Below are positions 1 to 64,000 of a stretch of 64,000 bases of DNA, one piece after another (position 1 is the first letter of the stretch; every line of letters begins with the position of its first letter). The position numbers were made by a program, and so were the translations under genes. The notes below the pieces were generated by a model. That model was not told the DNA's origin. It made no database searches and saw only the letters and a program-made list of their open reading frames with translations. The DNA is taken from assembly GCA_020746875.1 (NCBI GenBank), contig JAGTJL010000001.1:2852001-2916000 (forward strand), read 5' to 3'. The stretch is from Rhexocercosporidium sp. MPI-PUGE-AT-0058 (taxonomy: Eukaryota > Ascomycota > Leotiomycetes > Helotiales).

Positions 1-761
1 GCCTGATCGATCATGCCACGAACCTTCTGAACGACTTGACGACGGACAGAGCTTCCCGTGATGCTTCATCTCGTCCCCTCATTTTCGTCACTCACAGCCT
101 CGGCGGCCTTGTCTGCAAGGAGGCCATTCTCCTCTCGCGAAATAACCCCGAATCTCATCTTCGGGGCATATTCGATTGCACCAATGGCATCGTATTCATG
201 GGCACTCCTCACAAGGGGTCCTGGATGGCCGACTGGGCCAAGATACCGGCTTCGGCTCTCGGTCTCGTCAAGTCCACCAACAAGTTGCTGTTAGAGATCT
301 TGGAGACGGATAACCAGTTCCTAGAGTCCATTCAGGTCAGGTTCTGGTCGATGATACGGGAACTGCGAGAAGCCGGCAGGCGTCTTGAGGTCACATGCTT
401 CTTTGAAGAACTGCCTCTGCCTGTGGTCGGGAAAGTTGTGTCCAAGGAATCAGCCACCCTTGAAGGTTACAGTTCTTTCAGCATTCACGCCAACCATAGA
501 GACATGGTCAGGTTTGGCTCCGCGGAAGACAATGGATTCGAAAGGTTGCTTGGCGAGCTGATCAGATGGGAATCACAAATCAGGGATTCAGTCGCTAGTC
601 AACCAACACGATTGATGGAAGGAAAGGTCGAGGGGCCGGGCCACACGTTTTCCAATTTCAGTGGCGAGCAATTCAACGCTCCTGGTGGAACTCAGAACAT
701 CGCCAAGGGCGAGGGCAACCAGTTCCCTGGGTCAACTTTTAGCGGGTCTGTTCAATTTTGA
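1..761 (+). CDS. SesB-like serine esterase/lipase with C-terminal sigma amyloid motif, 5' partial
   Basis: The open frame enters from the window edge (frame from base 3) and ends at TAG 759-761, so the N-terminus is missing. The visible part has the alpha/beta-hydrolase nucleophile elbow FVTHSLGGLV (about base 80-110), a GTPHKGSW motif typical of fungal NLR-associated esterases, and a late His (ANHRDMVRFGS) that can be the catalytic base. The last 35 or so residues change character to Gly/Asn/Gln-rich sequence ending in GNQFPGSTFSGSVQF. That tail matches the sigma-type amyloid motif of fungal SesB effectors and is shared with the SesA-like and NLR genes next door. Family knowledge: such esterases are cell-death effectors switched on by amyloid templating from an NLR. 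The role here is inferred from domain pairing and neighbours. Confidence 0.82.
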   Translation, partial: LIDHATNLLNDLTTDRASRDASSRPLIFVTHSLGGLVCKEAILLSRNNPESHLRGIFDCTNGIVFMGTPHKGSWMADWAKIPASALGLVKSTNKLLLEILETDNQFLESIQVRFWSMIRELREAGRRLEVTCFFEELPLPVVGKVVSKESATLEGYSSFSIHANHRDMVRFGSAEDNGFERLLGELIRWESQIRDSVASQPTRLMEGKVEGPGHTFSNFSGEQFNAPGGTQNIAKGEGNQFPGSTFSGSVQF

Positions 762-1045
762 TCCGACTCTGCTCTGGGAACAGAAGATACCAAGGGTCGA
801 AAGTCGGGTTCTCGATGATATGTTAGTCGTTATTGGTTGGTCTTGAAAATGCCTAGGTAGAGATGGATAAACTTGCAAGTCAAAGCTGTTATATATAGTA
901 TGTGACATTGACTTGCGCTTTATCTTACTGATTCATTTGTTCAGAGTTCAGACGCGGCGTGAGTGCTCTCGAACAACGCTACTAACTAAACGCGCCATAA
1001 GTCGAGTTTGCAGTCTCTTGGATGTCAAACTGGTGGGCGAATAGT

Positions 1046-1093
1046 GGTAACCAATTCCCCAGGGCCAGCTTCAGTGGACCCTGTGCATTTTAG
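1046..1093 (+). pseudogene. Decayed extra copy of the sigma motif tail
   Basis: This frame reads GNQFPRASFSGPCAF and then a TAG stop, aligning residue by residue with the end of the SesB-like protein (GNQFPGSTFSGSVQF). No open frame leads into it. The DNA after it (about 1150-1255) resembles the 3' flank of the SesB-like gene (about 900-1000): both have a CATTGRCTTGCGTTT-like stretch, then ATCTTRCTG, then ACTAAACGC. It therefore looks like the remains of a tandem duplication of the gene's 3' end. Confidence 0.6.
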
Positions 1094-1309
1094 CTAGGAG
1101 GGTCTTCGACTGCATGTGTGAAGATGTCTATGCAGAGATCAATAATTTGTTACATTGGCTTGCGTTTCATCTTGCTGTGAATCATTTCTTTAAAACTAAC
1201 GATGTTGAGGAAGTGACAGTTCTCAAACTACAATACTAAACGCACAATACCGTTCCGCACTACCTAGACATCAAGGCCGGCCTTCGCTCCTTACTATCTT
1301 AACCTAAAA

Positions 1310-1939
1310 TCAAGCAAAGGACACAGTCGAATAGAAGTTAGCCCCAGGAAGTTGGGGGCCCTTGCCCTCGCCCTTGGTGATGTTCTGAGTTCCACCAGGA
1401 GCGTTGAATTGCTCGCCACCGAAATTGGAAAACGAATTGCCCGACCCCTCGTTTGGCACAGACGGCTCCATCTTGGACAACTTGTCTATTGCTTCGCGCA
1501 ATCCCTTGACGTGATCTTCCATTGCAGCCTTAATCGCATCGTTCTCGGCCAGGTCGCATACATCCTTCATCATCCCAGTCGTCAAGACCTCCACTGTCCT
1601 TCCCTGGCCATGTCGTTGCACGGCCGCTTTGTAACGCTGGAACCTCGAAGTCTCCGGTGCTTGAGCGACGTCCTTGAATATGCTCTCAGACAGCTTTGCT
1701 TTTGTATTGCAGGCCTGCAGTGAGCGTATGGCGCTTTGGGGATCTCCGGCTAGGTTGCGTCCGTCTAGTTGAGTGTTGGCTCCCTGGAGAGCCTCCCGGA
1801 CAAGGAGTAGCCCTCGACCTGCTTCATGGAAGGCCTCTCGGAGACCCTTATCATCCTTGACAGTATTGTAGTGTTTCGTGGTGGCCTCGAGAGCGGCGAT
1901 CGTGCTGGAGATCAAGCTAGTGACGTTGGTGCCTGCCAT
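1310..1939 (-). CDS. SesA/HeLo-like domain protein with C-terminal sigma amyloid motif
   Basis: Single-exon gene of about 209 residues. I start it at the ATG at 1937-1939 (MAGTNVTSL) because the helical domain begins there; an in-frame ATG 17 codons upstream adds only a hydrophobic, non-conserved lead. Residues 1-150 are the all-helical SesA/HeLo-like N-terminal domain found at the head of fungal NLRs and in stand-alone effectors (AALEATTKHYNTVKDDKGLREAFHE-type start, then alternating helices). Residues 170-209 are Gly/Asn-rich (SFSNFGGEQFNAPGG, GTQNITKGEG) and end GPQLPGANFYSTVSF, the sigma motif. It is convergent to the SesB-like gene and divergent from the NLR. By family knowledge it would be a membrane-acting cell-death effector triggered by amyloid templating. 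Function is inferred. Confidence 0.82.
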   Translation of the reverse strand: MAGTNVTSLISSTIAALEATTKHYNTVKDDKGLREAFHEAGRGLLLVREALQGANTQLDGRNLAGDPQSAIRSLQACNTKAKLSESIFKDVAQAPETSRFQRYKAAVQRHGQGRTVEVLTTGMMKDVCDLAENDAIKAAMEDHVKGLREAIDKLSKMEPSVPNEGSGNSFSNFGGEQFNAPGGTQNITKGEGKGPQLPGANFYSTVSFA

Positions 1940-3483
1940 CTTTGTACGCAGGATGAGATTAAGGATAATAGTATGGTTCGGTGCGGCCAACTTCTAATAT
2001 TTTTCCTCAATTCGGACAAGTTACTTAGCGAGAAGTTCGCGAGAGAATGCGTGTATAGAACAGAACAGATCTGCTGATGGGACTCGAGAAGGAACAAATA
2101 TATTGCCGCTTACAGTGCCTAGAATATGTTTTCCTTCTCTTTTGTGGGACAACCTTCTTTCTTGCAGAGGGCTCGATCAGACAAGACCACTTGCGCATAC
2201 TCCGTAGCCTCCTTATCGCACCCTCGTTGCGAGCCAATGAGATGTTATCAGTCTAATATGAGGCTGGCTGAGTGCTCTGTCCGTGGTCACACGTCACTCC
2301 CCACTACTTTAAGCCCCGATGTGGGGTGCCCCCGGGCGGACAGATTCGGTACTGGCCATTAGTTGAGCCAAGTTGAGCCAACACCTGCGGCCGACATCAC
2401 ATCCTGCTTACAGTAGTAATTTCAAACCCCCAATCGGTCCTGTTAAGCACGGAATTTGCAGGGCGCTAAAGAAAAAGAAATCGTAGTCCAGAAAATATCC
2501 CTCATAGAGTGTGGCTGTGTGGGTAACAGGTGAGAATGCAAAGGTGGTGCAAGGGTTGCATATCTGATAAAAGCGGACGCTAAACCACGGCTAAGGCTTC
2601 AAACTATTGGTTTTGACCAAGTTGCCGACCAACCACATTTTAGTTATTACGAAGTTCCCAGCGCCACAACCCCATTTGTTCTCCAACAGAATGCATCACC
2701 ACCTGCATTGAAGAAACCAATCCCCACTCCAGAGATGGGCAACTGTGCCAAGCTAATCCATTCTGGACATCTTGTGCCAGCCTGAGCAAACACATCCATC
2801 CGCTGGATCAGCAGGTTCGTCCACCGAGGGTCCAGAGAACATACCAAGTCGCTCCAACAGTCGACATACAACACATCAGCCAGTTAGTGCATCGGTTAGT
2901 GCATCGCTGAATAGTTGCCTGTCCTCTACGACCTGTTCCTGCCGAGCGCGCTACGCTCAAACGTCTCGTCTTAGCTTGCAAGGGCAGAATGTGAAGAGTC
3001 ATTATAATCTAATGATTAGGCTGCTTTTGCACTTCGCAGGCGTTAAGCTGCCGCTGGGCTCGCGAACGAACCTCTACGTGCTGTACAGTACTTGTTTTGT
3101 TCTTCTCATTATGGCTGGAGTCTCGTTTGTACCCCTCTATGTCCCGTCTGATAGCGCTATCACAGTTTCGCGAAGCTCCATTGACGACGCCCAGCTGGCC
3201 ACCTCCAGCCTCTTCAGCTCCGCGATAAGCGCCTAAGAATATCCCACAGGTTCACTTCGCATCTTCTCGCACATTTATTTGCCCTTCTCCCGACGAAGAG
3301 GTTTTCATAGTCATCTTCTTTTCCCCGCTTTTGTCATTTCGCCGGAAATACCAGCCCTGTGAGGAGTGTTTGCTTAGTAAAGCCCTCGGATCTACCCGCT
3401 GTATTCAAGCTCACTTTCGTCAGGCGCAACTCCAATTATCTTAGCTTCGTCCTCGGCACTTCTTCAATTAATCTAACGTGGCA
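1940..3483. other. Shared upstream region between the SesA-like gene and the NLR
   Basis: About 1.5 kb between the divergent SesA-like and NLR starts, presumably holding both promoters. I see two short tandem duplications: a GTTGAGCCAA pair near 2363-2382 and a GTTAGTGCATCG pair near 2883-2907. Pyrimidine-rich stretches precede the NLR start (3240-3350). No coding frame is convincing. Confidence 0.4.
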
Positions 3484-6400
3484 ATGGAGAAATACACGGA
3501 CGCAACATCTCAGTCGCCTGCCAGCTATCCGTCGGGAAGCGAGCAACCGCAAGCAAGCGGCGACCTTACCCTATCCAATCCACGATCACGCCCCGAGACA
3601 GAATACTCTGAGCCGTCTTCCGGGAGCTCATCCTTTAACAACCGCGGCCCTGGGGCTCAATTCAACAATCTTGGGGTACTCAGAACATCAGCAATGGCCT
3701 TGGCCCTCAACTCCCTGGGGCTAGTTTCAGTGGGACTGTGTATTTTGGCAACATATATCGTGAGTTGGTGTTAATGTTATCGTAAATCATCTACATGGCT
3801 AAGTCTAGCTATGATTTCACACGCAGGAATTAAAGTGAGTTAAAAGTACATACTAATTCTCGGCAGAGACACCGAAAGAGCCGGCCCGGAGTAAGAAGGA
3901 AAACGACTTTCTGAAGTGTCTCTATGCATCACCATACCGAGATCGAAAAGACCGAAACCCAGATCGGGTCCCAGGGACATGTGACTGGTTCGTGTCTCAT
4001 GAGCTCTTTCGTGGCTGGCAAGAGAGCAAGTCATCAAGAATACTTTGGGTGTCTGCAGATCCCGGATGCGGAAAATCGGTTTTAGCAAAGTACCTGGTTA
4101 ATTCTGTTCTTCCGACCACAGAATCCAGAACAGTGTGTTACTTCTTCTTCAAGGACGACTTTGAGGACCAGAGAAATGTGGTTAGCGGTCTTTGCTGTAT
4201 CCTACGCCAGCTTTTCAAGCAGAAACGCATCCTGCTCTCTGATGCAATTCTCGATCAGTTCGACACCGACGGAGAAAAGTTCACCAGCTCATTCCATGAA
4301 CTTTGGCAAACCCTTATTAACGCCGCAAAAGATAAGAATGCCGGCGAAATCATCTGTCTTCTCGATGCGATCGACGAATGCGAAGATCAAGGAAGGTCTC
4401 AGCTCATCAAGGCATTACGCCTATACAGCACAGAGAGCAACTTTAATTTGAAGTTTCTCTTGACATCTCGGCCCTATCATAAAATTTGGCTAGGATTCCA
4501 GCCGCTAGAAGAAGCTCCAGGGTTACCAGTAATTCATTTGAGTGGGGAAGATGAGGTTGAGATGGGAAAGATTTCCCGAGAGATCGATATTTTCCTCAAA
4601 GCCAGAGTCCAGGAGATCAAAAAACCACAGAAGCTTACAGATGACCAGCAAGACCTTCTATTGCGAGGGCTCATGCGTGTTCCTAATAGGACATACTTAT
4701 GGGTACACCTTACCTTGAACTTGATAGAGCAAGACATCAACATCGACATCGACAAAACTGGAATAGCCAAGGCCACTTCTTGCCTTCCCAAAACAGTTGA
4801 CGAGGCATACGAGAGGATCCTCTCTAAGAGTCCCAATTCCGAAGTGGCAGAGAAGATACTGCATATCGTTGTGGCAGCAGCACGGCCCTTGACCTTGAGA
4901 GAGATGGACTTGGCGTTAGATCTTCGAGAAGATCATCAGTCCTATAGTGACCTCCATCTCACACCCGAAGACCATTTCCGTGGGAAGGTACGAGAAAACT
5001 GCGGGCTCCTCGTGACGATCATCAACTCGAAAATCTACCTGCTTCACCAAACCGTGAAGGAATTCTTAGTTCAAAACGATACAGTGAATTCTCCTAAAGG
5101 CGTTCATGGAGATCTCAAATGGAAACACTCACTACGACCGCAAGAATCTCATCGTATTCTTACCGAGATCTGCATCTGGTACCTACTTCTCGCAGAATTT
5201 GAGACCCATCCTCTTGACGAGAACGGACCACTGTCCCAATACGTTGAGCGTTATACCTTCCTCGACTACTCTGCCAAACATTGGACCGACCACCTCCGAG
5301 AGTCGCAAGTCGAGATACAAGACGCATTAACAGAATCAACACTGAGAATCTGTGATATAAGTTCAAGGCGTTACCTGACTTGGTTCAGAATCTATTGGAC
5401 AAGCACAAAAACAGATTTTCCCTTGGGGTTCACCACCCTTATGATTGCGTCCTATTTCGGACTGAGGGCAGCGATGGGGCGTTTGCTTAGGATTGGTGAC
5501 ATCGACCCGAATACTCAGGATAAAACATACCAGCGGTCGGCGCTATCTTGGGCAGCAGGAAGGGGCTTTGACGCCGTTATCAACCTGTTGATCAAAGGCG
5601 CTACCAGAAATATGTTCAATGTAAAGCTGGGGAGGAAGAAAGCCAAAGTTAACTCGGTAGATAAATATGGTCGGACGCCATTAACGTATGCTGTTTGGGA
5701 TGGGAACGTGGCCGTCGTCGAGCTGCTCATTAAGGCGGGGGCCAGAGTGAACTCGGAAGATAAGATTGGAGGGACGCCATTATCTTATGCCGCTTGTAAT
5801 GAAGATAAGAAGGTGTTCGAGCTACTGCTCAAGAAAGGAACCCAAGTTGATTCAGTGGACGACATTAGTAAGAAGCTACTGTTCTCCGCTGCGGAGAAGG
5901 GCGATGAGGCAGTTGCTAAGCTACTGCTCGAGGCGGGCAGAGTCGACGTCGAGGCGCAGGATGATTTCGGTCGGACGCCACTGTTGTACGCCGCGGAGAG
6001 AGGTCATGCGGCGGTAGTGGAAGTGCTGCTCAAGAAGGCCAAGATCAATGCCCAGGACAAGATGGGAGCGACGGCGTTGCACTGGGTGGCGCGGAATGGA
6101 CATGGGGCAGTAATGTCACTTCTGTTGAAGAACGGAGTTGACATTAAAGCGAGAGACAAATGTCGTGGCACACCATTAGCCTGGGCAATTGAAGGCGACT
6201 TCGAAACGGGCATTAGGATATTGCTCGGAGAAACCTCAGAAGTGGAGTACTGGTATAACCCTGTGAGTGTACCGAAGCCTGAGATAAGCAAATCTCTCCG
6301 TCGACTCAATAGCTGACATTACCTTCTTTGGCTGTTATAGGTTGTAAGTGAACTCGACCCGCCTTGCGTTGCGCTGAATCGGTTATTAATGTTGGCGTCT

Positions 6401-9400
6401 TTGGCTGTTATAGGTTGTAAGTGAACTCGACCCGCCTTGCGTTGCGCTGAATCGGTTATTAATGTTGGCGTCTTTGGCTGTTATAGGTTGTAAGTGAACT
6501 CGACCCGCCTTGCGTTGCGTTGAATCGGTTACTAATGTTGTTATTTTTGGCTGTTATAGGAAGTAAGCAAACTCGACCCGCCTTGCGTTGCGCTGAATCG
6601 GTTATTAATGCCGCTTTCTTTGGTTATTATAGATTGTAAGTGAACTCGACCTGCCTTACGTTGCGTTGAATTGGTTACTAATGTTGTTATTTTTGGCTGT
6701 TATAGGATGTAAGTAAACTCGACCCGCCTTGCGTTGCGCTGAATCGGTTACTAATGCCGTTTTCTTTGGTTGTTATAGGATGTAAGTGAACTCGACGCGC
6801 CTTGTATTTCGCTGAATCAGTTACTAATGCCGCTATCTTTGGCTGTTATAGTATGTAAGTGAACTCGACCCGTCTTGCGTTGCGCTGAATCGGTTACTAA
6901 TGCCGCCTTCTTTGGTTGTTATAGGTTGTAAGTGAACTCGACTCGCTTTGCGTTGCGCTGAATCGGTTATTAATGTTGGCGTCTTTGGCTGTTATAGGTT
7001 GTAAGTAAACTCGACCCGCCTTGCGTTGCGCTGAATCGGTTACTAATATTGTTATTTTTGGCTGTTATAGGATGTAAGTAAACTCGACCCGCCTTGCGTT
7101 GCGCTGAATCGGTTACTAATGTTGTTATTTTTGGCTGTTATAGTATGTACGTGAACTCGACTCGCCTTGCGTTGCGCTGAATCGGTTACTAATGTTATTA
7201 TTTTTGGCTGTTATAGGTTGTAAGTGAACTCGACCCGCCTTGCGTTGCGTTGAATCGGTTACTAATGTTGTTATTTTTGGCTGTTATAGGAAGTAAGCAA
7301 ACTCGACCCGCCTTGCGTTGCGCTGAATCGGTTATTAATGCCGCTTTCTTTGGTTATTATAGATTGTAAGTGAACTCGACCTGCCTTACGTTACGTTGAA
7401 TTGGTTACTAATGTTGTTATTTTTGGCTGTTATAGTATGTAAGTGAACTCGACCCGCCTTGCGTTGCGCTGAATCGGTTACTAATGCCGCCCTCTTTGGC
7501 TGTTATAGGGTGTAAGTGAACTCGACTCGCCTTGCGTTACGCTGAATCGGTTACTAATGTTATTATTTTTGGCTATTATAGCTTGTAAGTAAACTCGACC
7601 TGCCTTGCGTTGCGTTGAATCGGTTATTAATGCCGCCCTCTTTGGCTGTTATAGGATGTAAGTGAACTCGACGCGCCTTGCGTTGCGCTGAATAGGTTAC
7701 TAATGCTATTATCTTTGGCTATTATAGGGTGTAAGTAAACTCGACCCGCCTTGCGTTGCGTTGAATCGGTTACTAATGCCGCCTTCTTTGGTTGTTATAG
7801 GTTGTAAGTGAACTCGACCTGCTTTGCGTTGCGTTGAATTAGTTATTAATGTTGCCGTCTTTGGCTGTTATAGGAAGTAAGTGAACTCGACCTGCCTTGC
7901 GTTGCGCTGAATTAATTATTAATGTTGTTATTTTTGGCTGTTATAGGTTGTAAGTGAACTCGACCCGCCTTGCGTTGCGCTGAATTGGTTATTAATGCCG
8001 CCCTTTTTTGTTGTTATAGGGTGTAAGTGAACTCGACCCGCCTTGCGTTACGCTGAATCGGTTATTAATGTTATTATTTTTGGCTGTTATAGGAAGTAAG
8101 TAAACTCAACCCGCCTTGCGTTGCGCTGAATCGGTTATTAATGTTATTATTTTTGGCTGTTATAGCGTGTAAGTAAACTCGACCTGCCTTGCGTTGCGTT
8201 GAATCGGTTACTAATGCCGCCCTCTTTGGCTGTTATAGGATGTAAGTGAACTCGACGCGCCTTGTATTTCGCTGAATCGGTTACTAATGTTATTATTTTT
8301 GGCTGTTATAGGAAGTAAGTAAACTCAACCCGCCTTGCGTTGCGCTGAATCGGTTATTAATGTTATTATTTTTGGCTGTTATAGCGTGTAAGTAAACTCG
8401 ACCTGCCTTGCGTTGCGTTGAATCGGTTACTAATGCCGCCCTCTTTGGCTGTTATAGGATGTAAGTGAACTCGACCCGCCTTGTATTTCGCTGAATCGGT
8501 TACTAATGTTGTTATTTTTGGCTGTTATAGTATGTAAGTGAACTCGACCCGCCTTGCGTTGCGCTGAATCGGTTACTAATGCCGCCCTCTTTGGCTGTTA
8601 TAGGGTGTAAGTGAACTCGACCCGCCTTGCGTTGCGCTAAATCGGTTATTAATGTTGTTATTTTTGGCTGTTATAGTATGTAAGTGAACTCGACCCGCCT
8701 TGCGTTGCGTTGAATCGGTCACTAATGCCGCTATCTTTGGCTGTTATAGTTTGTAAGTGAACTCGACCCGCCTTGCGTTGCGTTGAATCGGTTACTAATG
8801 CTATTATCTTTGGCTGTTATAGTTTGTAAGTGAACTCGACCCGCCTTGCGTTGCGTTGAATCGGTCACTAATGTTGTTATTTTTGGCTGTTATAGGGTGT
8901 AAGTAAACTCGACCCGCTTTGCGTTGCGCTAAATCGGTTACTAATGCCATTATCTTTGGCTTTTATAGGGTGTAAGTAAACTCGACCCGCCTTGCGTTGC
9001 GCTGAATCGGTTACTAATGTTGTTATTTTTGGCTGTTATAGCTTGTAAGTAAACTCGACCCGCCTTGCGTTGCGTTGAATCGGTCACTAATGTTGTTATT
9101 TTTGGCTGTTATAGGGTGTAAGTAAACTCGACCCGCCTTGCGTTGCGCTGAATCGGTTACTAATGTTGCTATTTTTGGCTGTTATAGGATGTAAGTAAAC
9201 TCGACCCGTCTTGCGTTACGCTGAATCGGTTATTAATGCCATTATCTTTGGCTGTTATAGTATGTAAGTGAACTCGACCCGTCTTGCGTTGCGTTGAATC
9301 GGTTATTAATGTTGTTATTTTTGGCTGTTATAGGGTGTAAGTGAACTCGACCCGCCTTGCGTTGCGTTGAATCGGTTACTAATGCCGCCTTCTTTGGTTA

Positions 9401-9993
9401 TTATAGGTTGTAAGTGAAATCGACCCGCCTTGCGTTGCGTTGAATTAATTACTAATGTTGCCGTCTTTGGCTGTTATAGGAAGTAAGTGAACTCGACCCG
9501 CCTTGCGTTGCGTTGAATCGGTCACTAATGTTGTTATTTTTGGCTGTTATAGGGTGTAAGTAAACTCGACCCGCTTTGCGTTGCGCTAAATCGGTTACTA
9601 ATGCTATTATCTTTGGCTGTTATAGGGTGTAAGTAAACTCGACCCGCCTTGCGTTGCGCTGAATCGGTTACTAATGTTGTTATTTTTGGCTGTTATAGCT
9701 TGTAAGTAAACTCGACCCGCCTTGCGTTGCGCTGAATCGATTACTAATGCCGCATTCTTTGGCTGTTATAGCGTGTAAGTAAACCTGGTTAGTTCTCAGT
9801 AGGAATATTCATTTAACGACGCTAGACGCCGCTCATGCGGGCTGTGGAGAGAGGAAATCAAACTGCCATCAGCCTGCTACTTGAGAAGGGTGCTACTCCA
9901 AACTCCGTAGGCGCGTATGGTCAGTCGCCTCTGTCGTTGGCTGAGGGAAACGAGACTGTTATCAAGTTGCTGGAATCGTATAGAAAGTCTTGA
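3484..9993 (+). CDS. NLR (STAND) protein: sigma motif, NACHT, ankyrin repeats; frameshift in motif and intron array in repeats
   Basis: The model is exon 1 at 3484-3759, an intron at 3760-3866, a main exon at 3867-6262, the intron array, and a last exon at 9826-9993. Exon 1 gives a Ser/Pro-rich leader and then the sigma motif (QFNNLG, GTQNISNG, GPQLPGASFSGTVYF). The motif is split over two frames at the GGGG run 3673-3676, and only the second frame joins the NACHT exon in phase. The main exon shows Walker A (DPGCGKSVLAKYL, about 4060), Walker B (LLDAIDECED, about 4360) and LLTSRPY. Ankyrin repeats run from about 5430 (GRTPLTYAVWDG, GATALHWVARNG). The last exon continues them (TPLMRAVERG, GQSPLSLAEGNE) and ends at TGA 9991-9993. 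Exon ends at 6262 and 9825/9826 are both phase 0. The known role of such proteins is ligand sensing and seeding of amyloid on SesA/SesB effectors. The motif frameshift may make it non-signalling, or may be a homopolymer error. Confidence 0.85.
6341..9774 (+). repeat. Tandem array of 47 x 73-bp intron-like units inside the NLR gene
   Basis: From the first triplet at 6341 to the last at 9772 the register advances by exactly 73 nt 47 times (3,431 nt). Each unit reads NNN, then GTAAGTRAACTCGACCCGCC, then TTGCGTTGCGYTGAATCGG, then TTAYTAATG, a T-rich tract and GGCTGTTATAG. That is a 5' splice site, a branch-point-like TACTAAT/TATTAAT and a 3' splice site, so each unit is a potential 70-nt intron followed by 3 nt. 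I read all units: GT and TATAG are kept everywhere. The donor deviates only as GTAAGC (near 6563 and 7293) and GTACGT (near 7147). The array starts inside the 3' end of a normal-looking intron (donor GTGAGT at 6263, CTGAC at 6313) and stops ten bases into a final one (9775-9825, TTTAACGAC branch, GCTAG acceptor). Confidence 0.95.
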
Positions 9994-10329
9994 TAGTATC
10001 ATCTTCCCAAACGTCGTCGACAAACACTGAAGTACGACCGCGAACTCTCTGAATCCGTCACGGTGGGCTGATATGATTGAGGAAAGGGGGATTGTCCGCA
10101 ATCAGTAGATTATCGCCAAGCGAGTGTGTGGGATAGCTTGGGAACTAACTGGAAGAAACGATGCTATGGCTGATTTGCCTTACTGATACTTTCAGATCTA
10201 ATCTCAACCTCCCTCTCCTTCGACTTCGTCCAGTATCAACACTTGCAGACTCCCTATAGCCGGCTTTTATTGTGGAAAGGCTTTCGTAAACAGTATGTGG
10301 ACTCTTTCCATGCCAGCTCCTGATTCTTC
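9994..10329. other. NLR 3' flank, no gene seen
   Basis: Follows the NLR stop. I see no coding frame, repeat or RNA gene; it is likely the 3' untranslated region and spacer to the protease relic. Confidence 0.35.
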
Positions 10330-11751
10330 AGCTTGATGAGAAAGTCGTCTTGCTCAAGGCTATCCCGGCGGTCAGGAGACTGTCAGAAGCGAAAAGGTAT
10401 GCTCATCTCCTCGCAAAAAAAAATAGTTTAGGGGTCTAATCACTGAACTTAGACAAGACCACTTCATTGTAACATCGGATGCGCTTCAGAATGCCCTGAA
10501 ATATGCTGCCCTAAAGTATCATGCACACAGATATTATTCCTCAATGCCTCAAGTGACTAAGTCCTCATCTCCGCGACTTAGATTCCGCCATCTATTGATT
10601 CAAACTCTCCTACAGAGGCGGAAATCGAAGAGCTAGAAGGCAAGATCAAGAAATTCGATGACAAAGTTTCTGGATGGCCAATAATGCGCGCTGAAGTTGG
10701 CATTTCCAGACAGAGCGCAATCCCAGCCGTCGTGATTGTTCATCCGTCAGCATCAAAACTCTGGGAGTCTTTGACCGGTGCGCTCGACAAGCTGCAACAT
10801 GTCGTTGAGAGTGGCTCGGTGGAAAGGTCGACTTTGAGAAGATACGACTCGACACAGTATCACAAAGTCCCTCCAAATGGTGCGTCAATTGGGAACGAGA
10901 CATTGTCTGAACTGTCCTGGATCACTGGGTGGTTACCTGAAACCTGGAACAGAGCAAACTCTGCTAGGTATGACATGCGCTCACGTTTTGGCTGAAGGGA
11001 TGGCGCATTTAGAGCAAATTCGCTGCGTACAACCGTCCAACCGCCACCACTCTCAGAATTTGAGGAATTTGGAGGATAAATTACGTGAACTTGAAAGGGG
11101 GAATGATAGCGTGTGCAAATCCAGAATCGGTAAGGAGTATATGCGGCTACGGTCCTTCACAGTACCTTCCAGGATTAGGCACTTCGGGAAGCTAGACACT
11201 GTTAACAACCGGAAGATGATTGATATGCGAACAAAATCGAGAGCCCTTCCTGATGGAAATGAATATTTTCGGAGCGTAGATTGGGCGCTGGTGGAAATAT
11301 GTGAGGAGCGGAGTCAATCTCTCGTCTCCAATATGGTATATGATCGCCAGATCGTTGGCTAGAAGCGCATAAATATCACAATCAGCGGAGGCAAGCCACA
11401 AATTGGGAGCCGTCAAAAGCTGTATATGCAGGGATCTACGACAGGCTTGAGTGAAGGCATTCTAAATCCCGATTTCGTACGCCTTGCAGGTCCTGGAAAC
11501 CAAGGTATGACGAAGGAGTTGGCAGTCTTCTTAGACGACGACGACGACGACCAAGGTGGACAATTTTCGGCTGCCGGAGACTCAGGTTCTTGGGTGATTG
11601 AAGGAGATTGTAGAGTCGTTGGAATGGTTTTGCTGGGACTAAAGGAACTGTGGTGTCATCATTTTCACTAATGATGAGTTTTGAAAACATCATTGACGAC
11701 ATACGCGAAAGCACTGGGCTATCAATTGAGCCATGTACTGATTCTACATAA
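10330..11751 (+). pseudogene. Broken trypsin-fold (serine protease-like) protein gene
   Basis: The pieces read in order as one protein. There is a helical lead (about 10335-10560, two apparent introns), then EAEIEELEGKIKKF (10617) and PPNGASIGNETLS (about 10870). A frame change follows, then GSLGGYLKPG and GMTCAHVLAEG (about 10925-11000, the His-containing motif), DWALVEI (11278, the Asp-containing motif) and GDSGSWV (11578, the Ser-containing motif). This is the His/Asp/Ser order of fungal trypsin-like domains. The frame is broken between 10890 and 10925, by an in-frame TAG at 11360-11362 (likely from TGG), and again near 11630, after which the tail runs to TAA 11749-11751. With three independent lesions it cannot encode the full protein. 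It sits directly downstream of the NLR on the same strand. Confidence 0.7.
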
Positions 11752-12952
11752 GTCTAAATTCAAGAATATCTTCAGCTGGGTCGGGAGCTTCTGCTTGTTT
11801 GATTGTGTAAACTACCACGAGTTTGTTGTCGTGCTCAATCTGCTTCATGCCGCTCATTTCCTCCTGAGACTTTTTTATCACTATATCATATTCATCCCCC
11901 CTTTCCACCAAGGACATGCCCTCCAAGCATGATGAACATATGATGCAAAGTGACATCTGCTCCTCCCCCGACCCGCAAAAACTGCCAAACGCCTGTGACA
12001 TGAACACATATCATATCGGACAGCCATGGTTTGACCAATTGTAATCAGTAGCTGCCTCCGTGCGGGAAGACGTTTGTTCGAGCAGAGCTTGCGAGACGGG
12101 AGCCGATCCCATAGCAGCACCGCTCCCTCCAAGATCTGGTCCCAAGTCATCGCCATTCAAATCCGCTTCTGATGGGGCTTCCGGCTCCCGTGCATCTTCT
12201 ATCTTCCTGGGCCGTGCCGGCTTCGGTTTCGGCCTGGCAGATGAGGTTGGTGGAGGGGTGCTCAGAGCCCAATGTACTTGTCTGCGATAGCGCGGCACGA
12301 TCCGCATCTGGAAACACAGTCCTTCCCCGAATGTAAGGATCCAGCTTCCGACTTCAAGAATTGACGATTGACCGGGCGGGATTTCCATACCATTGTGTAA
12401 CGTGGCGAGTGAATCATAGTCGGGGTCGGGATACAATTGAGGTGAGACGCAGAAGCTCGCAAAATTCTGATGACCGCCATGATCGGCAAAGTTAAAGTGC
12501 TCTGCTCACTACTTCCTAGGGAGGATGAAAAGACTGCAATCAAATATTTGAAGGAACTTCCAGATCTCGACATGCTCTTCGCGCTGCGTTACAGAGACCA
12601 AGACTTCTCCAGGGAGCAACATGCAGCGCCGCCTGCATTCCGGATTGGAGTGTTTGCCGATGAGGGGTAGGCAGGCTTCGAGGAGCGTTTCGTGGTGGTC
12701 AGAGATCGCAGCAGGCCAGGGGCAGTACTTGGTGGATTTTTGGTCTTTTTCAGAGAGGCATGGTACGCAAACCTTTGGATGAATGAGTTACTAAAGAGGA
12801 ATTCTTTTCATTTGCATTCTAATACCTTAATCTAGAAATAGTGTAATTCAACCATCTATCTTCCCTCTATGTTGCGTACAAAAATCCTGCTTGCGAGACA
12901 ATGCGAATGATGCACAATCAGAGCAATATCTCATGCTTACGTGCTGTATGGC
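11752..12952. other. Region between two relics, one weak minus-strand open frame
   Basis: A minus-strand frame is open from about 12506 to 12011 (GGHQNFASF, HNGMEIPPGQSSILEVG, then a Pro/Lys-rich stretch). It has protein-like composition but no start codon before residue 20 or so and no family I recognise. A plus-strand frame at 12470-12670 overlaps it. Neither is supported enough to call a gene; both may be further decayed fragments. Confidence 0.25.
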
Positions 12953-15260
12953 TTAGAAAGTGTACAGAATTGCCATGACATCCGAGCATCCTTTATAAGG
13001 ACACAAGAAGCCATCATTGGCCAACCGTCTCTGAAGATGCTGAACTCGAACGTGCCTCCCCAGACCATCTTTGCGTGAAAATGGACCCCGCTCGCAAAAT
13101 GGGCAATACAGTGTGGAGTCTGTATGTAGCCTGTTGTTCACCGTCTGCGTCCCCTGAACTCCTGCTAGTGTGTCACCTCCTTCCTCCTGGGAAATCTCGT
13201 CGTCATTGTCGGTACCTGTACTAGCATACGAATGGCTTTTCTTAGAATGCCGTTTTGACTGTACTGCTTTGAACTGGCGAGGCGTTTCTTGGCGGTGGCA
13301 GAGCTGTGCCAGAGCATGAACGAGTTGGACTCGTATATCGAAAACCTGATCCTCATGAAGCTCATCAAGCGGTTGAAAGAGTAGCTTGGCCACCGTAGCC
13401 CGCTCCTCGAGCTCATACTCGATAGTCGACGGCGTGAGCACTTTCTGTATCGGAAGAATGCCCCGCATCTGGCGATCTACTTCATCGACGTGAACGGTTT
13501 CGTGGAAGTTGTTGATTGCATTGTCGAGTAGCTCATTTCTTAATTTGTTTTTCTTGCAGTTGATCTTGCGTTGAGCTTCGTGGTGTTTCTTATACCAGAA
13601 CGTACCCTTGGCTGCCTTGATTGTAGAGTAGCCGTCTTCCTTTATCTTAAGCGCGTAGCTCTTCCGGGCTTTCACCTTTTTCAGGATATATGGATGGTTC
13701 GAAATCTCCTTTTTTTGTGTGTCATTCAGCTTATCCGGGGCATCATCATGACGTTCAAGGCGGCCGACAGCTCGAATAAGATCCTCGCGGCGAGTGGTTC
13801 CAAGGTAAATGGCTTGACAGTCGGCGTCAATAAACGAGGGCATGTAATGTCGTTCATATACGTCCCCACTGTTTCCCATGGCGTGTCTTCTCTCCTCGGG
13901 GGTCAGTGCCTCTATATCGTTCGCCTTTAGTAAATCTGTATCGGTAAGGGTCACACAGAAGATCGTTCTCACCATTCAACCGTTTCCCGGATCCTCTTCG
14001 CAAGTCATACCATTGGAGCGTTTCCTGAAACGACAGGTGCGGCCAAAACGAATGAAGTAGTACCGGTGCTTTTCGTATGTAAATGATTTCGTCTTCGATA
14101 TCTGGACTTTGGTTGGCGTATGCTCGACGTCACGGAAAATAGGTCGTTTTGCCAGTCGTCATCCATTTCAAACGAATACGATTTTTCCTTTTGGAACAAC
14201 AAGATCGTAGATCTTCGTAGTGATGTGAATTTATTCTTAAATGCGTTTCTGCAATAGCAAAGCCATGATGAATATAACTGGGCAGCAAATTATGCTTTCA
14301 TCGTCGCGAAACGTAAACTTTTTCCTATATAAGATCAGACAATTCAAACAAGCATTAGAGGAAAATAAATATGCACTTACGGCTTCTTCTTTCACCTGAC
14401 CGCTTGATGTGTTGAAGGTTAAGGATGAGCGTACAGCAGGCCGCCGTCCTTTTATCAGGGGAGGGAAGACTTGAAACTCAATATCTTTACAAGAGGGGTA
14501 TCTTCCAACCAAAGCCGCAGGCCTTGTAGACGTACAGCAGCGAAAATGTTAATCGGGGACTCTGCACTCGAGTCGTTCATGAGGAAATTTCTCTTGATTA
14601 CGAACCAGAGACCGTTTTGAAGAACACACAGGTCCTCTACGTACAAGGCAGACTTCTCGACTTCTGAATCATCGAGACCGAGTGTAGGAATCCATTATAA
14701 ATTTATAGCATTATTAATTTTCTAAAAAAGACGAGCAACAAACATTGCGGAGGTCTGCCAGAATCCCCTATCTATGTAGCCTTTGCTGTGCGTTGGTAGT
14801 TCATGCTGAGTACGTGCAGTATGTGACATGGTTGCCTGCCTCTTAATACGCGAATTCTTCTTTTCTTCCGCAGACAAGGAACGTCTTGAAGTCTTCCGCG
14901 GTTGCACCTTTGAGAGCAGCCACCGGATCTCCCTTCCTTATTTTCTTGCAATGCCTAAAGTGCCGCCATTAGCAAGTATATAATGTTAAACGACAATAGC
15001 GACCTACAGTTTTACATCTGTTCTTCTCTTTTCATATCGCCTTTGTCTCGTCACAGGGTTTGCTAGATTTGGGCCGGCGACTACGAACTCGGCCCTGATC
15101 TTCCGATAATTCTCGGCTTCTGAATCGAGGTACGGTTGGAGCTAACCAGAGTCAGACTCAGAGTCGGAATCGGAGTCAAAATCAGAGGCGGCGCTGGAGT
15201 CGTTGCATCAGAAATGGGCACCTTCTGCATTTTCTTGGCCTGCGGTTTGATTGCTTGAGG
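12953..15260 (-). pseudogene. Decayed DUF3435 / 'FluG-domain' tyrosine recombinase-type gene with C2H2-like tail
   Basis: Fragments in different frames follow the DUF3435 order from high to low coordinates. They are an acidic DSDSDSESDSG lead (about 15170), TRQRRYEKRRT (about 15040), ALKGATAEDFKTFL (about 14900), GILADLRNV (about 14760), MYVEDLCVLQNGLW (14646), FNTSSGQ (14420), HRYYFIRFGR (about 14060), LQWYDLRRGSGK (about 14010), RRHAMGNSGDVYERHY (about 13890) and IYLGTTRREDLIRAVGRLERHDD. The RRG and H...Y blocks correspond to the recombinase catalytic region. The last 340 codons (13975-12953) are open and end in two Cys/His pairs (CPFCERG, CPYKGCSD). Several frameshifts and stops (for example TAA after EEFAY, TGA before 13975) show decay. 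DUF3435 is the family that includes Starship captains, but many members are not captains, and I see no element ends here. Confidence 0.75.
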
Positions 15261-16279
15261 ATTCTCAGCACTAAATAAATCCAACGGAGGGGTTTTATGA
15301 CGGCATGGAAAGAGTCCTACGCTGGCGTGACGTCGAGGCAGCTTTTTGTGGAAGAGACATGCTGTCACTTATAGTAATACCAAGGATACAATGAGAATTG
15401 TTATTATTGCAACGTCAGACTTCTCAGACGGTCAAGGACGATATCGTCCTGGAAGAGGTTGTTCACGACGTCGTAAGGAGTTGATCTAAGTTGTGTTACT
15501 ATATACTGCCTATACCACTTCGTCTCCTTGGCAGCTTTAAGTGTAGGGTAATAGTGTTTGAGGAATTAAGGCACTATTACGCTGTGCAACCAGTCTGGCG
15601 ATACGTCGATTGTGCGAGTTATAAATCCTCGATTGGTAGTTTAGGAATGTAAAAAGGTACGGGAACTGGAATAGAGGAAGAAGAATTCGATGGTAAGGAG
15701 GCAATGAGTAAGGAGGGTAATAGGAGAAAAACGACGGCGAGACCGACATTTAAATACGTCCTTAATAGGGTGTTAGGGCCTTTTGTGAATAACCTTTCGT
15801 CGTGGTCAACCCTCACTGTTTTGATGGTCATAGTTATTGACTTAAAATAGGCGAGGGAGAATTTGTCGGTTGGAAGGTGCTTAAGGCGGCGTGTGGGCTA
15901 ATGCGCTAGAGCTCGTAGCTCAATGTTCGAGCGCCTAAGCGAGGTGGAAAGGGTTGGTAAAACAGCGACCACACTACCCCAGAAACGGGGATGAAATCAC
16001 CAACATCTCAATACTAATAATTAAGTAAAATACGTCGAAAGCATGTCAAAAGCACGTGGCGGCTACCCTCGGATACCCCGGCCAGTAAACCGAGGATTTT
16101 GGTGTTCCTGCGGGTGGCTCGTGCGGGCGGGTGCGGCCAATCAGCGCACTTCACGTGACCCGTTTTTTTTAAAAAGTGATCCACAAATCGCTCAATATCA
16201 TATAGATATGGCGCATTCAAGCTCCCTGAATAGGGGAGCTTACTGGCGCCATGGTTTTGGTAGTCTTGATTGGGCTCGC
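15261..16279. other. Gene-poor spacer with an imperfect hairpin
   Basis: No supported coding frame. An imperfect palindrome lies at 16210-16250: GGCGC, four unpaired bases, AAGCTCCC, a short loop, then the complements. A homopolymer TTTTTTTTAAAAA lies at about 16163. I looked for a tRNA around 15890-15960 (TTCGAGC present) and could not fold one. Confidence 0.3.
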
Positions 16280-16446
16280 TTAGCCAACCAACCATAACCT
16301 GCACGACACCATGGCTATCCTTGGACGGGGTTCTAGCTCCCCACAGGCGCTGCAGCGCATAGCAGACGTTGTCTCGCTCATCTGACAAAACCAGCATACG
16401 GGGGTTGGTGGAGGTATCGATGCACTATCGGCGGTAGAGGACATTG
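16280..16446 (-). pseudogene. Stub of a zinc-binding (MYND-like) N-terminus
   Basis: The minus frame starts MSSTADSASIPPPTPVC at 16446 and has CWFCQMSETTSAMRCSAC, a C-x2-C-x10-C-x2-C arrangement like the first half of a MYND finger. The second Cys/His half does not follow: the frame runs on without ligands and no continuation is visible on the minus strand. The next 200 bases include the hairpin described at 16210-16250. It may be a truncated gene or a first exon whose partner I cannot find. Confidence 0.3.
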
Positions 16447-17253
16447 TTGCTACACGCGGGCGAAGCTCTGGATTGTTTGAATGGCTGTGAAATGGGTGTA
16501 TTCTTGATTCTGAATCCTTGGGCTGACTTTGCTGGAGATAAATAGGTACTCCCAACTCATTGAGTGTTTGGGAAATAGCTAACCTTTCTAAGTTGTTCCA
16601 ATGGGCTCTTTTTGTTTCATGTCCAAAGGAAGACTTTCAGCCCCTGACCTAGATAATATTATTGACTTGGACGACAAAGAATGCTTCCACTCCGCGTCAC
16701 AAGGCATGAGACCTTGCCTACGATTTGAAAGGAGCGAAATGAGACTTTTCTGCCTCATGAATCGTCTTAGACACGCCAAAATAGAAGTCATTATCTCAGA
16801 TCATGTTGTCTGAACTTTAGTTGCTAACTTGTCACCATCACACCATGTCTCTTTTGTTATGGATGATTACAAGGCACAGAGTGCAGTGGACTTCAAAACT
16901 TGCTTCCTCAATGCTATCTCCTTATTTGTATTTGGACCACAATGCTAAGATATTGATGTCTGAAGGAAGTACGGAGTAGAATCATTTTGATTGGTAAGTT
17001 AACTTCTTTGCCATCATAGCGTTCTTGTCTGCCCTGATTTTTGACTCGTGTCAAAGTGCGCCACCACCCCCACATATCTCAATATCACCCGCGTGACCCC
17101 GCTTCAAGTCGTACACCATTCATTCCACAATACATAAATGAGCTGGTAACCTCCTTTCTTCTTCGGAGTTTCTCAAGTTATCTCACACTGTAACGCTTTT
17201 GCTAGAAGGACATACTTCTTGCCTGATTATCACATTTCCAAGAACCATCAAGC
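16447..17253. other. Spacer, nothing supported
   Basis: Overlapping short frames on both strands at 16588-16813 are mutually antisense and neither resembles a family. The rest is AT-rich spacer. Confidence 0.3.
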
Positions 17254-17529
17254 ATGTCATCCACTTCGGCGCTTGCAGCCAACGAACAAGAAACCGCTCC
17301 AACAAAAGCTGTCCAACAGAGGCAGCCGGACCAAAATTGCGACAAATCCTCCGACGTGACGACAGGGGTTGATGAGAAACCTACCAAGAAGGCTGGAAGT
17401 AAGACTGATAAAGTCAAAGGTTGGATGAAATCAGCACAACAATGGACGATGTTTGGAAACAGCACAAAGCCTGAACAAGAGCGCGGTGCGTTCTACAGAT
17501 GGTCAGTTGCATCCCGCTGTATAGTATAA
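17254..17529 (+). CDS. Possible small hydrophilic protein
   Basis: ATG at 17254 follows a pyrimidine-rich leader and opens a Lys/Thr/Gln-rich, apparently disordered protein (KKAGSKTDKVKGWMKSAQQW). A GTGCGT near 17485 could be a donor, so the last residues may be intronic. No family recognised. The composition is that of a genuine short fungal protein, but there is no other support. Confidence 0.3.
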   Translation: MSSTSALAANEQETAPTKAVQQRQPDQNCDKSSDVTTGVDEKPTKKAGSKTDKVKGWMKSAQQWTMFGNSTKPEQERGAFYRWSVASRCIV

Positions 17530-18089
17530 TTAGCAGGGGTCAAATTAGGAGTCTATGCTGATACAAATTCTGTATAGAAAATGTGTTCTTGTTGAAGTCA
17601 CATCATGTCCAATTTGTTAAGTTCGTGGTCAATGGCTAGTTGGCAAGTGGGGAGAGGATAAGCCAATATCTAGAAGCTGGTGATGTGATATCTTGTAGCA
17701 TGAACAACGTAAACAACTACTCTCTGGCTGTCTGCTGAGTCCAGAACGTTCTGTTGTGTACTGACCGCGTTTCTTGCATCGGCGGAGAGTCAACTTGTTT
17801 ACTAGGTGCTGCGTTTTTCATTGTGGCTCAACTGAAAGAAAAAGATACCGAGGAAGCTAATTTTGAAGATGATTGCAGCGACCGTACAAACAATGTAAGA
17901 GTCGTACCAAGAGATGGGGTGGGATCATTAAATTGTTGATCGTGCATCGACTCTAAATGGCTACGTTTTTCTGCACTCAATAGGGCCCCTAGCAACAGAC
18001 CGTGTTCAAATATGTTGGGTATTTAGGTCTACTAAAAACTCATATCTCCACAGCTTCACAGTCAAGTCAATGGTGGCATGACTTCCCCC
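17530..18089. other. Spacer, nothing supported
   Basis: A 61-codon frame at 17754-17939 has no family resemblance. I see no repeats or RNA genes. Confidence 0.3.
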
Positions 18090-18800
18090 CTACATCAAGG
18101 CAGCTACAAAAGCAACAGCCAACACCAGACCGAGAGCATTCCCACCAACCGTGAACCTCCCCGCAGAACCCTCCTCCCCAGAAACCTGATTCGCAAACGG
18201 ATCTCTATAATTCCCAACATCCGCCTCAGAGATGTTGACCACGATAACGTCACCATCCATAATAGCTCTGAAGTTTGCGCCTACGCTGTGATAAACAGGC
18301 GCACAAGCCTCAAGAACAGTACCATCCGTCACATTCCCCTTACAGTTCGACATCGTGCCAACGAAACATCTCTTGAGCGTCGTGAAATTTAGGTAAGCCG
18401 ATATCCCAGGCTCGATGGTGGCTGTATTATCGATGGCACCGACAACACTGTTGTCCCAGAATTCGCCGTTTAGAGAAGCATTAATCGCTGGCTTGATGAT
18501 GGACTCGAGGAAACATGTTATTCCTTCCGGGGATCTCCAGCAGCTGTCGTCGATTTCGGTGACGTTGTTGCTGTAGCGGACTTGGATGTCGCCGTCGGCT
18601 TTGAGGGCGCAGTAGTGGGATTCGTTTTTCTTAGGTGCGCATGTTGAGGCGCCGGATATGCGTTCGGGGGGTCCATAGGTGTAGTAAGCTGGTTGTTGGT
18701 CCCAGGTGAATATTGTGCAGTTATTTTCTGACTGGAATTGAGCACCGACGGTTGTGATGGCGAGGAAGGTATAGAGCGTGGATAGGCTGGTGAGCTTCAT
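18090..18800 (-). CDS. Secreted protein, probably GPI-anchored
   Basis: Single exon, 236 residues. Residues 1-20 (MKLTSLSTLYTFLAITTVGA) form a clean signal peptide. The mature part has spaced Cys residues (about eight, plausible disulfides) and several N-glycosylation sequons (NNCT, NNVT, NASL, NFTT, NVTD). The C-terminus is a small-residue stretch (GEEGSAGRF) followed by a hydrophobic tail (LGLVLAVAFVAALM), the layout of a GPI-anchor signal. I do not recognise the central domain. It is expected at the cell surface or wall. Confidence 0.8.
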   Translation of the reverse strand: MKLTSLSTLYTFLAITTVGAQFQSENNCTIFTWDQQPAYYTYGPPERISGASTCAPKKNESHYCALKADGDIQVRYSNNVTEIDDSCWRSPEGITCFLESIIKPAINASLNGEFWDNSVVGAIDNTATIEPGISAYLNFTTLKRCFVGTMSNCKGNVTDGTVLEACAPVYHSVGANFRAIMDGDVIVVNISEADVGNYRDPFANQVSGEEGSAGRFTVGGNALGLVLAVAFVAALM

Positions 18801-19809
18801 AATAATGTTCTAGAGGTGTAATTGGAGTCTAAAATTGCGGAGGGGGAGGAAGATTTGGACACAAGAGTTGCTCTTGAGAAACAGTGATGTGGTCAGTTAA
18901 GTACTCGGCTCTCAATTGAGGCACAACAACAACGTTGGTTGGTCCCACTGGGCAGAGGGTGCGCTGTCAAATACCTAAATATGTGTACCAACCAACAAAG
19001 TTATTGACATGATGCAACAGGATGCAGCGAAACATCGTGACTGTTGAATAGCGCCGCATGCGCCTCTGCCAAGCTGACACAACACCATATCGCGGAAGAT
19101 CAACTTCGCCAAGCGAGCGAGTTAGTTATCTAATCTCCGTTCAACTCGACATTCAGCTTCTGGGAGTGGATAAACACATCAAGGCACAACAAACTCCACT
19201 ACTTCGTATAATTTGTTTACCAATCTAGTGTTGCTAAGAAGCTGTCCCGAGATGGTGGAAATGACGGGGGCCAAGATCTTAGGTCGGGGTATTCGGAAGT
19301 GGTCTCGCTTAAAGTCAGGGGGTTGGTTCGGTAGAAGAAATCACGAGAACAGTATTTACGTGAGTTCGGCTCCGCCGTGATGGATTTGATGTAGGGGAGG
19401 GATTCTGGCACGAATGACGTTCCTGTACGACTCAAAAATGTCCTGAGAGAAGGTGCCGTGTTACCCTGATCCCATTTCGTGGCTCATATTCAGGTTTGTT
19501 GTTGATAGGCTCAAGCTTCAAATAAGTTACAACATTATTCCTTCCTGCAGAATCACGTTCAAGTCTTGAGAAAGATAGAAAGTAAGCCCTCAAACCGCTG
19601 GCTTAGACTAGGTGTAAGTCCGTGCATCAGTCCGAGGGATTAGAAAATTAGATACAGATCTTCCACCCTCTCTACGCACCAAATCTGCATCAACGAGCGA
19701 AAATCTGACCCCTTGTCAGTACACAAATCTATCTTAAGAGGCACCAACGACTTACACGCGAAAGAAACAACCATTAAAGACCAATCCATGGATTCTCCAC
19801 CAAAAGTTC
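18801..19809. other. Intergenic, nothing supported
   Basis: Lies between the convergent-free ends of two minus-strand genes. Two minus frames (19217-19435 and 19640-19825) lack family signals; the second partly overlaps the last exon of the CBM18 gene. Confidence 0.3.
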
Positions 19810-21069
19810 TTAAGTAGGATCGCAAGTCCCAAAAGCAAGCTGGCAGCCAAGAAGTCGGCGACAGTACAGATAATCACCACCACTATCCATTCTCAACGTC
19901 AGTACATATTCGACAACGTAGTATTACTTAAGGTAGAGGGAAGTGGTTCCACAAGAGAGTAAGATATCATAATGCGGGAAAGGTATCGAGACATAAACGT
20001 GAAGCGCCTACCAGTACCCAAACCGAGAACAGCATGGTCCATCAGCCCATCCATTGCACGAGAAGCCATTACCACATGTCCCGTCTTTCGTTGTGGGGAG
20101 ACCTCCTGGAGTTGGTGTGGGGGTGGGAGTTGTTATTGGGCGAGTCGAGGAGGTAGAGTTGGATGTGCGTGTGGAGGTTGTGAGTACGATTGGCGGGGTT
20201 GAAGAACTTGAGGTAGTCGATGCGGTTGAGGTGGTTGAGGTGGTTGAGGTGGTTGAGATGGTAGGCGGCACAACAATCGTCGATGAACTACTCGAAGGAA
20301 CCACGACAGTAGACAACGAGAACCAGGATGACGATGACAGAGACCCAATTCCACCGCATGAGCCATACAGGGGATTACATCCCACGCCGCAGTACTCAGC
20401 TGAGTTCCCACAATACCAGTAAGGAGAGCAGCATTGGCCGAAGGTAGAGCCAGTGCAGACTGTACTGTTACCACACATCCCATCTCTCGAGACGAGAGTT
20501 CCAGTCGGTAAGGGTGGGAAGTTTGAAGTGCTGGATATGGTGGGTGTTGCTATCACTATGGGTGTCGTACTCGTTGAAGAGGTGGTAGGTGGTAGTGTGG
20601 CTATAGTATCAGTCGTACTGCTCGTCAAGGAAGTCGTAGAAGGCAATGGAATCGAGGTGCCATTTGTCGTCCTACTCGTACTCGTAGTCGAAAGTGTCAG
20701 AGTCGCAGTAGTCAGTAAAGAAGTCGTCGACGGTGTCGGCAGCTGCTCACCCTCACAATACCCATATGCGGGTTGACAGCTGGCGATCTGCGAGCAATGA
20801 TCCTGGCCGAGGCCACAGTACCCGAAGAACGAGCAACATTGATCGTTCGAACATATATGGCCGCCAAAATCGGGTCCGCAGCGGCCGGCTTGTTGGCGGC
20901 GGACTAGAGAAGGGCCTGTGTCATTGATCTTGATGGGAGGGTGGTATGGGACTGTTAGGTCCTGGAGGATGAGCGCGCCATCGCTGGGGATTAGGTTGGT
21001 GTCTATTGAGTAGGAAATACTGCCAGGGATCTTGAGAGATGCTGCTAAACAAAGAAACGCCCAACGCAT
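19810..21069 (-). CDS. Secreted chitin-binding protein with three CBM18 modules
   Basis: Two exons: 21069-20012 and 19882-19810. I start at ATG 21067-21069 because a signal peptide (MRWAFLCLAASLKIPGSIS) follows; the longer open frame upstream adds 35 unlikely residues. Module 1 is CGPDFGGHICSNDQCCSFFG...CEG, and module 2 is CGNSTVCTGSTFGQCCSPYW...SCGG. Each is followed by a Ser/Thr-rich, probably O-glycosylated linker. In genomic DNA the third module ends at FGYW-stop. A donor GTAGGC (20011), branch ACTGAC and acceptor GGATAG (19883) restore CCSRFGYCGGDYLYC and then GCQLAFGTCDPT, so three full eight-Cys-type modules result. CBM18 proteins bind chitin in the wall and can shield it from host chitinases. 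No catalytic domain is present. Confidence 0.85.
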
Positions 21070-21899
21070 TGTGGGATGTTCAGATCGAGAAAAGGCACAG
21101 CACATCAAACAACGAACGAAAACGTGAATAAACAGGCGAGAAGAACGACGCGATAGGCAAGAGCTGACTGGCAATATTGTAGAATCACAGGGCGACTAGA
21201 AAACGGTGAGGGGAAACTGAGCTTTAATGTATCTTAACTTAATGGAGCTGAAAGTCGAATCCAAGCCGGGAATATGGGTTGTTTTTTATTCCTGAAAGCC
21301 CCACAGAGTAAACGAGACCGTTAAGGCAAATCCCGGTGTATATTTCCATCCGGGGGCAGTTTAGGAGATATGCAGATAAGAGGCTAAACGATATCTTGGG
21401 GGTGCTGTAGTGCCGGTATTGGTACTGGGAGAACGGAGTGACCCAATTGATTTGGAAGAACTAGCGCCGCGTAAGTCAAATTACATTCCCAGAAAGTGGT
21501 ATCGCGATGCAAATGTCGATCTTGGAAGACCTTGGTGCTGTGGCGCCCATGCTGTTATGGCTAATAAGTCGCACATTAAAGCAAAAGCGATACTTCAAGC
21601 ATTCACTCCCCGAGCAGAACAACCTTGTCTCTAAACAATTTTCCTCGGTGAAGTCTAGCAAGTCGGATCAATAATGAGCAAAATGCAATATGATGGTATC
21701 TTTGAAGATAGAGTTGCGCCCAAAAACACCCAGCCGACCGCTTGCAAACATTGTTGCTGTCATTTTGACCAGCGCAGTCGCCTCTTCGTACAAGCATCCC
21801 CGGAAAGTATGAGAGAAGAGTACAAATACCAGAACAATATCAGAATCCCGACGCTAGTTTGTAGCAACCATCGTATCATCCGCAGCTGCGCGTAGTCTC
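21070..21899. other. Upstream region of the CBM18 gene
   Basis: Carries the promoter of the minus-strand CBM18 gene and the 3' flank of the next one. Short frames at 21410-21895 on both strands overlap each other and show no family signal. Confidence 0.35.
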
Positions 21900-23172
21900 T
21901 TAGTGCTGCCTCTGCCTCTTCTTCACGGCTTTCTTCGTATAGCTGCTGGCACTCGCACTATCCTCCTACGACAAGTTAATATCGTATTCAATTCAGAGTA
22001 CTGACTCGATCAAGGTTTTTCAACTTACCTTTGTCTCTTTTGGTTGTGTCAGCTCCCGGTTCACGAAAACCTCAAACGCCCGGATTTCGGCATCGCTAGC
22101 AGCTGAGGGTTTTATCTTGCAACTGTCGCTAGCTGAATTAGTGACGGTGACCCGCTCCAGACCTCTCATGCCTATCAGAAGGTCAAATCCACTTGTCTTA
22201 TTGAATTTGGCAATTGAAGGCTCCTGTTGATGCAGAAACTGGCGAGATGAATTTGGTCGGACAGGCGAATCTACACAGTACTCTGTCAACTCGATGTTCA
22301 AGATTCTCAGCTTCTTGAATTCCTGTATGGCGCGGAGGGTGTTTGCATCTTTGATTTTAAAATTCCACCAGGCCCATGATAGTTCTTGGACATTGTCGAT
22401 TAGCTTTGGAAGGAGAGGCTTCATTCTTCTGCAAATGTCGCTGATTCGGAATCGATTTCGCCAGAATATGGTCGAAGTCTCTTCGTAAATCTGCTTGCAT
22501 GTGCCCCTCAATTGGATGCCGGGAAGTATGCTGTCTGGAGAGTATTGCCAGCTTCCAAGGCGGAGTCGCGCGTTGCCACCAATAGTCAGGTCATATATCA
22601 TATATCGAAGCTCTAGTGGGAGCTTGAGGAACCGGAATATTCTTAAATCTGATAACCCGTCAGTAAAAGGTTTGGCAAAGAGCCATTCGGATCCAGTGCC
22701 AAAGCATGTTCTGGTTCAACGACTTTGACAATGGACCATACTGTGGGGACTGGGGGTGAGGTCACCACTTACTGGCACTGCCCAGAACCTGACCAAGCTT
22801 CAATTCCGAATCCTTCCAGGATTTCTCAACATCCTCCAGGGCCCTCATCCTACCGCCAGTCTCGTCTTCAAGAATGAGGCGACCGACTTCCTGGCTACCA
22901 AACATGGCAGGAGTAGCTGAAGTGAGGTTGATGATCTCGTAACTCCCATCTTCGAGCTTGCGAATGATGCAATGGCCCTCCGGCAGTGCAGTAGCAGTCT
23001 CAAAGGATTGAATGATTGCTGGAGCGGCCTTCTCCACAATCCTACTCTCTGAAGGCTCGTCGACGCCATCGAGTTGAGGTGTCGTCTGCTTGACCTTCGC
23101 CTTCGCCTTCGTCTTCGCCTTGCCCTTGGGCTTCGGCTTGGTCTTTGCTGGTTGGCGCTTTGCAGCCGGCAT
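21900..23172 (-). CDS. Protein with basic disordered N-terminus and fungal F-box-like (KLPLELR) domain, three exons
   Basis: Exons 23172-22773, 22648-22029 and 21965-21900 give about 361 residues. The N-terminus is Lys/Ala/Pro-rich (KTKPKPKGKAKTKAKAK), then a compact acidic/hydrophobic region (HCIIRKLEDGSYEIINL). The first intron (donor GTAAGT at 22772, CTGAC branch, TATCAG acceptor at 22649) joins it in phase to FRFLKLPLELRYMIYDL, the opening of fungal F-box/2EXR-like proteins; leucine-rich alternation follows (LRILNIELTEYC). An alternative acceptor at 22741 would give a 32-nt intron, too short. The second intron (GTAAGT at 22028, acceptor TCGTAG) adds a Ser/Lys/Arg-rich tail (KKAVKKRQRQH). 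The function is unknown; F-box-like domains suggest substrate recruitment, which is inference. Confidence 0.7.
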
Positions 23173-24223
23173 GATTGAGGAGGATTCACGTGAGGCTCAC
23201 GGGTCGCCCAGCTGCAACGACGAGTGCGGATCTCGAGGTATACGATGGGATCAATGCACGGTGGTGTTGGGATGCGATGAAGAAGATAGAGCTTCGATCA
23301 AACCAGAATTTCGATGCGTTCCTATTTTATGGTTCTACCTAGGTAAGAACTCCTTGAGTATACGGTGTGGACGTTTTGGAAGGAACGAGGTGGAGGAGCT
23401 CGAGATAGAACTAGTGGCTCGTGAAACTAGCGCGCTTCCCGCACCCTCTGACGATCCTCCATGCCACGTTCAGTCACTTGCCCCAGATTGCGGGGGTAGA
23501 TTGTCTCGCTTATGAATAGGGGGGAGGGAGGTTTGCGAAATCGATAATGTTGATGAACTTGACCTCTATTTGCTGCCGATCGATTCAATCCACTCTAGAA
23601 GGGCAACAATCTTTTCCACATTTTCCATTGAATCATTCCACGTCTCTTCTGTTCTCGCACCCTTTGCAGCCCAATCTTCAAAACAGTAGGTGGTTTTTGT
23701 CGCGGTGAGTTTCTGGAGCACTGTTAGAACAGTCTTTGAAGTAGATCTTTCACCAGCGACCATGTGGACTTATCTTGCCACTATCATAAAGATACCATAA
23801 TTCTCCTGCCATATTCGTCTCAGATCTTATTTCATTACCTTTCCAGTATTCGAAGTCCCCTTCGCTTACGCATTCTTATAGAGCCATCCCGGACACACTT
23901 CGCTCCCCCACCTTATCAGTAACACTTGGAACAAGGTTCATCCATACACTGAATTATCCCTATTCAAACGAGTGATGATCAAGGTTGAGACTCTTGTTCG
24001 TTCTCACAGCCTATGGAATGGAATGTCGATCTTCGAAGCTATCGAGTAAGCAGGCAAGCGAATTCACGCAAATTCGAATACTGTGGAGTAAGCTGACCAA
24101 TATCACTTCAGAGGCACAGCAGACAACAATAAAGAAGACCAAAAACCCGAAACCAAGGATGATAGCCCCTCAATTCAGTTCTTCATTACACATTTCAGAT
24201 ATCAAAGTAAAGAATTACAAAAA
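23173..24223. other. Intergenic; one weak short minus frame
   Basis: A 65-codon minus frame at 23763-23566 (WAAKGARTEETWNDSMENVEKIV) has amphipathic, protein-like sequence but no family I know; it may be a tiny gene or remnant. The plus frame at 23090-23515 is antisense to the previous gene and I discount it. Confidence 0.3.
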
Positions 24224-25279
24224 ATGTCAGCTCAAGCCCCCACCATCGCCGAAGACACAACTCATTCAACCGATGGGCGACCCCTAGCAAGAGTTCAATA
24301 CATCGAGCCCGAAACGAGTCTCGATCCGTGGAAATGCAACTATTTCGGCATCCCCGTAGCAAAAGAGGTAATCCACGCCATCCAACCCCTCACCGATCTC
24401 CGCCCCGAGATCTTCTCCCCCTCGAGCCCCTACAATCTATCCACCCACGCTTTCACAGCCATCAAGCATGAATCCGCACTCGACATCGCAGCAGGAGAAG
24501 CTTACGACCGCGTAAAAGCATATGATGTGCTCATCCCCGAGATCAAAGATCTTCTCAAGTCCGTCACTGGCGCGGAGACAGTCCATGTCCTCGGTCTCGG
24601 CATGCGTCTGAAAGAAGCAGATCCAGACACGAAACCTCTGCGGGAACGGGACCCCAATGCCGAACCCGAGAGATGCGGTATTGATCTCCCAGTCAAGTCG
24701 ATGGATATGACTGTGCCGTATATGGGTGGCTACGGAGGAGCTAACAAAACCGGTCCTGCACGCTCAATACACATCGACTACTCGCCTGACGGAGCTCGAC
24801 AGATCATACGTCACGTCCGCAGCGATGTGATTGAAAGTACAAAAGATATCATAGAGGCTGAAGACGCTGCCGTAGCAGCTGGTAAGGACGTTGCTTTCTA
24901 CGACGGGAGACGATACGCTATGTTTTCCGTGTGGCGGGCACTGAAGAAAGTCGAGCGAGACCCGCTGGCAATCTGTGATCCGAGAAGCATTGATTTCAAG
25001 AGGGATCTGGTCGAGCATGTTAATAAACAGCCGAGTGATTCGAATGAGGATTTTTTGGCTGGGTTGTCAATGTTGAAGGGTGATCGAGCGGGGGAGCAGA
25101 AGTGGTTTTGGATTAGTGAGCAGGATGTTGATGAGGTTTTTGTGTTGCAGTTCTATGATAGTTATGCGGTTAGGGAGGGTAGACCTTGGGGTGCTCCGCA
25201 TGGTGGAGTTACACTTGTTGGGAAGGAGGAGGGGGAGCCGAGACATAGTGTTGAGGCTCGGTGTATTGCTGTCTGGTAG
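24224..25279 (+). CDS. AsaB/CmcJ-type hydroxylase/desaturase family protein
   Basis: Single exon, 351 residues, ATG at 24224 after an A-rich leader. The family is recognisable from the opening block (ARVQYIEPETSLDPWKCNYFG), the central ARSIHIDYSPDGARQIIRH with a His-x-Asp pair, and RRYAMFSVWRALKKVERDPLAICD. Near the end come EQKWFWISEQDVDEVFVLQFYDS and GAPHGG. Length fits the family (about 280-360). Known members (CmcJ-like, aspergillic-acid AsaB, 'GA4 desaturase' annotation) act in oxidative tailoring of small molecules. No other secondary-metabolism gene flanks it here, so its substrate cannot be guessed. Confidence 0.85.
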   Translation: MSAQAPTIAEDTTHSTDGRPLARVQYIEPETSLDPWKCNYFGIPVAKEVIHAIQPLTDLRPEIFSPSSPYNLSTHAFTAIKHESALDIAAGEAYDRVKAYDVLIPEIKDLLKSVTGAETVHVLGLGMRLKEADPDTKPLRERDPNAEPERCGIDLPVKSMDMTVPYMGGYGGANKTGPARSIHIDYSPDGARQIIRHVRSDVIESTKDIIEAEDAAVAAGKDVAFYDGRRYAMFSVWRALKKVERDPLAICDPRSIDFKRDLVEHVNKQPSDSNEDFLAGLSMLKGDRAGEQKWFWISEQDVDEVFVLQFYDSYAVREGRPWGAPHGGVTLVGKEEGEPRHSVEARCIAVW

Positions 25280-26216
25280 AGGGGATAGGAAACAGATTGG
25301 AACTAGTACGATCTTTGCCTATCCATAATTGATCGACAGTTCCATTTCATGCTGAGACTTCGTGTTCACAGACCGCGATTTTTGATACATGGTTCAAGCT
25401 CCGCAAATCAGTAGAAAGTAACAAATGACAGTTCGTAACTTCAGCACTATAAACGAGATAAATTCTGGTCAACACACACTCTGGCGAACAAGTTTCTAGA
25501 ATCCAAATTTCCGTTCAATTGCAAACAGTCTAAGCCATACCCCCGAGTCCACACCAAGCACTTCCAAGAACCCTGGGGTCACAAAAAAGTAACAAGAGTT
25601 CTCTCCACCGCATCAGCTATTGTTAAATTGCCTCATCCTTTACAACATTAAACTGCTCCAAGCTCGGATCTGTCCAGCTACCCCGAGACATTCACGGGTA
25701 AGAGTAAAACAGTCTCTAGATTTCGAATTTCATGTTCCACATCAAGCCATTTCCAATGTCTCCAACATTATTTCAACCTCGTTCAAAGATAAAGCACGTC
25801 TCAAGCCTCTAGCTCTCTCAGCTTTATGTGAACGTCTTCAGTCTGCAACTCCGGTCTCGGTGATATTGAACGGGAATCTTCTTTTTTCTTAGACCCTTCG
25901 TAAGTTTCGAGGTTTCTAGATTGTGCACTCGAAGTCTTTTCCGGTATGTGGCAGCGATGCGCAATTCTGACCTACACAAACACTTTGGTGTTCGTTGTTT
26001 AGTTTGCCGCAATCTCGCTAAAATCTCACCGTCGTTCCTTCCACGATCCTAACCTGCTCCCTCAACCACCATCGCAACTTCTAAACACTTCGTCGAGAAT
26101 TTTCTACCGCAACACCACGCCCGAATCATCTGAATCTCATGAACGGAAGCTTTAGCTAATTTCTTTGAATCACAACACCGGCGCATCGTACAACGACATC
26201 AATTCACTCCTCAGCC
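25280..26216. other. Intergenic with leader of the next gene
   Basis: No supported gene. The last 150 bases are pyrimidine/CA-rich and likely the untranslated leader of the gene starting at 26217. Confidence 0.35.
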
Positions 26217-27246
26217 ATGTCTCAAAAACGTCGCGCCCTCTCCGAGGACGGCGAACTTATCACTTTCTCTCCCGAAAGGTCGCGCAAACACATCAAAGTC
26301 GAAACTCATGAGCAAACCCCAAGACGCCACATTACCTCCTTCGCTACAGTCATCCTGTCAGGATTCACATGGAATATGAATGTTGATGCGCGGGTTTGTC
26401 TTCCTCCCACTCTCCTTTGCAGATTTCTTCTAGATAGAGACTAATGTTCAGTCTATTAGATTTCAAGAGCACTAGATCCATACAACCCAGTATTCATGGA
26501 AGTATCTCTAGAACTCCCATCTGCTGAGAAGCTTGGTATCATGTACAAATACGGTATCCAGACAGATTTCGTAACGGTTGCTTGTGAGAGTTTCGAAAGC
26601 AGAGACAGAATTGTGCTGGATCTTGATCATGCTAGGTTCTCGTGGACGGAGCCCTTCCTTAAGGCTCGGGTAATTGGGGTGGAGGTGGAGGATGAAGGCA
26701 GTGGTAACAAAAGTAAGCTTTCCTTGTGTGACGTGGATTACAAGTATCTGTGTTCTGTTTACATTTGTCGTTATAACATATTGCATAGCCAATACACAAA
26801 AGTGCGTTCATCCTCACCGTCCAGATAGTGCAACGACAATCCATCCCGAGCAGAACAGGAGAGCAGCTCAAGCTAAAGTCTGGATCAAGCTCTCCGAATC
26901 TATCACGAACGCGCGAGCCCACCTGTTCGGAGACGATCTCGATACTTTTGAAGCACTGATCGCCAAACCCATGCCTGGAGTGGATCCGATGGAGCGGATC
27001 AATCGTTGGATTCGGCGTGGTTTGCCTGAAGTGCAGCCGCAAAGAATGAACATTGCTCCGAGAGTCAAGATTGAGCGTGTACTGGATGCGAGTGCGAACA
27101 GGGAGAATGTCAGTATGGATATCCCGAGGGTCAAGGTTGAGAAAGTGTTGGATGGTGGTGCGGATAAGGAGGATATCAGTATGGATGACGAGATGGCAAA
27201 TATGGGTATCACTTTTGGTCTGACCAACTTAACACCTTGGTGGTAG
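26217..27246 (+). CDS. Uncharacterised three-exon protein with repeated psi-K-x-E motifs
   Basis: Exons 26217-26393, 26460-26712 and 26789-27246 join in phase (donors GTTTGT and GTAAGC; acceptors CTATTAG and GCATAG) to about 295 residues. The N-terminus is basic (MSQKRRALSEDGE, RSRKHIKVE). The middle is a mixed alpha/beta-like region. The third exon holds a helical block and then a tandem duplication of about 24 residues: PRVKIERVLDASANRENVSM and PRVKVEKVLDGGADKEDISM. VKIE, VKVE and the earlier IKVE all fit the psi-K-x-E SUMO-acceptor consensus. I do not recognise the family. A nuclear, SUMO-modified protein is a guess from motif content only. Confidence 0.7.
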
Positions 27247-27459
27247 ATACGAGACGTGCGGGGTTTGATTCTAGAGTAAGGCGCTGGACTTTAAAGGGTA
27301 ATATCTGATGAGATTTTGGTAACGGAGGTATTAAGTCAAGTTATTAACAGGAAGTGTAACGTATCTGGTGATTGATGGATACAAAGTACCTTCGTGCTTG
27401 AGACGAAACATTCAAGAAGGAACAGAAAATTCAAATAGCCTACTTCTCACCCACATGAA

Positions 27460-28462
27460 TCACAATTTGCCGAACTTACACCCCGCACTCAGAAGCTCAA
27501 GTTCCCTGGGAACATCTTCGAAAGCAAAAGTCACACCAATCACAATCTTGACTTTGCCATCCCTCATCAATTTCCTAATCCGTTCGAAATCCTCCCTCCT
27601 GCGCTTTACGCACACCACATGGAATTTCCTTCCACTCCTCCAAGCATCCGAGGCTGAATCAGTTCCGTACCATGCCACCAATTCTAGCGACGGTGAATTG
27701 CTTAGTACCTTGTACGAAGATACCGTCTGGCTTGAGGAACGCTTCGCATAGGTTGAATAAGGTCGGAGAATTTCCTACATTGTCGTGAATGCGTCGTAGA
27801 TTTGGCCTTTACTATTAAGTGTCGCTATCGTATCGGCGGCCCTATAGTCGATGACTTTGTCTGCACCAAGGTTCTTACACAGTCAGTTGTACGTTTGCCG
27901 TCAAGCAGGTCGTTGCAATTGTGGCACCGATGGCGTCGGCGAACTGGGTACCAAACGTTCCAACCCCCTCGCTGCCACTGTTGATAAACACATGCGATCC
28001 AGCTTTCACATGTTAGGGCAATAGAGATTGGTACGCTGTCATGCCAGCAGTTCCGAAAGCAACAGTTTGATCAACGTCCATTCCGTCAGGAAGTACAGCG
28101 CATTCCGAGCGTTCAGCTATCAGGAACTGACCACAAGATCCGTGCTTGTTCAGTACTTCGACACATCCAAATACCAATTGTCCCTCCTCGATGGAGTCAT
28201 CAGATATATGTTTTACCTTGACACGACCGCAAAAGACAAGGCCACGAGTTGCTAGCTTGCTGATCATGAAGGCACCCATGCCAGTTTCTGGGAGCTTGTA
28301 GTCAACGGGATTGATGGCTGCGGAGCTGACTTCGACGAGTAAGTCCTTTCTTTTTAGGGAGGATGCGAGTGGCATTGGTACTGAAGTGTTGAGCATTAGT
28401 GATTTCTCGAGGATGTTGTTGTAGATCTTGTTGTACTGCTAGGCTTTCATTGTTGAAGCCAT
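27460..28462 (-). pseudogene. Dead MDR (zinc-type alcohol dehydrogenase/quinone reductase-like) gene
   Basis: The frame begins MASTMKA then TAG (CAG expected), QYNKIYNNILEKS, then KDLLVEVSSAAINPVDYKL, SCGQFLIAE and TAGMTAYQSLLP. After a TAA (28013-28015) it continues HVKAGSHVFINSGSEGVGTFG, the Rossmann Gly-rich turn, and NLGADKVIDYR. Further on the frame slips between AFTTM and DNVGNSPTLFN, and again before KFHVVCVKRRREDFERIR. The order and spacing are those of fungal MDR reductases of about 340 residues. Two of the stops are explained by CpA to TpA transitions, the RIP pattern. No functional product is expected. Confidence 0.8.
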
Positions 28463-29372
28463 TGTGGATATTTTGGAGAGCTTTGAGTATATTATTATGG
28501 ATTCTTGATACAATCACAAGGTAATCACCTGGCAGTGGGAATGTTGGGTGATATGAAGATGATTCCACGTCCACGGTACTAAGGACGCGTCGGGGAATGC
28601 CCGAAGCCGTATTCGTATTTTGCTCAATGCTTGAAATTGAGAATGTACTTTCTAGGGTTTACTTATCAACTTACTCTTAAACAAAGATGAAAGCTTTTAC
28701 CGTGCAGCTCAATACTGGTACTGCTAGATTCTTCAGGCTTCTGGGAAGCAAATGAGACTTGATGAGTGACAATTAGATGGCAGAACTGAATAATGGATAA
28801 GCAAGGTTCCTTTAGGGAAAAGGCTAATCCAAACTAACAAATATGTACTGGGATAATTCAAAATTTAGTGGCTAGAAGAAGGGTAGTTCTTCATGGCGAA
28901 AATGTAAACAAAGAGACTGTCAATGGATGAGAATCCAGCCACGAGGAAGGATAGGTATCTCGATATTTACCTAGCTGTTGGATCACTCGACAGGCAGATA
29001 AATCGATGAAATCAAAAGTAGTAAGTCTTGCGCGTCTGAAAATCAAGTGGAAATGAGGAACATTTGTGACATTGAAAGAAGTTCCGCAGAGACGGAGATT
29101 CCGAAGGAATAGCTAAGGAGGGTTCTGATCACGTGTCTGTTTGCTAATCCCTGCTAGTACCATATTGACCGAGTAAATTTCCCAGCAACACCATGAAGCT
29201 CCAGGTCAACAGCTTTCAATCATCCGACGACCCACCTAGGAAACATCTCGAAAAGTGGCAGACTGGGATTGAGTCTGGATAGACTGCTCAGCGTAAAAGG
29301 TGAGGTGTGCAGAAGGCAAATCCGCCAGTGATCTGCGCAGCAGAACTCGAAAATCTCGACTATCTACACACG
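28463..29372. other. Intergenic between the MDR relic and mrp51
   Basis: Divergent promoter region. I see no coding frame beyond the short ones antisense to the MDR relic, and no repeats. Confidence 0.35.
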
Positions 29373-30875
29373 ATGTCATCTCGAGGCGTCTCACCTGGTG
29401 GTGCTCTCCTCCGAGCATCAAGAGTGTTCTCAATCCCTCCTCCCTTGCCTCGGCCGATGGGAAATTTGTCTTCACAAGCAATCTTCAACTCCGACACCGC
29501 GACTCTCCCCCATCCAATCCATCAGTCAATCACAACACCACAATCATCACTCGCAAGAGGTGATTGGGGTTTCAAAAGACCACTGCCCCTTCGATCCACG
29601 ACGAAAACATCTACCCCGCTCATACGAGTCGAGGCGATCGATACCTTCGAGCACATTACCGAATTCAATTCGTCGGCAGATCATTCGATAACTTTACAGA
29701 AATGGCAGGAAATGGGAGTGCCGTTATCAACGGCCATGCCGGACGTAAATCGTGGGGGGTTCCAGGCTGGCGAGTTTAGGAGTGTCTTTGAAGCCGACCT
29801 GGATTCCATATCAGGGTCAGAGGAAAATACTCCCGGGCGAGAAGATAAAAGATGGAAGTTCAAAGGACCATGGTTGGCAGGACAAACAGAAGGGGATTTC
29901 AATGCCTTTCTCACATCTGAGATTCGGAAACGAAAGCCAGAGTTCCAGAAGTACCTGAAAACGGCATGCGCAAAGAGTCTGACGGCAGAGGCACGACGGG
30001 CCGCAGAAGGGGTCGAAGAAGCCGAGAATGCTCCAATGGTCGAGGAGAGTGCAATCACAGAGGCTCAGTTCACCGAGTTCGTCAAGGAGCTCCGAAACAC
30101 TCGCGCGGAGCTATACAGGCTCATTAGGGACTTCTTAGACCTTCCACCTGCTCCGGGAAAATCCGGGAATTTTATAGAAACTGCCCTTCAGAGTGGAGAC
30201 ATCAACAAAGTTGATGACATTCATCTTCCTATCTCGGCCTCTCCATATGCTGCAACCGGCCCTCCAAAGACGCATCCATCAGCAGGTCTAGCTTACAGTA
30301 TTACGAATGCCCACACCTATAACCATCCTGTTTGGGGGCCCCAGAAGAATCCACCACCAGTTTCGGCTCGTGTTGTGATGCCGAAGGGTGCAGCAACAGG
30401 TCAATTCGGCGCCGCCTTGGGCGTTGGAGGTTTTGTGACCGACCTGCCAGCTGGCCAGAATTCATTCAACCTTGGCTCAAGCAGACTCAACAGGACAAAG
30501 ACTAGAGACTTGCCCGGGACTCTGCACGTAGACCCAACTAAGGTTGGCGGCAGCAAGATGTGGGTACACCCCAGGAATGCTCGGGTTGATCCCAAGGGAC
30601 GGATCATCTTGACGGTCGAGGCTGGAGATCCGGAATCTGTTGCTGTACATGAGGGAACGACGGACAAGATACCTATGGTAGCGACGCCCAAACTTCGCTC
30701 GAGGACCTTCAGTACTGGTGTTTCTCCAACTTTCGACGGTCTAGGATCGAGGAAGAATGGTGGGAGAGGATATGGGCTCAATGTTGGCGGGAGAGCATCG
30801 AGGCAGGACCCACCTAAAAGAGAGACGCCTGGTCAACAAGATGACCCATTGAGCCAATTGACGGGGTTGGTGTAA
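29373..30875 (+). CDS. mrp51: Mitochondrial small-subunit ribosomal protein Mrp51 (mS51-like)
   Basis: Single exon. I start at ATG 29373 (MSSRGVSPGGALLRASRVFS) because this gives a Ser/Arg-rich mitochondrial presequence; the frame is open 22 codons further up without such features. The family signature is RGDWGFKRPLPLRSTTKTSTPLIRVEAIDTFEHITEFNSSADHSITLQKWQEM in the first third (ends marked by RGDWGFKRPLP and LQKWQEM). A Pro/Gly-rich middle with HPSAGLAYS and GRIILTVEAGDP follows. About 500 residues, normal for Pezizomycotina. It acts in the mitochondrial ribosome small subunit, near the mRNA channel in yeast. A housekeeping anchor next to accessory DNA. Confidence 0.88.
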   Translation: MSSRGVSPGGALLRASRVFSIPPPLPRPMGNLSSQAIFNSDTATLPHPIHQSITTPQSSLARGDWGFKRPLPLRSTTKTSTPLIRVEAIDTFEHITEFNSSADHSITLQKWQEMGVPLSTAMPDVNRGGFQAGEFRSVFEADLDSISGSEENTPGREDKRWKFKGPWLAGQTEGDFNAFLTSEIRKRKPEFQKYLKTACAKSLTAEARRAAEGVEEAENAPMVEESAITEAQFTEFVKELRNTRAELYRLIRDFLDLPPAPGKSGNFIETALQSGDINKVDDIHLPISASPYAATGPPKTHPSAGLAYSITNAHTYNHPVWGPQKNPPPVSARVVMPKGAATGQFGAALGVGGFVTDLPAGQNSFNLGSSRLNRTKTRDLPGTLHVDPTKVGGSKMWVHPRNARVDPKGRIILTVEAGDPESVAVHEGTTDKIPMVATPKLRSRTFSTGVSPTFDGLGSRKNGGRGYGLNVGGRASRQDPPKRETPGQQDDPLSQLTGLV

Positions 30876-32730
30876 AGATAGAAAAGCGATTGTAACAATA
30901 CACATCACAGCATGGCGTGGTTGGTTTAGATGTAGCATAGGAACAGTTGTATATCACCAGACTTCACCAAACTCCATTTGCATTACAGTACTCGTCGTTA
31001 TAACTACTGTATATAAGATCCACCATAATAGCCACGCCATTTCTTTTCGGCGTTTGGAATGGTGCAACTCAATTTAACCAACAAGCAGTCAAGTTGTCAA
31101 TTTGTCAAATCATTATCACCACATGACTTAGTGGATGCTCCCTTTGAAGTCAGATCACCGAACGTAAGCCAGCATATTGAGCAAGCAACTTTCAACTTCC
31201 ATCTCCTCCTTGGCGAATATTTCACTGGTGGGCTGAATGGTGCAGAGAGCCACCAAATAATTTCTCAATCTCTTCACTTTATACTTCAAGAACACGAGTA
31301 CGTCCATTTTCAAATAAGCTACTTTGGTATCAATAAGCGAAGTGGCCTCAGAGGATGGTCTGTTTACAAGTCTAAAGGAACCATGAGGTCACACAAGCCA
31401 AGGATGACATTAGTTACTTGCACAATATCGCTGTTAGAGGTGGACTCAAAACAAGTGCAGGGCAATTGAGCATCTCGAGCTCGGTGTTGTTCTTGCTCAT
31501 ACAAGTTTTCATGTTACTGCTTTGAGAAATACGAGCTTACCCCTAATACGCTCTGTTTTGTTTTTCCTGAGCTTAATTTCTGTCCTGATCCTAGACTACG
31601 AACATTAATGGCTACCTCGCACAAGTCTGTTTCTTGCATTCGACAGAATGTATGGATTGGTAAAATGGTCTACTAAACGAACAGGCTTCGACGAATGACT
31701 ACGTGAGAATGGGATAGAGAGAGAGAAAATAGTTGATAGGGCGTGCTTAGGTAACAGTCCAGTACGTCCGAATTCGTGCCGTTGAGTTGGATGGGAGAGC
31801 CTTTTCTAGAATTAGAAATTGGACAGTAAAACGGCGATTCTTCACCACCGATAACAGAAACGGAAAGTGGACTATTTTTCTTCAGACACCTCAAGAAAAC
31901 CAGCCAACTCAGCAACCTTTTTATACTCAAGAGAAAACGCACGATCGGTGCATTTGATCAAACCGGAACAGATCGCCTTCACGTAGAAAATGGCTTACCT
32001 ATAAAACCAACTGCTTCACGCTTTCTCTCATACTATCACATACCTCTGTTCCACATCCAAAACTAGTATGGAAAAACGCCTGGGTACCCCCAAAAGGAGC
32101 TTCTCACACAAAGGTTCCAGCATTTCAATGACGGCAAATAGATGGGATTCTTTCTGCAAACGCAGTTCCCTTTGATGTCGGCTCGACAAGTGCCCCTCCG
32201 TTCGACACCTGGGGCCCTAGACTCTCAAGTTGCATCGTTCAGCCCTCGATCCAACCCTAGTAGTAATCTAGAAGCAGGTTTCTTTGCTATCTACGAAATA
32301 AAGAATTGTTGCCAGAATTTGACCTACCCTTCTCCCTTATCGACGTGTCGTAGTTAATAACAATTGGATAGGGGTCAGGGTGAGACTGGAGTTTCAACGG
32401 CAGAGTCCTTGTGGTCGGACTGAAAGAGTAATGCTTCAGGCAATGTCGTGTGACGTAACTGTATTGCGCGAGTATAGCGCTCTGGGGTGTGCCTTCATAT
32501 ATTCCATATTGGTTTGGTAAATCAGGGGAAACAACAGAAGCCGTGGGTTGAATGGCTCACCGGCAATGAGCTTTGTTCGAAGCCGCTGAGGGACGCGAAG
32601 GAAGTTATTATTAAGATTTTTTTTGGTCTGGGTTCATTGGGTTTCCCCGAAAAATATCAAGAATCCCGTAGATCATGTCTCCGGAGGATGACGTATCAGC
32701 TGCGAATCTGGCATGTATGAATCCTCCCAG
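30876..32730. other. Long gene-poor spacer between mrp51 and the dead NLR
   Basis: A 136-codon plus frame at 31059-31469 is unlike any family and has no supporting start context. The minus frame at 31942-31673 likewise. AT-rich stretches and a T-run at 32615 are present. Nothing is callable. Confidence 0.35.
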
Positions 32731-35700
32731 TCAACAGCTAAATACCCTATCTCTCCAGGAACGTTTTTTGCCGGTAATTTGAATAAGTTCTTTGACTTTC
32801 TTCTTCGACTCGGAGTGAAACTTTTTGATCTCTTCCTTAGCTTCTCCTTCGTTATCTGTCTTAAATGCTCTCATTTCCCAAAGACATATCGCTCCCCGTA
32901 ACATAAGGATGGTTTCTAGCTCGGAATTAGGAAGCAGACCTGCGGAAGAAAAGAGATGTAGTGGAGTGAAGGCAAAGATCTTGTATCTGCGAAGTCTGCC
33001 TTCAACCTTCGTATAATGACCGCGATACAAACAGACAACATTTGGATCGGCGCCATATCGAGGAGGAGTTTGAGCGTAGAGAGCCATGGCTCGTAGACAG
33101 TACATTTGGAGGATCTGGCACAGAAACGACGGGGGCCACCAGTTAAGCGAATGACACCGGCTCTGCCTCTTCTTCGTCCATGAACTCAAATAGACTCTGC
33201 TAGAAGGTGTGGTCACGGAACCGCTGGTTTGGGTTGGCACCACCCTTCAACAGAACAGATATCATGTCCAGTTGACCAGGAATGCCATGTTTGTAGTGAA
33301 AAACGTAGTCTAGATACGGGTGTCCTCTTTTCCTTTCGACCTGTTTGTCGTCTTCCTCTATCTTGGCTGCAACAAGCTCATGTAATCCATGAGAAATTGC
33401 CAGACCCACGAAATCTACATGGTCTTTCTCCGTCTTCTTGTATCCTTCTTTGTCAACCCAATCTGCCCAATGCTGTCCCTTGGAGCGACCAACTTCGTTG
33501 TTCGTGACTGGGATTTGGAGCCAGTGATCGGTAACAATCTCGTCTAGGTCACTGAGTAGCTGATTATCTAAACCAAACGAAGTCTTCCTTGCGCGATGAG
33601 CAATGACAAGTGCATCTTTCGCTCGTCGAGAAATTAATCCAAAATCATAGTCGTCATCGAGGGTAGCCATTTTCAAGCTAAGAATGTAGGCTCTAAGCAA
33701 ACAATCAGTTGCGTTGAATTCTTCAACTTGCCAAGATTTCAAGAAAGTCTGAATGTCCGGTCGATTGAGGAAATCCTGGACTGTGCGGTGCAGAAAGGTG
33801 ACATTTGGCCCAGCGTCACCCAGAGAGGCCAGTTCGAGTTCCTGATTTCCGTAATTCGCAACGTTGGACAAGGGATCGCTTTCAAGGTTTTCGCTAATTT
33901 CCGATACTTCAAGCAGCCCGGCACATTTGCTTTTCAACAGAGCAGACATGTCGTCTATTTTGTACAAAAGTTCTCTTTCGGTCAATGATAGAAGACTTTG
34001 AATATTTCTCGCTTTTGACAAGTTCTCTCTCTTCTGACAACAAAAGTAGCAACACGGGTAGTTCCAAGGATCGAAACCCGTCTCCATCGACTTTGCAGGT
34101 GCACACCATCTGGAATATTTGCGATGCTTGGTTCCTATAGAGAGGCTGGATGTGACACAGGAGCATATGGTTATAAAACCCTTCCAGATCCGTCGGAAAT
34201 GCCCTTACCCGTCTCAATAAATCCCGTGTCCGATCCCGCTTTGTAAAGCCATTTAGTAAAGACTTTACGACAAGTGTTACCTAGAGGAAGACGCCCGACA
34301 CTTTGGCCACGATTTCGACCACAAGTAACTCAGAATCGCCCGTGTCAAAAGTTCGCAATTCTTTTATCCTCTTATGATTGCCAATTTTATCGTGTACATA
34401 CTGAGATATATCATTTGAGGTGAGATCCTGTAGGCGCAGGCTGGGATAAGACCGAAATGTACTCTCAAAGACTAGCCATGGCCGACTCGATAAGCACATC
34501 TTGATCCCAGGGGCTTTAGCTAAGCTAATAAAGAAAGAAGTAATGTCGGCATGGCTTTCGTCAGGACATTTGTATTCATTGAGGCCATCAACGAAAAGAC
34601 ATATTTTCAGGCCGGTGAGCAAACGGAAATGGCGAAAGGCCGTCGTAAGTTTCTCCAGAGTCTAGTGGTGATCCTAAGTTCCATCTAAGGAACCGGCGTA
34701 CTCATCCATTCATTGTTCAGGCAAGATAGTCGAGATGAGATCTTTATGCTTTGAGAGAAGCTTGTACAATAATGCCCTTAGTAGACTAACCAGAGATTTC
34801 TGTTCCGTGGTGCCACTGCTCCAGAAAAAGAACGCTGCTACATGGAGAGCCAGGGGGTCGGACCACGGTTGCAACAGCTCTCGGGTACGAGAATGGCCAG
34901 AGAGGTACTTCATGAGAGTCGACTTTCCAGACCCTGCTTTTCCACTGATCTAGTATATGCCATCCCCAGATTGAAGCCAGTCGTTGAACTTACTCCAAGG
35001 CCTATCCCCAGCATTATGATCCTCAAAAATCCACTCGAACGTCGAAGAATTTGCTTTTGGGACTTGCTCCTAGCGTTCTGTAATTGATGGAAATCGAAGA
35101 CTCCTTAAGATACGGTCTTGTGCCTGTTGCACCAGCTCAGGGCTTTGGTACTTTACTCTCTGTTGGGGCAATGGCGTTGAATTCTGTGCCCTTAACCTTT
35201 CCACCGCGGTCAAGAGAACTCCTTGGGTTTTCTTATGCTCATCCACAATAATACTGTGTGTATGAGTATGGAGAGTTGTAATTTCCATGGTCTGCGCATT
35301 ATCGCCGAGTCAAACACGCTTTGATTTTCTTGTAAACCGGCTATAAACTTCTGGGACACATGATCTGAGCAATTTGGGTGTTATATTAGAAGCATAAGAT
35401 CGAATTTCTCCCTAGGCTGCATTAGCAGATGGTGTTCCCATACCAGATTACTATCAAAGTAAAAGAGGCATAGTTGATTTCATTACTATCGATAACTGCT
35501 GAATTCGTATAATTTTTGAAGAAAAAAAAGCTTACCTCAATGCCACGAAAACATGTATCTCCATTTGTTGTTGGTAGCCAGCTAACCGAGCCGCGATCTC
35601 TAAGATTTCCTTCTGTGACGAGAGTGTCCTAATGGCTTGCTTGAAGGATTTCCGTTTGCCAGCGCCATTTTGAGCCTTTAATTTATCTAACCGACTCAGC

Positions 35701-35981
35701 ATCGTCTTCGACAAGGAGCCACAACCCTTGGATAGGCCCTTTGATACTTCGTCACTGCTGCTGTACGGGACACCACCTACAAAGCATTCTTCAACACTCG
35801 CTTCGAGCTTCTCGCTCATGCCTAACAAGTCCCTGGTGACGATTTCATGGTTATTGAATTCTTCGGATGCGCCATTCATAGAGTGACTCAACTCCCGAGT
35901 CGTTGAGATGATCTTGCAGCTGAAATCAATAAACTGTACCACGGTTCCAGCCAGGGAGAAGGCTGTGAGGGGGTCGAGCAT
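32731..35981 (-). pseudogene. Second NLR: STAND N-terminal domain, NACHT, DUF7791-like region; killed by many stops
   Basis: Read from high to low. MLDPLTAFSLAGTVVQFIDFS (35981) is the common fungal NLR N-terminal domain and ends at a GTAAGC donor at about 35535. The next exon holds LRFPSITER, TAG, EQVPKANSS and FEWIFEDHNAGDRPW. Then come IY, TAG and ISGKAGSGKSTLMKYL (Walker A, about 34935), FVDGLNEY (Walker B, about 34590), LSSRPW, GVFL-TAG-VTLVVKSLL, then PTDLEGFYNHML of the DUF7791-like region. A frame slip in a GAGAGA run near 34040 precedes FLHRTVQDFLNRPDIQ and ALAQ-type helical repeats. The frame ends TF-TAG-QSLFEF, SFA-TAA-LVAP, and a Lys-rich tail at 32731. In-frame stops lie at 35070, 34950, 34710, 34680, 34662, 34281, 33200 and 33143. 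At least four TAG codons sit where Trp or Gln is expected, as RIP would cause. No sigma motif is seen. Confidence 0.85.
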
Positions 35982-36481
35982 CTTGGAAACTGTATTCAAC
36001 CCCAACTAGTGTTTGACCGAACTTGTGAAAGATGGGATGCGAACTTCGGTATCACTTCATCAGAATTGCGCAAATAAATGGAAGTCGATGATAAAGGCAG
36101 AAATGAAGGATCTTGCCACAGCCTGGTCACTGGACGCAGCTGGCAAGCCATTGCCAATAACACGGGTTGTAGGCTCCCAGCAAGGCTCTCAGTTCAGAAT
36201 TATCTGCATACATCATTGAAAATACCTCGGCTCTACAGAGCGGTACAGACACCCAACGAGACCCAAAGGAGGACTTTATGAATACACTATACATTGCGAA
36301 CAAAAGGCATCTAATTTCGATTCTCTGGATATAGTCACGTGATGATACCTTCAACGCTACCCAAACTAGTTCGGTTCACAAGCGAGCCCATCCCACAAGC
36401 CAACCCGAAATTCCCAAAAGTGTGTATCGCAACGACAACTCCAACTTTCGAACTCCACGACAACCACCACAAACCGCAAAC
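35982..36481. other. Upstream region of rps17 and of the dead NLR
   Basis: Divergent spacer; the rps17 leader (CAACGACAACTCC..CCACCACAAACCGCAAAC) directly precedes ATG 36482. Confidence 0.4.
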
Positions 36482-37098
36482 ATGGGTCGCGTTCGTACCA
36501 AGACCGTTAAGAAGTCCGCCAAGGTCATCATTGAGCGATATTACCCCAAGTTGACCCTCGACTTCGAGACCAACAAGAGAATCTGCGATGAAATTGCCAT
36601 CATTGCATCCAAGCGTCTCCGCAACAAGGTACGAACCTCTAAACCCCGCGCACGACTTCAGCTTTGGAGTTGGGAAGGGCCTTGAATTGGAATTGCAAGT
36701 TGGGATAACGTGCTGATTGTTGGTTGAACAGATTGCCGGCTACACCACCCATTTGATGAAGCGCATTCAACGTGGTCCTGTCCGTGGTATCTCCTTCAAG
36801 CTCCAAGAAGAGGAGCGTGAGAGAAAGGATCAATACGTCCCCGAGATTTCCGCTCTCGACTTCTCCCAGAACGAGAACGGTGGACAACTCGAGGTCGACT
36901 CCGAGACCAAAGATTTGCTCAAGAGCCTTGGTGTAGGTCTACACATTCCCTGGCAAAATTCCCCTCTCAAGTATCGTCAAAATCTAACATTGTGTCCTTC
37001 AGTTCGACTCCATCCCAGTCAGCGTCGTCGCCGTCTCCCAACAACAAGCCATCGAGCCCCGCCGCCGCTTCGGCAACGACCGTCCTCCACGCGCATAG
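36482..37098 (+). CDS. rps17: 40S ribosomal protein S17 (eS17)
   Basis: Three exons: 36482-36628, 36732-36932 and 37003-37098, all phase 0, giving 147 residues. Exon 1 is [24 protein letters not shown]...[16 protein letters not shown]; exon 2 opens [21 protein letters not shown]; exon 3 is [31 protein letters not shown]. Donors are GTACGA and GTAGGT; acceptors are GAACAG and TTCAG, with CTGAT/CTAAC-like branches. Length and sequence fit the eukaryotic S17 family along its whole length. It belongs to the small cytosolic ribosomal subunit. The first intron interrupts at the usual fungal position after RLRNK. Confidence 0.97.
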
Positions 37099-37808
37099 AT
37101 TCGACGTCCGGGTACAGGTCAGGAAGCAAAAAGATTCACGAAATGAAGGATGGGATACTTTTGAGGGTCTGGGTTGCTTTCTCCGGCGTCTTGGCTGGAT
37201 GTTGTTCCGGCTGGATGGTTGCACATACTAGATCAATGTGAGATCTTTCCCACCTAGGTGTCGCTGATTCTCCGCGAGGAGATGACGCTTGATTGCCATT
37301 TTCCTATTCTTGATTTGTGACTGTGCTGGTGAACCTCTGACTCGAGATGCTATGTGCTATTTGGTGAGAAGCCCATTTGCGCCTGCTTGTTGGACCAATC
37401 CAACATTTGCGAATCTTTTGCAGAATTCTCAAAAAGACTGGCAACCTCAAAGTGGAAGCATCCATAACCGAATGTGCTTGGCCAGGGTCGATATTGGGGC
37501 TACGGTGGTCAATATACCCTACCTGAACAGAATTCGTAACATGCTGACTAGTTAATACTGACTGGTCGCCATGGCACGCACCTGCAGAGGACAATTGGTG
37601 ACCATAGAGGACTATTATTGAGAAGTTGTCATATTTGGGTATCGTAGTAATCATCAAATGAAAAGAACATCTTGCCAACCCATCAGCTTTTCGTTTGTGC
37701 AAGATCAATTATGACCTACATACCCATTCCCCTAAGCCCATGATTAGGCAAAAAACCAACGCCATGCCCCATAACCAGTAAAATCATACCTTCATGACAT
37801 TCGTAAAG
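37099..37808. other. Convergent 3' flanks of rps17 and the Rtr1-type gene
   Basis: No coding frame supported; short antisense frames at 37289-37708 show no family. Confidence 0.4.
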
Positions 37809-38762
37809 CTATAACTTCCAATCCGTATCCGCTTCGTCATCATCCTCATCCATTGCGTCCCCATCCCTCTCCACCTGCAACATCTTCTGTCTCTGGTCCC
37901 CAAACTTCGATGTATACCCCTCAAGCGCCAAATGTTCCAACTTCCCACTCAGCTCCTCCTCCCCCAAACTAGGTGGTTCAACCTTCCTCTTGACATCCCT
38001 CTCCAGCACCCTAACATCGACTAATCCCCCTTTAGCACCCATTCCCCTATCTCCTCTCTCCAAAGCCAGATCCCTCTCATCCCTTCCCCTCCTCTCCCGC
38101 CCCCCTCCATCCGCATCTAAATCCAACCTCTCAATCCCTTCCATAACCGTATCCTCGACCGCCTTCGGCTCATCCAGCAAATCAATCCTACTTCCCAACA
38201 TGCCCGCCCCTCTCTCCCACGCCGGGCTTTCACTCAACTGCACCTTAACGTACAGCGCCCGCCTCGCACAAGCCTCCGAGCACCACTTCTCCAACTCCTC
38301 CTTCTTCACGACCCTAAAATCCTTTGCCTTGCCATTCATACCCAGCAACCTATACGCGCCTCCCCCCCTCTCTTTAAGTCTCGCTTCAGGACATAGTGTG
38401 TACCCGCAATGCTCGTTAATATTCCGCTCCTCGATCAGAGCGTCGTAGTCACTTGTTGTGAAGGGCGCGAGGAGGGTTTTGAAGGTCGAGGCGTCGCTGG
38501 GAGAGGGGGATGAGGCGTTGTGGAGGGGGTGGCGAGAGAGCGGGTAGTCAATTAGTGTTTCGGTGGAGAGGAGGATCTCGAGCTCGATGTCTTTGCGTTG
38601 TTGGAGGAGGTGGGCGTGGTAGAGTGCTATTTCTCGAGTGCGATCTTCGAAGGTTTTGGATGGTTGTGTGGTTGAGGGTGAGGGTGAGGGTGTGGATGTG
38701 GATGAGGTGGGTTGGGAGGGGTATTTTTTGAGGATGGACTTTATTTGTTTGGGCGTTGCCAT
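37809..38762 (-). CDS. rtr1: RNA polymerase II CTD phosphatase Rtr1/RPAP2 homologue
   Basis: Single exon; I prefer the ATG at 38762 (MATPKQIKSILKKYPSQP) over the one 16 codons upstream, whose leader is Gln/Arg-rich. Ser/Pro-rich start, then a helix (DRTREIALYHAHLLQQRKDIELEIL) and the Rtr1 zinc fold. The fold shows DALIEERNINEHCGYTLCPE with a C-x4-C pair, then EELEKWCSEACARRALYVKVQLSE with C-x3-C. The C-terminus is acidic (DAMDEDDDEADTDWKL). About 317 residues. The family removes phosphate from the Pol II CTD and works in Pol II biogenesis/transport. Identification rests on the two Cys pairs and flanking residues. Confidence 0.88.
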   Translation of the reverse strand: MATPKQIKSILKKYPSQPTSSTSTPSPSPSTTQPSKTFEDRTREIALYHAHLLQQRKDIELEILLSTETLIDYPLSRHPLHNASSPSPSDASTFKTLLAPFTTSDYDALIEERNINEHCGYTLCPEARLKERGGGAYRLLGMNGKAKDFRVVKKEELEKWCSEACARRALYVKVQLSESPAWERGAGMLGSRIDLLDEPKAVEDTVMEGIERLDLDADGGGRERRGRDERDLALERGDRGMGAKGGLVDVRVLERDVKRKVEPPSLGEEELSGKLEHLALEGYTSKFGDQRQKMLQVERDGDAMDEDDDEADTDWKL

Positions 38763-40040
38763 TGTGGTTTGTTGTCGAGGCTGTCGTGGGGATGTGGAGC
38801 TTTGCTGCATCTTTGGTGCAAAATGGCTTGCGCTTTCGAGGCGATCCTGGTGAAGTAGTTGTGGCGATTCTCGAAGGAGGCTATTGGTGATGTTTTGTGG
38901 TGGTGTAAAGAGGCGAAGGAAGAGGCTGGCCCTTGAGGTGTTTTCTTGGTGAGTCCCACGAAGAGGCTCTTTTATTCAATCGTTCATTCAGTCCATCTGA
39001 ATGATTGCAAGGATGTGCACTTTGGAAGCTCCTACCTGGCCCAGAATTCTGTTTGCTAGCTTGATATCAGTCGTTGCCTTTTTTGCAATGCTGTCCTATC
39101 CCGAGGCTTGGTAGCCTTGCATCGCATTCCTCAGCTCTCTCGCCACCAGGACCCCTCACTGGTCACTTGATCCTGAGGTTTGCTGACAAGTTATGATCTC
39201 ATTGAAAGAAACGCGTGATGCTTGATGCAGTCAGCCTGTCGAAGTCATCCCGGGATGTGCAATGACTGGAGGTAGAAATGGCATTTGGCTTTGTTTCGTT
39301 GTTTGTCGCCTCTCCACCCCTCTCCCCTCCCCTCCCTCGGCTTGCAAACAAATGGATGTTGTCAGTTGCGGCAGCTTCGGAAGCGACCAACATCCCTGCT
39401 CGAATCGAACTTCAGGACTTCCTGCCTGCCTCTGCCTTGTCCCTTGTCCCACTATTCAACCGGACGGAACCAGGCCAACATCAAATCATCCATCCACCTG
39501 CCACCGCTCCCTGGTACTGTCCAGTCCACTTACGATACCACACTGTTGACTATTGTACAATCTGTGCTCTCCTCAATGGCAGATGCCGCCTAGTGACTAC
39601 CTGGCCACCTACCTCACTTCTGTTCTCTGCGAATTGATGCTCGCTGTCGCCTGAATGCTTTCGTCTGGTATGTTGTTCCAGCTTCACATTGGAAGGGCTT
39701 CTGCGATTTATCCATCCTGACAGCAGCTGTTTCACACAACCACTTTCATGCGCTGACGTACTTCAGACTAGCACGTACACATTCATCCCTCAGCAGCCAC
39801 CCCCCCACCTCACACACGTCGAACCCTCCGAACTCTCCTCTCCTCTGTTCGCCCCTGGCCTATACTACTCCAAATACTCTGGCACTTGATACTGCATCCT
39901 CGTACAGATCTCAATCTGCGAACACTCTAGCCCCCCAGCTTCATTCTGGGCAGCCTCAGGGCTCTTTCAGTCAAGAATCCCGTGTAGGCACCAGGCCGAG
40001 CAATTTTGCAGTATAGCATTTGCTGTTACATGCCTCCAAG
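38763..40040. other. Long upstream region of the Bbc1-type gene
   Basis: About 1.3 kb between divergent starts. Pyrimidine-rich tracts (39300-39340, 39780-39860) look like a long 5' leader of the Bbc1-type gene. Overlapping frames at 39199-39735 exist in all directions and I treat them as chance. Confidence 0.4.
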
Positions 40041-43000
40041 ATGGCCAGTCTACCTTTCAAAGTCAAGGCAGTATATGAATACACGTCTCCCCACGAGGAT
40101 GATCTGCACTTTCCCAATGGACAGATAATTACGGTCACGGGCGTGGAAGACGATGATTGGTATGCTGGAGAATACAAGGACGCCTCGGGCACAACGCAGG
40201 AAGGCATCTTCCCCAAGAACTTCGTGGAGAAGTATGAGCCAACAGCTCCTCCGAGACCAACTCGTGCCCCTCGTCCAAAGAAAGAGCCAGAACACGTACC
40301 AGAACCGGAACCAGAACCAGAAGTACCTCGTGAACCATCCCCGCCTCCACAGCCAGTACACGAACCTGAACCGGAGCCGGAGCCAGAACATGAGGAAGTC
40401 CACGAAAGCCCAGTTGCTCGAGAGCCACCTCCGTCGATTCCTAAACCCCAGGCCGTGAGCTCTCCTGCGCCAAAGCAAACGGAATTTTCACCCTCACCTA
40501 CTGCTACCAAGCCAATTCCAGCTTCGAAGCCCTCTGCGCCTCCGCCAGTGTCCGACAAGCCAAGTGGTGGTTCATTTAGAGATCGCATTGCTGCCTTTAA
40601 CAAGGCCGCCCCGCCACCTGCACCGTTCAAGCCCGGTGGCTTGGGTTCTGGAGGATCGAATAACTTCATCAGGAAGCCTTTTGTGGCACCCCCACCGAGC
40701 AAGAATGCATACGTACCCGTTGTCCGGGACCCTCCGCCGCAGAAGATATACAGACGGGAAGAAGATCCGGAAGTTGCAGCAGGTCAGGCAGAGGCTCAGG
40801 AACAAGCGGAGAGAGCGGGGTTGGCCCCCACGTCAAATGAGGGTGATGGGGAAGAGCAACCAAAGCCTACGAGCTTGAAGGAACGTATCGCACTTCTGCA
40901 AAAGCAACAAATGGAACAAGCGTCTCGCCATGCAGACGCAGCACAGAAGAAGGAAAAACCTAAGCGACCGGCTAAGAAACGCATGGAATCGCATGAACCA
41001 GCTGAGGGTGAAGAGGGAGCTGCATTGGAACGTCAAGATACCGAGGAGACGGTTGGAAAACCATCGATGGATTCTGTAAGGGAGGAACCAAAGAAGCGCA
41101 AATCTTCGATTCAACCTCGCCAATCTTTTGGCGATGGCAACGAGGCAGACATGTCAGGAGCTGGTGAAACGACTGAAGAGCCGGAGGAGACGTCTACTGG
41201 AAAGGATGATAGTGACGAGCGGCCAAGGCAAAAAGCGCCACAACCACTTGCTCGAGCACCAACTGCGCCAATTCGAGAGCCTGATGTCGGAGAAGAGGAG
41301 GGTGCTTCGGAAGAAGGCGAGGCTGAGGAAGAAGAAGAGGAAGAAGAGGATGATGTTGACCCCGAGGTGAGACGAAAGGAGGAATTGAGAGCTCGTATGG
41401 CAAAGATGAGTGGTGGAATGGGTATGCATGGCATGTTTGGTGGCGGCATGCCCATGCCTGCTCCCATGCCACCAAAAAAGAAGAAGTCAACAGGGACTAG
41501 TGAGAAGCGTTCAGGGGAATACGGTGTTGATGATACAACGTCACCTACTTCTCGTGCTGCTCCTCCAGTTCCTCTGCCTGGCTTATCACGGGTTCGAAGT
41601 CCCGAGGAAGTCAATAGGCAGCTTGGTCATGATGAAGAAATGACACCTATTTCTGCCTCTCGCCCAGCCGACGAGGTACCAGATGTTGAGGATGTTGTCC
41701 CTTCGCATGGTAGGTCTGCTCCTCCTCCAGGTAAGATTCACATAAAATGCGTTGTCTACCAAAGCTAATTGTAACAGTCCCTCAACACGACGGAGGTGCT
41801 CCACCCATTCCAGGCGGAAGACCAGCTCCCCCGCCTGTTCCAAAAGATTGTGAGTCTTCCTAGAGATATCAAATACCCACTCACTAACCCACGACAGCTC
41901 GCCCTATCACTGCTCCGATGTCTCCAAGTGCTGGATCCGAATCGGACGATGAAATGTCCTCTAGAGAACAGCCGGCGTCCATGCCTCAACCTATTGAGAC
42001 TCCAAGAGCACCGCCGAGACCATTGGAGGGGCCAGGGTCTCCACAATCACCCAATGCCCGGCGAGCATCTTACTTTGGCTCAGAAGCTTCGCCGTCATCA
42101 CCCACAACACCTGGATTAAACAAGCGTAATAGTCGACTTCCTCCGCCAATTCCAGGTGCGGTACCTGCAATTCAGACACAAAATAGAGCCCCTCCACCAC
42201 CTCCTCCTGGAATTACCCGAGCACCTACTGGTGAGCAACAAACTCTGTCTCCGAGGGGCGTTCCCAAAGAGGAGAGTGAGGAAGAGGTCACGGAATACGA
42301 AGGTGATTATGATACTGATATTGCCTCGACTGTACCGCACAAGGATGCCTTGAAAGCTGCTGAGCCGGATGAGAGCCTCCCCATTCGATCGCCACCTGTC
42401 ACTTCACCCATTTCTGCACCACCTCCGCTCCCACCCACCGCAGCTCCCCGTGCGGTTCCTCCTCCTTTGCCGTCACAGCCACCCCCACCGCCTCGACAGT
42501 CCGCAGACATGCCTAGAGCTGCCCCTCCACCACCTCCACCAGTTAAAGTGCCAGCACCATGGGAACAAGACGATGATGAGTATGATCCGTACAAGTATAC
42601 TGCACCAAAGTCTGCAGCTCCAGCTGGTCCACCTCCTCCTGGGCCACCTCCTCCCGGTCCTCCACAAAGGGCTGATACTGAGGAAGATCTCTATTCTGCA
42701 TCGCCTCCTAGGTCATACCCTTCCAAAGATAGAGCCGTTCCTCCTCCCCCATCAGGAAGCCGGCCCCCTCCTCGTCAGTCTTTAGATGTCTCACGCTCAC
42801 AAACCACAACCAGAAGATCTGTGGAGCTTGGACGAATGTCTATGGACTCAGGTTTCGTTGCAAATGACGTAGACCTTGCACCCAATTCTTTCTGGTGGAC
42901 GCAACCCAGAGGTATTCCTCCAGTCTTCCAAGGTAGACGGGACATTCTCTTAGACTTTGAAGAGGCAGCTTCTGGTGGACGAGGTGGAAAGACGATTGTC

Positions 43001-43624
43001 ACCAAGCATCTTTCCGTCTTATTCCAAGATTATTCTCAGACAATTATCACAGCCGAATTCGATGCACAGGATCCCAAGGATATCAGACTTGAGCAAAGAC
43101 ACGACCAGCCTCCATCTCGTCAGCGCCAAGACCAGCTCGAGCAAGCCCACGAGCAATATGGGCGTCGCATCTTTGAAGCTGTCCACTCGAAAAAGGAAAC
43201 CGTAGTTGGAGATGGGACACCCCAAGGTCTCATCCAAGAACTTCTCAAGCCTTTCTCGCACGCCCTCCTGCCGATCGGAAGCCGTGCCTACGGTGCCATC
43301 GTCTACAGCAACCTCGCCAATGCCTCCACACAGCAAAACGACGAGATCCGTCCCGGCGACATTATCACCCTTCGCAACACCAAATTCCAAGGCAAGCACG
43401 GCCCCATGCACGCCAAATACAGCATGGAAGTCGGCAAGCCGGACCATGTAGGTGTCGTTGCTGAGTGGGACGGTACGAAGAAGAAGGTCCGGGCTTGGGA
43501 GCAGGGTCGCGAGAGTAAGAAGGTTAAACTTGAGAGCTTCAAGTTAGATGACTTGAGGAGTGGGGAGGTCAAGATCTGGAGAGTCATGCCGAGGAGTTGG
43601 GTTGGTTGGCATGGGTCGAATTGA
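40041..43624 (+). CDS. bbc1: Bbc1/Mti1-type SH3 protein of actin patches
   Basis: Exons 40041-41730, 41778-41849 and 41898-43624 join in phase to 1,162 residues. The N-terminal SH3 domain (residues 1-70) shows FKVKAVYEYTSPHEDDLHF, DDDWYAGEY and GIFPKNFVEKYEP. Next come Pro/Glu repeats (PEPEPEPEVP), coiled, acidic and Lys-rich stretches (EEGEAEEEEEEEEDDVDPEVRRKEELRARMAKMSGGMG, start and end given as EEGEAEEE and KMSGGMG). Then follow long poly-Pro/WIP-like segments and a folded C-terminal domain (NSFWWTQPRGIPPVFQG...GIVAEWDG-type end, WRVMPRSWVGWHGSN) as in AIM3/BBC1. Yeast Bbc1 restrains Las17/WASP and Arp2/3 activity at endocytic actin patches; the same role is inferred. Confidence 0.9.
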
Positions 43625-44645
43625 ACCATCTCGTTTCTGTGATTAGTATACGGGGGATCAGGGAGGGGAAGAGGGTTTGTGTAGATTTGGTGGGAATGGA
43701 GGACCTTACAGTCGTTCATAAATCTGGCGAGTTGAAGTGGAGTGGGATGGGAAGAGACGGTGCCTGTAGAGGTACAGCTAGTTCAGTTACGCATAGCATT
43801 GTCCTGCCTGCATTGCCATTGAATTCTTTACTCTGCTCTCTCGAACTTCAGGATTTGTCTGGCTTTCGCTTGTCTGATGTTGCCTTTTGATAACAGACAT
43901 GTGTGAGATTGATTGGTATCGAGTTTTGCGATCCAACTCAGGGCGTCGCATTTAAGCGAGGAATCATCAAAACAGAGGGGAGTGAAATCGGGTATATTTT
44001 AACGTACGTTAAGGAGCAGTAAGACAGACGAGTTGCCTGAGGAGAATTTCATACTACATTATTTGATGCTATTCTGCTCTCGGTTGGAGATAATATTGAC
44101 TGAATCCAGGAAAGAATGAGGGTTTTGTGACTCGGGCTTCGAGCGAATGGTTTCAGCTGCGAGTCTTTGATTCCTATTTACTTCCGTCTGACCTGAATAC
44201 TGTAGTCACTTGTAAAAAAAAAAGTATAAAAAAAAGAAAATTACATGGAAGCCCATCTGTTGAAAGTTTTAGATAATCGACGAGTGGGTTAAAGCTTACT
44301 ACGTAGCAACAGTACGAGTCTCATAGCTGACATGGTATTGTTATTTATATCGCTTAAGATTTCCTCAGCATCAACATCCGATTTCTCCAAATTATAGGAG
44401 CTTGCTGGGCAGGGGAAGGTTCGGTGCCATTGTTTACTTGGGTGTTTTACAAGGCTGTACATGCAACTACCTCTCCACGATAACTCAGGTCTCATACCTT
44501 CCTTACCTTCCACACTCATTCACTATCCAGAGACTAGCCCCCAACCCATCACCCTCAATGCCCCAGTTACTCTACCTCCAGTATTCCACAACATCTATCT
44601 ATTCGGATCATAAAGAAACCTAGCAGTCAGCCTAGCTCTCAGTAT
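43625..44645. other. 3' flank of the Bbc1-type gene and spacer
   Basis: No supported gene. TTAACGTACGTTAA near 44000 is a perfect palindrome of unknown meaning, and an A-run lies at 44214-44240. Confidence 0.35.
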
Positions 44646-44933
44646 TCAGTTCTCAGGACTTGACATTCTCTTAGCAACTTGAGCTTGCGCAGCAGCCGTA
44701 GGTACGAAAGCAGCAGCTTGCGGATTAAGATTCGTCGGATAGAACGGTGACGCCATGGGGTTTAATCTTTGGGCGGGTGGGTTTATAAATGCTGGTCTCT
44801 GAAGCTGGAAGGGGAAGGCCCCTGTGATTTAATTGCCCGTATTGCCTGTGAGCATGAAGTCGTTCCATTGTGTGGCGAAGGCTGGATCGCGCGGCGCAGT
44901 CAAGGGTCTGTATTGGAAGTTGTTTGGGAACAT
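44646..44933 (-). pseudogene. Short conserved-looking protein interrupted by one TAA
   Basis: The minus frame starts at ATG 44931-44933 (MFPNNFQYRPLTAPRDPAF, ATQWNDFML) and ends at TGA 44646-44648 (ATAAAQAQVAKR-like tail, MSSPEN). It has a single TAA at codon 35 (44829-44831). Both sides have the same Asn/Pro/Gln/Ala-rich composition and the same frame, so I read it as one 95-codon gene with one nonsense codon (CAA to TAA would explain it). No intron of usable size removes the stop. Family unknown. It may be intact elsewhere, or two overlapping mini-frames. Confidence 0.4.
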
Positions 44934-46897
44934 AGTTTGTCTTGATTATGATATGCGTTTACTGTTGGTACTTGATAGGTGTTTCTGTTTCTTTCTACGT
45001 TACTTGGACGCTGTTAGTTGAAGTGAAGCTTTGGGTGTTGAAGAAAGAAGAGTTTTACGATGAAAAAAAGTTCTCTTCGGTTTTATACTTTTGGTGAAGA
45101 TTTGCTATTCACGATGAATTTCAAGGTTGGCAGAGCTACGAGGCTAGATTACAGTCATGGTATCTTGAGTCTAGCATTTTGCACCACTGAAGATATCTTC
45201 TTAATCACTGTGCGTTCTGGCTTGATATTTTTACCAGAAACGAGGGGAGTCAACTCTCATTAAGAAAAGCACCAGTTATGATTCGCGACAAAATTGAGAG
45301 ACTACAAGATTCAGATTACTACATTGTTCATTCTAGGACTAGCAGTCAAACTCCTCTCTCGCCTATATACAGCACCCGATGCCCCCTTGAAGTCATCAAG
45401 CAAAATAAAAAAATCAAAGAACGCCTACTCCGCACCCAGGATTTATTTCCTGTGTCTCTAGCTGGCCTTTCACAACAGTCGACTCCACCAAGGTCATACA
45501 TTATCAACTATCTCCCACACGCCTTCGCTGACAGCCTGCTCCTGCCTCCCACTGTTCCATCCGCAAATCTGATCTCTCTCAGCTTGACATTATGCTTCGC
45601 TGGGGTACTGAAATATGTCATGGCAGCTGCTGTTATAGCCTCTTTTGAGGGTATGGATGCCTGGGTTGGGATGAGATAGGTGAGTTTTGCGAACAGCTGG
45701 GGTATTATTTGGTTTTGGAGAGGAGGCGCGGGAGAAGAGGCGTTGACAAGATATGCAAGTTGCGCTAGCAATCTGTCAGGTTTTAGAGAACAAGATGAAA
45801 GCTGTGAATTTGAATGTACACGTTTTCAAGTGGAGCTTCATTGCTTTGCAAGAACGCTGAACAGAATTGTACGTTTCTAGTGTGACTTTGGATCGCCGGA
45901 TTTGGGTTACGCAGTCTTGTGCAGATGATTTGGCCCTTGGTCAAGAATGGTCCTTTGATACAGGATTCTTGTGAATATATTGTATGGTGCTGAGGGGTAC
46001 TGGAATGTTAGGGACGGTCAGGAATCGTGGCCCAACCTGAATATGTAAGCTCCTGTTGACCGTTTCTCAAACTTGGGCCCAATAACGGAAACGCAGTCTG
46101 CCTCACATCAAGACTCCGCCTCTGGAGGTTACATTTTGTGGACAAGGCGAGGGATGGAATGGTTGTGGATTAAGTCCATTATCAATGGGGCTTCTAGACA
46201 TACATGTTGGTGGCTTAAAGCCACGCTGGGCTGAACAGTGGCTTGAATGATTTATGGGAGCCATAATATTAAAATAACGAATGATGTTTCAAACTTCTAA
46301 AATCAAAGGTTGAAATTACTACTCTCAAAAGTAGAGTCCAATTTAGCTCCTATATGGATTGAAAAGAGATGCTTAAGAAAGACTCGGACAGCGAGGGGAG
46401 GTTATTCATCAACATTAATAGTTGAAAGTGGTCGAATTGCCTCTTTGTTTTATCCTCCGGGACTACCAGAGATGCTCAGATACGTAGCGTCTCGGGTGCA
46501 ATATAGCTGGACGAAATGATTCCAGGAAATCTTTTGAAGCATGAGAATGGTGGAGGGTGGAGCTGATGGAAGATGTTTAGTTTTGTCCCGGATCACGTGC
46601 TACATCGCGTCTCCCAAGAATTGACGCGACCGACAACCCAAGTCCTGTATCTCTTTGCGAAACCATGAAAACGACGATATCTGCAATCAGCTCAAGAAGT
46701 TGTCAGCTGCCAAAGACATAGGAAATCTGCCATGCTGTAAATCAATGTGCCGCTTCGAACTTCTCGGTACCTTCATTTTGCTCAAGCAGGACCTTGTTGA
46801 GAGATTCCAAGGCCGTCGAAGAGACCAAGTTCCGTATGGGATCCCAGCTTCATGTCTGATAGCAATTTCTAATTTATGCCAGATATAGCTCTCCGCA
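44934..46897. other. Gene-poor, AT-rich spacer
   Basis: Frames at 45060-45263, 45278-45679 and 46310-46888 have no family resemblance and partly overlap antisense ones. I see no RNA gene or repeat. Confidence 0.3.
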
Positions 46898-49209
46898 ATG
46901 CTCCACGAAATACTCCTCTCCCTGTCCGGTCACCCCTCCCCTCTCCTCACCGCCGACCACTCATCCTCCTCCTCGGTACTCTCCCCTCCAGAGAAAGCCC
47001 TCCTCTCCTCTATCGCCCACTTGAGTAATCTCCACAGCAAGCTTCTTGCTCATACTGCTACCATAGCCACGTCGCACCCATCCAGTATCTGCCAGGCCGT
47101 GGCAACGGCTATCAAATCTACACACTTGGCGAAATTCCAGCGCAAAGTGCTAGAGGTTGAAGATGGCATATTAAGGAAAGATGCGGGAACCGTGGGGGCG
47201 TACAACATTGTGCCTCTGACAGCCATTGTGGGCGAGTTCTCGGGTTGGACGAGGAGAATGGAGTGGTTTCTGGAGGTGGTGGAATTTATGATGCGGGGTA
47301 GTGGAGGGGATGGGAAGAGCTGTAGCGGGGCTATGGTTATTGATCGACTGTGTGCTGCTATGCAAACTGGATATGTGGATATTGAAGAGGTAGCTTTGAG
47401 CTTGGTGAGAGTCTCGGAGACAGCTTGGTTAAAGCAAGTATCTGCCTGGGTATTGTATGGAAGGCTGCCCAGCTTTGGAAGGGAGGACTTTTTCGTCCAA
47501 GTGGTTCATGGAGACGTACAGGTATGTTCTTGCCCATGACACAGCAAGCAGTTATTAACGGGTCATAGGAATATCAGAGTAAGCCAGATTTGTTACCTGG
47601 ATTCGTCTCAGCGTCCACAGCAAGCTCTTTACTCTTCATTGGCCGATCCCTCAATCATATTCGAGTCAAAGGAGTATCCAGTGCAAGGTCCCCAGAGTTG
47701 GACTTACTGTCATCTCATCTTCAGCAACTTTCAACATTAAAATTCCCAATCAACAGCGCGAATTTGTCCAGGGTTATTACTTCGATCAGAGTTTCGTTGT
47801 CACAAACAACACTGCAAAAGCTCTTGCCTCTGAGCAAAGTAGTTGAGATATTGTCACTACTGCGGGAGTTCTTCCTGCTGGGACGTGGCGAATTCGCAAT
47901 TGCCCTAATCACTGAAGCAGACGATAAGATCAGGTCACGATGGAGACGTTCTGACAATATCGGGTATGATAAACGAGATGGCTTGGGTAACATTGTGGTA
48001 AAGGATGGCGAGGTTTCGGCGGTTCTAGCACGTACATGGGCAGCAATGGGAGCTCTGCAAGGCCAGTATGAGGAAGATCAAGACGAAGACGAAGTTCTCG
48101 AACTCGCCAGAGACCTTGTTCAGTTGTCCATTACGAAATCAAACTCTACGACTCCATCCAAAAATCCACAAGGAACTTCAACGATTGCTTCAACACCCTT
48201 CAAGAACTTACTACTTTCAGTACCAGTATCACTGTCGCTCCATATTCCCTCGCCATTGGATCTCTTCCTTACACCCGCGGATGTCCAAACATACTCCAGT
48301 GTCAATGCATATCTCTTATCCATCCACAGAGCACATCTGCGCTTGACAGATCTTTGGAAAATTACATCCCTACGCCGGGACCATCCTGCTCCACCAGGTC
48401 CTCCTTATGGCAGTTCAACTGCCGGTCGCAACAAGGTTCGAACGATGCGAACTCGTGGTAAAGAGCGGTCTCAAGCTATGCGTAGTGTATGGGCGACCAG
48501 TAGTGCTGCAGTATTCTTCCTCGGAGAGACGGAGGCATATCTCCAAGGCGAGGTCGTCCAAGGCACATGGGCTGGATTCAAGAAGTGGCTGGTAGGCGAG
48601 CCATCGCGGCCCTCCACTGCAAAGAGCACGACAGATGACGACAACGATGATGACATTTGGCTGCAAGCAGCGCGACAACCAGCACCGCAGACAACAAGCA
48701 CATATACACATGATCCACAAACACTTGCAGATTCTCATAGGAGATACCTGGCTGCATTGGCTACGAGTCTTCTCTTGACGAACTCTTCATTTACAGATCC
48801 ACTCTATCACTTGCTTCAACAAATCGACCACCTGGTAGCACTCGTCTACCGCGTCCACTCTATCTGGCAATCACTGGACTTAGAAGCCGATGAGGGTGTT
48901 GTTGACGCCTTCTCAGATTTCCACAAGGAGGAGCGGGACATCAAAGCGCAACTAGTCACCGTTGCCGATCGTGTGAAAGGTGGGATCGAAGAAATCGTCA
49001 AGAACCTACGAGATATCGACCAAGAGAAGGAAGGTTGGGATAGTGGCTTTGCGGAGCTAGTTCTTGGTGAAGAGGGCGCTTATATTCCAGCCAAGGTTGG
49101 CAGAGTGGATAGACTACTCATGAAGTTGGATTTTGGAGGATGGTTCGATGCCGGGAAGAAAGATGCTGGGGATCTCCGCTTGGGAGATGACAGCGATTAT
49201 GAGATATGA
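46898..49209 (+). CDS. gcp4: Gamma-tubulin complex component 4 (Spc97/Spc98 family)
   Basis: Exons 46898-47521 and 47569-49209 (donor GTATGT, acceptor GTCATAG, phase 0) give 754 residues. Start MLHEILLSLSGHPSPLL is typical of GCP4. GRIP1 features: YNIVPLTAIVGEFSGWTRRMEWFLEVVEFM (ends YNIVPLTAIV and VVEFM) and WVLYGRLPSFGREDFFVQ, continuing LLPGFVSASTASSLLFIGRSLN across the intron. The C-terminal part is GRIP2-like (LFLTPADVQTYSSVNAYLLSIHRAHLRLTDLW; ILQQIDHLVALVY-type helix). GCP4 is a non-essential ring component of gamma-TuRC that helps microtubule nucleation at the spindle pole body. Length is close to the fungal norm. Confidence 0.92.
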
Positions 49210-49357
49210 GATATGTTGCATGTGGTGATACCCTGGCGTTTGGAACTTAAATGGCATTATGATGATCGTCGTTGATATCCATTGTGGGTCGCGTGGTGTG
49301 TAACATCATACAGTTGGCCAAGGATATCTTGGAATTGATAATATTATGGAAGCGATC

Positions 49358-49777
49358 TCAGCATGTAAACAAGCACCACTGTCCAAAGCCTAAAGCCGGC
49401 CAATATAAGAACCCCCTCACACCCAATGCCCCAACGGCAACAATCAGAATCATCTTCTCACCCAACCATTCTGGTACATCATTAAGTCGTAGTAGAAGTT
49501 CTGGGATAGATGTCCCAAAGCTATGTGGATCACATCATGGGGTGCGAGGTTGTTCCAGAGGTTACTACAGGCGTGTTGATTTGCCCGGCACTGGCCACAT
49601 TAAGAAGAGACGAAATCCGGATCAAAGCTGACATAGGGGTATCTCGCACATACCTTTCTGCAGTTTTGTGAGTAACACATAGAGCAATGTTCCTGAGAAA
49701 GTGCTTTGGGGGAGGAGGGCCTGAACTTACCGAGGAAGGGCGGCAGGGGCTGTGACGAAACGTTGCTGATCGGACAT
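49358..49777 (-). CDS. Candidate two-exon mini membrane protein (about 69 aa)
   Basis: Exon 1 (49777-49731) reads MSDQQRFVTAPAALPR and ends at a perfect GTAAGT donor. An acceptor CACATAG at 49521 joins it in phase to FGTSIPELLLRLNDVPEWLG and a single hydrophobic segment (ILIVAVGALGVRGFLYWPAL), stop at 49358. The ATG follows a spacer of normal composition and the total is 210 nt. I do not recognise it; size and layout recall small mitochondrial inner-membrane proteins. The intron is long (210 nt) for this window and another acceptor could be used, so the model is tentative. Confidence 0.4.
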
Positions 49778-50713
49778 TTCTGTTCTCTATGTGCTGACGA
49801 AGGTGGGTTGAGGTATGTTATCGAAGTTTGGGATATCAATAAATAAGGGTTGTGTTTGGCGTTTGTCTGGTTCTGGGTAGACAAGGAACTTAGCAAAATG
49901 TTTGAGAGGATTGTGTTGATGAAGACGGTAGCGCTGAGGTACGAGCTGCCTCATCTTTATAAGAAAGCAACACAAACATAATATTACCAAGCAAACTTAC
50001 CGCCATTATGATTCTAGACGAAACTCGCAATCGTGTCTCACTGTCTCTTAATGGTCATATTAATTGCATAGGATAGTCAAGCTGGCATCATAACAAACAT
50101 ATCCAGGAGAACCTCGTTCGGATGCTTTTTGTCAACGTATCACAGAGAAATAAATGGGACCAAGTTGACTGTCCATGTTTGCTCAATTCATTTCTTCGCC
50201 CACCTGACTATTCTAGACTACAACGTGTCGCATCTCCCAGAATTTTCATCATACCTCGATTTGCAAGTGACAACCGATGACCGCGTCAGCTGCACAACCT
50301 TTTCCCCATAGCCTCATGTTGGGCGATACTCTTCCCTTAGCACAAATCCATTCGAGAGCTTGACTTGGCGCACTAGGACCTTGCTCCCCCTCGGCGCGTT
50401 GAAGAAATGTAAGGCAGCCGCCGTTTCCATACGGAGCTTAGCACATGATGCGGTGTTTGCTTTCAGTTCTGCTTTCGTCTCTTCTCGGCAAGGAGGACAG
50501 AATGATGTGCCTTTGGCAGTGGTGCCGGAGCAGGTGTGACAACTGGTGGACCTGAGATGATGTTAACTGGGAAGAGAAGAATGAATATCTGCTCATACAT
50601 GTTGCAAGTTGCTTTCTGCTGTGTATTTTGACTCTTGGATGGGAGATTGATGGACAGCGGAGTTGCTCTGGATGTTGGTGTTGACTTGAGAACACAGGTG
50701 CCACAAGGCTCTT
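49778..50713. other. Intergenic, nothing supported
   Basis: Short frames on both strands (50129-50311, 50438-50704) without family signal. Confidence 0.3.
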
Positions 50714-51285
50714 TTATCTCCCACCTCGCGATTCCACCCCGTTGATGAAGCCAGAACTTTCCAAAAAGCTCGTCAGGTCAAGATCGTTCGTCCAGCAGTA
50801 TTTTGATTCACAACTCGATTCCGGAGCAGAAAACTTCCTTCGTGTTCTAGCAAACAAGGATTCCGCAAAATTTAGAAGCTCCTGAAACAGGTCTTGAGCA
50901 TTATGCAAATACAAACAGGTACAAAATCCATTGTAAGACCGTGTTTGTTGGCCGCAGAATATGTGCGCAAGGATGCAATTCTCATTCTTATCTGAAGCAT
51001 AAACAACCATCATCCAAATCAGTCTTTGTGACCCCAAAACCCACTTTCCCAGCCCTCGGTTGTTCCATATGAGACTGAATACAGCTCCAATTTATTCAGC
51101 CTATTTACCAAATCATCAAGTGAATACTGAGCTGCTTTAGTAGTTTTCATCTCAGTCTCCATTTTCAACAGAATCGACTTTCGAGTTTCTCTTGCATCGG
51201 CGTCGTTTCTCCCACATTCGTAGCACCGGAGCGATAGGAAGTGTTTCTTGTCTCGAAACTTATGGCAGGCTTGGCAGTCATGTAT
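50714..51285 (-). pseudogene. Orphan Cys-containing protein, frameshifted
   Basis: The upstream part is CQACHKFRDKKHF, LSLRCYECGRNDADARETR (two C-x2-C pairs, zinc-ribbon-like) and a long amphipathic helix (KAAQYSLDDLVNRLNKLEL), ending at a TGA near 51027. In the frame shifted by one base the protein continues SQRLIWMMVVYASDKNENC to LESSGFINGVESRGGR at 50714. The switch lies in a run of Ts and Gs near 51035. No start codon is clear for the first part. Either a one-base lesion or an assembly error; family unknown. Confidence 0.4.
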
Positions 51286-51923
51286 TCAGTTTACCAACAT
51301 TTGTGAACATTGAAGACGATGCTAGCTTTTTGGTAGAATCAACCTCCTGAAGGAGAGTACAAGGCGTCAAGTTTTGCTGCTTTTTTTGTCGAACTTGGAT
51401 TTATAGTGCGTTTGTGAAGGGTTCAGAGCGAGTGGAGATGAGAATGCGTTGCGTTCAAGGCAGGAAAGGTTGTTGAAAGGTAGTTAGGAAGGGTTTTGGC
51501 GGTAGACAAAGAGATAAAAAGATGAGGATCTGCTTCATGAGAGGTTACGAGAATAATGCGCGCGATAAATCCTAACTGCTAAAGAGGTTGGCAAATGGTT
51601 GGAAGAAACTTAATAAGACTATTTGATCTTGAAACGAGCTATTTGTAAGGTTTCGAGAGAAAAAAAGTAGTATTGATCTCAGACTGATAAGGAAGTTTGT
51701 AACAGCCCTATAGACTAGTATGAAACAATAAAGTCACCTCACCCTTCCCAAGTTCCCCGACTTCGCTCCATAGCCCTGCCCCGCCTAGAACTCGAGTCCA
51801 CCTAAGATGGCCGTTGCGATTCGTTCGGTCCATCTATATTACCTGCAACCACAGCTACCAAAGGATCCCAGGGTACCCTGCGAATCATCCGATTCCAAGT
51901 TTAGGAGGAAGCAGCTTGAAAGT
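51286..51923. other. Spacer, nothing supported
   Basis: AT-rich; the minus frame at 52162-51839 is antisense-shifted within the next gene's 3' end. Confidence 0.3.
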
Positions 51924-54206
51924 TTATGTGCCCTTGATATCAATATAGTGAGAATCTCTTGAACGCCAGATCCCAACACGTTTGGTAGCAACAGCATTAT
52001 TAGCAAGACAAGCAAAGCAACAGCCTGATGTCTGTAGAATGCATTGCCCACCAGTAAATCCAATTGCGACGTGGTAATTGAGCGTCGAGTTCGAAATTGT
52101 TGCAACATGAGCGATTTGTCCATGTGGTAGAGCGGTTTTGCTCCAACTTTGGATGACTTCATCCAAGTTCCAAGGTGAGTGAAGCTTTGCTACTGGTCCA
52201 CGGTGATCGCAATGAGGCCCGGTTGCCATAATAAGGCCCTCGTAGATGTCAAAGGGATCCAAAATCCTCAAGGATTTCGAGGTACGAACGAGGCTCATGT
52301 ATCGGTAAAGTGAGTCTGAGACTTCAAAGACGATGCCTTCTAGAACAGCATCTCCCTGCGCTGGTTCTTCAGGAACCTCCGTAGGTTCGCGAGGAGCCCC
52401 AAAACTCGCTTCAGTAGATGACTGAGTGCCGATAATTGCACGCTCTCCAATAACACCCTGCACACTGCCATGCAAAGTCTTTACCCCCCAGGAATGTTGC
52501 AAAAGTATTTCTTGGTCCATTTCAAACCAGCGAGGAACCACAACCATTGAACCCGCGATCCAACAAAGCATATTACCATGATCGTTCAGAACCTTGAGCC
52601 CCTTCTCTATCAACGTCTGTGGGAGACCAGTAATGGCTGTACACGCCAAACGGAACCAAGTATGCCAGAAAATAGCATGCATGTACGATATTTCCCCCAA
52701 CATTTGCTTTGTAACAGCTATGAGCTCGTATGAGGAGTCCTCGTTATCAAAGTTAGATATATCGACAGCACCTGCAGCTTCTGCCAAAGCATGTGCAATC
52801 AAGAGCATCGTCTGCCCGTATATGGCGTATTGCACGCACCCTTCAAAAAGTGAATCGTCATCCTTGAGCGTGAGATCTGCTCGAGTGTTACAGCCACATT
52901 CGCAACGGTCACGACCTATGAGCGAGGCATCATAGATTTCCGCATACCACTCACATAACTGTGATATCGAGTAATTACGATCGACTCCAGCATAGGGGGG
53001 GCCCTCTAGGTCTTGGTGCAAGGGCCTTGGCGGGACCTTCGCGCCGAGGTTAAGTTGAAGGATCGATGGAACTCGGACTATCCACCATTTGAATTTGATA
53101 TCGCCCGAGTCTCGCATGCTAAGCTTGAGTGCATCGAAGTCTGATTTTCCAGATGGTTGTACAGGGGCCTCGACAATGCATCGTACTATTTGTTGTGCGG
53201 CTCGTCTCGCAGCCAAGTCTTCTGTCGTATTCAGCTGCAAGAATCCTCGCGTGAACGGATTCAAAAATTTGTATAAAGGAGTGCGATACGCTGAACATCC
53301 AGCGCGACCTTCTGTAGGTTCGGTTTTCCCGAGGCACTCCTGAAAATCCGGCTTCAATGGTGACTTGCTGTAAGATCCGACCCAGACTTCTGCACTGTGT
53401 TTATCATCGCCAGCACATGACAAAATATTGCAGTTGTTTGTCACTAGAAATGATATTGTGGCAGCCGTATCTCCCAAGCTCTGCTCAAATATAATGCGGC
53501 CTTGGAAACTGACGCAGAGGATTCCAGTCCAGTGGTGATAGATCCAACTCAAGAGATCTTTTTGGCAGTGGTCTGAGCGTACTAGGACCCCAGCCTCCGG
53601 AGTGCTTCGTATCTTTACTACCATCCTTGCCATTGTTTCTGGATCGAGAAAATGTTCGGGTAAGTTCTCAAGCTCCTTCGGAAGCGGCTCAATACCTATG
53701 CCAATGTTTACGGTATGGAGTGCTATGCTCTCAACTAATTTGCTAATAACCGGATAGATTCGAGCTTGGAAGGCTGGGCGTTTCGTATCCGTTTCTGTCA
53801 GTTTTGAAGACAGCAGAAGGTTGGTGAGCATGATCCCAACGTATTCCATGTCATTGAACTTCAAAAGAACAGCTTCAGTAGTAGCCATCCAGCGCAGTTC
53901 TTTGTCGTCTATAATTCTTCTTCCAAGTGCGCCAGGAATGACAAGCTGCAACCCGCAGAGTCGACTTGCAGCATTTTCTAACTTCGCAAGGACAGTCGTT
54001 CCATGACGATTAGGCTCTGCAATAAGGCGTGCCATCTCCATTGTAAAGACAAAGGAGTCGTTGTCGATACGCTCGCGGGCTAGCCATTGCAGAACATCTA
54101 TTGCTGCCTGGCTTAACGGACCCGATGATTTGGCTACTGTTGCAATCAAATCGAATGATCTTGTGGTAAGATCCATTGCCTTGGGTGCAGTCTGCGCCGA
54201 CATCAT
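51924..54206 (-). CDS. Large uncharacterised fungal protein (760 aa)
   Basis: Uninterrupted minus-strand frame from ATG 54206 (a second ATG follows at once) to 51924. The sequence looks globular throughout, with Trp/Cys-rich segments: LLSWIYHHWTGILCVSFQGRI, then CNTRADLTLKDDDSLFEGCVQYAIYGQTMLL (ends CNTRADLTL and YGQTMLL). RDRCECGC is a tight Cys cluster and HGNMLCWIAGSMVVVPRWFEMDQ is near the end. A C-terminal CILQTSGCCFACLANNAVATKR region adds four Cys. I see no signal peptide, NTPase motif or transmembrane stretch long enough to call. I do not recognise the family. An open frame of this size without lesions beside two broken genes argues it is under selection. Confidence 0.8.
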   Translation of the reverse strand: MMSAQTAPKAMDLTTRSFDLIATVAKSSGPLSQAAIDVLQWLARERIDNDSFVFTMEMARLIAEPNRHGTTVLAKLENAASRLCGLQLVIPGALGRRIIDDKELRWMATTEAVLLKFNDMEYVGIMLTNLLLSSKLTETDTKRPAFQARIYPVISKLVESIALHTVNIGIGIEPLPKELENLPEHFLDPETMARMVVKIRSTPEAGVLVRSDHCQKDLLSWIYHHWTGILCVSFQGRIIFEQSLGDTAATISFLVTNNCNILSCAGDDKHSAEVWVGSYSKSPLKPDFQECLGKTEPTEGRAGCSAYRTPLYKFLNPFTRGFLQLNTTEDLAARRAAQQIVRCIVEAPVQPSGKSDFDALKLSMRDSGDIKFKWWIVRVPSILQLNLGAKVPPRPLHQDLEGPPYAGVDRNYSISQLCEWYAEIYDASLIGRDRCECGCNTRADLTLKDDDSLFEGCVQYAIYGQTMLLIAHALAEAAGAVDISNFDNEDSSYELIAVTKQMLGEISYMHAIFWHTWFRLACTAITGLPQTLIEKGLKVLNDHGNMLCWIAGSMVVVPRWFEMDQEILLQHSWGVKTLHGSVQGVIGERAIIGTQSSTEASFGAPREPTEVPEEPAQGDAVLEGIVFEVSDSLYRYMSLVRTSKSLRILDPFDIYEGLIMATGPHCDHRGPVAKLHSPWNLDEVIQSWSKTALPHGQIAHVATISNSTLNYHVAIGFTGGQCILQTSGCCFACLANNAVATKRVGIWRSRDSHYIDIKGT

Positions 54207-54502
54207 TCTTCGCTGGAGTTGTTCTTGTTCAATTTTGCGCGACAGAGAAGAAACGAGACAAACTTTGAGTTGCAGGAAGCCTGATGCCTGATTTACTCAG
54301 CCACGCCCCGAACCGTTGGCACAGCGCCGTTACGGGAATCAAAATCTTGGAGAAAGGATAAACACGCAACTAAAGTGTGGAATCAAGAGATCTGAAGCAA
54401 ATAGAAGTGCAACTGAAACTCATACCATATATCACATCAAATCACCTTGTGGACAATAAAGAGTCGTTATGGAGCGATGAGGCTGCCGGCAAAGGAAGTG
54501 AA

Positions 54503-55330
54503 CTAACTCCAAAAGACCCAGAGTCGGGCGTGGCCAAACCTCGTTAACCTCCGATAAAGGAAGCTGACCAGTAGAATCAATAGGATCATATATTTGGGTC
54601 GGAATACGCTCGCATCCCCCTTCCAAAACAAAAAATTAAAAAAGGAGCTATTTCCCCTCAAAGTATTGAATGAGAGCTCTTCTTGCCTCTTCTTATCTTT
54701 CTCGGATATCTTACCGATTCTGAAGGTGACTGTTATTGAGCAAGGCACCGCAGTAGATGACTCTTGGCGCCAGTCAGCTGGAGGGTTGATTCCTGGCTCT
54801 GGATGATGCTTGAGGAAGCCGAGTGAGATAGGTTTGGATGGTAGATCTAGCTCGGGGCCGGATGGCTGCGCGATGTTGATGACCTGGGGGGCATGACTGG
54901 GGACTAGGGTGGGAGAGAAGCGGACGGGATTTAGATAGGACGAGGTGGAGGAGAGAGGTTCGTCGGCCAATTCTAGGACGGCAGAGGATGCTGACCGTCC
55001 AACTTTTTCTTCGTCCTGAGCTGGTACGGAGCTCAGATGGGCTTAAGAGCTGGTGCTAGTGCTGTATCTAAAGCTCGTCTAGTTGCAATTACTCTTGCTC
55101 GTCGCTTTCTGGTAGGTGGTGGACGAACATTGGTGAAGGGACGAGGTTGGGAGGACTTGGTGCTAACACGGCCTTTTTCATGAACCGAGTCTGTCGCTGC
55201 TTGGCTTTCTCCATGAGTCTCGTAAGAACTATCTTGAGTGTTATCTAATTGGTATCTGAGAGGTTGAGAGGAGGTGTTGTAGAAGTGAAACGTCTGAAGA
55301 AATGATGTTGGCTTGGAAAGTGAGGAAGAA
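54503..55330 (-). pseudogene. Orphan tail-anchored-like protein, frameshifted near 55040
   Basis: The intact 3' part (54970-54503) starts MADEPLSSTSSYLNPVRFSP and ends in a hydrophobic segment (YMILLILLVSFLY) then RRLTRFGHARLW, as in a tail anchor. Upstream the same frame continues SSVPAQDEEKVGRSASSAVL back to a TAA near 55047. One base off, another open stretch (HGESQAATDSVHEKGRVS, RPPPTRKRRARVIATRRAL) reaches back to about 55330. The two parts look like one Ser/Pro-rich protein split by a single-base lesion. No family known. It could also be a short gene starting at 54970. Confidence 0.4.
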
Positions 55331-55879
55331 AGGAGTTCAGAAGCGCGAGACTAATAGAATAAGCAGTCGCCCGTTACCACTATCATATCGTACGGTATAT
55401 CAATTGGAATAATTGCCATTGTACTTGGTTTTGGAGGAGCATCTCGCTTCTATAGTAATCTTGTTATTGTTGAGCTGACAATAGGAATAGGGGTCTCGCT
55501 TGATCTGCTAACATAAGACTTGGAAGGGTTTGAAACTTGAACGGTCATACGACCCCTAATATCCCAATGTCGTCACATGAACAACTCTTCTAAATCTCAA
55601 GTTGGGAAATAGTCTTGTGGGCTATCTGCCATATGCAGGAGTTTTCAGAGGAGTTGGGACATAGTTTGGTCTTTCATACGAAAGTGGACTGGACATTCGC
55701 CAAGGAATCAACCAAATTCCACTTTCAAAACTTCTCCTCGATTTTCCGCTAGAGTAGCATAGAGGTGCGCGAGTGTGAGCCTGAGAACCGATGCAGAAGA
55801 ATGTCAATTAAGGCAAGCAATTGCATAGTTTCCGACATGATAATGGAGTCCCACCTATCACCTCCTAATGTTCACCTGC
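55331..55879. other. Spacer, nothing supported
   Basis: A 61-codon minus frame at 55807-55622 has no family resemblance. Confidence 0.3.
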
Positions 55880-56366
55880 TTACACCAACTGACTCAAACC
55901 AACCAAAGTCGGGATACCCCATAACGGGACAACAGGCTCCTTGATGCCCGCCTTCAAATAGCACCATCCAAAATAAAACTGAGCAACACAGTAGAACCCA
56001 GCAAAAGCCTTATCATAAACATCCGTAATGCCGAATTGTGCCCATTTGATGCAGAAAATTGCTGACCGTGAAATCAGCACTTGGTCACGTGCCACTCCAA
56101 CAAATCACCATCTTGAGAGGGACTTTTAATGAGAGGAAAGGGATAAGAAAGACAAGTGAAGCAAAGATATACATACACAGAATCACAAATCCCTGGTTAA
56201 CTTCCATCCATCCGATTCTCGCTGAGATAGCCCCATGATCTTTCACACCGAGCTTCTTCAGCGCCGGGAACACGACATCATAGCCCATCTTCGTATGGCC
56301 GAGGGCAGTGGTAGAGCTCGCGGCTGCTGCGAGATAGAGCAGTGCTTTGGCAAGTGTTGAAACCAT
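55880..56366 (-). CDS. Small multi-pass membrane protein, two exons
   Basis: Exons 56366-56177 and 56061-55880 (donor GTATGT, acceptor CGGTCAG) give 123 residues. The N-terminal hydrophobic segment (LAKALLYLAAAASSTTAL) can be a signal anchor. GHTKMGYDVVFPALKKLG is followed by three further hydrophobic stretches: GFVIL joined across the intron to SIFCIKW, AFAGFYCVAQFYFGWCYL, and PLWGIPTLVGLSQLV. About four membrane spans. I know related short fungal proteins of this layout but no function. Without the splice the frame runs into a chance extension. Confidence 0.65.
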
Positions 56367-56865
56367 GTTGCTTGTTGGTAGATGCTGAAGGGAAAGATGT
56401 TTTCGACGGCCGAGGTTGATATACGGAGTACCGAGAAGAGGGGGTGAGTAAATCGATCAAATGATATCTGGACGTCAATACCTGTCGGCGAATGGAAAGA
56501 TACGATTGAGCTAAGTTGCTTCGGATATAGAACTCGTAGATGCGAAGAGGATGATGTAGTAAGCAAGTTGTTTCTTAGTGCAGGTGGTTACGATTGAGAC
56601 GCTCATGATGGTGGTCCTCGTTCGGCTGTGAAAGCTTGGCGCGTTGGTTTCCCCTTTTGGGACGAGCGCCAATGAAGCGAGCTGGGATCTCGCCGATCAT
56701 TCAACGTCTTTCAACACTTAGCACCATCAGCACCGCTTTTCAACATGCTTGCCACAAGCTTAGCATCGCACTGCAGCGCCTAGATAGAGTTCTTGAATGG
56801 ACGTACCTACTTCCCTATTTCGGATCAGATTATGAATTTGAAGTCGTGAACGAATCAGCTCCCAG

Positions 56866-58638
56866 ATGAATCAACGAACGAAGGTAAAGCGGTGCAGCAC
56901 CTGTGCTGCACGAAAAATCGCAGTTAGTTTCTCGACAGGATTTCACTTGAACATTTACTAACTAATGGGATGTTAGTGCGATCTGAAATCCCCAGCATGT
57001 TCTCAATGTCTCCTCACAGGGAGAGAATGTCCAGGATACCACCGAGACTACATCTTTCTCCAACAGACTGTTGCAACTTCTCGGTCCAATGACGGGAGAC
57101 GGAAGTCCACTGCATTAAGAACATTTCGTAAGAATTTTGAGAAGGCCAGACCGCATAAAGCATCGTCCGGCTTATCCAGGCAAAGAACGAGCCAGCACTC
57201 TGCCGTAAAGTACACCATCTCAAATATTGCAACAGGAACCAAATCGTCAGATGATGTGCTTATACAAGTCATTATCGAGAACTTCGCACCTTCTCACGAG
57301 ATTAGTCTTGTACATGTTGGTGATCACTCCCCTGTCTCCCTCAACTCAAGGATGTGTGGAGCTTGGGTGACGCTCCTCCCGGAATTGTTCGCAAAATCCG
57401 CAACTGGAGCTGGAGTCCTGTGCATTGGGGCTCGTGCTTTAGGTACTGCTATTTCTGGTAGATTGAGAGAGGACGAGAGCTTGATATCGGAGTCTTTGGA
57501 GTTGGTGTGTCGAGGATTAAAGGCCTTGCGTGAGGTTCTCAATTCACACGAAGAGGTGCCTGACGTTGAAGTGCTGTCGGCGAGTATGTGTCTGAAAATC
57601 ACCGAAGTAAGCATCGTTTGCACCTGTTGAGCTTTGAGAACGATACTTAACAAGTCTTCAAGGTTCTACTTGGCACATCTCACAATGGCTGGTCAGTTCA
57701 CATTCAGGGCATCGCTGAGCTAGTCAAAGATCGTGGCCCATCCTGCTTCGCAACAGGGACTGCTCATCAGCTTTTTACGAGCTTCAGGATATTCATGGTG
57801 CGTCCTTATCTAAGTTCAATTTTAGAAATCAGAAATCTAATATCGGCATTAGCTGCTGGAATTTATACAGAAGCGCAAATCAATATTCCTCGCGAATCAC
57901 AAATGGCTGAACATTCCATTCTCCGTCAAACCAAAATCATCGATGCAGACCTTACTTGACGCTGCGAGTGCTCTTCCTGGTATTCTAGAAAAGCTTGATG
58001 AGTTGCACGCGAACCAATGTGTCATGGAAGGCTCCACTGTGCCTGAATTGCTTGCGGCGTTGGACTTTATTTTGCAGGATCTCCGGAAATGGGAAGCCGA
58101 AATCATGTCTGATCATAAAGGACCGTTGTGGTGGCCTGTATCTTCATCCTCACCAACGATGAATGTTGCGGACGAAGAAACCGTCTTCCCAATATCTTAC
58201 CAGTTCGCCAACATCCTGACCGCGAACACCATGTGCCATTATTGGGCGTTCCTCGCCATTACACTGTCGTCAACTACCCTTCTAAAACCACCCATCCCAT
58301 CTCCTCTTTCAACTTCCCAATCAAATAATTTCCCGGCCAGCAATCCTGTTCGACACTCCTTTTGCCCAGAAATCCACGAAGAGCTCTTAGCTCTCTCATC
58401 CAATATCTGCGCCAGCATGCCATACCACATGCACCCCTCCCAGAAATTCTATGGGCCCGCCTCCACCTTCTTCCCTCTCTGGATCGCTCTTCAGATCTTT
58501 GAGAGAGATGTTTCGCCTCAATCGAAAATGAAAGAGATGTGGTGTCGTAATCTTCTAAGGGAGCTTGAAGAGCGAGGTTTGCCTCTTGCTAAGCATCTGC
58601 CTGGATGCCGTCCTGGGATCTGGAACGGCATAAATTGA
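56866..58638 (+). CDS. Zn2Cys6 transcription factor, four exons
   Basis: Exons 56866-56922, 56977-57606, 57663-57797 and 57853-58638 are all phase 0, total about 535 residues. The finger is split by the first 54-nt intron (donor GTTAGT, CTAAC/CTAAT branch, acceptor GTTAG). Exon 1 gives RCSTCAARKIA and exon 2 CDLKSPACSQCLLTGRECPGY, together C-x2-C-x6-C-x6-C-x2-C-x6-C, an exact binuclear cluster. Then follow a basic linker and the helical fungal regulatory region (VLLGTSHNGWSVHIQGIAEL, LVKDRGP, IFERDV near the end), as in Fungal_trans_2-type factors. DNA-binding regulator in the nucleus; targets unknown. Neighbours give no pathway hint. Confidence 0.85.
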
Positions 58639-59046
58639 CGAGAGGTTAGCAACGTTCAGATGGATGAGATAAAGCCGCAGACAGTTCAAATCCGATGTTG
58701 TGCCCCATGCTAAATTACCGCACCAAGAGACAGCGAGGCTGTCTTGCTCCAGGTGCTTCGTCCGAAACAGGTAATCTTTCGCGCCAAGACTCGGATATTC
58801 GCCACCCAAGCTGACTTCTCCTCGGATATCTGTCTGGTCATTATAATCGTCCCGGTAAATTATGACACGGAACTCTCCTTCTACTGTGTTGCTTGCTCAT
58901 CCTCGGTCCTTACGAGAAAGGTATAAAACCCCTCAACGCCCTCTCTCAGTCTCAAGATTTGCACGCCAGCATCAGCATCCTCCTTCAGAAGTCTACTTGA
59001 TCCCTTAGTATTAACACATTACATCTTCCAAGCTTCACCTTCCAAG
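58639..59046. other. Spacer and leader of the carbonic anhydrase-like gene
   Basis: Short frames only. The last 60 bases are CT-rich and precede ATG 59047. Confidence 0.35.
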
Positions 59047-59997
59047 ATGTCCTACCCACCAGCCGAGACCAAAACAATCATGCAAAAGCTCATCGAGCGC
59101 TCGCAGTACTTCCACCTCTCCCTCCACCCACCTTGAAGAAAAACTGACACTTGACCTCGAGTATCTATGCCCAAAACCATGCACCAACAATGACCTTTTC
59201 AGAAGGAAAAGCATTACCAGAAGGCTCTATGCCGAAAGTGAATGTCATCAGTAAGACGCCCTATTCTCTCCACCAATTTCTCGATATATTCTACGCTTTG
59301 ATTTCGAGATAGAAAGCTGCATAATGCTAACCACTCCAGTATCCTGCTGTGACCCACGCTGCTTGCCCGAGGAATTCTTCATGCTCGAAAAAGGATTCGG
59401 TACCGTCCACCGCGTTTCCTTGCCCCTTCCCTCACGACGTTCAATACTGTAGACCCGACGAAATACTCGACTAACAGATGATTCAACATAAAGAGTACAG
59501 TATAGTCCGCAACGCAGGCGGACGCGCCAACGAAGCCTTGCGTAGCATCATCTGCATGGACACGCTCCTCGGTGTGCAATCCGTGATTGTGGTGCATCAT
59601 ACTGGTTCGTTATTCCTCATTCATGCTCCTCTTACCCCTCTCTTTTTAATCGGATCGGTACCGCGAACGGAAGTAAAAGAAGAAGACCTGGCTAATAGAA
59701 GATGTAAATCAGATTGCGGACTCACTCATCTGACAGACACCTCGATTCGTGCCTCTCTGCTAGCCAAGGATCCTTCTCTTGAGTCCTCGATCTCCAACAT
59801 GGAGTTTGGTGAGATTACAGAGTACGTCCATCACTCGGAAATAATCTCAATATCTAATCTGACCTACCTGCAGCATCCCCGCTGCGGTTCTCGAAGACGT
59901 CGCTTTCCTCCGCGACAGCCCATTGATCGATGACTCGATCCCGATTTACGGGTGCGTGTATGACATCGGCAGTGGTCTTGTGTCGGAAGTGGTATAG
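59047..59997 (+). CDS. Beta-class carbonic anhydrase-like protein, 5' end uncertain
   Basis: Exons from the safe part: 59188-59278 (end uncertain), 59340-59399, 59494-59604, 59713-59821 and 59874-59997; these fit in phase. They encode PEGSMPKVNVI, then SCCDPRCLPEEFFMLEKG (zinc Cys and Asp/Arg dyad), YSIVRNAGGRANEALRSI, then VIVVHHT joined to DCGLTHLTD (zinc His and Cys of H-x2-C), LEDVAFLRDSPLI and a final GCVYDIGSG. This is the full beta-CA core, about 170 residues. The 5' piece at 59047 (MSYPPAETKTIMQKLIERSQ, YFHLSLHPP) matches the family N-terminus but hits TGA, and the continuation LEEK lies one base off. Either the start is lost and translation begins at the ATG in MTFSEGKALPEG, or the gene is damaged. 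Known role: CO2/bicarbonate interconversion. Confidence 0.7.
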
Positions 59998-61116
59998 ACT
60001 CATTGGACTGAGAATGTAGACAAATCTCTTCTCTCTGAAATCTTAAAGTAGCCAAATCAAGAATTCATTTGATATGGGAATGGTCGGTCTTTCCTGTCTC
60101 TCTTTCCTTCCTTCCTTCCTTCCTTCCTTCCTTCCTTCCGTCGTGCCTTTAATCATAATGTTTTGGAGAATGCGGTGGGTCTCGTGAAGGAATTTCGTGA
60201 GTCAGGAAAGTAGCAGCCGTTGAGTTTGCTGTTGTCGAGATATGCGGGAGTGGATGTTGTTAATCCGTATGTTGTGGATATTTTTCCGGCTTATGTGCTT
60301 GCGGATGAGAATCCTGAGCCGGGGCCGGAGGATGTCAGTGGACAGAGTGTGGTGGGGTTGACTGAGAAGGAGATTGGGAGAGAGGTTGAGGAGGTGGTTT
60401 ATAGGTATATGAGATGGCTTGAACGGACTGAGGAGAGTCCGCTGGAGGTTCTGCGTAAGATATGCGGTTGAGACGGCTGGGGAGGGGAAGTGCGGGGTTG
60501 ATACGAGAAAGGAGATATTTGGGATTTGAGCGTCGAAGACGATGTTGGTTGGAGCTGTTAGAGAGGCGCTGAAGGAGTAGATACGTGTGGGAGGAGAAGT
60601 TCCAATGGGTTGCATAGTTTCCAACTTCTCTGAGAATTCTAGCAAAGCAAAGTTTGAATGTAGTATATATCAAAATCTTATTTACCCTTTTGAAAACTTT
60701 ACCCCAAACAACAGACTCTTTCAGTCAAACAAAACATGACAAATTCGGTCATACGACAAAACTTGACAAGGCTCTTCAGCATGCAAGAAGGTGATATCAA
60801 GCCAATCATCTCCCAGTGGTACACGAAGCAGCCTCACCATAAGCGAGACGGCCACGACTGGTCCACCTTATATTGACCTAACCTTGACCTTATTCTCGAC
60901 CTCCAACATCACAACCTCAAAAATAGAGCACAAAAGCAACTTGAATCAGCCCTGAAGCCTTGTTATCATCTCAGACTTTCTCACAACAACATTACCCCAG
61001 CAGGAGACGACTTCCACCCTCTCCACCTCGAATACACTTCCCTATATAACTCCCTACTTCAGATCTCTAGATCACAAACCCAAACGCAAACAACTAAACC
61101 AAACAAACTCGCCAAA
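59998..61116. other. Spacer with CTTC tetranucleotide repeat
   Basis: A (CTTC)n microsatellite, about nine units, lies at roughly 60103-60140. A plus frame around 60220-60471 (NPYVVDIFPAYVLADENPE, EVEEVVYRYMRWLERTEE) has coding-like composition without a start or family; it could be a gene fragment. The leader of the next gene (61020-61116) is CA-rich. Confidence 0.4.
60103..60140 (+). repeat. (CTTC)n microsatellite
   Basis: About nine consecutive CTTC/TTCC units downstream of the carbonic anhydrase-like gene, ending at CCGTCG. Ordinary slippage repeat. Confidence 0.9.
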
Positions 61117-61881
61117 ATGACCACTCTCCTCAACAACCTCACCACCTCCCTATCCACGACAGGAAACACCACCCTCCTCCCCCTCCTCAGCAGCTTCAGC
61201 AAAGCCCTACCCTCCTTCAACACGTCCCATCTCTTTCCATTCCTCGCAGGCGCAGTGATCAGCCTCGATAACCTCAGAAAAGATTCATTAATCCCCGCCG
61301 CTGTAGAGGTTGGGAGATTCAGCAAGGAGAAACTTGGTCCTCAAATAGTAGAAGGAGGTGGTTATATGATCGAGAATATTAGGGAGAAGACAGGACCAAT
61401 GGTGAAGAGGACGGGTGGGTTCATCAAGGAGAAGCCGTGGACGACGGTCGTGTTTGCGATTAGTGGCGTGGTGATCGCTGTGCCGGGGTTGGTGAGTGGA
61501 AGTATGTTGTGGGTTTGCGGGTGGGGGAGTTTGGGGGTTAGGGGTGGTGAGTTGCTCGTTTTGTCTCTTTTGTGTTCTGGTTTCGCTCTCTTTATTACTG
61601 GATGGAGATCCTTGTTTGCATGTATGGGTACTGTGTTTTCTAACGAGAGTATCTGTCTATGATGTGAGATGCTGATGGTAGTTGTGTGTCTAGGTTCAGC
61701 TGCTGCTGCCATCCAAGCTTCAGGAGGTCCTGTCATCGCTGGGTCTGGCTTTGCGACGCTGCAGAGTGCGGGTATGGGAGGATATGGTGCCCCGACTGTT
61801 AATAGTATTGTGCAAGGCTGCTCGGCTGCTGTGGGAGGCATTGTTGGGATACTTGAATTGGGGAATCGAACTACCACATAG
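61117..61881 (+). CDS. ISG12/IFI6-IFI27 family membrane protein
   Basis: Exons 61117-61546 and 61694-61881 (donor GTGAGT, acceptor GTCTAG) give about 205 residues. An N-terminal Leu/Ser/Thr-rich region and an amphipathic stretch (REKTGPMVKRTGGFIKEKPW) lead into the family block. That block is VVFAISGVVIAVPGLVSGSM, WGSLGVRGGSAAAAIQASGG after splicing, then VIAGSGFATLQSAGMGGYG. The Gly/Ala-rich paired hydrophobic helices are the mark of the interferon-inducible 6-16/ISG12 family. Animal members sit in mitochondrial or nuclear membranes and affect apoptosis; fungal members are common but unstudied. Longer N-terminus than animal proteins. Confidence 0.85.
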
Positions 61882-64000
61882 GGAGAAGGTTGGCAAGCGC
61901 ACGGGAGATAGTGGGCGACTTTTTCTGGCGTTTGGGAAGTTACGTGGGATTCCGGATGATGGGCATGTTATGGGTTTCTGAAGGGAGTACGGTGATAGCG
62001 ATGAATCTTGTAGGGAAGGGAGGGTTGATGAAATAAACAGAGACGCTGAAAATCCCTAGAGAAAAGGGTTTTTTCCCTCTTTTTTTCTTTTTTTGCAGAA
62101 TCCTCGATGTCCGAAAGTACCCTTTCAATACATTTGATACCTTTCTACACGATACGCAACTGCAATGCATCAGATGAAAAGAAGACACCGACGCAAAAGT
62201 AAAGAGTCAACAAGAGCGAGGAAATCCCCCTTTCCGCTCGCTTATGATCCTCATCCCAGAACAGAAATGCCCAGAAGCGACACCCTTATCTTCAAGCAAA
62301 GTAAGTCTATCAATACTTATGCACGCAAGGAATTTAGCCTCGGCTGAATGAGTCAATTCATGATACTTGCTCTCGAGATTCGAATACATCATACCGGGAG
62401 AAAAAAAAAAGGAAAGATGAAAGAAAGAAAGAAACGAGACCAGCCAGCAGTGCTCAGCCAGCTGTAGAGCAGAGAGACATGGATTCGAATATCAAGCCCT
62501 TCCAAAACCAGACAAACGACAAGGGAACAGACAATTACTCTCACCCGACGATTACCCCTAAATACCGAACAAAGCTCTTTGCTAGTCACTAGATCAAGCC
62601 ACGCTTCAACACAATGCCATGCGCGGCGGCGGTGAGAAAGTGACAAAGTGACCTACGGAGCAAGTGTCCTCCACACTACAGTAATTACAGTACGGACGGG
62701 TGATTTGCACGAGCGTCGCGCGGTCTGGGCCGGTCGACGCCACGGCGGAGATGTGGCTGGTGCGGAGCAAGCCATGCCGGAGGGGTGGACGGGAAGGGAG
62801 GGGGCTAGAACTTTACGAGTTTAAAATAGTGGGATCTGATGTATTGTTGCTGCTGTAATGGGAGAGGAATGGAAGATGAGAGAGGGGGAGGGAGGGAGAG
62901 AGAAAGTCGGATATAGCCGTACTACTGCGATGTGATTGGGAATCTACCTGTATCGATATCGCGATAGAAAACACCGACCCCATCCATCTATCCATCAGTC
63001 TGTCAGTCAGTCACGCACCAAATAGAACTCTCCGGGACTGAGAGAAACACAGTCCGGGGATCCCGGGGAGGAGGAGTCCAAGGTACCTCTACCCATCCCT
63101 CCCGCCCTTCCTTCATGCCTCCCCACGATCCTCCCCACGACCTTACAAATTTTCGTGTCATTCGTTAATTCAGTCAGTCAGTCAGTCTTACAAGAAGTCT
63201 TACAAGATGATACGGTGCTTGCATGTCGTGTGTCCATTCCTCTCGGCCGCAATCTGCACGTCACCTAGTGTAGCCGTCCGGGGGTAAGCAAACATCATTA
63301 ATCAATCAGTCAATCAGTCGATCAGTCAGTCGATCAGTCAGTCGGCGAGTTTCTTGTGATACCTGCTTGTTCCGGGACGAGGGAGGAGGGAGGAGGGATG
63401 AGGTAGTTGTCGGGATCACAGGGGCTTCGCCGCGTTGGATTTGAATCCTTGGGTAGGAGGTATGTTGTGGTTGTGGTTGTGGTGCGTGGGTGGTGCTGCA
63501 TGTCATGGCCGTACAGATGCAGAATATGATATGCAGTCAGATAACCTGGGTGGTGGGAAGGTAGGGTAGGTATGGTAGGTAGGGTAGGGGAGGGGAGATA
63601 GAGTAGGTAGGCGGTTACGAATTTCCTTGCTGGTTTTGAAGGAGTTGGAAAGAGGAAGAGGGAGGGAGGGATAGTTTGGGATTTGGGGTCCGGTGAGAAA
63701 GTATTTGTTAATTCGTACCACCACTCACCCGACTTGGCATTGACGACTTGAACTCGGTAGAGGAACATGAGAAGTGCGTGTTATTGCTTGGCTAGTTGTG
63801 GAAGACATTGCGAAGAACAATAATTGACGTATTGTCCTACTTGAGTGGGATGTCTTTGAACGAAGGACTTCCTTTTCCTCGATTCTTCCATTAGTGCAAG
63901 ATGGGGGCCGAGGATGGTATCCAATACTACTGCACTTTGCAGCCCCTCCTTCTCCCCTCTCCCCTTTCCCCCTGCCTCCCTCCCCACCTCCGTCTCTCCC
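61882..64000. other. Gene-poor end of the window with simple repeats
   Basis: No gene I can support over 2.1 kb. Contents: CAGT-type tetranucleotide repeats at about 62998-63012, 63170-63189 and 63301-63345; an A-run at 62401; purine-rich GGGAGG tracts around 62880 and 63660. Minus frames at 63334-63768 and 63781-63987 (LYRVQVVNAKSGEWWYE; HPTQVGQYVNYCSS) are the most protein-like and could be exons of a gene whose start lies beyond the window, but I see no joining splice sites. Confidence 0.35.
63301..63345 (+). repeat. Imperfect CAGT/CAAT/CGAT tetranucleotide repeat
   Basis: ATCAATCAGTCAATCAGTCG followed by further ATCAGTCAGTC units; the same 4-nt period appears at 63170-63189. Simple-sequence DNA, noncoding. 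Confidence 0.85.

What the first reader, a model, noticed from the sequence alone, without database searches (positions are those of the whole stretch)
6263..9825. A 47-copy tandem array of complete intron-like units inside an NLR gene
Each 73-bp unit is a self-sufficient intron (GTAAGT, TACTAAT/TATTAAT, TATAG) plus 3 nt. The array replaces a single intron in the ankyrin part of the NLR. Forty-seven units keep one 73-nt register over 3.4 kb with no net indel, and GT...AG is kept in every one. A plain minisatellite in a dispensable intron would be expected to lose some of these signals. It could be spliced as 49 introns, recursively, or as one 3.56-kb intron. I know introner-like elements and stwintrons in fungi, but not a head-to-tail intron array of this kind.
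Basis: partly seen in the sequence, partly recalled or inferred. Interest (0 to 1): 0.92.

Follow-up and report, generated by a model that had tools for sequence, protein, structure and literature searches.

The report
Immune-receptor gene with 48 one-codon exons
A fungal immune-receptor gene appears to carry 48 exons of just three letters each, separated by near-identical 70-letter introns; an arrangement of this kind has been reported in truffle immune receptors, and here it also appears in two other kinds of gene in the same genome.

Summary
Window 6325-9784 holds 47.4 copies of a 73-bp unit with no indel; GT, branch motif and YAG are intact in 47 of 47 units. The splice signals are the least variable columns of the unit (rotation rank 1 of 73). 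The better reading is not 'an intron array replacing one intron' but an array of 48 one-codon, phase-0 exons between 49 introns. A paralogous NLR elsewhere in the genome shows an unexpanded form: three matching introns and two one-codon exons at the same ankyrin position. Those two codons bring that ankyrin repeat from 31 to 33 residues. No dispersed copies of the unit were found. A genome pattern scan found unrelated intron-codon arrays in other genes: a secreted-protein-like gene and a pair of HET-type genes. Prior art exists: 'tens of codon-sized microexons' in Tuber melanosporum NACHT-ankyrin genes (Iotti 2012, seen only as cited). I file the window gene as a new member of that kind. There were no transcript data, and the NLR's N-terminal sigma domain is split over two frames in this assembly.

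The parts
3484..3764 (+). N-terminal sigma (amyloid-type) domain of the NLR gene, its two halves lying in different frames in this assembly
   Evidence: Translation; Pfam NACHT_sigma profile 18-42 on 3675-3764 (E 5.5e-8) and, below the cut-off, profile 2-17 on 3556-3774 (E 0.0092); 3484-3672 alone gave no family at 0.001
3992..6262 (+). NLR exon: NACHT-type NTPase (NPHP3_N), winged helix, ankyrin repeats; ends in phase 0 after 31 residues of an ankyrin repeat (start is the mechanical ORF start, not a mapped exon border)
   Evidence: ORF; Pfam; phase and repeat spacing
6263..6340 (+). First intron, 78 nt, homologous to the first intron (79 nt) of the paralog
   Evidence: 55 of 80 aligned columns identical to paralog B0, z 8.6 over shuffles
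6341..6343 (+). First one-codon exon (GTT)
6344..9774 (+). 47 tandem units, each a 70-nt intron plus a 3-nt exon (over all 48 one-codon exons including 6341-6343: GGT 10, GTT 9, GAT 7, GAA 6, TAT 6, CTT 3, CGT 3, ATT 2, TTT 2)
   Evidence: consensus intron matches the paralog's middle intron in 49 of 71 columns, z 7.9
9775..9825 (+). Last intron, 51 nt, homologous to the paralog's last intron (51 nt)
   Evidence: 37 of 52 columns identical, z 7.7
9826..9993 (+). Terminal NLR exon in phase 0: final ankyrin repeats and stop codon
   Evidence: Pfam Ank E 5.3e-7; 62% identical to the paralog's last exon

Best explanation
The region is a tandem array of one-codon exons. Two neighbouring phase-0 introns separated by a single codon sat in the loop between two ankyrin repeats of an NLR. 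Unequal recombination duplicated a 73-bp piece made of the 3' half of the first intron, the codon and the 5' half of the last intron. Every duplication therefore creates a new complete intron and adds one codon without disturbing the frame. The paralog has one full unit (two codons); this gene has 47 units (48 codons). Short fungal introns are thought to be recognised by intron definition (recalled), so three-letter exons can be joined one after another; the three exonic letters are just the exonic part of a 5' splice site. Because every exon is three letters in phase 0, any unit can be included or skipped with the frame kept, so the gene probably makes receptors whose loop differs in length and sequence. 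Shown: anatomy, phase, homology to the paralog, lower variation of splice signals. Inferred: the duplication path, splicing unit by unit, variable inclusion, a recognition role for the loop.
For: Paralog G000:C1:3183851-3184057(-): introns of 79, 71 and 51 nt, each homologous to its counterpart here (z 8.6, 7.9, 7.7), with one-codon exons GAT and CGG between them. The two codons turn a 31-residue ankyrin spacing into 33; the paralog's four other spacings are all 33. Over their whole length the paired introns are 69-71% identical, while the 5' hexamers are the same in all three pairs, the ends are the same (TATAG, TATAG, CTAG) and the branch motif stays YTRAY (CTGAC/CTGAC, CTAAT/CTGAC, TTAAC/TTAAT) (read from the alignments). 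Within the array, signal columns carry 0.27 departures per column against 4.22 elsewhere, rotation rank 1 of 73; an unrelated array (C20) shows the same, 0.36 against 4.5, rank 1 of 68. In C20 31 of 31 spacers are 3 nt although the introns vary from 63 to 66 nt; in C12 27 of 27 are 3 nt while the introns vary from 53 to 87 nt. The whole-genome pattern intron-NNN-GTAAGT gave 56 hits (28 of them in this array) against 0 for the reversed pattern. The reading phase is 0 at each locus, given the start codons that I chose by eye for C20, C12 and C23.
Against: No transcript or protein data. The sigma domain at the N-terminus is split over two frames, so the gene may be broken or the assembly may hold an error. 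Full inclusion puts 46 more residues than the paralog has into an ankyrin loop. 0 of 117 spacers is a stop codon, but triplets shifted by 1-2 nt also gave 0 of 107 each; avoidance of a third-position A after TA/TG gives p=0.008 over all copies but p=0.36 on distinct spacers, so codon content does not prove coding. The C12 array gave only rotation rank 9 of 74 (C12+C23: 5 of 74), in part because C/T exchange in the YAG was counted as a departure; 1 of its 25 units lacks GT (ATAAGT) and 1 of 25 lacks a YTRAY. For the proposed origin of the unit: the start of the last intron resembles the unit clearly in the paralog (z 6.8) but hardly in the window gene beyond the first letters (z 1.8 over 35 nt).
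Confidence: 0.82

Rival explanations
1. A plain minisatellite inside one 3.56-kb intron; the splice-like signals are relics kept only by recent homogenisation.
For: Identical units (e.g. units 3-4 equal 13-14) show recent segmental duplication, which preserves any motif; no RNA evidence; direct joining would keep the frame.
Against: Signal columns are the least variable of the unit. The paralog has matching introns and two codons without an array, and the codons complete a 33-residue repeat. Unrelated arrays with the same three-letter spacing exist in other genes.
Confidence: 0.1
2. An introner-like element or other mobile intron that piled up at one site.
For: Many near-identical complete introns, as in fungal introner-like elements.
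Against: All 47 genome matches to the unit lie in this one array; the 5' half as a pattern (up to 3 mismatches) also gives 47 forward and 0 reverse, all here. The end introns match the paralog's own introns.
Confidence: 0.02
3. Recursive (ratchet) splicing: the units are stepping sites for removal of one long intron and the three letters are not kept in the mRNA.
For: A 3' site followed closely by a 5' site resembles a recursive splice site.
Against: Three letters separate AG from GT in all 48 cases, so stepwise splicing at these sites would keep them; and the paralog's two codons complete the repeat length.
Confidence: 0.05
4. The gene is a dying pseudogene and the array is drifting (not exclusive of the best explanation for how the array arose).
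For: Sigma domain split over two frames.
Against: The NACHT-ankyrin frame is open over 757 codons and the array signals are intact in 47 of 47 units; a single-base assembly error in a G run would look the same.
Confidence: 0.15

Closest known systems
[quoted passage not shown] 2012; paper not held, seen only as cited in passages of PMC3689799, PMC4986451, PMC10197012)
   Same: NLR of NACHT-ankyrin type; tens of exons of 3 bp in the sensor part; proposed diversification by alternative splicing
   Different: Here one array of 48 near-identical units, a paralog with two, a sigma-domain NLR, and a genome with at least 150 HET matches (Tuber is recalled to have two HET genes). Intron lengths, unit similarity and array layout in Tuber could not be compared.
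Micro-exon genes (MEG) of Schistosoma (PMC10526429: abstract and passages seen)
   Same: Many tiny exons, mostly multiples of three, varied by splicing; the C20 gene here also looks secreted
   Different: Schistosome exons are 3-81 bp by the abstract, 6-81 bp by the text, with introns of up to 5 kb, and encode secreted proteins; here introns are about 70 nt, exons are one codon each and the window gene is a NACHT-ankyrin receptor
Tandem exon duplication (e.g. arthropod Dscam1; recalled)
   Same: Tandem copies of an exon with its flanking intron halves give splicing variety
   Different: The exon is a single codon and the copies need not be mutually exclusive
Fungal introner-like elements (PMC4457414, listing only) and Hypoxylaceae sister stwintrons (PMC8469720, passages)
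   Same: Multiplication of near-identical introns in a fungus
   Different: Those are dispersed or nested; here copies are head to tail at one site and each has its own complete signals

Membership tests
Codon-sized microexon NLR genes (Tuber nank type) | NACHT plus ankyrin architecture | tested here: met
   Pfam NPHP3_N E 1.8e-36 and ankyrin families
Codon-sized microexon NLR genes (Tuber nank type) | Tens of exons of 3 bp within the sensor part | tested here: met
   48 three-letter phase-0 exons by sequence only; two in the paralog completing a 33-residue repeat
Codon-sized microexon NLR genes (Tuber nank type) | Alternative splicing of the microexons in transcripts | not testable with these tools
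   No RNA data
Codon-sized microexon NLR genes (Tuber nank type) | Expanded paralogous family sharing the organisation | tested here: inconclusive
   Among 43 loci examined (L038-L080, several of them the same places) only this gene and one paralog show intron-NNN-intron; one genome pattern scan found no further NLR array, but it hits only 28 of the 47 units here and misses the paralog
Introner-like elements | Dispersed near-identical copies as introns of unrelated genes | tested here: not met
   47 of 47 matches in one array
Stwintrons | One splice element of an outer intron interrupted by an inner intron | tested here: not met
   Every unit has its own 5' site, branch motif and 3' site
Schistosoma-type micro-exon genes | Secreted product | tested here: not met
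   NACHT-ankyrin receptor; only the separate C20 gene looks secreted, read by eye

The most novel reading that the evidence does not exclude
This fungus uses arrays of one-codon exons as a general device for building variable protein segments codon by codon. The device arose separately, with unrelated intron sequences, in NLR, HET-domain and secreted-protein genes. Each array grows by duplicating an intron-codon unit and, because all exons are one codon in phase 0, splicing can include any ordered subset.
Probability: 0.45. Interest if true: 0.87.

Novelty: new member of a known kind. Interest (0 to 1): 0.63.

Why it matters
With an unexpanded paralog for comparison, it suggests how dozens of introns can be gained at one site by duplicating a three-letter exon with its intron halves, which bears on the open question of intron gain. 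It extends codon-sized microexons, so far found cited only from truffle NLRs, to another genome and there to HET-domain and secreted-protein-like genes. If spliced as read, it lets a receptor change one loop residue by residue through recombination or splice choice. Three-letter exons are hard for gene finders and read aligners, so such genes may be mis-annotated in other fungi.

Tried and rejected
Introner: rejected, no dispersed copies found. The looser 3'-half pattern with 3 mismatches gave 203 forward and 135 reverse hits against 123 and 147 for the control; the forward excess is 80, of which 48 (47 units plus the first intron) are this array, and the rest was not examined. Stwintron: rejected, units have complete signals. 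Coding tandem repeat: rejected, period 73 is not a multiple of 3 and all three frames of the unit have stops. Stop-codon avoidance as proof that spacers are coding: rejected as not decisive. Pfam naming of two pieces of the degenerate C23 gene: no family, best E 0.16; the HET label for that pair rests on the C12 copy and on the similarity of the two, compared by eye. Species: not determined. The RPL3 gene's best solved-structure matches are listed without organism (I recall 7r81 as Neurospora and 7olc as Chaetomium), which only suggests a filamentous ascomycete. A second genome pattern (CTGAC branch motif), meant to find further arrays, did not complete, and the first finds only 28 of the 47 units here, so the list of arrays in this genome is a lower bound. 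The single hit C34:2010887 was not resolved.

Full report
What is there. The window lies at G000:C1:2852001-2916000 of a 62.7-Mb, 60-contig genome. An NLR gene on the + strand has a NACHT-type NTPase and ankyrin repeats, with a sigma domain upstream whose halves lie in two frames. Its ankyrin part is interrupted from 6263 to 9825. Within this, 6325-9784 is a tandem array of 47.4 copies of 73 bp with no indel. In the register that starts at 6344, each of 47 units is a 70-nt intron-like sequence (GTAAGT in 44 of 47, GT 47/47, branch motif YTRAY 47/47, YAG 47/47) followed by three letters. A 78-nt intron-like sequence precedes the first three-letter exon and a 51-nt one follows the last. Exon 1 ends in phase 0 and the terminal exon begins in phase 0, so the structure reads as 49 introns and 48 one-codon exons.

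Are the signals maintained? Of the 70 intron columns, 2 of 16 signal columns vary against 29 of 54 others (Fisher p=0.003). Variation is mostly at G/C columns, where signals show 0 of 3 and others 23 of 29 (p=0.017); at A/T columns it is 2 of 13 against 6 of 25 (p=0.43). The 5' site alone is not significant (2 of 6, p=0.30). Rotating the set of signal positions through all 73 registers, the true register has the fewest departures. The copies are not independent, so the p-values are a guide only.

The paralog. A search with the NLR protein found a relative whose match stops one residue short of the end of the query exon (C1:3184061-3184498, 56% identity, query 611-756 of 757). Downstream it has introns of 79, 71 and 51 nt, separated by GAT and CGG, then a terminal exon homologous to ours. 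All three introns align with their counterparts (55 of 80, 49 of 71 and 37 of 52 columns; z 8.6, 7.9, 7.7). Its middle intron corresponds to the unit that was amplified in the window gene. In the paralog the TPL-type anchors of the ankyrin repeats are spaced 33, 33, 33, 31 and 33 residues, and the two one-codon exons turn the 31 into 33. That is the best evidence that three-letter exons are used. In the window gene the spacings are 33, 67 (one anchor not matched by the pattern), 32, 33, 31 and 33, with the array at the 31.

How it arose (inferred). The unit's end is like that of the first intron (z 6.6 here, 8.3 in the paralog). Its start is like that of the last intron clearly in the paralog (z 6.8), but in the window gene only over the first letters (z 1.8 over 35 nt). 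Duplicating the piece [3' half of first intron, codon, 5' half of last intron] yields a new complete intron and one more codon each time, and the frame is kept. Identical unit pairs at offsets 1, 3, 9, 10 and 15 show later block duplications. The three-letter positions 71 and 72 are among the three most variable columns (entropy 1.40 and 1.57 bits; column 54 has 1.56).

Other arrays in the genome. The pattern GTAAGT-N(32-60)-CTAAY-N(6-30)-TAG-NNN-GTAAGT gave 34 forward and 22 reverse hits against 0 and 0 for the reversed pattern: 28 in the window array, 21 on C20, 5 on C12, 1 on C23 and 1 on C34. C20:469-471 kb(-): period 68, 31.5 copies, in a gene whose first exon, read by eye, looks like a signal peptide with a Lys-Arg site near its end; 31 of 31 spacers are 3 nt (one could be read as 6), 8 of them Cys codons, with introns of 63-66 nt. 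C12:821.5-823.6 kb(+): 27 of 27 parsed spacers of 3 nt with introns of 53-87 nt and one more (GCG) just downstream (by eye); then an exon that reads in phase 0 and, in the same direction about 0.66 kb beyond the array, a HET domain at C12:824238-824693 (E 3.9e-30). One C12 unit begins ATAAGT and one lacks a YTRAY. C23:2906-2908 kb(-): a paralog of the C12 gene with 10 of 11 parsed 3' sites intact and one ATAAGT unit; its coding part has stops. Signal columns are the least variable in C20 (rank 1 of 68) but not in C12 (rank 9 of 74) or C12+C23 (rank 5 of 74), where C/T exchange at the YAG was counted as a departure.

Prior art. [quoted passage not shown] 2012)'; PMC4986451 (passages) and PMC10197012 (passages: '3-bp long microexons') say much the same. 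Iotti et al. is not held; from memory, its abstract likens these genes to schistosome micro-exon genes and reports two HET genes. A 2024 paper states that functional microexons had not been described in filamentous fungi, while citing Iotti et al. in its list (PMC11121469, abstract and passages). The genome here has at least 150 HET matches (150 of 526 candidates scored), so it is unlikely to be Tuber, but the species is not known. In the searches I saw no paper on such arrays in HET-domain or secreted-protein genes of fungi; their listings were capped and subscription journals are mostly not held.

Verdict. It belongs to a kind already cited from truffles. What is added here is the unexpanded paralog, the size and regularity of the array, and unrelated arrays in two other gene classes. 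Splicing itself remains untested.

Noticed in passing
L086:1509-3653 (- strand; G000:C20:469-471 kb): A second, unrelated intron-codon array (period 68, 31 three-letter spacers, 8 of them Cys codons) in a gene whose first exon looks by eye like a signal peptide with a Lys-Arg site; reminiscent of schistosome micro-exon genes.
   Followed up: partly
L087:498-2601 and L089 (G000:C12:821.5-824.3 kb); L088 (G000:C23:2906-2907.9 kb, - strand): Paralogous HET-type genes with intron-codon arrays of different length (28 and about 10 three-letter exons) right after a short first exon; the C23 copy is degenerate.
   Followed up: partly
window 36-761 (+) and 1310-1990 (-): Neighbouring genes end in sigma amyloid motifs (NACHT_sigma E 2.7e-13 and 4.7e-10; the second also SesA E 1.8e-37), so the locus looks like a sigma-type NLR/effector cluster; the first looks by eye like a lipase-type domain.
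   Followed up: partly
window 3670-3680: The two halves of the NLR's sigma domain lie in different frames: a broken N-terminus or an assembly error in a G run.
   Followed up: partly
   Followed up: no
L039 (G000:C23:2914862-2916781, - strand): An NLR relative with six TAG stops in its match lies about 7-8 kb from the C23 array.
   Followed up: no
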